A stretch of DNA of 40,040 nucleotides, taken from the IMG/VR virus record IMGVR_UViG_3300042453_002208, positions 1-40,040 of that record, one strand, 5' to 3'. Each line of letters opens with the position of its first letter. The first letter of the stretch is position 1. Made by a program: the position numbers and the translations under genes. Positions 1-40,040 of the stretch are shown piece after piece. The DNA comes from a virus. A model generated the notes under the pieces. The model had not been told where the DNA came from and did no database searches. It saw only the letters and a list, made by a program, of their open reading frames with translations.

Positions 1-3000
1 AATCAAAGAATGCAGTATCATAAGAAGCTGTTGGTAAACTATAAACTACAAATGACCCAGAATTGGTCATTGTAACTTTCTTAGTTGTTATCAACATTGG
101 ATCTTGATAATCACCTATTAAAGTGGTACTATCAGAGAATACTTCTAGTATTGGTAAACCTGAAATATCATTTACACTAAATAATGATCCTGATAAACTA
201 TCATTTATACTAAACAATTCGCCTTGTGAACCTTGTACTGTAAAGATTGGTTGTGTAGAACCTGATCCTATTACTGTAAATATAGCACCTGATATTGCTG
301 TGTTGAATGATCCTGATATGCGGGTTGTACCTGCTATATCTAGAGATGCGGTTGGGAAATTTCCAGATCCTATACTTACTTTACCATCAAATCTAGCTGA
401 TAAATCATCTGTAATCCTTAATGCTGGTGACTGGTTAGCATTTTCAGCACGGAATGAAGTTGATGCGTTTGTATTTCCCGCACCTCTAGTGTGTAATCTA
501 GCACCAGCCGATGTTGAGTTAAGCCCAAATTGAGCATTACCATTTACAGTTAATGTTTGCCCAGGTGTAGTGGTTCCTATACCAACATTACCACTTGAAC
601 TTATGTTAATATGTTGTGCTGTTTGTGAACCTGCTCCTAATGAAAATAATGATTGACTAAGTCCTGTAGTTATATATGCTGTTCCTCCATTATATGGAGT
701 CAGAAAGTTCATAGCATAGTTACTATCATCCCTGGGTTGGAATCTCCATGTAGCATTTTCTCCAGCAATAGTACTTAACAACCATTCAACATTAGGTATG
801 TGTACTCTATGTAACAATCTATGTTGTCTTCCTGAGGATATGCTTGAGGAGGCAAATAAGATACCCACTCTATTATTAGCGTCAACAGAAGTTAAAGCTA
901 ATGGTAAACTTGAATCAGATGACCCAGATGCGTTTATTTGTAAACGATAAGCTGATGTATTAGTTGCTATGCCTATATTACCACTTCCACTTACATATAA
1001 GATATTGTTTACTGTGGGTGAATCTATTTCTAATAGTCCTGAGTTTGATGAACCTGATATATGGAGTAATGCTGTTGGGGTTGTTGTTCCAATACCAACA
1101 TTACCTTTAAGTGCTGTTTTTGTAATACTATCATTACCTAGTACAACACTGTTGCTTCCGATTCCGTTTGCTGCGTATCCAATAACAATTTGATTTGTTT
1201 CTCCATTATTATTAGCCTTAGCATCATATCCTACAAAAATAGAATTATTAGAACTCGATAATGATGTTGAGCCATCTACTAATGTTCTGCCAGACAATGT
1301 TCCAATTACAGTATTATTACTACCAGTATTTAAGTAGAACAGAGATGATATTCCGACTCCAGTATTATTATTACCAGTTGTATTATTATATAGCGCATAT
1401 TCGCCGATGGCTGTGTTAGAACTTCCGGAAGTATTGACCCACATAGCTTGCATACCTACAGCCGTATTATCAGATCCGACTGAGTTGTTACTTAACACAT
1501 AGGCACCTACGGCTGTATTTCTTAACCCGGTAGTATTAAGCGGTAATACATTATATCCAACGGCTGTGTTTCGAGTACCGGTACGAATGGCACTTAATGT
1601 TGATGCTCCAAATGCAGTATTTTCTATTGCTGATGATGATATATTGCCTCCAAACGTTGATGATCCAAAAGCTGTATTTGTTGAGATATATCCTAAACCA
1701 TTTGAATAGACACTTCCGTTATCTAGTACTACTAAACTTGCACTTGCATTTGTATTTTCAACTCGGAGTGCTGTTGTACCAGAGGTAGCACCAGCACCTT
1801 TAACATGCAATGTAGATGATATAGAACCTGTGGTTCCAATACTTACACTACCTTTTAAGGCAGTGCGAGTGATACTGTCATTACCTAAAACAGCACTATT
1901 AGAACCTAAGCCAATAGCATTTTGTCCAATTACTATTTCATTTGCAGATCCTTGTGCTAATGCTTTAGTATTAGCACCTAAAAAGACACTACTATTTGAT
2001 GATGTTAATGCAGTTGTCCCGTCTGCTATGTAATAGCCAGCGTCTCTACCAAATGCTGAGTTGCTGGAGCCTGCTGTCATCCCATAAAGTGCAGTAGTTC
2101 CAAATGCAGAATTACTACCTCCAGCGCTAAAACGCAAAGCTAAATAACCAAACGCAGAATTTGAAGTACCTGTTGTATTACTTGAACCTAACGCTAAGTA
2201 ACCTACTGCTGTATTTGCTGTACCGGTTGTATTGTTACTTAATGCTGTGTCTCCAACAGCTGTGTTTGATAATTGATTACCTCCACCACGACCTACTCTT
2301 ACACCATTAATTGTTGCATCTGAGCCACTGGCGATTATAGAACCACTTACAGTCAAACTGCCTGTAGGTATAACTACAGTACCGAATAATGTTTGAGTAT
2401 CATTAGCAGCATCGCCTAATTGGTTTGAACCTGAAGAGTATTGTGTTTGATTAACTACTAATGTACTAATAGAGGCAGTACCATTTAAGGTTAAATTACC
2501 GTTAAATGTTAAGTTTTGATTTAATGTATTAAGGAAAGATGCTGTTAAAGCATTTGTAGCCCAACTTGCAGTACCAAATAATGAGCCTGTAAATACTCCA
2601 TTAAATGATCCACTAAATGAACCTGTGTTTGATAAAAATTGGTCTACACGATTTGCTGTTAGTATTACAGACGGTATTCCTGGGTGTGTACCTGAAATTG
2701 ACTCTGCTAGTAGTCTTATATTAGTATCAGCAGATATCCATATAATTTGGTAATAATCTCCAGCCGCTGAAGAGACAAACCAGTTCCAAGCTGCTACTTG
2801 TTTATCATTATTACCACTTAATGTTAAGGTAGTTGCTGTGTCAGTTAAATCAATTCCATTTTTACGTAACCATATTACTATTTCGTCTGCTCCACTATCT
2901 GTTTTATCTACTTGTGCTGAGAATTGTATATTATATATCCCAGCATTTTCTGTTTTAACATATGTGTTAAAAGGGTTTGTTGATCCAGATATTGATACTC

Positions 3001-3415
3001 CGTTTGTTATGTCTGTTGAATCGAAAGACATTGAACGAGGTACATTAGCTACAGGATTAGTTTGGGTTGTTGTATCATAAAAACTACCATATGAACCTGT
3101 TGCTGTATTAAATCCTCCTCCACCTGCTGTTGAAGAAACAGTAACTTGACCTAAACCATTTGTTGGTGATAAAGTAATATTAGGACCTGCTAGTAATTGA
3201 GTTACGCCACCATTAGATGCATATGAAGCTGTTAAGGCGTAAGAAGCACTTATAGCACTTCCACCTCCACTACCAGTAAATTCTTTTACAATGTTACCAG
3301 AACCACTACCGTAAAATAGTTTTCCATCAACTACGTTAATAGCTAATTCACCCTGTGTTAATGAAGAGGGAACTGCTCCTGATCCGGTACTATTTTTTAT
3401 TATTATTGTAGCCAT
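1..3415 (-). CDS. Giant tail fibre / adhesin with YadA-head-like NTAVG repeats (C-terminus cut off)
   Basis: Open from ATG at 3415 to the left edge, giving at least 1138 residues with the C-terminus missing. The first ~50 residues (MATIIIKNSTGSG, then LTQGELAINVVDGKLFYG) are a fibre N-terminus common in environmental phages. A Gly/Ser-rich linker follows. Roughly residues 380-780 are dominated by 13-16-residue repeats of the type NTAVGYLAL / NTTGSNNT, the pattern of the left-handed beta-roll in YadA-type adhesin heads. VGIGTTTP/LHISGSS fibre repeats come next. By family knowledge it is a trimeric host-binding fibre; an S74 chaperone domain could lie beyond the edge but is not seen. A copy of the ATATTTATA motif sits 7 nt upstream of the ATG. 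It shares segments with the fibre at 24131-28801. Fibre identity is confident; the receptor is unknown. Confidence 0.85.
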   Translation of the reverse strand, partial: MATIIIKNSTGSGAVPSSLTQGELAINVVDGKLFYGSGSGNIVKEFTGSGGGSAISASYALTASYASNGGVTQLLAGPNITLSPTNGLGQVTVSSTAGGGGFNTATGSYGSFYDTTTQTNPVANVPRSMSFDSTDITNGVSISGSTNPFNTYVKTENAGIYNIQFSAQVDKTDSGADEIVIWLRKNGIDLTDTATTLTLSGNNDKQVAAWNWFVSSAAGDYYQIIWISADTNIRLLAESISGTHPGIPSVILTANRVDQFLSNTGSFSGSFNGVFTGSLFGTASWATNALTASFLNTLNQNLTFNGNLTLNGTASISTLVVNQTQYSSGSNQLGDAANDTQTLFGTVVIPTGSLTVSGSIIASGSDATINGVRVGRGGGNQLSNTAVGDTALSNNTTGTANTAVGYLALGSSNTTGTSNSAFGYLALRFSAGGSNSAFGTTALYGMTAGSSNSAFGRDAGYYIADGTTALTSSNSSVFLGANTKALAQGSANEIVIGQNAIGLGSNSAVLGNDSITRTALKGSVSIGTTGSISSTLHVKGAGATSGTTALRVENTNASASLVVLDNGSVYSNGLGYISTNTAFGSSTFGGNISSSAIENTAFGASTLSAIRTGTRNTAVGYNVLPLNTTGLRNTAVGAYVLSNNSVGSDNTAVGMQAMWVNTSGSSNTAIGEYALYNNTTGNNNTGVGISSLFYLNTGSNNTVIGTLSGRTLVDGSTSLSSSNNSIFVGYDAKANNNGETNQIVIGYAANGIGSNSVVLGNDSITKTALKGNVGIGTTTPTALLHISGSSNSGLLEIDSPTVNNILYVSGSGNIGIATNTSAYRLQINASGSSDSSLPLALTSVDANNRVGILFASSSISSGRQHRLLHRVHIPNVEWLLSTIAGENATWRFQPRDDSNYAMNFLTPYNGGTAYITTGLSQSLFSLGAGSQTAQHINISSSGNVGIGTTTPGQTLTVNGNAQFGLNSTSAGARLHTRGAGNTNASTSFRAENANQSPALRITDDLSARFDGKVSIGSGNFPTASLDIAGTTRISGSFNTAISGAIFTVIGSGSTQPIFTVQGSQGELFSINDSLSGSLFSVNDISGLPILEVFSDSTTLIGDYQDPMLITTKKVTMTNSGSFVVYSLPTASYDTAFFD

Positions 3416-3422
3416 TCTTTAT

Positions 3423-3431
3423 TATAAATAT
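3423..3431 (-). promoter_or_regulatory. ATATTTATA element, giant fibre (left)
   Basis: Exact 9-mer on the minus strand, 7 nt upstream of the ATG at 3415; it shares its end with the stop of the 57-residue gene. Confidence 0.45.
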
Positions 3432-3604
3432 TAAAAAGTCCCTCCATCTATGGTAAGGCCATTACCATTCCCTGAGAATGAGCCTGTGAAGTTAAGTATT
3501 GCAAGCGATCCAGTACCATTATAGACATCGCTTCCATCCGACTGCAAAACGCGTTGGTAGCTGTCCTCAATATTTTGACCTGTGAAATCAAATGGTCCAG
3601 GCAT
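3431..3604 (-). CDS. Short Gly/Ser-rich virion-type protein (57 aa), hypothetical
   Basis: ATG at 3604, TAA at 3431-3433. The 57-residue product begins MPGPFDFTGQNIEDSYQRVL and contains GSFSGNGNGLTIDGGTF at its end. That C-terminal pattern (GSFSG-x-G-x-GLT ... DGGTF, then stop) also ends the 89-residue protein at 4502-4771, so the two are probably related. It lies 15 nt upstream of the giant fibre gene and 14 nt downstream of the 185-residue gene. The GSFSG/GLT motif is frequent in phage tail fibre and baseplate-attached proteins, so a small fibre-attachment or baseplate component is a reasonable inference, not shown. Reading frame and composition support a real gene. Confidence 0.65.
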   Translation of the reverse strand: MPGPFDFTGQNIEDSYQRVLQSDGSDVYNGTGSLAILNFTGSFSGNGNGLTIDGGTF

Positions 3605-3618
3605 AACTTTTATTTAAA

Positions 3619-4176
3619 TTATTTAGGTAGTTTAGCAACTATCCCATTTATAATTTCTTGAACATAATTTTGTTCAATTTTATTTTCTTGTAAATAAGTA
3701 CCAATTATATTGTTTACTTTATCTTTTTTAACAGTTAAGTTTTTAACATTGATATCTTCTTTAACCAACATTTTAACTATTCGAATAATATGTTCAGTTA
3801 CAGGATCAACTTCTTGTATTCCTGTAATTTGAATTTTAGGAGTACTATCTTTTATAACTTCAGCATCATTTGATTTAACTTCTACAGTTACTTTACGAGA
3901 TGAATCTACTATAAATTCTGACTTCCATGGACTAAAATACGTATCCTCTGCTATGACTTCAAGCTTTATTTGACCTGAGGTGCTATCTTCTAATAATCCT
4001 TTTAATTTTTTAATAGGAATAGAGCATTTTCCGTCTTTATTAATTGTTCCTTCGAACATTAAATTAATATCTTCAGACTCAATAATTAATCGGGCTGAAC
4101 TATTCTTTAATGAAGCACCTTCAAGTTTAATATTACACTCAAATACTTCGGGTTTATCAGTAAATAATTTATACAT
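3619..4176 (-). CDS. Hypothetical protein (185 aa), likely baseplate-region structural or assembly protein
   Basis: I do not recognise the family. Residues 1-110 look beta-rich with alternating hydrophobic residues (VFECNIKLEG, KIQITGIQEV), compatible with an immunoglobulin-like sandwich. Residues 125-185 are predicted helical and Lys-rich (IIRIVKMLVKEDINVKNLTV). No signal peptide or membrane segment is seen. Its ATG overlaps the stop of the upstream 108-residue gene by one base (TAATG), so translation is likely coupled. Position at the end of the baseplate unit and before the fibre gene suggests a role in fibre attachment or assembly; this is inference only. Confidence 0.7.
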   Translation of the reverse strand: MYKLFTDKPEVFECNIKLEGASLKNSSARLIIESEDINLMFEGTINKDGKCSIPIKKLKGLLEDSTSGQIKLEVIAEDTYFSPWKSEFIVDSSRKVTVEVKSNDAEVIKDSTPKIQITGIQEVDPVTEHIIRIVKMLVKEDINVKNLTVKKDKVNNIIGTYLQENKIEQNYVQEIINGIVAKLPK

Positions 4177-4502
4177 TATAATTCTACTTTTATGTTTATT
4201 CCTAAGACTTCCTTAGCAACTAGGGATACGTCCGATATACGTATTTTACGTTCTAGTACCTCTTTCGTTTCTTTATATTCTCTGCCTTCTACTTTACAAA
4301 GCAATTTTATGAATTTTTGTTTTTTCTTAGGGTGTTTACCAAAGAAATCATCAGGCGTATAACCACCACCTAAAGCGGTTACTACCTCGGTTATCAGCGC
4401 GCAATCATCCCAGGTAAACGGATTAGCGCTCTGGTTTGGGAATGGATTCGATTCCCAAGAGAAATTCGCGTTACCCCACTGAAATGGTGTTCTTGTACTC
4501 AT
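4176..4502 (-). CDS. Hypothetical protein (108 aa) in baseplate/fibre unit
   Basis: Not recognised. The N-terminus is rich in Trp/Phe/Pro (FQWGNANFSWESNPFPNQ), followed by a predicted helical, Lys-rich middle (KKKQKFIKLLCKVEGREYKE) and an amphipathic C-terminus. Its start overlaps the stop of the 89-residue gene by one base and its own stop overlaps the start of the 185-residue gene (TAATG at both ends), so it sits in a tightly coupled set. The aromatic N-terminus could dock onto another structural protein. Function unknown. Confidence 0.7.
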   Translation of the reverse strand: MSTRTPFQWGNANFSWESNPFPNQSANPFTWDDCALITEVVTALGGGYTPDDFFGKHPKKKQKFIKLLCKVEGREYKETKEVLERKIRISDVSLVAKEVLGINIKVEL

Positions 4503-4771
4503 TAGAAAGTACCTCCGTCAACTAATTTACTTAAATTAACATTAAATTTGTCACCATCACCTTTTGTAAAGGATATATTTGTGTTTGAAGAATTAGCAGC
4601 AAATGATGCTGTAACTAAGAATGATCCTGTGGTAGTACTTACACCTGTTAGCCCACTTCCATCTCCTGAGAATGAGCCAGTAAATGATCCTGTAAAGAAA
4701 TTTCCAGCACCTGTAAAGTTACCATAGTAATTACCTGTGCCACCAATGTCTATAGGAAAAAATTCAGCCAT
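4502..4771 (-). CDS. Short Gly/Ser-rich fibre-like protein (89 aa)
   Basis: 89 residues. After MAEFFPIDIGGTGNYYGNF it carries GSFTGSFSGDGSGLTGVS, a motif very common in phage tail fibres, and it ends VDGGTF at the stop. The same ending closes the 57-residue protein at 3431-3604. An ATATTTATA element lies 10 nt upstream of the ATG and overlaps the stop of the preceding 176-residue gene. It heads a coupled unit (TAATG) of three or four small genes before the giant fibre, consistent with a short fibre or adaptor. Structural role is likely; precise role unknown. Confidence 0.7.
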   Translation of the reverse strand: MAEFFPIDIGGTGNYYGNFTGAGNFFTGSFTGSFSGDGSGLTGVSTTTGSFLVTASFAANSSNTNISFTKGDGDKFNVNLSKLVDGGTF

Positions 4772-4781
4772 TATTTTTAAT

Positions 4782-4790
4782 TATAAATAT
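4782..4790 (-). promoter_or_regulatory. ATATTTATA element, small fibre-like gene
   Basis: Exact 9-mer 10 nt upstream of the ATG at 4771, touching the stop of the 176-residue gene. Confidence 0.45.
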
Positions 4791-5320
4791 TAGGCTGTTG
4801 GTTTATAATACTTAAGATAATCTTCTTTTAAATATAAGCCTAAGTATGGGAGATTTAGATTCTGTTGTGCTAATAAAACCATATTCCTATTCACATTAAA
4901 AGTAGCATCTCTATCTCCGGTTAACTGCCATTGTAATTGGAATTTAAAATACAAAGTATTATTAACATCATTATCGTATTGATCTTTAGTTAATTCTTCG
5001 TATAAAAATTCATTTCGTTTTTTCTTAAAATAACGAGTAAATACTCCTCTTTTGTAGTCCTCGGGTGTTGGGAACATAGGAGGAATAGGAGAAGTAATTG
5101 GTGATATAGTTAAGTTAGGAGCATCACTACTAAGAGCAGGTACTAATTCATCATTCATGCCATCACCTGGAAACTTACCTGTGTAGTATTTCCCGGTAGA
5201 TAGTTTGTAGTAAAATCCTGTGTAGTATGGGCCGTTGTTATTGTAGTTAACAATGGTTTTAAACTCGCCTCCACTAGTTTGGAGACCTTGTTGGATTTTA
5301 TTTTTAGGATAATATGCCAT
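4790..5320 (-). CDS. Hypothetical virion protein (176 aa), baseplate region
   Basis: Not recognised by family. The protein is Tyr/Asn-rich (VNYNNNGPYYTGFYYKLSTG near residues 24-43), with a Pro-rich segment (ISPITSPIPPMFPTPEDYKR) and an aromatic C-terminal half (LYFKFQLQWQLTG). The YYTGFYYKLSTGKYYTG pattern suggests a beta-structured virion-surface protein. Its ATG overlaps the stop of the hub gene by one base (TAATG), so it is likely made together with the hub protein and may bind it. Confidence 0.7.
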   Translation of the reverse strand: MAYYPKNKIQQGLQTSGGEFKTIVNYNNNGPYYTGFYYKLSTGKYYTGKFPGDGMNDELVPALSSDAPNLTISPITSPIPPMFPTPEDYKRGVFTRYFKKKRNEFLYEELTKDQYDNDVNNTLYFKFQLQWQLTGDRDATFNVNRNMVLLAQQNLNLPYLGLYLKEDYLKYYKPTA

Positions 5321-8300
5321 TACGCAGTTCTATTTGCATTTTGTAATATAGGTAATAATATTAGGTATTTACTCCAAACTTCATCAGCACCAGTACCGTT
5401 TACTGTTCTTCTGGCTTTATCCTTATCGTTAGCTTTTACATAAGCATAAGTATTATGCTCAGTCATCCAAGCTGATATAACGTTATATGCTACTTCATCA
5501 CTAGTAAATATTAGTTCTGGGTTGCCTACTAGGTCTATTCCTAGTATGTTTCCATATGTTTCGTAGTTTCCTTTTCCTGTTAGTTGGACAAGGCCTCTAC
5601 CAAAGTATGGAAGACCATTATTATCTGTTCCTAATGTGTAGTAGTCTATTTTAGAACCTGCGTCAGATTTATAATAATTTTTAGCTGCTAAACATGGGCC
5701 GTTAGTATTAGCGGCTACACCTGCTGGGGTTGGTGGGAGATATGGGTCCCCAACTTTTTCTATTTTAGGTTGTGAGTTATTTCTAGTACATAAGTAATCT
5801 GATTCCCATCTTATTGTAGAGAAATTAGCTTCTTGTTTTGCGGTTGCTAAAAGGTAGGCAGCATCTTCTACATCTACTATGTTTTGGTCATTTTTAATAT
5901 AACGTAATACTTTTCTTAAAGATGCTTCAAAGTTTGCAGTTCTTAAAGCACTAGCTTGGATTTTACTTACAACATCATTAATATCAAATTTTTTCCAATC
6001 ATTTCCAACAAATGAAGTATCATCAGTTCCAAAAGGATTTGCGTTTGCTTGCCAATTCCCAGCTCTAGGAATTACAATTGATCTTCTAGTTATATTTTCT
6101 ACATCATCAGCATTTTCAATTTGTACCCCTTCATACCTAGGTCCACATATACTATTCAATGTTGTTTTCCAACCATTTTCATCTACATGGTGCGATACAC
6201 CTGAGCATATAAATTGTATTTTGTTTTTATATGCATCAGGGAGTAGTGTTGTGTCTATAGTATATGATTCATAGATGCGGGGGCCACTTAATCCAAGCAT
6301 TGTTAATTCCAAGTCGAATGGTATAAAACCAATGCCCGGGATTTTTCCTCTATTTGTAAAATCTCCTATTTGAGCATTGAATATATCTCCAATTGATCCT
6401 TTAATTGATGATATATCTGCGTCTGTTAGTGAGAAATCTCCTACTTTTCTGTTAAATTCTTTTAAATATATGATATTCTCTTTGTATATCGTTTCAGTAT
6501 CTTTTCCAGTATCAGCATTAGTGTTGTCTTTTCTTTCAATAATTCTATCTGTTAATCCATCATTCCATTTACTTAAAGCAGTTGAATTAGAACCTACAAC
6601 ATTACCATTCTTTTGTGCTCCAATAGTAGTCATTGTAGCAAAATTATTTGATAATTTAGTTTTAAAATTAACGTTTTCTATAAAACTACCATAATTAGGT
6701 CTTAAAATATTAGCATTAAATTGTATTATTTTAAATCTACTATTATTTTTATCTACAGTTCCTGGAATGAAGGTATTGTCTATGATTCGGTATGAGTTGG
6801 TGTCTTCAGTGTATATGATTTGAAAGTTGTTAACATTACCTAAAGCGTTTTGAATTCGTTTCATTAGTGTATCTAAAAAATCATATAATGAAATTTCACC
6901 TGTTGATAAATTTACATTTTTATCTAAAATTCCGGCTATACATTCTAAGTTAACATATATATGCATAGTATTACCTCTCCATGTATTACCTTTAGTTTTA
7001 TAACCAGTGTCTTTTAAAAGATCAAATACATTTGAAGTACCGTTGTTTGGGGGAAGATAATTAGATGATAAGTCATAGTATGTACGAGTTGTAATCCCAC
7101 TATAGTATGCTCGTTCATGCTCTAAATCATAGCCGGCATAGTAATCATATGAACGATACAATGATCTTCGTTCATTTTTTTTCCGGAAGTACTCATCTCT
7201 AGATATTTCAGTTGGAGTAATAGCGTTTCTGTTTCCAAGATCTCTAGGATCAATATTTCCAGGGTTAAAATCAAAGTATTTATCTCCTAAATCTTGATAA
7301 GCTCTATAGTGGCTTACTATATATTCAGTTCCTTCTACTATGTTTACAGGAACATATGTAGTATTAAGGTCAATCCAACTAGTTAAAGCTGTTTTAGCTT
7401 TACCTTGGTCTGAGCTATAGTTTAAAATATCATTTTTGTTGGTTTCTAGAGCTGGGGTATAATAATTAATTATATTTATGCTAGAACCTGGGGCCGTGTT
7501 AGTAGATTGGGGGACGGTTTGGTTTACAATAACGGATGGGCCCCAAAATACTCCGTATTGGAATGTTGCATTTACAATACCTGATGTTCCACCACTAAAT
7601 TGTGATGCTCCTGTGTTGTCATTAACATCAAATACTTCTAAAAAATTGTATGTTTTTTCTACATAAGCATATCCTGAGGTAGCATCATTAGACCCAGTTG
7701 CGGTTTGGTCCATTGGGATTAAACATACTTTTGGGTCAAGTGAGCATTGTCGTGGGAAGGTAAAGCAATGGTTAGTATTATAATTATAGTCTATTTTAAA
7801 TAGTGGAGGGCGAAATTTATCTTCTCCTTTTGTAGTATCATACACTAATAAGAATGATTCTAATATTCTCATTAGTGTGCCTAATTTAATATAATATTGA
7901 AGACCATTTGTACCTTCACTTAAACTAGAATAACCAAAAGCCCAAGCTTCATTCCATGTTAGATAATCACCTGCTTTACTAAAATCTACAGTTCTATTAA
8001 AAACAGATTTAAGATCAGACATCCATTCTAAATTACCATTGTGGATAGGAGTTTGGGATGCTCCGTTCCCGTTTGAGTTAAAGTACTCATTATTATAATC
8101 TACCCCGTGTGCATATCCTCTACCAGAGTATACTTGGGTAGTAATAGAGTTTAAGATTTTATTTATAGTAGTTTTTTGAGCATTAGCTGCAAGTAAAGAT
8201 GTAGATGTTGGAGCTGCACCAATAGGTTTTACAGCTGGGTAGTTAGTGTTGATTTTTAAGGATTCAATTACATCTCCTACTGATTTAGCAGTTATGGTTA

Positions 8301-9069
8301 TATCATATCCCCCATCTGGTCTTAGGGTCCAGGTAAAGTTGGTGACTAGGCCAAAAAATGCATCATAATTACCATTAGATCCTTCTCTGTTACTTTCAAT
8401 ATTGTCTAATAGTCCTTGTTGAGTAACATTTCCTTTTAAAAATATTTGAGAAAGATCCCATGTTGATGATGGTCTAAAAATACTATCGTTATCAAAATAC
8501 ATACTATGTCCCCACTCTAATAAAATACTATATTTTAATCGCATATATAGTATTTCTATAATTTTGAATTGTTGAAGACTATGACATTGGATTTGAATAT
8601 TAGCTTCTCTTAAAGATCCTCTATTCATAGCCTTGATATCAATAGATTTAATGCCTGGAGGGGGTACTAGACCGTAGTCTGCATCCGAGTAGAAACCATA
8701 GGATGTTGGGTATTGTCCTATTGAGCCATCAAAGTACCCATACCCACTTGTTAATGTATCTAATTTTCCAACAGCTTTTTGTGTTTGTGGGTCATAACTA
8801 CTAATATATACTGATCTACCACCATATAATTTATTGTATGCAGCTAGGCCATTGCTATTATATAATGGGTTATTTTGTAAACCTAGTTGAGTTAAGATAT
8901 TACTGTCTACATTTACCCCAGACGTAAGACGAATGAAAGGTGCGTTGCTATTTACAAATTGGTAGACTTCTTGGTCTTTAAGGCCTAGCCCTAGTTTTTC
9001 TTGTCTTACCCTAATTTGTTTTTTAACATAATCTTCAAAACTTGCTCCTATGATGTTACTAGATGCCAT
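5320..9069 (-). CDS. Baseplate hub protein with C-terminal GH19-type peptidoglycan hydrolase domain
   Basis: 1249 residues. The N-terminal ~1000 residues match the large baseplate/hub proteins of T4-type environmental phages; a signature near residues 905-975 is IPGIGFIPFDLELTMLGLSG followed by a segment ending in SGVSHHVDENGW. The last ~165 residues look like glycoside hydrolase family 19: ATAKQEANF holds the expected catalytic Glu, and FGRGLVQLTGKGNYETYG is the substrate-cleft signature. Inferred role: it forms the tip hub and locally opens peptidoglycan at injection, the job of T4 gp5-gp27, here with the enzyme at the C-terminus. gp53 lies 2 nt upstream. Hub assignment is probable; the GH19 domain is well supported. 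Confidence 0.82.
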   Translation of the reverse strand: MASSNIIGASFEDYVKKQIRVRQEKLGLGLKDQEVYQFVNSNAPFIRLTSGVNVDSNILTQLGLQNNPLYNSNGLAAYNKLYGGRSVYISSYDPQTQKAVGKLDTLTSGYGYFDGSIGQYPTSYGFYSDADYGLVPPPGIKSIDIKAMNRGSLREANIQIQCHSLQQFKIIEILYMRLKYSILLEWGHSMYFDNDSIFRPSSTWDLSQIFLKGNVTQQGLLDNIESNREGSNGNYDAFFGLVTNFTWTLRPDGGYDITITAKSVGDVIESLKINTNYPAVKPIGAAPTSTSLLAANAQKTTINKILNSITTQVYSGRGYAHGVDYNNEYFNSNGNGASQTPIHNGNLEWMSDLKSVFNRTVDFSKAGDYLTWNEAWAFGYSSLSEGTNGLQYYIKLGTLMRILESFLLVYDTTKGEDKFRPPLFKIDYNYNTNHCFTFPRQCSLDPKVCLIPMDQTATGSNDATSGYAYVEKTYNFLEVFDVNDNTGASQFSGGTSGIVNATFQYGVFWGPSVIVNQTVPQSTNTAPGSSINIINYYTPALETNKNDILNYSSDQGKAKTALTSWIDLNTTYVPVNIVEGTEYIVSHYRAYQDLGDKYFDFNPGNIDPRDLGNRNAITPTEISRDEYFRKKNERRSLYRSYDYYAGYDLEHERAYYSGITTRTYYDLSSNYLPPNNGTSNVFDLLKDTGYKTKGNTWRGNTMHIYVNLECIAGILDKNVNLSTGEISLYDFLDTLMKRIQNALGNVNNFQIIYTEDTNSYRIIDNTFIPGTVDKNNSRFKIIQFNANILRPNYGSFIENVNFKTKLSNNFATMTTIGAQKNGNVVGSNSTALSKWNDGLTDRIIERKDNTNADTGKDTETIYKENIIYLKEFNRKVGDFSLTDADISSIKGSIGDIFNAQIGDFTNRGKIPGIGFIPFDLELTMLGLSGPRIYESYTIDTTLLPDAYKNKIQFICSGVSHHVDENGWKTTLNSICGPRYEGVQIENADDVENITRRSIVIPRAGNWQANANPFGTDDTSFVGNDWKKFDINDVVSKIQASALRTANFEASLRKVLRYIKNDQNIVDVEDAAYLLATAKQEANFSTIRWESDYLCTRNNSQPKIEKVGDPYLPPTPAGVAANTNGPCLAAKNYYKSDAGSKIDYYTLGTDNNGLPYFGRGLVQLTGKGNYETYGNILGIDLVGNPELIFTSDEVAYNVISAWMTEHNTYAYVKANDKDKARRTVNGTGADEVWSKYLILLPILQNANRTA

Positions 9070-9071
9070 AT

Positions 9072-9374
9072 TTAAGAGTTTAATTCGTTATAACTGCTTA
9101 TTATTTCTGTCACGTTAATAGGTATTCTAATTTGAGTACCTATAGGAATAAATATAGAATTTTGGGGTAGAGCGTTATTAGCAATAGAAATAATCCACCA
9201 AAGTGATGAATCCCCATAATATTGATTTGCCAATAAATCATATCTATCTCCAATAGTTGTTATAACATATATATCATTTACTGATAGTGGGACAGTAGGG
9301 TACTTTGAGTCTCGGTACTGTCTTACTCCAGTGTTAAGATTTTTTTCTATTTTTATATATTGGTAACGATTCAT
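9072..9374 (-). CDS. gp53: Baseplate wedge subunit gp53
   Basis: 100 residues, matching the gp53-type wedge family. The core is a LysM-like fold with the signature DRYDLLANQYYGDSSLWWII followed by ANNALPQNSIFIPIGTQIRI. In T4, gp53 is one of the wedge proteins that joins neighbouring baseplate wedges around the hub. Cellular peptidoglycan binding is not implied by the LysM-like fold here. It sits directly between the 625-residue structural protein (5 nt gap) and the hub gene (2 nt gap), as expected for a baseplate cluster. T4 gp53 is about twice as long, so this is a minimal version. Confidence 0.85.
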   Translation of the reverse strand: MNRYQYIKIEKNLNTGVRQYRDSKYPTVPLSVNDIYVITTIGDRYDLLANQYYGDSSLWWIISIANNALPQNSIFIPIGTQIRIPINVTEIISSYNELNS

Positions 9375-9379
9375 GTTTT

Positions 9380-11257
9380 TTATAATCCTTCAGGTAAAGT
9401 ATATAATGGTGAAGAAAGTGGGTCTGTAGGTTCTATATTAAAATCTGCTGATCCTATGTATTGGTTTGCTATTTCTGTGCGGTCTACAATAACATGTTTT
9501 CTGTTTCCTATAAATGCTTCTCCTCTTTGTGGGGTATAGTAGTATGTAACTGCTTGTTCTTGACCTGTGTTGTCTATTGTTGTTCCAGATACTCCTTGAG
9601 TTAATGGGGTTATATTACATTGTACTTTAATACCTTTAGGTAATTGTCCTACATATTCGTCAGATGTTTCATATAATCTGACTGTATCTGTAGGGTCCAT
9701 ATTTAGTTCAAATCCCATGTCCATGATTGGGGTTAAGGATATGTTTCTTATGACTACTAAAGAGTCTCTTAAGTAATCACCCATTGTAAATTTAGCTAAC
9801 TGCCCCCTCATTAAACCTTTTTCAGAGTAATCAGGCATAACAGCCCATATTAAAGCATTTATCTTTTGGTAGTTAGTAATTATATCTGCTCTTGATATAG
9901 CAGGTACAACAAATGATATACTCATATCACGGTTAAAGCCTTTATATTTATAAAAGTTTTCACCTCTACCTACATATTTGTATGTATCCCACTCTCCATT
10001 GAATGTATCACTAAAATCTTCAATATATGCTCTAAATGAAAATGTTGTATCTTGACCCGGATTATCATTATTTATTAATGAAAAAGCAAAATCTATTATG
10101 TCACCAGTATTGCTCATATTATTGATAGTATTACTATCGGGTGATATGGCTAAGTTGGGGTTAACTATCTTTTGTATACCGTTTCTAGTTCGAGCAGGAA
10201 AATATGTTTGGGAGCCAAATGATCTATTTATTTTAGGAGAAAAATAAGATGGCTTAATATTTGCATCATCAGGTACTAAATATAAAGAAGGATTGTTATT
10301 ATATTGTTCATTCTTAACTATATTTGTAGGTTCACCTGAAGGGCCTTTCCAATAATCTGGGTTTTTAAACTTAAGTGGGTTCCAGATTTTTATGTTAGTG
10401 TTACCTATACCTAAAAATGAGCCTGGTCCTCCATTATATGATATTAGGTTGACATTATCATTTGGGTCTGTTATACCATATAGATTAGATGCTAATTTAA
10501 TAGGAACCAATTTGTTTTTAGGGCTAGCTGCTATTGCTATTAGTCCCCCTATAGTAGCAGCTGATGATATGAGTAAATCGGTTGTAGATCCACCTGTTAA
10601 TCTTGTTCCTGCTATTCCTGCTATTCCTAGGGTTGAAAGAAAAAGGCCAGATGATGCTAAAGGGTTATTTCTAATAGTGCGTGTTAATCTTTCACTATCT
10701 GATGTTTCGTTGCCTAGTCTTTTTACTTGGTATAATAATTGGAGGCGGTTGTGAGAACCATCACTAAATTCTTCAGTATCGTTTCTTAAAGTAACAGGGT
10801 AGTATCCTGTGTCACCGTTTCCATAGTACCCGGCTTTAAATGGGTTTATGCCTGTTTTATCTAGGTGAAGGCCAAAAGCATTTACACCCGCTTGAGCTAT
10901 AGTATTAGTAGGAAGATATGTTCTGCTTCTATCATCTACTACATCTACGTTTTGTCTTTCTAAAACAAGTTGTTTAGCTACAAACAAAGCACCATTATAT
11001 GATGCTCCCCTTTCTAGTGGGTTAAAAAATTTAGATAATCTAACTACATCTGTAGCTGAAGCATTTACTGCTCCTAATACTCCTCCTCTTAATAAAAAAT
11101 CACTACCTAAAACCCTAGCCCCAACACTGCCTGGGTTGAGCCCAAGGTCAACATCAACTGGCGTTTTGATATATGGTTGGTTACTAGAACCACCATCAGG
11201 TCTATCATGGCCATATCCTAAGGATTTTAGGTTAGTTTGTATATCAATTAAAGGCAT
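9380..11257 (-). CDS. Large tail/baseplate structural protein (625 aa), unassigned
   Basis: Begins MPLIDIQTNLKSLGYGHDRP, a start I recognise from uncharacterised structural proteins next to gp53 in environmental T4-type phages. The N-terminal third includes GASYNGALFVAKQLVLERQ. A Gly/Ala-rich hydrophobic stretch spans roughly residues 205-245 (SSGLFLSTLGIAGIAGTRLT) and might be membrane-active or simply buried. The C-terminal half is beta-rich. The ATG overlaps the stop of the 84-residue gene (TAATG). Position between tape measure and gp53/hub suggests a baseplate component; no T4 equivalent is assigned. The real gene call is strong, the function inferred. Confidence 0.75.
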   Translation of the reverse strand: MPLIDIQTNLKSLGYGHDRPDGGSSNQPYIKTPVDVDLGLNPGSVGARVLGSDFLLRGGVLGAVNASATDVVRLSKFFNPLERGASYNGALFVAKQLVLERQNVDVVDDRSRTYLPTNTIAQAGVNAFGLHLDKTGINPFKAGYYGNGDTGYYPVTLRNDTEEFSDGSHNRLQLLYQVKRLGNETSDSERLTRTIRNNPLASSGLFLSTLGIAGIAGTRLTGGSTTDLLISSAATIGGLIAIAASPKNKLVPIKLASNLYGITDPNDNVNLISYNGGPGSFLGIGNTNIKIWNPLKFKNPDYWKGPSGEPTNIVKNEQYNNNPSLYLVPDDANIKPSYFSPKINRSFGSQTYFPARTRNGIQKIVNPNLAISPDSNTINNMSNTGDIIDFAFSLINNDNPGQDTTFSFRAYIEDFSDTFNGEWDTYKYVGRGENFYKYKGFNRDMSISFVVPAISRADIITNYQKINALIWAVMPDYSEKGLMRGQLAKFTMGDYLRDSLVVIRNISLTPIMDMGFELNMDPTDTVRLYETSDEYVGQLPKGIKVQCNITPLTQGVSGTTIDNTGQEQAVTYYYTPQRGEAFIGNRKHVIVDRTEIANQYIGSADFNIEPTDPLSSPLYTLPEGL

Positions 11258-11511
11258 TATTCGGGTTGATTAGCAATATACTGTGATGGGGTAGCTCCGT
11301 TTAAATCTAATTGAGATGGTTGTGGTAAATTGTTAATAGCACCATCTAAATATTGTTGGTATGCACCATTTACATCAGCTACATTTGCTCCATTTAAAGA
11401 GTATGTTTGGAGCTGAGATTGGGGTGTTGCTAACGGGTTAATATCTGGGGTGCTACCATTGTATGATGTTAATGGTGACCCTTGTTGTTGAAGTTTATTT
11501 AATAATCCCAT
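11257..11511 (-). CDS. Small Gln/Asn-rich structural protein (84 aa), hypothetical
   Basis: The 84-residue product starts MGLLNKLQQQGSPLTSYNGS and is rich in Gln, Asn, Pro and Leu, with two LDLNGATPSQ/SLNGANVADV-like phrases. The opening resembles that of the 618-residue repeat protein at 14885-16741 (MNLLERLQQGQTLLSAGSF), suggesting a shared N-terminal targeting or docking segment. It opens the baseplate unit: an ATATTTATA element lies 12 nt upstream, and its stop overlaps the next start (TAATG). I recall similar short proteins near the baseplate genes of environmental T4-type phages, none with a known function. Confidence 0.65.
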   Translation of the reverse strand: MGLLNKLQQQGSPLTSYNGSTPDINPLATPQSQLQTYSLNGANVADVNGAYQQYLDGAINNLPQPSQLDLNGATPSQYIANQPE

Positions 11512-11523
11512 GGTATTTTTTAT

Positions 11524-11532
11524 TATAAATAT
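11524..11532 (-). promoter_or_regulatory. ATATTTATA element, baseplate unit
   Basis: Exact 9-mer 12 nt upstream of the ATG at 11511, in the gap after the tape-measure gene. It heads the unit 84-aa, 625-aa, gp53, hub and 176-aa genes. Confidence 0.45.
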
Positions 11533-11538
11533 TGTTTA

Positions 11539-13782
11539 TTACTGGAGTTTACCTGGGCCAGTAACATTTCCATTATTTGATGCACTAGCTATTTCTCTAT
11601 CGTTTACTTTAACTGAAGTGTTAATGTTAACTCTAGACATAGCTGCTGCTAGGCGATCATAATCTATAGGTTGTGATCCTCCTCCACCGCCGTTTCTTTT
11701 TCCTAAATCAGTGCCCGCAATAACAGTATCATTTTTATCTAGCTGGAAAGTGCCCTTATTACCTGATACTAATAATCCTCCTTCTGGGGATATCATACCA
11801 TCTTTAATGGGGGTTTTAGGCTCACTAGCAGCGGACATTGCTGCCATTACTGCCCCTAAACCTGCTATAATACCAATTGTAGCAGCACCCATTGTAAATG
11901 CTTCAGCTGCTGTTACTTCGGCAGCAGCCCGAGCTGTAGATAATCCTAATGCTACACCTAATTTGGCTATCATTTGAACTATACCAGCAACCATTTTACC
12001 TGCTATTAATCCAGAGATTGCTCCAAATATAGCATAAACGGTATCTGCGTCACTAACAAATGCTGCAAATCCTTCTAGCAATTGTCCAAATGGGCCTGCT
12101 AATAAATTAGAAAATAAATCCTTTAATTTTTCTATAGATTGGTTAAATCTATCTGCTGCTGATTGTTGTTCAAATTGTTTAGCTAATTGTTCGTCTCCTA
12201 ATTGTAATGCGGCTTGTTCAGCTGTTAATCCTCTAGAGCGTAAATCATCATATTTTTTCTTTGCTTCTTCAGCTGTTTTAGCACCTACTCTTTGTAATGC
12301 TTCTTGTTCTACTAATGAATTAGCTAATTCTTCTCTACTCATACCCACAGCATTAGCAAATGCTTCTTGTTGGATGCGATTCATTTTAGAAAATTCAGCT
12401 GATCCACCAATTTGGTTTTTAATTTCTTCAGCTACAGTGGCCATATCATTATTTAATGCGGCTAGACGAGCTGTTTCAAGATTAATCTGTTTACCAGTTA
12501 ATAATTCTGCTTCTAATTCGGCTGATATACTGTCTTCAAAATTAAGTAATTTACCAGAAATTGCTTCTACTTTACCTAAATCAGATCCTAATGCTTTAGC
12601 TGCTACAGCTGCTTCAGCTAGTGCTTTGCTGCTACCACCTAATGATAATTTAATAGTGTTAGAAGCACCTGCTGTTTCTTTCATTAATTGTTTAACATTA
12701 ATTGCTAAACCTTTTTGAGCAGATAATGCTGTTGCTCCACCTAAAAATTCTTTAGTAGTATCTTCTACACTTTTACCAGTAACTAAAGACATCTTTTGCA
12801 TACTTACTAATTCATCATTAGTAAATCCAGCTTGTTCTCTTAATTTAGTAAAAGTTTTTAAATCTTTTTCGTTTATATCAGCATTAGCACCTAAAGTTTG
12901 ACTAATAGCTGTATAACTTTCTTGTAACCCTCTAGTATTAATAGCTGTGTCTTTAGAATTAAATGCTATTTGACCTAATTGTTCTCTAAATGCTAGAGCT
13001 TCTTTATAGGTCATATTCATATTTTTAGCTAACTCACCAGCGGCTTTATCCATTGATGTTAATATACTAAATGCTTGACCTAATAAAAATAAAGGATCAG
13101 TTAGTGAGCCAGCTAAACTTTTACCTACAGACCCCGCAGTTTTAGCCATTACTGAAAGTCGAGTAGATCCTTTTCTAGCAGATTCTTCTTGGGCTACAGC
13201 GGCTGCTTCTTCAGCATCTATTAGGTTACCTAGTACTGGTATTTTACTTATACCTTTTACAAGGTTACCAGTTATGCCTAATTTTTTGTTTTGGGCATCA
13301 ACTTGTTTTTGTTGTTTTTCTAATTCTTTAGTATAATCTTCATTGTAACCTTTTGCTTTAATGTATTCTTCAACAAGTTGCTTTTGTCTTCTAGTTAAAG
13401 AAAGAGTACCAGCGTTTTGTTTTTCAATTAATTCTTCAATATTTTCTACTTGAATACCTTGTTGTCTTAAATTAGTAACAAGTTTAACACCTAATGCTAA
13501 TTCCTGAGCTTTTCGTTCGTTAATTTGTTTTTGGATGTTTTTAACAGTAAGAGACCCTTGCTCTATTCGAGTAATGTTAGAAGCGATATCGTCAGTAATT
13601 CTAGCAAATTTATTAAATGATGCTTGTAAATCTCTAGATGTAGCTCGAGTTACTCTATCTGCTCCAGATAATGCCCTATCAAATATGTCTCCAATTTGAC
13701 CCGCTATACCACGTAATGCGTCTTCTACGACAGATGCTGTTTCTTGAGCCCTTCTTCTTATATCGTCTTGATTATCAGCCAT
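11539..13782 (-). CDS. Tail tape-measure protein
   Basis: 747 residues. Residues 1-190 are Gln/Glu/Lys-rich heptad-like helices (coiled coil). A long Ala-rich helical middle follows, then a hydrophobic block at about residues 590-665 (GAISGLIAGKMVAGIVQMIA). The C-terminal signature is PEGGLLVSGNKGTFQLDKND, widespread in tape-measure proteins. Role by family: it sets tail length inside the tube and is ejected ahead of DNA. At about 0.15 nm per residue it would fit a tail of roughly 110 nm (inference). It follows the gp26-type/frameshift pair, the usual place just after the tail chaperone genes, and has its own ATATTTATA element 14 nt upstream. It takes the place of T4 gp29. Confidence 0.85.
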   Translation of the reverse strand: MADNQDDIRRRAQETASVVEDALRGIAGQIGDIFDRALSGADRVTRATSRDLQASFNKFARITDDIASNITRIEQGSLTVKNIQKQINERKAQELALGVKLVTNLRQQGIQVENIEELIEKQNAGTLSLTRRQKQLVEEYIKAKGYNEDYTKELEKQQKQVDAQNKKLGITGNLVKGISKIPVLGNLIDAEEAAAVAQEESARKGSTRLSVMAKTAGSVGKSLAGSLTDPLFLLGQAFSILTSMDKAAGELAKNMNMTYKEALAFREQLGQIAFNSKDTAINTRGLQESYTAISQTLGANADINEKDLKTFTKLREQAGFTNDELVSMQKMSLVTGKSVEDTTKEFLGGATALSAQKGLAINVKQLMKETAGASNTIKLSLGGSSKALAEAAVAAKALGSDLGKVEAISGKLLNFEDSISAELEAELLTGKQINLETARLAALNNDMATVAEEIKNQIGGSAEFSKMNRIQQEAFANAVGMSREELANSLVEQEALQRVGAKTAEEAKKKYDDLRSRGLTAEQAALQLGDEQLAKQFEQQSAADRFNQSIEKLKDLFSNLLAGPFGQLLEGFAAFVSDADTVYAIFGAISGLIAGKMVAGIVQMIAKLGVALGLSTARAAAEVTAAEAFTMGAATIGIIAGLGAVMAAMSAASEPKTPIKDGMISPEGGLLVSGNKGTFQLDKNDTVIAGTDLGKRNGGGGGSQPIDYDRLAAAMSRVNINTSVKVNDREIASASNNGNVTGPGKLQ

Positions 13783-13796
13783 AATGTTTTATATAG

Positions 13797-13805
13797 TATA
13801 AATAT
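13797..13805 (-). promoter_or_regulatory. ATATTTATA element, tape measure
   Basis: Exact 9-mer 14 nt upstream of the ATG at 13782, immediately after the terminator hairpin of the preceding unit, as expected for a restart of transcription. Confidence 0.48.
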
Positions 13806-13806
13806 A

Positions 13807-13833
13807 GAAAAAGCCAAGTTTTAATACTTGGCT
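13807..13833 (-). terminator. Hairpin terminator after gp26-type/frameshift pair
   Basis: Inverted repeat AGCCAAG (13812-13818) and CTTGGCT (13827-13833) with an 8-nt loop, followed on the minus strand by a run of five T. It overlaps the last codons and stop of the downstream frame and separates the pair from the tape-measure gene. Confidence 0.75.
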
Positions 13834-14138
13834 ATTCTTTTACCTGGGTCTAGTTTTCCTTTAAAATGTGATGGTAAATCTATTTTACCTTCTTTAATTT
13901 TTTGGGTTTGGGTTGCTAAATCATCATTATTTGATTTATTTTGTTGCTCATAATATTCTTGTAGTTTTTTAAATGTAAATCTACGAAGCCAAATAGGCAT
14001 ATTATAAACTGTTTCCCAATCGTATCCCCCATTACCATGAAAAACTATCTCATGTATTTGAGTAAATAAATTTGCTCTAGCTTGGGACGCTAAATCAGAT
14101 GTCAGGCCAAAAAAAGTTAAGTCCAACTGGAATTGCAA
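13821..14138 (-). CDS. Downstream frame of tail-assembly chaperone / gp51-like protein, probably translated by frameshifting
   Basis: An open frame of 105 codons from the TTG at 14138. It overlaps the end of the gp26-type gene by 44 nt. The frame is open from an in-frame TGA at 14169-14171, and the first ATG is far inside, at 14000, so no ordinary start exists. The product contains LFTQIHEIVFHGNGGYDW followed by VYNMPIWLRRFTFKKLQEYY, resembling the second domain of tail-assembly chaperone pairs. I infer that ribosomes shift at the 7-T run (14109-14115), appending ~95 residues to the gp26-type protein. Independent TTG initiation is the alternative. A terminator hairpin overlaps the 3' end. Confidence 0.7.
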   Translation of the reverse strand: MQFQLDLTFFGLTSDLASQARANLFTQIHEIVFHGNGGYDWETVYNMPIWLRRFTFKKLQEYYEQQNKSNNDDLATQTQKIKEGKIDLPSHFKGKLDPGKRIAKY

Positions 14139-14829
14139 CTTTTTCGTTGCTCCCGTTGGGAAAAAAGGTCAGATCTACGTCTGGCTGCACCTCCTTTATA
14201 TACTCCCTTAATGCTCTGGAGTCACGGGCAAGTAATGTAGTGTCTACAAATTCACGGATATCTTTTTGGTCTCGATTACCATTAAATGAAGTAATAATAT
14301 ATTTTAAACGAGTTGATAATTCAGCTGAGGAATTTTTGTTGATTTTCTTTAAACCATCTAATTCAGCTTTAATTTTAGTTTCATCCTTATTAGTTAGTAA
14401 CTTAAATGTTATTGCAATATTAGTAGCGGGTAGTGTAAAATTAAATTCGTTTATACCTTTTTTAAATAATTTAGCATTAATAGGCTTATTGTCTAATGTA
14501 GATAAATCAACATTATATTCTTCTCCACCCCAGGTAAATTTATAATCTTTACCATATCCTAAAATGCGAGCTGCTACTAAAACTGCGTTTTTATCGCCAA
14601 CACACATTTCATCATAATTTACATCAGATACAATAAGTGATTTGATTAACTCATCTAATACTGTACCTTTTTGTATATAGTTGGCATTGGTAAGGATGTC
14701 TTCTTCTCTAGCAGTCATATATTTCATTTCGACTTTACCGCTTGATAAAAGAGATGATTCTGGGTAAATTAACCCTTGTGATGGTAATTCAACAATTTCT
14801 GTTGGTATCTTTAATTTGTTTTCACTCAT
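14095..14829 (-). CDS. gp26: gp26-type baseplate hub / tail assembly chaperone protein
   Basis: 244 residues matching the T4 baseplate protein family (gp26-type). The signature is the N-terminal VELPSQGLIYPESSLLSSGK followed by MKYMTAREEDILTNANYI, then ARILGYGKDYKF. In T4, gp26 takes part in hub assembly. Its place immediately before the tape-measure gene and the overlapping second frame resemble the G/GT chaperone pair of lambda-like phages, so a chaperone role on the tape measure is inferred. The zero-frame product ends GLNFFWPDI. An ATATTTATA copy lies 31 nt upstream, the longest spacing of the set. Family call is good; exact T4 gene correspondence is less sure. Confidence 0.8.
   Translation of the reverse strand: MSENKLKIPTEIVELPSQGLIYPESSLLSSGKVEMKYMTAREEDILTNANYIQKGTVLDELIKSLIVSDVNYDEMCVGDKNAVLVAARILGYGKDYKFTWGGEEYNVDLSTLDNKPINAKLFKKGINEFNFTLPATNIAITFKLLTNKDETKIKAELDGLKKINKNSSAELSTRLKYIITSFNGNRDQKDIREFVDTTLLARDSRALREYIKEVQPDVDLTFFPNGSNEKVAIPVGLNFFWPDI
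14109..14115 (-). other. Candidate programmed frameshift site (7-T run)
   Basis: On the minus strand the gp26-type frame reads AAC TTT TTT TGG just before its stop, while the downstream frame reads ACT TTT TTT GGC. Moving from the first frame to the second needs +1 (or -2) slippage on the T run. The downstream frame has no ATG start. Slippage of these kinds is documented in other tail-chaperone pairs (-2 in phage Mu, +1 in Listeria phage PSA, -1 in lambda). The run is seen directly; slippage is inference. A second run of six T lies 45 nt upstream (14161-14166). Confidence 0.6.
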
Positions 14830-14860
14830 AGATTTTATTTATTATAACTTTATGTTCTTA

Positions 14861-14869
14861 TATAAATAT
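14861..14869 (-). promoter_or_regulatory. ATATTTATA element, gp26-type gene
   Basis: Exact 9-mer 31 nt upstream of the ATG at 14829, the longest spacing in the set. Confidence 0.4.
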
Positions 14870-14884
14870 ATACAAAATATGTTT

Positions 14885-16741
14885 TTATACTAGGTTTTGA
14901 TCCTTTAGTGGTTTAATATAATCATTATAATATCTTTTTACAGGTTTCCAGATCTGAGAAAATGGACGAGGAGCCTCACCTACATTATTAAGAGTATTAG
15001 CAGTAACATTTTGGGCTGGGTACAAAGTAATATTGTCTGGGTTTGCGGGGAATATGGCTACTTCATCGTATAGTTCATTCTCTACGTCCATTCCTGTTCT
15101 TTGCAGTGCATCTATTTGGGGGTTAGCTTCATTTACTATTATAGAATATTGGTCTAAATATGTACTATTAGGGGTATATATAGTAGCATATTGGGATGGT
15201 GCTCCATTAAATTCTCCTAAATTAGTTTGTGGGACTTCAGGGTAATTAGTGGGGCTAGTAATATTGTTAGGTACAGTAGCTGTAATGAAAGATTGTTGTA
15301 TTGTGTTATCTAATCCTGTTTCTCCAGATAATACGGTATCTATTTGGCGACTGGTTTCGCTTTCAATAGGTACATTATTTAAGTAAGTATTAGTAGGAGA
15401 ATATACTGTGTTATATTGATTAGGAGCACCATTAAATACACCTAAATTTACCCCTTCTATAGCTGGGTATTCATTAGGGTATGATATGTTATTGGGGATA
15501 ATAGTAGTTGGGGTGCTATCTGTATCAGTGTTGTCTAATCCGGTTTGTTCTAATGTAGGTATTTGTGGGCTATTAGGATCTTGGATAGGTACTGAGTTTA
15601 AATATGGATTTTCAGAATTATATGGCGATGTATATTGTGATGGAGCACCATTAAATTCACCACTAACTAACGTCGGGTAATTATTAGGATATGATATATC
15701 ATTTGGGATAATAGCAGAAGGTGCTGCTAAAGGATTAGTATTATCTAACCCGGTGTTTGCTAAGGAAAAGTTTTGTGGACTATTAGAATCTTGGATAGAT
15801 ATAACATCCAAATAAGTATTATCTGGGTTGTAAGGGGATGAGTATTGTGATGGAGCATTGTTAAATTCTCCACTTACCAACGCCGGGTAATTATTAGGGT
15901 AGCTATTACTATCAGGAATAGGGTTAGTTGTAGATATACTTTGAGGTATAGTATTATCTAATGCTGTTTTATCTAATGTATCTTGTTGTTTAACATAACT
16001 AAGATTATTAAATAAATTAATTTCATACGGGAAACCATAACTCCATGGTGCTGTAAAATTAGTAGATGGTCCTCTCCATTTACCCAAAGCATTACCAGGA
16101 TATGCTGTAGGAGCAGACCATGGTGTTGGTGGGTTAATTTCACTTAAAGTAGGGATTTGAGGACTATCTGAATCTTTAATAGGTACATCCTCTAGATAAG
16201 TGTTATCTAGATTATAAGGAGTATCATATTGTTCTGGGGCTCCATCAAATTTACCGCTAGCTAGTGGTGGGTAGTTATTAGGGTATGATATACTATTAGG
16301 TATTATTGTTGTTCCTTCGGCATTAGCATTGGTATTATCTAACCCAGTTTGGGCTAAGGTAGATAATTGAGGACTATTTGGGTCTCCAATAGATACATTG
16401 TCTAGGTATGTGTTTTCAGCAGCATATGCTAACCCATACAACGATGGAGCACCATTAAATTCACCACTAGCTAATGGAGGATAATTAGTTACCCAATCAT
16501 ATGTTGGGGGTGGGGTACCAGTAGTTTGAGTAAAATTTGTTATGTCTAAACCCGTATTATCTAGTGTGTTTGATAATACACTACCATTATTAAATTGACC
16601 TACAGTTTCATCTTCGTATGTATTTTCAGGGGAATTATCTTGGGTAAATCCTGATTGAGGGTCATTAATAGGAGCATCATTAGGAAAACTCCCTGCACTT
16701 AATAATGTTTGCCCTTGTTGTAGTCGTTCTAATAGATTCAT
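14885..16741 (-). CDS. Repeat-rich virion protein with six to seven ~70-residue tandem repeats, function unknown
   Basis: 618 residues, not recognised. From about residue 60 to 550 the protein is built of units of 70-75 residues, each containing TGLDNT, then IIPNxISYPNNYP, SGEFNGAPSQY, NTYLxxVPI and xSPQIxTL. The SGEFNGAP core recurs at residues 92, 162, 290, 360, 433 and 508, with a degenerate unit near 220. The N-terminus (MNLLERLQQGQTLLSAGSF) resembles the 84-residue baseplate-unit protein. The C-terminus is basic and aromatic (IWKPVKRYYNDYIKPLKDQ). It lies between tail tube and gp26-type genes with its own upstream element and a terminator before it. Composition (Asn/Pro/Ser/Thr, no Cys) fits an elongated external structure; a whisker or tail decoration is a guess. 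Confidence 0.75.
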   Translation of the reverse strand: MNLLERLQQGQTLLSAGSFPNDAPINDPQSGFTQDNSPENTYEDETVGQFNNGSVLSNTLDNTGLDITNFTQTTGTPPPTYDWVTNYPPLASGEFNGAPSLYGLAYAAENTYLDNVSIGDPNSPQLSTLAQTGLDNTNANAEGTTIIPNSISYPNNYPPLASGKFDGAPEQYDTPYNLDNTYLEDVPIKDSDSPQIPTLSEINPPTPWSAPTAYPGNALGKWRGPSTNFTAPWSYGFPYEINLFNNLSYVKQQDTLDKTALDNTIPQSISTTNPIPDSNSYPNNYPALVSGEFNNAPSQYSSPYNPDNTYLDVISIQDSNSPQNFSLANTGLDNTNPLAAPSAIIPNDISYPNNYPTLVSGEFNGAPSQYTSPYNSENPYLNSVPIQDPNSPQIPTLEQTGLDNTDTDSTPTTIIPNNISYPNEYPAIEGVNLGVFNGAPNQYNTVYSPTNTYLNNVPIESETSRQIDTVLSGETGLDNTIQQSFITATVPNNITSPTNYPEVPQTNLGEFNGAPSQYATIYTPNSTYLDQYSIIVNEANPQIDALQRTGMDVENELYDEVAIFPANPDNITLYPAQNVTANTLNNVGEAPRPFSQIWKPVKRYYNDYIKPLKDQNLV

Positions 16742-16751
16742 ACTATTTTAT

Positions 16752-16760
16752 TATAAATAT
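16752..16760 (-). promoter_or_regulatory. ATATTTATA element, 70-residue repeat protein
   Basis: Exact 9-mer 10 nt upstream of the ATG at 16741, directly after the gp19 terminator. Confidence 0.48.
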
Positions 16761-16761
16761 T

Positions 16762-16797
16762 GAAAAAAGAAAGCTCGCTAAAAGCGAGCTCTTTTTA
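16762..16797 (-). terminator. Hairpin terminator after tail tube gene
   Basis: Stem AGCTCGC (16772-16778) and GCGAGCT (16784-16790), 5-nt loop. On the minus strand it is followed by TTCTTTTTTC; on the plus strand by CTTTTTATT, so it could act both ways. It limits readthrough from gp19. Confidence 0.85.
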
Positions 16798-16813
16798 TTG
16801 TTAAGTAGCGAAA

Positions 16814-17302
16814 TTAGTAATTTAATACGCAGTAGTCTACAGCTACAGTCATTGTGATATTAACAGCAGTATCTGCAGTATCCCAGTTATAATCACCGAA
16901 GTTAGCATCAACTATAAATGCGCCTTTAAGAATCCATTCGCTTACTACGTCTCCAACAGGTCCTAGTACATCTAATACTAAATCTTTTTTATAAAAATCA
17001 GAATATCCATCTCTACCAGTTACAGATTCGTGATGTAAACGAACCCATTCCATTACAGCTTGAGCACCAGAAGGTGTGATTGGATCAAATAATGTCATTT
17101 GTACATTACCCCAAGTGGTTTTACCTTTAACTTTACGTAAAACGTTAATATGGTTTAAGGTTACTTCGCCTTGAGTTAAGTTGATACCGTTTACACCTTT
17201 TACAATGTAACTAGGTACACCATCCATATACAGGATAAATCTATTAGCCTGTTTTGGTTCAAAGGCTGTGAAGAATATTTCGTTTGAATTTAATATTGCC
17301 AT
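16814..17302 (-). CDS. gp19: Tail tube protein gp19
   Basis: 162 residues, essentially the T4 gp19 length (163). Family features: QANRFILYMDGVPSYIVKG near the N-terminus, then EVTLNHINVLRKVKGKTTWG, a central NVQMTLFDPITPSGAQAVMEW, and a C-terminus ending in a beta strand with VAVDYCVLNY. It polymerises into the inner tube through which DNA passes. It directly follows the sheath gene, with an ATATTTATA element 14 nt before the start and a strong hairpin terminator after the stop, so it can be made in excess on its own transcript. Confidence 0.93.
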   Translation of the reverse strand: MAILNSNEIFFTAFEPKQANRFILYMDGVPSYIVKGVNGINLTQGEVTLNHINVLRKVKGKTTWGNVQMTLFDPITPSGAQAVMEWVRLHHESVTGRDGYSDFYKKDLVLDVLGPVGDVVSEWILKGAFIVDANFGDYNWDTADTAVNITMTVAVDYCVLNY

Positions 17303-17316
17303 GTCTCTTTATTTGT

Positions 17317-17325
17317 TATAAATAT
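17317..17325 (-). promoter_or_regulatory. ATATTTATA element, tail tube
   Basis: Exact 9-mer 14 nt upstream of the ATG at 17302. Confidence 0.45.
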
Positions 17326-17339
17326 TCAATCTTTAAAAA

Positions 17340-19067
17340 TTACGCTGGGAAAGTAGCTCCAGTTGGTGTAATGTTGAAATCTAAGTAAATAAATTCAGCA
17401 GTCTTAGTAGGTTGTAAATAAATTTGTCCTACCATTTGATTTTGGTCAATTACTGTTGGTGTGTTATTACTATCATCCATTATTACTCGGAATGCATACA
17501 AACCTTGTCTTTGCTGAACTGATTCTAAGTATGGGTTAACTTGTGCTAAGAAGTTATTTCTTGTAGCTGCTGTATTTTGTTCAAATACTAAGTTGTTAGC
17601 AACTTGAGAAATGTAGTTCTTAAGAGCAATTAACAAGCGACGAACATTTACACGATCTAAAGCACTTGCTCTAGTTTGTAATGTCTTTTGTCCATATACT
17701 ACTACTCCAGTTCCTGGGAATGTAGCGATTGGGTTTACTTTTCCGTTATATAAAGTATCTCTATCACCTTGTGGTAAACGTCTTTCAGCCATAATTACTT
17801 GAGACAATCCACCTCTGTTTATACCTGCTGGTGCAAACCATGGTTCAGAAACACTATCATTATAAGCATATACTCCAGCAATTACAGTTGAAGCAGGTAC
17901 CCAAACGTTTTGTCCTGAGTCTGGGTCTTGTACTTGGCACCATGGCCAGTAAGTAGCAGCGTATGAAGTATTTCTAGCAGATGCTTGAGCAGTTACTGTA
18001 GTAACACTTCCTGCTCCATAAGCAACCATATCAGTTACATAAATAGCGTCCCCACGATTTTGAGTATTTGATATAATACTAGTTATAGGAGAAGAGTAAT
18101 CAACATTATATAAACCAGGTGTTAATATTACATTATACTTATAATCATCTTGATTTGCTAATAAAGCAATCATGTTATCGTAGTTTCCAGCTGTTAAACC
18201 TTGAGTATCAGTACTTCCAATTTGATCATAGAATTTAGCACCTGCTTTTATAGCACCAGATGCTCCACCAAATGATCCACTTGCATTAATAGGTAATGAA
18301 CCAGTATATGTTGGGTTAGGAGTACCTGCGTTACTAAAGTAATTAGGTGTAGTTATGTTAACTGATTTAACTCTCACATAAGCTGAGTTGTTAGGGAAAC
18401 TACCAGTTAATTGTAAATACTTGGTTTGGGTTCCACTATCTGTTCTTAAAGTGTATTTCTGGTCTCCAATTACTTTAGCTACATATGTAGAAGCAAATGG
18501 GTCTAATGATAAATTAGTCCAAGTTTCTAATACTGTTTGTTCTAAAGTATTATCATTACCTTGACGAACCAGCAAATCGAATGTACCAGATGAAGTATTT
18601 GAGTTAACAATCTGCCATCTAATATTATTTGCAGTACCATTAGTTAAAGCTCCAGTTGAATCTTCAGATCCTGAGCTGTTCATTATAGTACCTTCAGAAA
18701 TTGTTTCTAAGACAAATACTGGGGTTGATACTCCTGTGCTACCACTTGCGATTAAGCTACTTGTAGCAGGGGTATAAGATCCTGTTACTACACGAGCAAC
18801 TAATAATGAAGTGCCTCCGTTTTGGAAGTAGTTATAAGCTGCTATAGAAGTAAAGTAAGTATAAGTTTGAGCTGGGCTACCACTTGATAATGTAGTACCA
18901 AAAATTTGTTGGTATTGAGAATAAGAAGTAACTACTGTAGGTATCTCTACAGGTCCTTTCACGGTTGGGCCTATAATAGCGGCACCAACAGTTACAGGGC
19001 CTCGAGAGACAAATGAAGTATCATTTTCTCTTGCTAATACGCCTGGTGATATTAGAGTTTCTGCCAT
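17340..19067 (-). CDS. gp18: Tail sheath protein gp18
   Basis: 575 residues (T4 gp18: 659). The N-terminus ETLISPGVLARENDTSFVSR then GPVTVGAAIIGPTVKGPVE is the sheath N-arm and first domain. The C-terminal domain contains RASALDRVNVRRLLIALKNY and ends in TAEFIYLDFNITPTGATF, the strands that interlock neighbouring subunits. The central part (about residues 85-300) is variable and Ser/Thr-rich, as in the surface domains of sheath proteins. Role: the contractile sheath around the tube. An ATATTTATA element lies 25 nt upstream. It precedes gp19 in the standard order. Confidence 0.93.
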   Translation of the reverse strand: MAETLISPGVLARENDTSFVSRGPVTVGAAIIGPTVKGPVEIPTVVTSYSQYQQIFGTTLSSGSPAQTYTYFTSIAAYNYFQNGGTSLLVARVVTGSYTPATSSLIASGSTGVSTPVFVLETISEGTIMNSSGSEDSTGALTNGTANNIRWQIVNSNTSSGTFDLLVRQGNDNTLEQTVLETWTNLSLDPFASTYVAKVIGDQKYTLRTDSGTQTKYLQLTGSFPNNSAYVRVKSVNITTPNYFSNAGTPNPTYTGSLPINASGSFGGASGAIKAGAKFYDQIGSTDTQGLTAGNYDNMIALLANQDDYKYNVILTPGLYNVDYSSPITSIISNTQNRGDAIYVTDMVAYGAGSVTTVTAQASARNTSYAATYWPWCQVQDPDSGQNVWVPASTVIAGVYAYNDSVSEPWFAPAGINRGGLSQVIMAERRLPQGDRDTLYNGKVNPIATFPGTGVVVYGQKTLQTRASALDRVNVRRLLIALKNYISQVANNLVFEQNTAATRNNFLAQVNPYLESVQQRQGLYAFRVIMDDSNNTPTVIDQNQMVGQIYLQPTKTAEFIYLDFNITPTGATFPA

Positions 19068-19092
19068 GTTTTTATTTGTGTATTAATTTTAT

Positions 19093-19101
19093 TATAAATA
19101 T
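19093..19101 (-). promoter_or_regulatory. ATATTTATA element, tail sheath
   Basis: Exact 9-mer 25 nt upstream of the ATG at 19067. Confidence 0.45.
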
Positions 19102-19118
19102 CTTGGGTTTTGTTAAAA

Positions 19119-19370
19119 TCATGAAACCGGGATGAACTCTCCTTTTTCTAAATCAATATTCCCATCACCATATTTTTCTTGAAGTTCTTTAGCTACTTTA
19201 GTTTCTTCTTCAACTTGTTTTTGAAGTTGTGCTTTTAAAGCTTGTTTATCTAATTCTAAAAGTTGAATACGATACTCTACTGTTCCTAATGCTTGAACCA
19301 AGTTAGATTGGTTAGTTTGAATTGCCTTTAAAGATTGAATTTCTTCTTGTGTTAAAACTTTGTTTTCCAT
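19119..19370 (-). CDS. Small coiled-coil protein (83 aa), hypothetical
   Basis: 83 residues, almost entirely helical with heptad spacing: LTQEEIQSLKAIQTNQSNLV, then RIQLLELDKQALKAQLQKQV, ending YGDGNIDLEKGEFIPVS. I recall similar short coiled-coil proteins between neck and sheath genes of environmental T4-type phages, none with an assigned function. It has its own ATATTTATA element (25 nt upstream, overlapping the end of gp15). It may be an assembly factor or minor tail protein. The gene is convincing; the role is not known. Confidence 0.72.
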   Translation of the reverse strand: MENKVLTQEEIQSLKAIQTNQSNLVQALGTVEYRIQLLELDKQALKAQLQKQVEEETKVAKELQEKYGDGNIDLEKGEFIPVS

Positions 19371-19395
19371 AAAATTATTTTTTGTTATTGTTTAT

Positions 19396-19404
19396 TATAA
19401 ATAT
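19396..19404 (-). promoter_or_regulatory. ATATTTATA element, coiled-coil protein
   Basis: Exact 9-mer 25 nt upstream of the ATG at 19370, touching the stop of the gp15-like gene. Confidence 0.43.
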
Positions 19405-20291
19405 CACGAAGAGGGTGGTAAATTATTAATGTCTGAAACTGTCTCAGTGCCAAATATTAATTTATTACGATCGGAAAATTTAGGAATAAATGTAGTATCT
19501 TTTTGTATTACATCTGGGATAATGTATCCAAACATTCTGAGTGTAAAAGTACTTCTAACTATCCTTTCAGCACTGTCTGCTAATTCAACTGTTGTAGCAA
19601 AAGCATCAATATTTGTTTTAAATTTAAAACGTTCAGGATCACCCCAATAAGCATCAGACGCGTATTCTACAGCTTCAATTATTTTATTTAATTGGTCATT
19701 ATAATAAGTAAATACAGCACAATCATAAGTTACAGTCACATAGTCCGGTACTACAGTAGCATATAATGTTTGTTCTGGTTTGATACCATTTAGTATATTG
19801 AACTTGGTGTAAGCATTTTGTCGACTATATTTTTTGCCAGTAACAGCTATATTATGAGGGTTATTAGCATCTAATTTATTAGTAAGCGATCTATTTTTTT
19901 CAACATTATTTCTTTTAAACATCAATAATGGGGCCATTAAACGACCTTGCAAATCTCTTAAATACCCTGTTTTTTGAAATGAAGCCCATTTTTCAGGTGA
20001 ACCATATATTACAGGAACATCTAATAATTCTCCATTTTGTTTAACTGTTGGTCTAATAACATTTTGAAAATAATACATCACAGCCCAATCTAAATCTTCT
20101 AAACCAATAGACAAAGGTTTAGTAGTATCATTTTTAAATGATGTTTGGTTTGCTCTATTAGCTGTATTAGCATCATTTGGGTTACCAGCAGGAGAAAAGC
20201 CAGGAGCATCAACTGGAGGGATGTATGGATCCTGTAGTTGTCTACTAATTTCTTTTTGAGTTTTAGGTATTGGTTTTCTTTGCTTGGTCAT
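19404..20291 (-). CDS. gp15: Tail completion and sheath stabiliser protein, gp15-like
   Basis: 295 residues. Gp15-type features include LDWAVMYYFQNVIRPTVKQN followed by VPVIYGSPEKWASFQKTGYL and RLMAPLLMFKR; the VxYGSPE and PLLxFKR phrases match the gp15 family. In T4, gp15 caps the finished tail, stabilises the sheath and joins the tail to the neck. Residues 1-60 are Pro/Asn-rich and probably flexible. Its start overlaps the gp14-like stop (TAATG), so gp13-gp14-gp15 form one coupled set. T4 gp15 is 272 residues. Confidence 0.83.
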   Translation of the reverse strand: MTKQRKPIPKTQKEISRQLQDPYIPPVDAPGFSPAGNPNDANTANRANQTSFKNDTTKPLSIGLEDLDWAVMYYFQNVIRPTVKQNGELLDVPVIYGSPEKWASFQKTGYLRDLQGRLMAPLLMFKRNNVEKNRSLTNKLDANNPHNIAVTGKKYSRQNAYTKFNILNGIKPEQTLYATVVPDYVTVTYDCAVFTYYNDQLNKIIEAVEYASDAYWGDPERFKFKTNIDAFATTVELADSAERIVRSTFTLRMFGYIIPDVIQKDTTFIPKFSDRNKLIFGTETVSDINNLPPSS

Positions 20292-20800
20292 TATAATCTT
20301 TGTTTAACAATATTTACTCTATCTGCTGGTATGTAATGTGTTTCACAGATCACACTTACATTATATCCAAAGTTTTCTAAGCCTGGGTTTAATGGGTTTT
20401 GAGCATATGGGTAATCTGGGTCTTTACCTGCAAAGAATTGTCTAATGTTTGTGTTGTCAACTTCAAAGTATGATTCTTGGTATAGCAATACATCTCCAAC
20501 CTCAGGGTGAACGTTAGCATCTACTAAATCATCTCTTAAAAATGCGGCTTTAATGCTCCAGTTAAAATCAACACCAAATTCACTTGTAGGACTTGTGTTG
20601 TCAGCTACAGTAATCAAAGCATTTAACAATATTGGGCCATCAAAAAACTTACCACCTGATGCTTCTCCGTACATGTTTACTTTAGTTTTATCTAAAACAT
20701 ACTTGTAGAATGCAATTTGTTGAGTAATAACATCTCCTAACAACTCACGGTTGATTTTTCTAAACATTGAGACATCTCTTGCTGATCCAAATATTGCCAT
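20291..20800 (-). CDS. gp14: Neck protein gp14-like
   Basis: 169 residues. The sequence FRKINRELLGDVITQQIAFY followed by VNMYGEASGGKFF and later AAFLRDDLVDANVHPEVGDV is typical of the neck protein annotated gp14 in T4-type environmental phages; PLNPGLENFGYNVSVICETH near the C-terminus is also characteristic. Role by family: part of the head-completion or neck ring that seals the portal and accepts the tail. It overlaps both neighbours by one base (TAATG), fitting stoichiometric synthesis with gp13 and gp15. It is shorter than T4 gp14 (256), so the correspondence is by context plus family. Confidence 0.75.
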   Translation of the reverse strand: MAIFGSARDVSMFRKINRELLGDVITQQIAFYKYVLDKTKVNMYGEASGGKFFDGPILLNALITVADNTSPTSEFGVDFNWSIKAAFLRDDLVDANVHPEVGDVLLYQESYFEVDNTNIRQFFAGKDPDYPYAQNPLNPGLENFGYNVSVICETHYIPADRVNIVKQRL

Positions 20801-21960
20801 TATCCGATGTATATAGTCATTGGTACATTATTAATTTCTTGTTTTCTAAAATCACTTTCTTGAGCACGTCTTTCAAGTAAAGCACGTTTAGAAGTTTCAT
20901 CAAAATACCCTCTTAATCTTTCTATTAAAGCTGTTTTTTCAGCTGTAGCAGCTGATAGTAAGTCTGCTTGGTTTAGAGTCATGTTTTGGTCAGGTATAGG
21001 AACTGTTGAGTATTTTCCTCTAACATATCCTAGCATTTCCTTACACAACGCTAAAGTGTATTCAAATATCCATTGTCTACCAACTGAGTTGATTTGTGTG
21101 TAGGTAGGGTTACCATATGGAGCATTTGACGGGTTAGTAACGGTGTTGGTTTGTATTAAACCATTAGCTAAGCGTTCATTTAATTTAATATATTCAAACC
21201 AGATATACCCTCCTCTACTGTCATCATTATATGGGATTGGGAAAATTTTTAGTTTATTGTTTATGATTTCAAAAGTATAAGATGATAAGCGAATTGTATT
21301 GCTTAATTCTATACCTTGAACTACAGCAGCATCAAATGCTACAGGCATCATCAAATATCCACCTCCATACCCCCCACCATATACACCACCATATATACCA
21401 GCTGCTGGTACTCCTCCTAATCCACTAAATGCCCCTAAACCATAGGGTGCATACATTTGGTTTACAGCAGGTACGGCTTGGTAAAATACTTTTTTAATTT
21501 CTATTCCACCTACAATTCCATTATTTGTAGCCCAAGCTGCTAAATCGTATTCTTGGACACTGCCAGTTATAGCTATAGATCCACTATACCAGGTTACATT
21601 TCCTCCGGCACCTGCTTCTTCACCATATTGTTGTGATAAACGAACAATATTAGCCATATTTGGCGTAATAAGCGCGTTATTTAAATTCGAGCCCGTAGGT
21701 GCACCCTCCAATGATAACATATTATCTCGCACTTGATACGCATAGAGTTCGTTACCATATGTAGTAATTGCTTCTTCAAAAGCAGCGTAGAAGTTTAAAT
21801 CTTGCAATTCAACTTCCATAATAGGATATCCTAATCGACGAGCACAAAATGTAGTTACTTTATCAGCATCAATTTGAAATTGGTAGTCATAGTCATAAAA
21901 CCCAAATGGAGTCATTCCGGGTACAAATGAACTAGAACCAGGATATATAGGAATATTCAT
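20800..21960 (-). CDS. gp13: Neck protein gp13-like
   Basis: 386 residues. A conserved N-terminal region (ADKVTTFCARRLGYPIMEVE, then LQDLNFYAAFEEAITTYGNE) and a helical C-terminus (WIFEYTLALCKEMLGYVRGK) match the gp13-type head completion/connector proteins. Between them lies a Gly/Tyr-rich insert near residues 180-210 with repeated GGVYGGGYGGGY, unusual and probably a flexible loop. Role by family: connector below the portal that closes the filled head. First of the coupled gp13-gp14-gp15 set; an ATATTTATA element is 14 nt upstream. T4 gp13 is 309 residues; the Gly-rich insert accounts for part of the excess. Confidence 0.78.
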   Translation of the reverse strand: MNIPIYPGSSSFVPGMTPFGFYDYDYQFQIDADKVTTFCARRLGYPIMEVELQDLNFYAAFEEAITTYGNELYAYQVRDNMLSLEGAPTGSNLNNALITPNMANIVRLSQQYGEEAGAGGNVTWYSGSIAITGSVQEYDLAAWATNNGIVGGIEIKKVFYQAVPAVNQMYAPYGLGAFSGLGGVPAAGIYGGVYGGGYGGGYLMMPVAFDAAVVQGIELSNTIRLSSYTFEIINNKLKIFPIPYNDDSRGGYIWFEYIKLNERLANGLIQTNTVTNPSNAPYGNPTYTQINSVGRQWIFEYTLALCKEMLGYVRGKYSTVPIPDQNMTLNQADLLSAATAEKTALIERLRGYFDETSKRALLERRAQESDFRKQEINNVPMTIYIG

Positions 21961-21974
21961 GTGTTAGATTTTGT

Positions 21975-21983
21975 TATAAATAT
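21975..21983 (-). promoter_or_regulatory. ATATTTATA element, gp13-gp14-gp15 unit
   Basis: Exact 9-mer 14 nt upstream of the ATG at 21960; the two following genes are joined by TAATG and have none. Confidence 0.45.
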
Positions 21984-21992
21984 ATCAATTTA

Positions 21993-22697
21993 TTACAATC
22001 CAAATCTAGTTTTTGTAGCGTTGTAGTTTTGGAGTACTTCTTGTTCAGTTAGTGTTCTGTTATAGACAAACGCATTAGCAACTCTTCCATCACTGTAGTA
22101 AGATCCGCCTCTCATTATTTCAAAGTCTCTACTAAAAATATTAGTTGAGCCAGATTTTGCAGTACCTGTGGTTTTTGTTAATATACCATTTTTTATACCA
22201 TATAAAGTAGTTGTTGTACCGTCATATGTAGCAACCGCATTAATCCAAATTCCAGTTGTCACATAATTACCTAAAGCAACTGGATAACAAGTACCTCCCG
22301 CAGCAGGACCATAATCATTGTAAAATTGCAAACTACCACCAGTATTAACTACTAAACCTAAATTACTACCACATGCGTATACTAAAGTACCAATTAATCC
22401 TCTTAAAACATCAATTGTATCTAACTGGAATGTAATTCCTATGGTGATATTAGTCTGACCTTGGATTAGATTTTTAGTTTCGGGGTTTGTTGTAACATAG
22501 TCATTTACTCCGTCAAATTCTATACTACCACCATTTTGGTTACTAAAAGTAGATCCATTTATTAAGCTTCCACTTACTAATGGATTAGTTAAATTTCTCC
22601 AAATAGTACTACCACTAGTATAACTCTTTGTATTACCAGCATCTAATGCTAATACTAATCCATTAGTAACAATACTATTTCTTGTGTTTACAGCCAT
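21993..22697 (-). CDS. LamG / concanavalin A-like jellyroll protein, copy 3
   Basis: I place the start at ATG 22697 (MAVNTRNSIVTNGLVLALDA) rather than an upstream TTG at 22712, because the ATG aligns with the two sister genes and leaves a 1-nt gap after the preceding stop. 234 residues. Signature: IVTNGLVLALDAGNTKSY, STIWRNL, NGGSIEFDGVNDYV, and a C-terminal NAFVYNRTLTEQEVLQNYNA, the ending common to phage LamG proteins. The fold usually binds carbohydrate, so a receptor-binding or fibre-decorating role is likely. Last of three tandem paralogues following the giant fibre; the neck gene set follows. Confidence 0.85.
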   Translation of the reverse strand: MAVNTRNSIVTNGLVLALDAGNTKSYTSGSTIWRNLTNPLVSGSLINGSTFSNQNGGSIEFDGVNDYVTTNPETKNLIQGQTNITIGITFQLDTIDVLRGLIGTLVYACGSNLGLVVNTGGSLQFYNDYGPAAGGTCYPVALGNYVTTGIWINAVATYDGTTTTLYGIKNGILTKTTGTAKSGSTNIFSRDFEIMRGGSYYSDGRVANAFVYNRTLTEQEVLQNYNATKTRFGL

Positions 22698-22698
22698 A

Positions 22699-23427
22699 TT
22701 ATGATAATCCAAATCGTGATTTGAGTGAGTTGTAGTTTTGGGTGATTTCTTGAGCTGAAAGCGTTCTATTGTAGATTCTGTTTACGTATATGTTACCAAT
22801 AAAAACTGCGTTAGTATTCCCTAGATTTCCTCCACCAACACTAACTAGATCATTGTTATATGGAGTAATTGGTTTTCCTGTTAAATTTTGAGTTCCAGAT
22901 AAAAGACCGTTTATATACAATGATATTTGGGTACCAGATGAGTTAGCAGCAAATACTAAATGGGATACTGTATTAAGTATGTTACCTATTGTAAAGGTAT
23001 TGAATATTAAACTTTCACTATTATCTCTGTGTATAAAACTAACACTGCCTGAAGTTGTTATTTGGGTTGCGTAATTGAATGTGCTTGCTGGTCCTTTTGT
23101 CAAAATCATATTGGTCAAACCGAAATAGGTCCCAGGTTGAAGTGCAGTAGGTTTGACCCAATGTTCTAATGTAAAGCTACCGCTTGTAAAAGATAGTGGG
23201 GAGGTTGTTGAAAACGAGCCGAAAGAAATATAATCATTACTTCCATCAAATACAATAGTACCTCCATTTTGGTTGCTGAAAGTAGGTCCGTTTATAAAAC
23301 TTCCATTAAAACTATTCCCACTTAAATCTCTCCAAGTAGTACTTCCACTTACATAACTTTTAGTGTTAGCAGCATCTAAATTTAATACTAATCCGTTTGT
23401 TACTATGGTAGGTGTTCCGTATATCAT
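22699..23427 (-). CDS. LamG / concanavalin A-like jellyroll protein, copy 2
   Basis: 242 residues. Same architecture as its neighbours: TIVTNGLVLNLDAANTKSYV, STTWRDLSGNSFNGSF, NGGTIVFDGSNDYISFG, a central FTLEHWVKPTAL and a terminal IYVNRIYNRTLSAQEITQNY. This copy keeps the classical full WRDLSGN motif and the aromatic strand (EHWVKP). Its ATG overlaps the stop of copy 1 by four bases (ATGA), giving coupled translation. Likely a virion surface carbohydrate-binding module; ligand unknown. Confidence 0.86.
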   Translation of the reverse strand: MIYGTPTIVTNGLVLNLDAANTKSYVSGSTTWRDLSGNSFNGSFINGPTFSNQNGGTIVFDGSNDYISFGSFSTTSPLSFTSGSFTLEHWVKPTALQPGTYFGLTNMILTKGPASTFNYATQITTSGSVSFIHRDNSESLIFNTFTIGNILNTVSHLVFAANSSGTQISLYINGLLSGTQNLTGKPITPYNNDLVSVGGGNLGNTNAVFIGNIYVNRIYNRTLSAQEITQNYNSLKSRFGLS

Positions 23428-24128
23428 AAGCCAAACCTCCCTTTTGTTGCGTTGTAATTTTGAGTGATTTCTTGTGCTGAAAGTTCTCTGTTATAGATTT
23501 TTACATCATATATATTACCTTGGGTAAAATTTCCTGGAGCTGTTCCATCACTACATCCTACTTGGTTTATTAGATTAGAACCTGTAATATATAAAGATCC
23601 TATTATTCTTGTATTATTTAAAACTCCATTTATATATAGGTTTAACACTGTAGATGCAGTATTAAAGGTTCCAACTACATTATATATAATAGAAGTAGAT
23701 GGAGAAAAAGAGGATGTTATTCCAATGTAAGATCCTCCTACAGTTTTACCAGATACAAAAAATTTATCCCCAATATTAGTCCACCCTAATATAGCTGTTT
23801 GATCAAAATTTGGGGCTGCGTTACTTCTTCCAAAATATACAGCTGTTCCTACTTTAGGTGTATATTTGATCCAAGTACTAACTGTATAGGAGCCAGGGAT
23901 TATGTTAGTTGTCCCACAATTTACATGATCATTTACTCCATCAAATACTATACTTCCTCCATTTTGACTATCAAATGTAGGTCCATTAATTAAACTACCA
24001 CTTAATGTAGGATTACCTAAACTAAACCAATTTGTAGACCCAGATGTGTAAGACTTAGGATTAGCGGCATCTAATGCAAGTACTAATCCATTAGTAACTA
24101 TTGGAGGTGTATTTTTGAATATAGCCAT
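23424..24128 (-). CDS. LamG / concanavalin A-like jellyroll protein, copy 1
   Basis: 234 residues. Features: PIVTNGLVLALDAANPKSYT, STNWFSLGNPTLSGSLI, NGGSIVFDGVNDHVNCG, SYTVSTWIKYTP, and a terminal IYDVKIYNRELSAQEITQNY. It follows the fibre stop by 2 nt and overlaps the next paralogue by four bases, so fibre and all three LamG proteins are probably one transcript. Divergence from the other two is greatest in the middle strands, where ligand-binding loops of this fold lie, consistent with diversification after duplication. Confidence 0.85.
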   Translation of the reverse strand: MAIFKNTPPIVTNGLVLALDAANPKSYTSGSTNWFSLGNPTLSGSLINGPTFDSQNGGSIVFDGVNDHVNCGTTNIIPGSYTVSTWIKYTPKVGTAVYFGRSNAAPNFDQTAILGWTNIGDKFFVSGKTVGGSYIGITSSFSPSTSIIYNVVGTFNTASTVLNLYINGVLNNTRIIGSLYITGSNLINQVGCSDGTAPGNFTQGNIYDVKIYNRELSAQEITQNYNATKGRFGL

Positions 24129-24130
24129 AA

Positions 24131-27100
24131 TTAAGCGAAACTTGAACTTCTATATCTTGTACCGTCATATATAAATAACAATGATCCACTCCAATATGCA
24201 CTTCCTGTTTGTGGAGCAACTGATTGAGATAATGGTAATATAAAACTACCACTTACCCTCATTGTTCCGTAAATATTTACTTGTGAACCTGTTTTCTCAA
24301 ATATTTTGTTTGGGAAATCATATATGTTAACATCCCAGTTACTTGTAGCCTCTATAATTGGGATACCAGATACATCATTTACCATGTAAATACTTCCTGA
24401 TGTTACATCTGTTACTGTCAGTTGGCTTCCTGCACTTGTTGATCCAAAATCTGCTATTATGTTTGATCCACTTGTAGCAGTTGCGTTACTTGAAGTAAAT
24501 GTTGCTGCTACTCGGAATGCAGTTTCTGTTTGTGATCCTGTTGTTTGGAAGAATGTAGGTGTAATACTTACACCATAATATTGTCCTCCAACTATATTAC
24601 TAGCTGATATAATAGGCGATATGCTAAATGCAGATTGTGATGCTGCAAGTGACATTGTAGGTGAAGTAAATGCTACTTGACCATTGTCTAAAACAGATAA
24701 TAGGTTAGTTGGTGTACTATTTTGTACTAGGAGTGCTGTTGTTGCAGATGTTGCTCCTGATCCTCTAACTACTAAGCGACCAGAGTCTGTTGTTGTACCA
24801 ATGGCGAAGTTTCCGTTTGAAAATATACGCGCTTTTTCGCTGTTTTGAAGAGTAAATTTTAACGCTGCTCCACCAAAACTACTATTTACAACTGTATCTC
24901 CTGTACTTGTGTCATAGTATAAAATATAATCAGTATTACTTCTGAATAAACCTGATTTTGTACTTGTTGTTTGGAGAGATAACCACAATGGGGTGGCGTT
25001 TTGTTGATAAGAACGAACTTCCCCAAATGTTGTCGAACCACCGCTTGAGTGTAAGTTGTTTCCACTTGAAATAATTCCATTTGCTGTAAGTGTTGAGAAT
25101 GGTGTAGCTGTACCAATCCCTACATTACCACTTCCACTTACAAATAGTATACTTGACGAGGCAGGTGAGTCTATTCTTAGTAAAGTATCTGATGATGATC
25201 CTGTAATGTATACTAGTGAACTACTTATATTTCTAACTAATAAATCTCGTCTATTAGCTAATAAACCAGTTGCAGTAACACCATCATATATTTCTAAAGA
25301 ACCAGTATTGTTTCTACGTAAACCTAAATCTTTAGTACCATTAGAGTCTGTTGTTTGAGACCATTGAATAGTTGCAGACCTACGTAGTAAGAAATCCGAT
25401 TGGTTAATTCTTATTTCTCCGCCATTTGTGCTTATTGTATTTGTATAGCTTATATCAGTACTTCGTAGAATACCATTTACAGTTAATTTATAAGTAGAAT
25501 CCAATGTCGATGTACCTATACCAACAGCACCACTTCCACTTACAAATATTATGTTTGAAGAGGCAGGTGAACCTACTCTAAATAGGGTATCAACTGAAGC
25601 ACCTGAGATATGGAGGGATGCTGATGGGACAATGATTCCAATACCTACATTTCCATTATCCAATGCAACTAATGAAGCACTAGCGTTTGTGTTTTCAACG
25701 CGGAGTGCTGTGGTAGCAGATGTTGCTCCAGCGCCTTTTATAGTAGTTTGACCATTGTTTAGAATTGTAGAACCGGTTACAGTTAGGTTATTTGTAATTC
25801 TTGTACTACCACTGACATCTAATCTGAAACCTGCGTCTGTGAATGTTCCTCCGTTTTGGAGAATAAGATTACCGGTTGTTCCCATAAATCGACCAGCAAA
25901 CACATAACCTAATTGGAATCCAAGTGTTCCTGTTGATGATGGTGAGTTTATTGTTGTTTCAGTATTATGCACATATACGTTATAACCACCAGCTGTGCCT
26001 GCGTTACTAATTCTTCCAGCACTTGGTAATCGTAAAGCTACTGATTGTACTCCAGTAAATGACCCAGCATTAAATGTAGGTTGAATATCTAATCCTACTA
26101 ACACATCATTGTTCGCAGAAGCAGATAGAGATGAACTAATTAACATTGTTCTAGCTATAGAACCTGTTGCTATAGTTGTACCACCTACAAATAAAGAACC
26201 AGAATTTGATCCGGTTGCATTGACTTGCAATCTATATCTGTTATCAGTAAATGTACCTCCATCTTGTAATAATAAGTTTCCAGTACCATCAAACCACTGT
26301 GCCCATGTGTTAGCATTATTACTTGCTATTCTTACACCTCCAGTATTATTACTTCGAATAGTACCTGTGTATAATTGATTTAAAGTACCATTTTGTACCC
26401 AAAGTGTAGCCCATACATTTCCAAAAGCACCTAATGTATAGGTGTTGTTTGCAGCAGGAACAAGATCCATTGTTCTAACTGAGCCACTTACATCTAACTT
26501 GTATCCTGAGTCAGTTGTTGTGCCTATAGCAAGGTTTCCATTAGCGAAGATTCTTGCACGTTCAAGATTGTTTGTACCTAAAATTAAATCACCCGCGTTG
26601 AATGTTCCAATGGCAAGTTTTTTAGTTCCGTCAGATGTTGCTTGACCAAATAAAGCATGTAGATTAGTTCTATTAACTCCAAATAAAGTACCACTAGCAG
26701 TAGATCCATAAGAGTTGATAGCAATATAATCGTTTTGGTCGTTACGCGCCATCAATCGTACTTGACCTGCGTTGTTAAAGTTCTTAAAATCTAATCCTGA
26801 AATTAAAGAACTATTTGAGGCAATGCCCACAGCCATATCAAAATTAATAGTATCAATTTGGCTGTAAACTTGATTATTTTGTTGTATTGTAAATTTTACA
26901 GCAGGTGTATTTGTTCCAATACCAACATTACCACTTCCACTTACATATAAAATATTTGAGTTAGTATCTGAGTCAAGTTTAAGTAGGATATCGCTTGATG
27001 AGCCGGATATGCCTAAGCGCCCTGCAGGAGAATCAGTGTTTATACCAAGTCTACCGTTTGTTCTATAATATACAGAACTAGCAGCACCTATAATACCACT

Positions 27101-28801
27101 ATTATTAAATAACATTTGACTATTGGATCCGGGTGCTGCTGCTGATCCACTAAAGGAACCTGTAAATGAGGTAGCTATTACTGATCCTGTTACGGTTAAA
27201 TTGTTATTAAAATTACCACTACCACTTACATCTAAAGTATATTGAGGTTGAGTATTGTTTGCACCTATACCAACTTTACCATCATACTTTACAGTAAAAA
27301 TTGGAGTTTGTCCTATCTCGGGAGCAATGAAAGATAAATTTGGTTCACTTTGGATCTGGAAGTCTACGTTTGCATATCCAGCAGCACTTGATGTAAATTT
27401 AAATAACATCGGATAGCCTCCAAACACAGGATTAACATTAGCATTAACATACATAGTGTTACCTATAACATAATTATTAGAAGCTACAGTTCCACTTACA
27501 TGAAGATTCCACCATGCTTGGCCATCTAAAGAAAATGGGACTCTGTTAATTCCAACATAACCATTATCTTGTACAAATAACAATGGTTTATCATTAGTAT
27601 CAGTTACATTTAAACCTAATTGATATGCAGTTGTTCCTGCACCTTTAACTTGGAGCACGGCTAAAGGAGATGTTGAAGTACCACTTCCTATAATTGTTGA
27701 GCGTTGGATGTAATTAGCATCATATCTAAAATCTATAAGATTACTTGATCCACTTACTAATTTTAAAAATGATGAAGTAGGTTGTGATAAAGTACTAAAT
27801 ATACTAAATCCATCGTTTCCTGAGTTTAGGTTAAGGCTTATGGTTTTACCATCATTATCTCTTTTTGTAAGATACAATGATCCTTCTTCGGTATTTAAGA
27901 CTTTACCAAGTCCAATAATATACTCATTTTTTCCATAGCTACCACTAAATATACCATTTTGAATAGTCCCTAAAGATCGTGATCCCCCAATAGCGGTTGA
28001 GTCTGTATATTGCGCACCTATATTTATAAAATCTGAACCTGTAGCTATAATTTGAGCGTTTCCTTTATACAGAAAACTTAATCCAAATGCTGGTATATAT
28101 ACATTTCCTTCGTTAAGACCATTTATATAAGTACCATTAGTATCTGATCTAAATGCGGTTTGAGATCCTGAAAAGGCAATTGGGGTATAACCAAGTCCAT
28201 TTACATAGAATGATCCAACTGGGAAGCTTGATGATATGTTAGATTGTATTTTTACAGATGAAGATTCTAGTATATTAATGAAACTGCCTGTTACAGTCAA
28301 ACTACCAGTAGGTATAATTACACTACCATATAGAGTTTGGGTGTCATTAGCGCTATCACCTAATGTATTAGAACCAGTGGATAATACTGTTTGGTTAACT
28401 ACTAATGTGTTAATAGAAGCAGTTCCTAACACTGTTACATTACCTGATACTAAAGCTGAAGACATTGTTGTTGCTCCAACTATATCTACACTTCCTGAAA
28501 ATATAGCAGGACCTATGTTTGTGAATGTAGATGATCCTGATACTAAAAATGAGCCTGATACCTGTAAGCTAGATGTAGTAGTAAAAATATCTCCACCTAT
28601 GTTAGAGAATGGGACTGATGGGCCTTGTGGTCCTGTAGGTCCTACTGGTCCTTGGGGTCCAGGTGATGCTACTTCTATGACATTTACTAATGGTTGGGTT
28701 ACATTAACAATGTTAGCATTTTCATTATCAACTACAGTTATAGTTTGATTAGCATTTTGTACTACTATTGTGTTAGTAGTTGTATTAACGTTTACTGACA
28801 T
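24131..28801 (-). CDS. Giant tail fibre with collagen-like stretch and VGIGT-type repeats
   Basis: 1556 residues. Residues 1-45 form a Val/Asn/Thr-rich N-terminal cap. Residues 48-61 are a short collagen-like Gly-Pro run (GPQGPVGPTGPQGP), likely aligning three chains. The rest is repeated fibre modules: GNVGIGT-x-TP, LDVSGSVRT, VSGSGNVGIG, LRVENTNASASLVALDNG. The end is YWSGSLLFIYDGTRYRSSSF, with no S74 chaperone domain visible. By composition it is a trimeric beta-structured host-recognition fibre. It overlaps the BppU-like gene by one base (TAATG) and is followed by three LamG genes. Several segments are near-copies of parts of the left-edge fibre. Confidence 0.88.
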   Translation of the reverse strand: MSVNVNTTTNTIVVQNANQTITVVDNENANIVNVTQPLVNVIEVASPGPQGPVGPTGPQGPSVPFSNIGGDIFTTTSSLQVSGSFLVSGSSTFTNIGPAIFSGSVDIVGATTMSSALVSGNVTVLGTASINTLVVNQTVLSTGSNTLGDSANDTQTLYGSVIIPTGSLTVTGSFINILESSSVKIQSNISSSFPVGSFYVNGLGYTPIAFSGSQTAFRSDTNGTYINGLNEGNVYIPAFGLSFLYKGNAQIIATGSDFINIGAQYTDSTAIGGSRSLGTIQNGIFSGSYGKNEYIIGLGKVLNTEEGSLYLTKRDNDGKTISLNLNSGNDGFSIFSTLSQPTSSFLKLVSGSSNLIDFRYDANYIQRSTIIGSGTSTSPLAVLQVKGAGTTAYQLGLNVTDTNDKPLLFVQDNGYVGINRVPFSLDGQAWWNLHVSGTVASNNYVIGNTMYVNANVNPVFGGYPMLFKFTSSAAGYANVDFQIQSEPNLSFIAPEIGQTPIFTVKYDGKVGIGANNTQPQYTLDVSGSGNFNNNLTVTGSVIATSFTGSFSGSAAAPGSNSQMLFNNSGIIGAASSVYYRTNGRLGINTDSPAGRLGISGSSSDILLKLDSDTNSNILYVSGSGNVGIGTNTPAVKFTIQQNNQVYSQIDTINFDMAVGIASNSSLISGLDFKNFNNAGQVRLMARNDQNDYIAINSYGSTASGTLFGVNRTNLHALFGQATSDGTKKLAIGTFNAGDLILGTNNLERARIFANGNLAIGTTTDSGYKLDVSGSVRTMDLVPAANNTYTLGAFGNVWATLWVQNGTLNQLYTGTIRSNNTGGVRIASNNANTWAQWFDGTGNLLLQDGGTFTDNRYRLQVNATGSNSGSLFVGGTTIATGSIARTMLISSSLSASANNDVLVGLDIQPTFNAGSFTGVQSVALRLPSAGRISNAGTAGGYNVYVHNTETTINSPSSTGTLGFQLGYVFAGRFMGTTGNLILQNGGTFTDAGFRLDVSGSTRITNNLTVTGSTILNNGQTTIKGAGATSATTALRVENTNASASLVALDNGNVGIGIIVPSASLHISGASVDTLFRVGSPASSNIIFVSGSGAVGIGTSTLDSTYKLTVNGILRSTDISYTNTISTNGGEIRINQSDFLLRRSATIQWSQTTDSNGTKDLGLRRNNTGSLEIYDGVTATGLLANRRDLLVRNISSSLVYITGSSSDTLLRIDSPASSSILFVSGSGNVGIGTATPFSTLTANGIISSGNNLHSSGGSTTFGEVRSYQQNATPLWLSLQTTSTKSGLFRSNTDYILYYDTSTGDTVVNSSFGGAALKFTLQNSEKARIFSNGNFAIGTTTDSGRLVVRGSGATSATTALLVQNSTPTNLLSVLDNGQVAFTSPTMSLAASQSAFSISPIISASNIVGGQYYGVSITPTFFQTTGSQTETAFRVAATFTSSNATATSGSNIIADFGSTSAGSQLTVTDVTSGSIYMVNDVSGIPIIEATSNWDVNIYDFPNKIFEKTGSQVNIYGTMRVSGSFILPLSQSVAPQTGSAYWSGSLLFIYDGTRYRSSSFA

Positions 28802-29187
28802 TATCGTGTTACTTCTTGGCTTAAACTAACTTGTCCTTCTAAAATTCGAGTTACTACACTACCTGATGTTATTTCTAGGTCATAACGCGCGGTATTAAAT
28901 GTAAAATTTGAAGATGATGCAGCAGATATATAGATGCCTATAGAGCCAGAGGTAGGTGGAGTAGTCCCATTACTTCCGCTAAAATTTAGACCAGTACCAT
29001 CAACAGCTAAAGAACTAGATAATATAGCATATGTGGTAGGATTTTGATCAGCATAATTAGATCTAATCATCATTTTACCACTATATCCAGTTAGGTCTAC
29101 TGGGTTGTTAGATGAGTCTTTATATTGAATTTCAAAATCTACTGTTGAACCTTGTTCTATTACAAATGAGTATTTTCCTGCTGCCAT
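28801..29187 (-). CDS. Small fibre-associated protein, BppU N-terminal-like
   Basis: 128 residues beginning MAAGKYSFVIEQGSTVDFEI, then YKDSSNNPVDLTGYSGKMMI, with a YDLEITSGSVVTRILEGQVS near the end and a final VSLSQEVTR. This beta-rich layout is the one found in N-terminal domains of BppU-type baseplate proteins and in small proteins preceding fibre genes in many environmental phages. I infer an adaptor that anchors the following giant fibre to the baseplate or virion. Its stop overlaps the fibre start (TAATG). An ATATTTATA element lies 13 nt upstream. Confidence 0.7.
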   Translation of the reverse strand: MAAGKYSFVIEQGSTVDFEIQYKDSSNNPVDLTGYSGKMMIRSNYADQNPTTYAILSSSLAVDGTGLNFSGSNGTTPPTSGSIGIYISAASSSNFTFNTARYDLEITSGSVVTRILEGQVSLSQEVTR

Positions 29188-29200
29188 GTTAGTGTTTAGC

Positions 29201-29209
29201 TATAAATAT
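29201..29209 (-). promoter_or_regulatory. ATATTTATA element, fibre/LamG unit
   Basis: Exact 9-mer 13 nt upstream of the ATG at 29187. No further copy is seen until past the third LamG gene, so the fibre and LamG genes probably share it. Confidence 0.45.
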
Positions 29210-29905
29210 TTAGTCTCTATATTCAGCATATAAGCCAAGTATAGGCTCTACAATTTCGTGGCGATGATTTGTTTTTAATGTTATTACTTTTACTCCTTTA
29301 ATTTCTGCTTCCAAACGAGTAAAGAAACCAATACCACTATCTTTCTTTTGTTTTAAGTCTGTTTGAGTGATGTCTCCACAGAATATCATTTTTCCGCCTT
29401 TACCTAAACGACCTAATATCATTTCGGTTTGACCATGAGTAATGTTTTGACATTCGTCTACTATTACTACTGCGTCTGGGAATGTTCTACCTCTCATAAA
29501 TGCGAATGGTACAATTTCAATTTGTCCATCTGCTACCATTTTTTCTATTTTAGTCTTATCATATAACATATGTAAGTTAGCATAGATAGGAGCTAACCAT
29601 GGATCCATTTTTTCTTTTAAGTCACCAGGTAAGAAACCTATTTCTTCTTTTGCTACTGTAGGTCTAGTGATGATGATTCGTTCAATATCTTTTCTAAACA
29701 TTAAATCTAAAGCAACTTGACAAGCAACTAATGTTTTACCTGACCCAGCCATGCCTTTTAGCAGTGTGACAGGATTATCTAAAATGACTTGTTTTGCTTC
29801 TTTCTGCTCCTCGTTTAGTTGTATTTTAAAACTAATCGGATTTTTAGGCTTCCTCTTTTCTTTGAAGATATTTTTTGCCTCCTCACTTCGGTTGAAATCT
29901 GTCAT
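29210..29905 (-). CDS. phoH: PhoH-like P-loop ATPase
   Basis: 231 residues. Walker A is GMAGSGKT (residues 51-58); Walker B is VVIVDE (146-151) followed by CQN; a downstream GDITQTDL (177-184) is the sensor-like motif of PhoH proteins, and TRPTVAKEEIGFLPG (80-94) is also typical. PhoH homologues are ATPases with proposed roles in RNA metabolism and, in marine phages, are widely seen auxiliary genes; their substrate is not firmly known. Residues 1-25 are basic and probably disordered. It lies between the capsid terminator and the fibre block, with an ATATTTATA element 15 nt upstream. Confidence 0.93.
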   Translation of the reverse strand: MTDFNRSEEAKNIFKEKRKPKNPISFKIQLNEEQKEAKQVILDNPVTLLKGMAGSGKTLVACQVALDLMFRKDIERIIITRPTVAKEEIGFLPGDLKEKMDPWLAPIYANLHMLYDKTKIEKMVADGQIEIVPFAFMRGRTFPDAVVIVDECQNITHGQTEMILGRLGKGGKMIFCGDITQTDLKQKKDSGIGFFTRLEAEIKGVKVITLKTNHRHEIVEPILGLYAEYRD

Positions 29906-29920
29906 GACTTATTATTTGTG

Positions 29921-29929
29921 TATAAATAT
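29921..29929 (-). promoter_or_regulatory. ATATTTATA element, phoH
   Basis: Exact 9-mer 15 nt upstream of the ATG at 29905, directly after the capsid terminator. Confidence 0.48.
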
Positions 29930-29933
29930 CAAC

Positions 29934-29958
29934 AAAAAAGCCCAGATTACTCTGGGCT
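29934..29958 (-). terminator. Hairpin terminator after major capsid gene
   Basis: Perfect 8-bp stem AGCCCAGA (29939-29946) and TCTGGGCT (29951-29958), loop of four, followed on the minus strand by a T6 tract. It lies 28 nt after the gp23 stop and just before the phoH element. Confidence 0.88.
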
Positions 29959-29986
29959 TAATTGTTAGATATTATCTAGGGATTGC

Positions 29987-31699
29987 TTACAGGGTGTTCA
30001 AACCGTTGATGTAAACCTTACCATAGAATTCAGGACGTAACATCTTCTTAGCGAAACGAGTCAACAATCCTTTACGTGGTGTGAAGGTGTTTGGATCGTA
30101 GATAAGAGGAGTCATGATCAACGGAATGTATGGAGCGAATACAGCACCTGCCTCTAAGAATTGCTTACCACGGAAACCTACTAAGATAGTATTTTCAGTC
30201 ATGTAAGGGTTCTTATAAACAGTGTAACGGCTATTGAATTGACCAGCTTTTTGTACACCGAATGCATATTCCATGTCTTCAGCTCCGTTAGCATTTGCAG
30301 CAAATCCTGGGATTGATTCCAAGATAGTTGATACTGTAGGAGATACTACCATGAAGTTTGCACCACCACGAAGAGTTAATTGGTGAATACGGTTACTGAT
30401 CTTGTTGATCTTAGTACCAAGAGTTTGGAACCAAGCACCTTGAGTGTTGAAGAAACCTAAACTTGCAGTTGGTAACTGGTTAGCACCTAAAGTTACATTA
30501 TTAACAGCTGACCAGTACTCAGTATTAGCAGCTGGAGCGTCTTCAATTAACATATCAAGAATTTCAAGATCAATCTCTAAAGAGATATACTCACTCATGA
30601 TGTTAGTTAATTCAGCTTCAGCATCTAAGTTTTGGTAAGCATTCAAATCTTGTGCAAATTCTGGAGTCCATGCTGCCTTTAACTTTTTAGTTTTAGCAGT
30701 AATAGCTTGAGATTGCATAGAGATGTTAATCTCTGGGATTGAGATTTGAGAAGCATTCTGAGCATTAGGTACTGAGAATGAAGGAGCAGTTGTATCTTCA
30801 AAATCACCACGCTCATTATCAGCAGTTCTCTTATTATAGAAATAAGTCACTGATCCTGAAAGTAAACCAGCAACTACTGTAGCAGATCCAGTGTAGAAGA
30901 AAGAAATTGTTCCTGTTGTTTCATTATAAGTAGTAAACTGTGGTAATAGATTAGCTACTGCAAAAGTACCAGCATCTCCACTTGCAGATGGAATAAATCC
31001 ACGAACTGCATCAAAATCAAAATCAGATAATATAGAAGAAGTAGTTAAAGTTAATTTATAAATACGATTAGAAACAGCAGAAGCTGAGTAATCAGAATCA
31101 TAATTTAATTCACCCCAAGAAGCTGTAACTACAGTACCAGTACCAGAAGCAACAACTGGTAGAGTACCACCGTTAGCTGATCCAGTAATAAGTGCTGAAG
31201 CTGAGAATTGGTTAGTAGAGTAAGTAAAACGACCAGCACCATATAAACCACCAACTGGGTTAGGAGTTGAGAATGGAGTTGTGCTAGAAGCATTACGGTT
31301 ACCATATAAAGATCCACCATTTGAAAATGGATTCTTAGCAGTACCATATTGGAAATCTAAGAAGAATACAAGACCAGAAGGTAAGTTCATTGGTTGAACG
31401 CTAACGAATTCTTTTGCTGCGATTTGACCAAATACCTTACGAACTAATGGTAATGCGATTCCAGCCCATTGCTCACCTTGACCTACTGTGAAAGTAGCTC
31501 CAGTTCCAGTTGAAGAAGCTTCAACTACTAATTGCTTTGCTTGGTTTTCCAACATCAAAGCCATGTTGTTTTTGTTTACGTCTTCGCCTAAACCTTCTAA
31601 AAGACCGGTTTTAGACCATTTGTTTGCTAATCTAGCAGCGTCACCTTGAAGTGACTTCCATGGGTTAGCAGACTCGACTAATGATTGAATTGTTTCCAT
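29987..31699 (-). CDS. gp23: Major capsid protein gp23
   Basis: 570 residues (T4 gp23: 521). Family segments include LPLVRKVFGQIAAKEFVSVQ then PMNLPSGLVFFLDFQYGT, ISIPEINISMQSQAITAKTK and KLKAAWTPEFAQDLNAYQNL. A probable gp21 cleavage site is QLVVE|ASSTG, after residue 60, close to the E65 site of T4. The region around residues 100-290 is a variable, Ser/Thr/Gly-rich part that exceeds T4's and probably forms the outer insertion domain. It forms the hexamers of the head. Codon choice looks biased (many AAC, GAC, TTC), unlike its neighbours. A strong terminator follows. The element upstream is a variant (TATAATTTT on the plus strand), not the exact 9-mer. Confidence 0.95.
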   Translation of the reverse strand: METIQSLVESANPWKSLQGDAARLANKWSKTGLLEGLGEDVNKNNMALMLENQAKQLVVEASSTGTGATFTVGQGEQWAGIALPLVRKVFGQIAAKEFVSVQPMNLPSGLVFFLDFQYGTAKNPFSNGGSLYGNRNASSTTPFSTPNPVGGLYGAGRFTYSTNQFSASALITGSANGGTLPVVASGTGTVVTASWGELNYDSDYSASAVSNRIYKLTLTTSSILSDFDFDAVRGFIPSASGDAGTFAVANLLPQFTTYNETTGTISFFYTGSATVVAGLLSGSVTYFYNKRTADNERGDFEDTTAPSFSVPNAQNASQISIPEINISMQSQAITAKTKKLKAAWTPEFAQDLNAYQNLDAEAELTNIMSEYISLEIDLEILDMLIEDAPAANTEYWSAVNNVTLGANQLPTASLGFFNTQGAWFQTLGTKINKISNRIHQLTLRGGANFMVVSPTVSTILESIPGFAANANGAEDMEYAFGVQKAGQFNSRYTVYKNPYMTENTILVGFRGKQFLEAGAVFAPYIPLIMTPLIYDPNTFTPRKGLLTRFAKKMLRPEFYGKVYINGLNTL

Positions 31700-31727
31700 T
31701 TTTTAAATCGGGTTTTTGTTTATAATT

Positions 31728-32783
31728 TTATTTTTTAATACCAGCTAATCGTTGCATACGAGCGAACGCATCGTTTACTTCAATAATTGGTTGTTTTGTT
31801 TGGGCAGGAGCTATACTTCTTGAAGCTGATCCTAGTGATTCTTTAATTGGTGCTTTCTTAGCTGATGCTATGAAAGATTCAGTCAACGTTTCAAATACTA
31901 GTTTAACTTCTTTTACAGTTTCTGCTTTGTCAAACGTGTTTAAAACCTTTACTTTTTCTGATTCGGTAAGATTCTTTGCTTTGAAGATTTTGTTAGTGTA
32001 AAGTAACTTAGCGTTTAATAGATTAACTTCATTAAGTTCGTTTCTTAACTCACTAATAGTTTCTTCCATTTCTTTAGCATCAGCAACTTCAGTTAACTTG
32101 TCAATAGCTTTTTTAGCTTTGTCACCTAGTGATTGGAAAGCAGCTTTAACATAGTCTTTAGCGGCTATAGCTGTTATTCCTAAGGTAGCGGCTACAGCTG
32201 CTATTATTTCTTGGTTGTTTAGATAATCGTCAACATAATTAGATACTTCTGTTACTTCTTCTTTTTCTTCATCAAGAAGTTCGTTTAAAAGTTCGTCTAA
32301 TTCTACTTCTTCTTCATCTTCAACCTCTACTTCTTCACCACCCATATCTTCCATGTCTTCCATGTCTTCCATGTCTTCTTCTTCTTCACCTTCTCCAGGC
32401 ATAAGCTTACCAGTTTCGATCATGTCATCAATAACTTTCATCACTAATTCTTCAATTTCTTCATCTGACATTTCTTCAAGCATTAGGTCTTCATCCATCT
32501 TGTCCATGTCTTCTTCAGAAACCATATCATCAGCTTCGTCAGTCATTTCTAACTCAGCAAGGATTTCATCTAGATTAAAAGTTTCCTCTAATCCTTCTTC
32601 TTCCATACTGTAGGTTTCGTCTAGCTTTTCTTCTTCTTCCTCTTCCTCGTTTAATCTTTCAGCAAACATAGCTGTAAGTTGTGGAGTAAAGGCTTCTTCA
32701 AGAGCAGCTTTTGCATTCGCGATAGCAGTTTCCTTAATGGTCTTAGCCTCAGCGATTGCTTCTTTGAGCATTTCTCTGTTCAT
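31728..32783 (-). CDS. gp22: Prohead core scaffolding protein, gp22-like
   Basis: 351 residues. Helical N-terminus (EMLKEAIAEAKTIKETAIAN), then very acidic regions with poly-Glu (LNEEEEEEEKLDE), three MED tandem copies, and a helical C-terminal half with conserved LRNELNEVNLLNAKLLYTNK followed by KVLNTFDKAETVKEVKLVFE, the signature of gp22-type scaffolds. It directs capsid shape and is degraded by gp21 during maturation. It sits directly between gp21 and gp23, the T4 order. GAGGA at 32790-32794 lies 6 nt before the ATG, one of the few Shine-Dalgarno-like sites in the window. It is longer than T4 gp22 (269) mainly because of the acidic insert. Confidence 0.88.
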   Translation of the reverse strand: MNREMLKEAIAEAKTIKETAIANAKAALEEAFTPQLTAMFAERLNEEEEEEEKLDETYSMEEEGLEETFNLDEILAELEMTDEADDMVSEEDMDKMDEDLMLEEMSDEEIEELVMKVIDDMIETGKLMPGEGEEEEDMEDMEDMEDMGGEEVEVEDEEEVELDELLNELLDEEKEEVTEVSNYVDDYLNNQEIIAAVAATLGITAIAAKDYVKAAFQSLGDKAKKAIDKLTEVADAKEMEETISELRNELNEVNLLNAKLLYTNKIFKAKNLTESEKVKVLNTFDKAETVKEVKLVFETLTESFIASAKKAPIKESLGSASRSIAPAQTKQPIIEVNDAFARMQRLAGIKK

Positions 32784-32924
32784 TTTTTGTCCTCAATTAA
32801 ATTGTTTTGGAAATACGTTTATTAAGAAACGTAATAGATTATTTATTAATAGATGCTACATAGTAGATTGTGGTAGCATATTTGAGCATACATATATATG
32901 GATTTATGTAAAGTCGCCTTTTAT
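32784..32924 (-). promoter_or_regulatory. Leader of the gp22 gene with two inverted repeats
   Basis: The longest non-coding stretch in the window. It holds ATGCTAC/GTAGCAT (32853-32859 and 32873-32879, 13-nt spacing) and TACGTTT/AAACGTA (32814-32820 and 32827-32833, 6-nt loop), then GAGGA (32790-32794) before the ATG. No exact ATATTTATA copy is present. It probably contains the gp22 promoter and a structured leader; no promoter box is recognised with confidence. Confidence 0.45.
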
Positions 32925-32955
32925 AAAAAAGAAATGCCTCTCTTTCGAGAGGCAT
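32925..32955 (-). terminator. Hairpin terminator after gp21 (distal of two)
   Basis: 9-bp stem ATGCCTCTC (32934-32942) and GAGAGGCAT (32947-32955). Read on the minus strand the loop is GAAA, a stable tetraloop, and TTTCTTTTTT follows. A strong intrinsic terminator. Confidence 0.88.
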
Positions 32956-32958
32956 CAG

Positions 32959-32979
32959 TCCTAAAATACTATTTTAGGA
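32959..32979 (-). terminator. Second hairpin after gp21 (proximal of two)
   Basis: 9-bp stem TCCTAAAAT (32959-32967) and ATTTTAGGA (32971-32979) with a 3-nt loop, 4 nt after the gp21 stop. It has no good T tract itself, so it may protect the 3' end or assist the following terminator. Confidence 0.6.
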
Positions 32980-32983
32980 GAGG

Positions 32984-33592
32984 TTAAAATATTGGGCATG
33001 ATCCATTAGCACAAAGTATCTCAGTGATAATAGAATTTGCTTTAATATATTTGTTATGTTGAATATTTTTAGATTCATTCATCATACCTTTTTCTTTCAT
33101 GTATGATCCAGGATTTGAAGGTGTAGAGACGAAATCCCAACATAGTAGTTCAAAATCGTCTTGTACTTCCATTAAATCACCCATTTGTTTTAATGAACCC
33201 ATACCACGTGATGATACACCTACTGGTATTTTATTTTGGAATAATGCTGTTAATATATTACCTGATGGTGTAGGTAATAATTCAATAGCTCCCATTACAT
33301 GGTCTCCATCCCACCAAATCTTTTTAATATTATGAGAGACGTTTTTTAGGTTAATAATAGATGAGTCTGGGTGGTCTAGTTCGCCTAACGCTCTGTTTGC
33401 GCGAACATTTTCCATATACTTATCTATTTCACGTTCCCACAAATCTCTTGAGTAGTAACGACCATTACCGTTTTTAACTTCACAAGTAGCTAAGATACCT
33501 TCAACAAGTGGGTTACTTGTTGGCACAGTACCTTCAACTAATTTTAAAGGTTTAGCAGTAAAGAATTGGGTTTCTATTAATACTTGTTTCAT
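32984..33592 (-). CDS. gp21: Prohead core protease gp21
   Basis: 202 residues (T4 gp21: 212). Catalytic motifs of the gp21 serine protease family are visible: His74 in GELDHPD, Ser127 and Ser128 in PVGVSSRGMGS (one is the nucleophile), and CWDFVSTPSNPGS near 151-163. It cleaves scaffold, capsid and internal core proteins after Glu-type sites during head maturation and finally itself. The last ~25 residues (ANSIITEILCANGSCPIF) lie beyond the usual core and contain two Cys. It is 1 nt from the upstream hypothetical gene and ends just before two tandem hairpin terminators. Confidence 0.92.
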   Translation of the reverse strand: MKQVLIETQFFTAKPLKLVEGTVPTSNPLVEGILATCEVKNGNGRYYSRDLWEREIDKYMENVRANRALGELDHPDSSIINLKNVSHNIKKIWWDGDHVMGAIELLPTPSGNILTALFQNKIPVGVSSRGMGSLKQMGDLMEVQDDFELLCWDFVSTPSNPGSYMKEKGMMNESKNIQHNKYIKANSIITEILCANGSCPIF

Positions 33593-33593
33593 A

Positions 33594-34337
33594 TTAGTCT
33601 ATATCACCAGTTTTTAATTTTTTCTTCCACTCTTTATCTAACTTTTTAAGATCTTCTTTTTTCTTTTTAGCATCCTTTTTATCTTCATCTTTATCTTCAG
33701 ATTCAGTCTCAGATAATAATTCTTTAATTAAAAGTTGAATTTGTGAACGTAATACTGATTCTTTTAAGTCACCGTATCCTGATGATTTAAATTTACCTTT
33801 AGGTTCTTTAGGTGTACCTAATCCAGGCGCTTCAGTTTGGTAACCTACTCCTTTAATTCCAAATTGTCCATCTTTAACATAATGTTGGTTATCTTTAGCT
33901 AAGTTTTTAGCAACAATAGCTTTTAATTCTTCAACATCTTTATCAGCATTTTTAGGATCTTTTAATTCAGTGTAATATCCTTTTAAGAATTCTTGACCAA
34001 ATAGGTTATCATAATTCTTTTCATCCTTATTATCATAAGCATGTTTTTGTCTATCTAATACTTCTTTAGATGGCTCTTCTTTTTCTTTTTCTTCTTTAAG
34101 AGTAGTCATGTTTTCATTAAAAATAGCATGCCAATCTTGTTTTTTACCTGTGGTTACTAATCCACCTACACCTTCACTGATAATACTTCTATTTTTAAGG
34201 ATTTTAACTGTATCCTCAAATGTGTTAACAGGTGACAACATATCAGGGAATAAGCGATATGCTGATTTTAAGAAATATGCTTTATTTCCTTTACCTTCTT
34301 TAATAAGGTTGTATTGTGATTGAAGTGTTTGTTCCAT
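33594..34337 (-). CDS. Hypothetical charged head-core protein (247 aa)
   Basis: Not recognised. An N-terminal helical region (EQTLQSQYNLIKEGKGNKAY, YRLFPDMLSPVNTFEDTVKI) is followed by a mixed Lys/Glu-rich middle and a C-terminal strongly charged tail (EDKDEDKKDAKKKKEDLKKL). The tail shares DEDKKDAK and LKKLDKE with the protein upstream of the terminase (39211-39738). Highly charged proteins beside gp21 in T4-type phages are usually prohead core components cleaved by the protease, so a gp67/gp68-like core role is inferred. It is 1 nt before gp21 and 2 nt after the 157-residue gene. Confidence 0.7.
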   Translation of the reverse strand: MEQTLQSQYNLIKEGKGNKAYFLKSAYRLFPDMLSPVNTFEDTVKILKNRSIISEGVGGLVTTGKKQDWHAIFNENMTTLKEEKEKEEPSKEVLDRQKHAYDNKDEKNYDNLFGQEFLKGYYTELKDPKNADKDVEELKAIVAKNLAKDNQHYVKDGQFGIKGVGYQTEAPGLGTPKEPKGKFKSSGYGDLKESVLRSQIQLLIKELLSETESEDKDEDKKDAKKKKEDLKKLDKEWKKKLKTGDID

Positions 34338-34339
34338 GT

Positions 34340-34813
34340 TTATTTTTTAAATAATTTTATCAAATTGTCTACTAACGAAACTGCTAAGTCAGTACCATAT
34401 ACTGCTCTATATTGAGGATTTTGTTTATATGATGCTATTGTTTCTTTTTTAGCGTCTCTAATTAATGTTATAAGTTCTTTTAGTTTACCTGATAGTATAT
34501 TAAAGTCACCTAAACGTCCTGCTATATATTCTTTTAGTTTTTCGTCATCAGTTGGTAATGAAGCTATAAATGATTCAACATCAAATTCAGGAGTTGTTTC
34601 TTCTTCCCATAATTGCTTAACATCAAAACTTTTAGGTTTTGTAGTTTTAACAGGTTTAAATCCTAACTTATAATAATAATTTTTAGCTTTACCTGCTACT
34701 GGCGTAGCGTAATTCATTCCTTCACCAGCGGAAAAAGACGCTCCAGTACCTGTAGCGCTTTCTTCTTTTAAGCGTTTAACAATTAAATCTTTTATTTTAT
34801 TTCGTTCGCTCAT
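34340..34813 (-). CDS. Hypothetical head protein (157 aa) sharing a TGTGA motif with the capsid protein
   Basis: 157 residues, not recognised as a family. Residues 1-20 are charged and helical (SERNKIKDLIVKRLKEESAT). Residues 21-30 continue as GTGASFSAGEG. This resembles the segment just after the predicted cleavage site of the major capsid protein (STGTGATFTVGQGEQWAG), suggesting that both are processed by gp21 or bind the same partner. The C-terminal half is helical and Lys-rich. Its start overlaps the 284-residue gene by four bases (ATGA). A role in the prohead core or portal region is inferred from position only. Confidence 0.7.
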   Translation of the reverse strand: MSERNKIKDLIVKRLKEESATGTGASFSAGEGMNYATPVAGKAKNYYYKLGFKPVKTTKPKSFDVKQLWEEETTPEFDVESFIASLPTDDEKLKEYIAGRLGDFNILSGKLKELITLIRDAKKETIASYKQNPQYRAVYGTDLAVSLVDNLIKLFKK

Positions 34814-35664
34814 TTTGCTGATTCTAACTCTTCTACTAATGAGTAGTATTGTAAAAGATTAATTAAATGATCATCATTAACTTTTTCATTCTTAGTTAAA
34901 CTAGGTAGAATGTTTATAACTTCATTTATTTTAATTTGAATAGCTTTATCAGTAACTTTTTTATTTAAAGCACCTAATGTACTTTTAATTTCATTTATTT
35001 TAGCATTATAAAAATCTTTTAATTTTGAAGTACTATCAATACTATTAATAAATTCTTTTAAAGTATTCTTTTGATTTTCATTTAAGTCAGCATACTTATC
35101 ATTAAACTTTTCAAGCAATACTCGGTATGTTAACACACGAATATCTTTATCTTGATGTTTAAATTCTTCTAAAATATTATTTTTAACTTCTTTTTTATCA
35201 ATAGTAGATTGAGTTAAGTATTCTAAAAGTGCTGTCTTGTTCTCAATAATTTGAGTTGGGTTAGATAAATTTTCACTATTATATACTTCTAATAAAGTAA
35301 ATAATGAAGCTTGAGCTTTATAATTAGGTAATTTCATTTTAAAGAAATCCTCTAAATTATAGTGATTTTTAATCTCTTTAATAAGATTATACTTTTGTCT
35401 CTTAAGAGTTGAACGATTTAAGTGTTTTGAACTTTCAACAAGTGTATTTAAAACCATGTTTGCTTTAGCTTCACTAATGTTAGTGTACTTAAAGAAGTTT
35501 TCATATAACTTGTATTCTTTACCTAATTCAGTTTTAGTAAAGTATTTCTTAAGAATTGTTGTTGCTGGCGATTCCTTACCTGATAATGTGTCAGCTGTGA
35601 TTTGTCTTACTAACAATTCAAAAAGGATTCCAGTGTTTTTGTACTTCGAGTGTTTTATATTCAC
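34810..35664 (-). CDS. Hypothetical helical protein between portal and prohead genes (284 aa)
   Basis: 284 residues. The start codon is GTG at 35664 (NIKHSKYKNTGILFELLVRQ follows); no ATG is suitably near. It is nearly all helical, Lys/Asn/Leu-rich, with no Trp or Cys seen. I recall similar proteins starting with the same KYKNTGILFELLVRQ phrase between portal and protease genes of environmental T4-type phages, without known function. It heads the gp21 unit: an ATATTTATA element lies 17 nt upstream and its stop overlaps the next start (ATGA). It may be a head-assembly factor. Confidence 0.75.
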   Translation of the reverse strand: MNIKHSKYKNTGILFELLVRQITADTLSGKESPATTILKKYFTKTELGKEYKLYENFFKYTNISEAKANMVLNTLVESSKHLNRSTLKRQKYNLIKEIKNHYNLEDFFKMKLPNYKAQASLFTLLEVYNSENLSNPTQIIENKTALLEYLTQSTIDKKEVKNNILEEFKHQDKDIRVLTYRVLLEKFNDKYADLNENQKNTLKEFINSIDSTSKLKDFYNAKINEIKSTLGALNKKVTDKAIQIKINEVINILPSLTKNEKVNDDHLINLLQYYSLVEELESAK

Positions 35665-35681
35665 TTTAGCAATATTTTATC

Positions 35682-35690
35682 TATAAATAT
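35682..35690 (-). promoter_or_regulatory. ATATTTATA element, gp21 unit
   Basis: Exact 9-mer 17 nt upstream of the GTG start at 35664, which supports that start. Confidence 0.45.
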
Positions 35691-35701
35691 ATATGAAATT
35701 G

Positions 35702-37585
35702 TTATTCTCGTATTTGAGATTCATCTAATAACGAAGAATCGTCTTTTTTAAACACGAGTTTTTTATCCATTGATTCAAGTAATGTTTTGTTTTGGAGACT
35801 TTCTAATGCTAATGGTGATCCACCTTTAAAATTATTTCTAAGTGACTTATCTTCACCAGTATCATCACCTTTCTTCATACCTTTACTACCTAATCTATCA
35901 ACACCTAAGTAATTATCTTGAGTACCAATAGTAGATGCTTTTTCTTTAGGGCGACCTAAGTCTAAATCATCACCATATCCATCAGGTACTCCACCTCCAT
36001 AACGACCTGAGCCATATAGTGCTGCTAAATCATGAGGTGTACCATATGACTTACCTGATTCTAATGGGTCATTACCTTCATTTTCTATTTGTTTTAATCT
36101 AAAGGTACGTTTTTGGTCCTCAGCAATTAAATCACGGTATTCATCAAATTGATCTTGACTTAAGTGGAATACATTATCATAAACCCAATCAGTAGGTAAT
36201 ATTTTTGTTTCCATAATACTACGAGCTAAATCTACTTTTTCTTTCATTAGCGCTATTCTTTCTTGATCATAAATGATAGAAGGAGTAGTTAAATCTAATT
36301 CAAAGTTTGTTAAGCCTTCGTTTCTATATCCTTGAGTATATAAGTGTACTAATGCTATTTTATTTAATTCTGATAATATGATACGTTGAATGCGATCAAT
36401 AGTACGAGCAAAACGAATATCTTCAGCTGCTAATGTTGCTTTACCAGTTAAGTCTTTTTCATAACCCATAAATGCTTTAGGTACTTTTAAAGCAGCAAAT
36501 AATTTATCTCTTAAATAAGCTACGTCTTCAATACCATTATAATCCATACCTTTAGTAGGTTCAATCTTAGTAGATGAATCATTACCTCTAACTGGTATAT
36601 AAAAATCTTCCAACATATTTTGTTGGTTATATTTTAAGTTATATTCACCAGTTTGAGGATCAACTAATGGAGTTTTCTTCATTGTGTTAATAGTCTTCTG
36701 CATGAAGTTTTCTACTTCATTTGGAGGAATAGAACCAACATTGATATAAAAAATACGCTTTTCTGGGGCACGACAAATACGATGAATCAACATTGCATCT
36801 TCCATCAAGATATATTGTTTAAATAACTTACGAGCTGGTTCTAAATAAGAACGACCATAAGGTAAATAGTTTACATCAGTAATTAATCTGAAGTGAGCCA
36901 TTTCATAGTTGTCAAAATATATTTTATTATCTTGTTTGTTAGAAGAATAGTTACCTTGTCCTGTTACCCCATAATATCCTGTTCCACCTGCGTATCCATC
37001 AGCACTAAAAGCAAATCTTACTTCAGCTGGGTTTTTAGGATCATAATTTTCTTCACGAGCAATATGATAAGCAGTATAAGGTATAACATTATATACACCA
37101 AATTTTTCAGCTATTTCTAACTTTAAGAAAAAATCACCATACTTACACATTTGGCGGATCCAAGACCATAAATTAAACTCAATATTTAATACATCATAGA
37201 ATAAGTTGTATAATATTTTTTGTATATCTTCATCGCTACTCTTAATTTGAAGTACTTCACCCATATCATTCTTGAGAGTACATTCGTCTGCGATTATATC
37301 CAAAGCAGACGCAATAATAGCGTCAGTATCCATCGCATCATAATCAGAGTAGATTTGAGTACGTAAATACTTCCAGTTAAGATTTAATTGAGCACCATAA
37401 AGTGATGTACTATTACTTGCGTAAATACGATTATACCTGTCAACTAAAGAGTTAGTTTGATATTCTCCAGTAGTTTGAATACTGTTAACATCCATTACTT
37501 TAAGTTCATTACCTCCAGCATTTCTGATGATAACATCAGTGGAGAATAATCGTCTTAGTCGTGTAAATACACTTGTATCTGCCAT
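35702..37585 (-). CDS. gp20: Portal protein gp20
   Basis: 627 residues (T4 gp20: 524). Core portal phrases: YDAMDTDAIIASALDIIADE, NLWSWIRQMCKYGDFFLKLE, LPYGRSYLEPARKLFKQYIL, then AMLIHRICRAPEKRIFYINV and KVPKAFMGYEKDLTGKATLA. It forms the 12-fold vertex ring that nucleates head assembly and through which DNA is pumped. The C-terminal ~100 residues are Gly/Asp/Lys-rich (YGSGRYGGGVPDGYGDDLDL) and explain the extra length. It follows gp17 with a 26-nt gap that carries an ATATTTATA element. Confidence 0.95.
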   Translation of the reverse strand: MADTSVFTRLRRLFSTDVIIRNAGGNELKVMDVNSIQTTGEYQTNSLVDRYNRIYASNSTSLYGAQLNLNWKYLRTQIYSDYDAMDTDAIIASALDIIADECTLKNDMGEVLQIKSSDEDIQKILYNLFYDVLNIEFNLWSWIRQMCKYGDFFLKLEIAEKFGVYNVIPYTAYHIAREENYDPKNPAEVRFAFSADGYAGGTGYYGVTGQGNYSSNKQDNKIYFDNYEMAHFRLITDVNYLPYGRSYLEPARKLFKQYILMEDAMLIHRICRAPEKRIFYINVGSIPPNEVENFMQKTINTMKKTPLVDPQTGEYNLKYNQQNMLEDFYIPVRGNDSSTKIEPTKGMDYNGIEDVAYLRDKLFAALKVPKAFMGYEKDLTGKATLAAEDIRFARTIDRIQRIILSELNKIALVHLYTQGYRNEGLTNFELDLTTPSIIYDQERIALMKEKVDLARSIMETKILPTDWVYDNVFHLSQDQFDEYRDLIAEDQKRTFRLKQIENEGNDPLESGKSYGTPHDLAALYGSGRYGGGVPDGYGDDLDLGRPKEKASTIGTQDNYLGVDRLGSKGMKKGDDTGEDKSLRNNFKGGSPLALESLQNKTLLESMDKKLVFKKDDSSLLDESQIRE

Positions 37586-37603
37586 TTTATATTAAATTAT
37601 ACG

Positions 37604-37612
37604 TATAAATAT
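37604..37612 (-). promoter_or_regulatory. ATATTTATA element, portal
   Basis: Exact 9-mer 18 nt upstream of the ATG at 37585, touching the stop of the terminase gene. Confidence 0.45.
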
Positions 37613-39186
37613 TATAGTAACCAGCTAATGTCCTCAGCTCCTTGTCCAAAATCCATTTTATATGGATTACTATTGTTAAATGATGCTCCATAAACACCTT
37701 GTTGGTTTGTTTTAACTACAGTAATGTTACTAAGCATAGCACGAGTTAAATCCATTCCTTGTGTTCTAAATTTAAGAGCTGTGTCCCTTACATACATTGC
37801 TGTTCCAAAACTCATAACTAAATCATCATTATATCCTGATTGTGCTTCTGGTCTGCCATTTCTCCAGATAAACACTTTCATTTCTTCTAATAATCGTTTA
37901 GATTGTATAACAACACTTTTATCTCCAATGTACTCTCTAAATTTATTAATTACAAGTGGTCTTGTTTTTAAAGACATTGTAAATCCAGGTGTCATTCTTG
38001 ACGGATCATCATACTTATCTAAATAAGAATCAGCATTTATTGCTTCAGTTTTTGGAGAGTGATATAAATTTCTATATCCTCTTTCCTGTATTGACTCAAT
38101 TGTTGACCATCCTATGTTAGCATTTTCAACAACTAACAACGCTTCATTATATTCTGTTGCTATTGCTACTAACAAATAACCAAATTCTTTAGGTGATAAT
38201 TGTCCTTTATATTCACCTACTTGAGTATTTGTTTCAATATCTATAATATGAAACGCTGAAAAGTCTTTACCATCTCCTCGAGCAACATCGGCTACAACCA
38301 TATAACTACGGCTATAATCTGCTGGTTCCCATATCCATAAGTTATGATCGACTCCGCGTCTCTCCAAGGGATCCTTAATATATGTTTGAGAAATAAAGTC
38401 TATATACTCAGGATAGAATACTACATCACCTGATGTGCTAAAATCACAGTCACATTCTTGTGCTGCCATTCTAGGGTCACCTAACAATTCATCTTGTCGT
38501 TTTCTCCATTCCTCATCTCGTTCAGGATGAACATACCATGGTAATTTAATAGGTAAAAATTGGTTTTCACCTGCTTCTGCTTTAACCCATGTTTGATGGA
38601 ACCAATTACCAGTACCATATGGAGTAGATAATACAATTGCTCCTCCTCCAGTGGCTAATGTTTGTTGAGCGGATGCCCAAATCTCACCAATACCATCAAT
38701 AAATGCGGCCTCATCTATTATCAGCAAAGAAACGGCTTCGGATCGACCTGCATCACCAGCTGCTGATACTGCTTTAACCTGAGAACCATTACTTAGTCGT
38801 AATGTTAGTTTATTATTTTCTTCCGCTGTTATTTTTAACCAAGAAGGTAAGTTTTCAAACATAAATTTAACTTTTGTTACCATGTTTTTAGCTGTCTCTT
38901 GCTTAGTTGCTATACATAAGATGTTTTTATCTTTATGAAATAACATTAACCATAAAGAATAACCGGCTACTAGGGTAGATATACCTAATTGTCTTGATTT
39001 AAGTATTATATCATATGGATTATCTTTCCATAAATTAAGTACTTTATCTTGGAATGGATATAAGTTAAATAATACTCTACCACGTTGTGGATGTTGGATA
39101 TAGCAGTATTTACGCATAAAGTGCGCCGGGTTAGAGGCGCACTTCAGGTATTCTTCACGAATTATTTGTTTTATGTCTTGACTCAT
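37612..39186 (-). CDS. gp17: Large terminase subunit gp17
   Basis: 524 residues (T4 gp17: 610). ATPase half: adenine-binding YPFQ at 43-46, Walker A SRQLGIST (64-71), Walker B LLIIDEA (154-160) and coupling motif STP (188-190). Nuclease half, RNase H-like: Asp300 in VVADVARGDGKDFS, Glu354 in LVVENANIGW and an Asp in NDDLVMSFG near residue 480. It packages DNA into the prohead via the portal and cuts headful ends. The acidic hypothetical gene is 24 nt upstream; a short inverted repeat lies just before its ATG. Confidence 0.96.
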   Translation of the reverse strand: MSQDIKQIIREEYLKCASNPAHFMRKYCYIQHPQRGRVLFNLYPFQDKVLNLWKDNPYDIILKSRQLGISTLVAGYSLWLMLFHKDKNILCIATKQETAKNMVTKVKFMFENLPSWLKITAEENNKLTLRLSNGSQVKAVSAAGDAGRSEAVSLLIIDEAAFIDGIGEIWASAQQTLATGGGAIVLSTPYGTGNWFHQTWVKAEAGENQFLPIKLPWYVHPERDEEWRKRQDELLGDPRMAAQECDCDFSTSGDVVFYPEYIDFISQTYIKDPLERRGVDHNLWIWEPADYSRSYMVVADVARGDGKDFSAFHIIDIETNTQVGEYKGQLSPKEFGYLLVAIATEYNEALLVVENANIGWSTIESIQERGYRNLYHSPKTEAINADSYLDKYDDPSRMTPGFTMSLKTRPLVINKFREYIGDKSVVIQSKRLLEEMKVFIWRNGRPEAQSGYNDDLVMSFGTAMYVRDTALKFRTQGMDLTRAMLSNITVVKTNQQGVYGASFNNSNPYKMDFGQGAEDISWLL

Positions 39187-39210
39187 AAGTAACCCTTATT
39201 AAGGGAGGTA

Positions 39211-39738
39211 TTATCTGATAACATCAGATATTAATGCTTTAAGATCTTTACCTCCATCTTTAAACAACTTTTTAATTTCTGATTTCTTGATAAGTTGTCT
39301 AACAATTTCAATATTTTCTTTTGTTGGGTTTGCTAATTTTTTCTTGATACCTGACTCTAGTTTGTCTAGTCTCTCTTTATCAGCAGGTGATAATGATTTA
39401 GCTAATTTAGTTGAACTAAACTCTTTATCTAATTTCTTTAATTCAGCTTTTGAAGGTTCAGCATTAGCTATTTTAGCATCTTTCTTATCATCTTCATCTT
39501 CTTTACCATAAGTGTCTTCTACTTCTTCATCTTCATCTTTACCTTTTGCTTCAAAGAAATTTACTGGGTCATCAGCTGTTCCTAATTTTGGATTTTTAGT
39601 TGTAGCTCTAGCTTTATTAACTAGTGCTTGTTTAGCTTGTGTATTTAACGCTGCTGGGTTAGGGACATCTATATCTGCTTCACCTAAGATTTCAACAATG
39701 TTTTCTTCAATATACTTTTTTAATTCAGATAATTTCAT
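39211..39738 (-). CDS. Acidic helical protein upstream of terminase (175 aa), hypothetical
   Basis: 175 residues. Starts MKLSELKKYIEENIVEILGE, then an extended Asp/Glu/Lys-rich centre (KGKDEDEEVEDTYGKEDEDD) and helical C-terminus (IKKLFKDGGKDLKALISDVI). It shares DEDxKKDAK...LKKLDKE with the head protein at 33594-34337. Its place directly before gp17 is where a small terminase subunit (gp16) might be, but I see no recognisable gp16 feature, so this is not claimed. An ATATTTATA element is 17 nt upstream. Confidence 0.68.
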   Translation of the reverse strand: MKLSELKKYIEENIVEILGEADIDVPNPAALNTQAKQALVNKARATTKNPKLGTADDPVNFFEAKGKDEDEEVEDTYGKEDEDDKKDAKIANAEPSKAELKKLDKEFSSTKLAKSLSPADKERLDKLESGIKKKLANPTKENIEIVRQLIKKSEIKKLFKDGGKDLKALISDVIR

Positions 39739-39755
39739 TGTGTTTAGTTTTTGTG

Positions 39756-39764
39756 TATAAATAT
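39756..39764 (-). promoter_or_regulatory. ATATTTATA element, acidic protein/terminase unit
   Basis: Exact 9-mer 17 nt upstream of the ATG at 39738, touching the stop of the kinase-like gene. Confidence 0.45.
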
Positions 39765-40040
39765 CAAAAACCTAGACAAGATTTAACTTGTTTAATTCTT
39801 TCCTCAGTAGTACCCGATATGAATGCTAAGTTTTTAATTTGATTTAAATTCTCACTTATAGTACCCTTAATAGTTATATCAATTAACTTACGATAACTAG
39901 CATCTGTTTCTCTAACTCCATTATCCTCAATATCAACTCCAACTGGTGATACATAGAATATATAATCATATTCCCAAATTAATGGAGCAGCATACTTAGT
40001 AAATGCTTCTTTATCATCATTATCAATTGATTGAGCGCAT
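39764..40040 (-). CDS. AAA_28 / NadR-type nucleotide kinase, C-terminal part only
   Basis: The last 91 residues of a gene that begins beyond the right edge; TGA at 39764-39766. Readable phrases: LIWEYDYIFYVSPVGVDIED, then GVRETDASYRKLIDITIKGT and a final FISGTTEERIKQVKSCLGF. The pattern 'YDY-hydrophobic-FY..P, D-G-R, R-x-x-x-D, ..G..EER' fits the lid/adenine-binding end of AAA_28-type P-loop kinases related to the NadR kinase domain. The Walker A part is outside, so activity cannot be judged. Its stop overlaps the ATATTTATA element of the next gene. Confidence 0.6.
   Translation of the reverse strand, partial: CAQSIDNDDKEAFTKYAAPLIWEYDYIFYVSPVGVDIEDNGVRETDASYRKLIDITIKGTISENLNQIKNLAFISGTTEERIKQVKSCLGF

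Follow-up and report, generated by a model that had tools for sequence, protein, structure and literature searches.

Frameshifting in tail assembly chaperone genes has been described mostly in the -1 direction, with a -2 shift in Mu and probably a +1 shift in HSTV-2 (PMC5009743). In lambda (G/GT), P2 (E/E'), Mu and HSTV-2, a short and a long chaperone are made, the shift occurring late in the first gene, just before the tape measure gene. Among T4-like phages, tail chaperones have already been identified (Vladimirov, Gautam and Davidson, 2022, Virology 566:9, as cited in PMC10885494 and PMC12846349) and, according to the papers that cite this work, some of these phages have one short and one long chaperone gene (PMC10885494) and the chaperones of others use -1 poly-T signals (PMC12846349). 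T4 itself has no frameshift: its genes 26 and 51 are separate paralogues, of which one is short and the other long. The initial annotation of the locus described below had invoked lambda G/GT, Mu and Listeria phage PSA as precedents; the first two are indeed tail chaperone shifts, whereas the frameshifts of PSA are located in its capsid and tail-shaft genes (PMC5009743).

Here we report that a gp26/gp51-type locus, found in a stretch of viral DNA of 40,040 nucleotides (hereafter the window), probably encodes a T4-type tail assembly chaperone made as a short and a long form through +1 programmed frameshifting, a reading to which we assign a probability of about 0.88 from comparative sequence analysis. 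The arrangement is that of lambda, P2, Mu and HSTV-2, although their chaperones are proteins unrelated, or undetectably related, to the one of the window. With T4, the locus shares the N-domain family, and T4 gp26 also ends in ...EFFELL, but T4 relies on two genes where the window has a single frameshifted locus. The features are collected in Table 1. The gene that immediately follows the overlapping frames encodes the probable tape measure protein; it was assigned by position and synteny, and its product has no family match of its own. In the isolates immuto and SP-15 too, the chaperone is flanked by tail tube and tape measure. Relative to the gp26-type gene (ORF1), the second frame is in the +1 (= -2) register and is bounded by stops at 14171-14169 and 13823-13821. 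The overlap amounts to 44 nt counted from the TTG at 14138, or to 74 nt counting all open frame; this TTG and the one at 14126 are the only start codons of the second frame before the T run, the first ATG being at 14000, and no start of its own is conserved. The T run is read TTT TTT TGG in ORF1 and TTT TTT GGC in the second frame, and a shift would lead to a fusion of 240 + 95 = 335 aa. The initial annotation had described this overlap, its upstream stop, the lack of ATG leaving only TTG starts, the two readings of the T run and a +1 or -2 fusion of about 335 residues, and all its coordinates hold. Among the 11,694 codons of the window ORFs, an in-frame TTTTTTT is unique to the chaperone overlap.

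Table 1. Features of the chaperone locus and its neighbors, in window coordinates.
Feature	Coordinates	Strand	Remarks
Probable tape measure protein	11539..13782	minus	747 aa, next downstream; assignment based on position and on synteny with immuto and SP-15
TAC-C, putative second domain of the long form	13824..14108	minus	95 codons, +1 frame, GLTSDL...GGYDWETVYNMPIWLRRF...; under purifying selection
ORF1/second-frame overlap	14095..14168	minus	+1 frame open from 14168; ORF1 stop TGA 14097-14095
TAC-N, gp26/gp51-type (PF12322 / PHROG 150), short form	14095..14829	minus	244 aa, C-terminus ...NFFWPDI
Putative slip site TTT TTT TGG	14107..14115	minus	T run 14115-14109; next +1 codon GGC (14108-14106)
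Tail tube protein	16814..17302	minus	Upstream of chaperone; PHROG 4542, 9e-22

Profile and model comparisons match the proteins to the tail assembly chaperone family of T4 gp26 and gp51. The window N-domain was matched to PHROG 150 (baseplate hub) at 4.4e-11 and to PF12322, to which both T4 gp26 and gp51 belong, at 21 bits, under the curated cut-off of 24.5; PF12322 was matched by 10 of 19 clade members (best 4e-15), as well as by RM378 (2e-9) and GXN1 (4e-25). Its AlphaFold2 model (pLDDT 89.5) retrieved T4-like baseplate hub (assembly) proteins with Foldseek, with E-values down to 1e-16, and no significant match in the PDB, where HK97 gp13 (2OB9) had the top listed probability (0.35, E-value 1.2). 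Since direct hhalign against a four-sequence T4-type alignment gave no match (probability 0.3%), family membership rests on PHROG, on Pfam through the relatives and on the fold search. Regarding the second domain, which is predicted to be mostly helical (model pLDDT 68), a fold search gave nothing usable (best E-value 0.8), and weak similarities were found with PHROG 32580 (best E-value 0.026, 7 of 22 sequences) and with the C-terminal extension of T4 gp51 (hhalign E-value 3e-4, probability 40%). With a seven-sequence HMMER search, the extensions of SP-15, GXN1 and cyanophages were reached at about 5e-4 and gp51 at 0.23; an NCBIfam search returned no relevant match.

Relatives were collected through protein searches of IMG/VR and GTDB and tblastn of INPHARED, yielding about 240 loci and a few isolates. 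The register was scored at 239 locus junctions, the window was added to the +1 loci to make 233 sequences, and start codons and codon usage were counted on 118 dereplicated loci. An overlapping second domain in the +1 register was found in 232 of the 239 scored loci, in addition to the window, and the +1 second frame is present in immuto, Mel-JY01, RM378, SP-15, vB_SagM-GXN1 and the 484-kb LR756508; in the deposited annotations of immuto, SP-15 and Mel-JY01, the second domain is entered as a hypothetical protein, either truncated or with a separate start. The T-rich site is retained in all 233 +1 sequences, window included, with the spellings TTT TTT TGG (221), TTT CTT TGG (4), TTT CTT TAC (4), TTT TTT TTC (3) and CTT TTT TGG (1). 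The seven exceptions comprise four loci with separate ORFs, one +1 frame broken by a stop (L023) and two loci without the domain directly at the junction (L181 and L198). The in-frame stop of L023 breaks the second domain (L023:3726-3991) and reflects either a sequencing error or a broken gene, and in L091 and L181 (a 595-kb phage and a deltaproteobacterial contig) the second domain is seemingly in the -1 frame and not in the +1 frame.

These relatives bear on the simplest alternative, namely that the window holds one continuous gene interrupted by a one-base indel sequencing error in the T run. Homopolymers are error-prone and the contig is metagenomic, but independent contigs show the same register at more than 230 loci, as do the cultured isolates immuto and Mel-JY01, and the end of ORF1 is conserved as FFWPDx-stop, so that the comparison across relatives already refutes a sequencing error, to which we give practically no credence. 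The T run taken alone says little, because TTT accounts for 87-88% of Phe codons and FF elsewhere is spelled TTTTTT in 34 of 36 cases; its conservation was hence dropped as a stand-alone argument, Phe codon bias explaining part of it. At the junction, all 118 loci use CCT for Pro (CCT represents 37% of Pro codons elsewhere), and 104 of the 118 have GAC as the following codon (GAC represents 20% of Asp codons elsewhere).

The second domain might also be a separate gene, started at one of the two TTG codons and translationally coupled to ORF1. The window retains both TTGs in frame upstream of the site, so such a start is possible for its sequence taken alone; moreover, a TTG at -17 from TGG is common among close relatives, the deposited Mel-JY01 annotation uses a TTG start for the second domain, and second ORFs with their own ATG do exist in a few loci discussed below. 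However, 31 of the 118 dereplicated loci contain no ATG, GTG or TTG ahead of the site in the +1 frame (an in-frame ATG is found upstream of it in 29), and in L068, L074, L078, L079, L081 and others a +1 stop precedes TGG by 8 nt without any start codon in between, which makes independent initiation impossible in these tightest loci. As the frame-0 stop follows +12 to +24 after TGG in loci with a tight +1 stop, at 12 nt in most, the shift would be confined to about 20 nt in such relatives. For separate genes, the nearly constant +1 register would be unexpected, and the variation upstream of the site tracks frame 0 and not the +1 frame, so that a separate start appears quite improbable compared with frameshifting. 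Indeed, the least-conserved codon position is the third position of frame 0 upstream of the site and the third position of the +1 frame downstream. In the +1 frame, the downstream second domain has a dN of about 0.05-0.16 vs a dS of about 0.47-0.82, and the same DNA read in frame 0 gives no comparable dN/dS signal. These patterns indicate that coding selection changes frame at the junction, with purifying selection in both frames. The overlap of the two frames is thus real and exceeds chance, given the uniqueness of the in-frame TTTTTTT, the register shared by the relatives and a dN below dS in the second frame. The initial annotation had left the conservation of the locus to an alignment of homologues, across which the T run, the +1 register and the absence of a usable start are all kept.

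Five relatives (L119, L182, L183, L184 and L198) have kept the FFWPD protein but spell it TTC TTC TGG CCA/CCC GAT, and in the same five the second domain is an ORF started by its own ATG (MDVSNKTRNQLAFFGLT..., METNEKLRNQLALFGIT...). Because these silently recoded loci have an ATG-started second domain, the slip site is gone exactly where it is not needed. An ATG-started second gene lacking the T run, a combination that the initial annotation had regarded as contradicting its proposal of a short and a long chaperone made by frameshifting, is found only in these loci without the site; the proposal itself is supported by the T run, +1 register and missing starts being kept and by the gain of an ATG where the site was lost. 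In L119, L182, L183 and L184, the second ORF comes after the ORF1 stop in the same frame; it lies directly after ORF1 with no endonuclease (L119:3227-3562, and likewise in the three others), possibly as a later stage of the L198 state. In L198, the second domain is about 690 nt beyond the junction, and a GIY-YIG homing endonuclease ORF (Pfam 1.5e-8; I-HmuI NUMOD-like domain) together with a hairpin separates it from the N-domain gene (L198:3226-4257), the endonuclease ORF sitting exactly at the lost frameshift junction. At this one locus, the endonuclease may have caused the gene split. No second copy of the N-domain or of the second domain was found elsewhere on the contigs of the exceptions, which are fragments. 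The relatives that lost the site constitute a natural experiment on the passage from a frameshifted gene to a two-gene system such as T4 26/51.

Known +1 sites such as prfB (CUU_UGA) and Ty1 (CUU_AGG_C) involve a pyrimidine-rich codon on which the P-site tRNA moves forward by one base. The window site differs from both by its Phe codons (UUU UUU UGG), the lack of an A-site stop codon and the lack of an evident RNA-structure stimulator; for the RNA 3' of the slip site, a consensus fold of 22 sequences with RNAalifold reached -4.6 kcal/mol without any compensatory pair. Natural variants of the site, namely TTT C.. in LR756508 and GXN1, TTT TTT C.. in SP-15 and the TTT CTT TGG/TAC spellings, fit a +1 slip of Phe from UUU to UUY, and they favor the +1 direction over -2; at the TTT C.. 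of LR756508 and GXN1, tRNA-Phe can re-pair on UUC one base ahead. Slippage by -2 on the T run, as employed by the Mu tail chaperones (PMC5009743), would give NFFFGLT, with one extra Phe compared with the +1 product NFFGLT, and the T7 run does permit re-pairing of UUU two bases back. By pairing analysis, however, it fails at the GXN1 site TTC TTT CGT, requires a mismatch at the LR756508 site AAC TTT CTA and, in the TTT CTT variants, requires a Leu tRNA on UUC, whereas +1 fits every site; we consequently hold -2 slippage to be unlikely. For the window clade, the predicted junction is NFFGLTSDLASQAR after a +1 shift and NFFFGLTSDLASQAR after a -2 shift, and the T run can be recoded with the protein unchanged as TTCTTCTGG (compare TTCTTCT, which keeps FFW). 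A fusion might also arise from RNA polymerase slippage altering mRNA length at this homopolymer of 7, but 7 Ts are short for efficient polymerase slippage and the broken-run TTTCTTT loci (four TTT CTT TGG and four TTT CTT TAC) retain the +1 architecture, which makes it very improbable.

We infer the frameshift itself, its efficiency, its +1 direction and the chaperone function of the locus product. Following this reading, most ribosomes would terminate at 14095 to give the 244-aa short form, while a minority would shift by +1 at the Phe codon within UUU UUU UGG (UUU to UUU), with GGC entering the A site, and would synthesize the 335-aa long form, whose C-terminal domain is predicted to be mostly helical. 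The model for their roles is lambda gpG/gpGT: coating of the tape measure protein would fall to the short form and recruitment of tail tube subunits to the less abundant long form, possibly in a fixed short:long ratio. Across a large group of aquatic phages related to T4, a +1 skip of this kind at the T run seems to give rise to both the short and the long chaperone, which would extend tail-chaperone frameshifting to this group, in the rare +1 direction, with a strongly conserved slip site that apparently works without stop codon or RNA structure. In the open literature that we searched, no description of a +1 shift in a T4-type chaperone was found; this route appears to be new, T4-like chaperones and -1 shifts in some of them being already known.

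Cyanophage DSL-LC02 and Aeromonas phage phiAS5 have, in gp26, the same gene with the same terminal FF codons and a second domain in an overlapping frame, but we observed in them a canonical T TTT TTC -1 site where the window clade has +1. Their -1 frame runs over GAT TTT TTC GCC TGA (L088:3181-3363 in DSL-LC02, L089:3202-3381 in phiAS5), and the downstream ORF annotated in both is an internal-ATG fragment of the second domain. It is somewhat probable that this homologous chaperone family switched decoding strategy several times while keeping its two-product output, with +1 on Phe codons (this clade, SP-15, RM378 and GXN1), -1 at these FF codons in cyanophages and in phages of Aeromonas, a pair of full genes in T4, and separate short ORFs in a small lineage (L198, L119) marked by the homing endonuclease ORF at the L198 junction.

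Finally, Flavobacterium phage immuto is among the INPHARED relatives, and the locus also occurs on several GTDB contigs whose bins are Flavobacteriaceae, Winogradskyella or Saprospiraceae, so that a Bacteroidota host is likely for the phage of the window; many phages of the group probably infect Bacteroidota. The window also encodes, on the minus strand, a 618-aa protein with repeats (e.g., SYPNNYPPLASGEFNGAPSQY) and no Pfam match, located between tail tube and chaperone (14885-16741), a likely baseplate protein of 1249 aa whose C-terminal domain belongs to glycoside hydrolase family 19 (chitinase class I) (5320-9069) and, in tandem, three paralogous ORFs, each about 235 aa long (IVTNGLVLALDAANPKSYTSGSTNW...; 21993-24128), which are perhaps lectin-like tail proteins.
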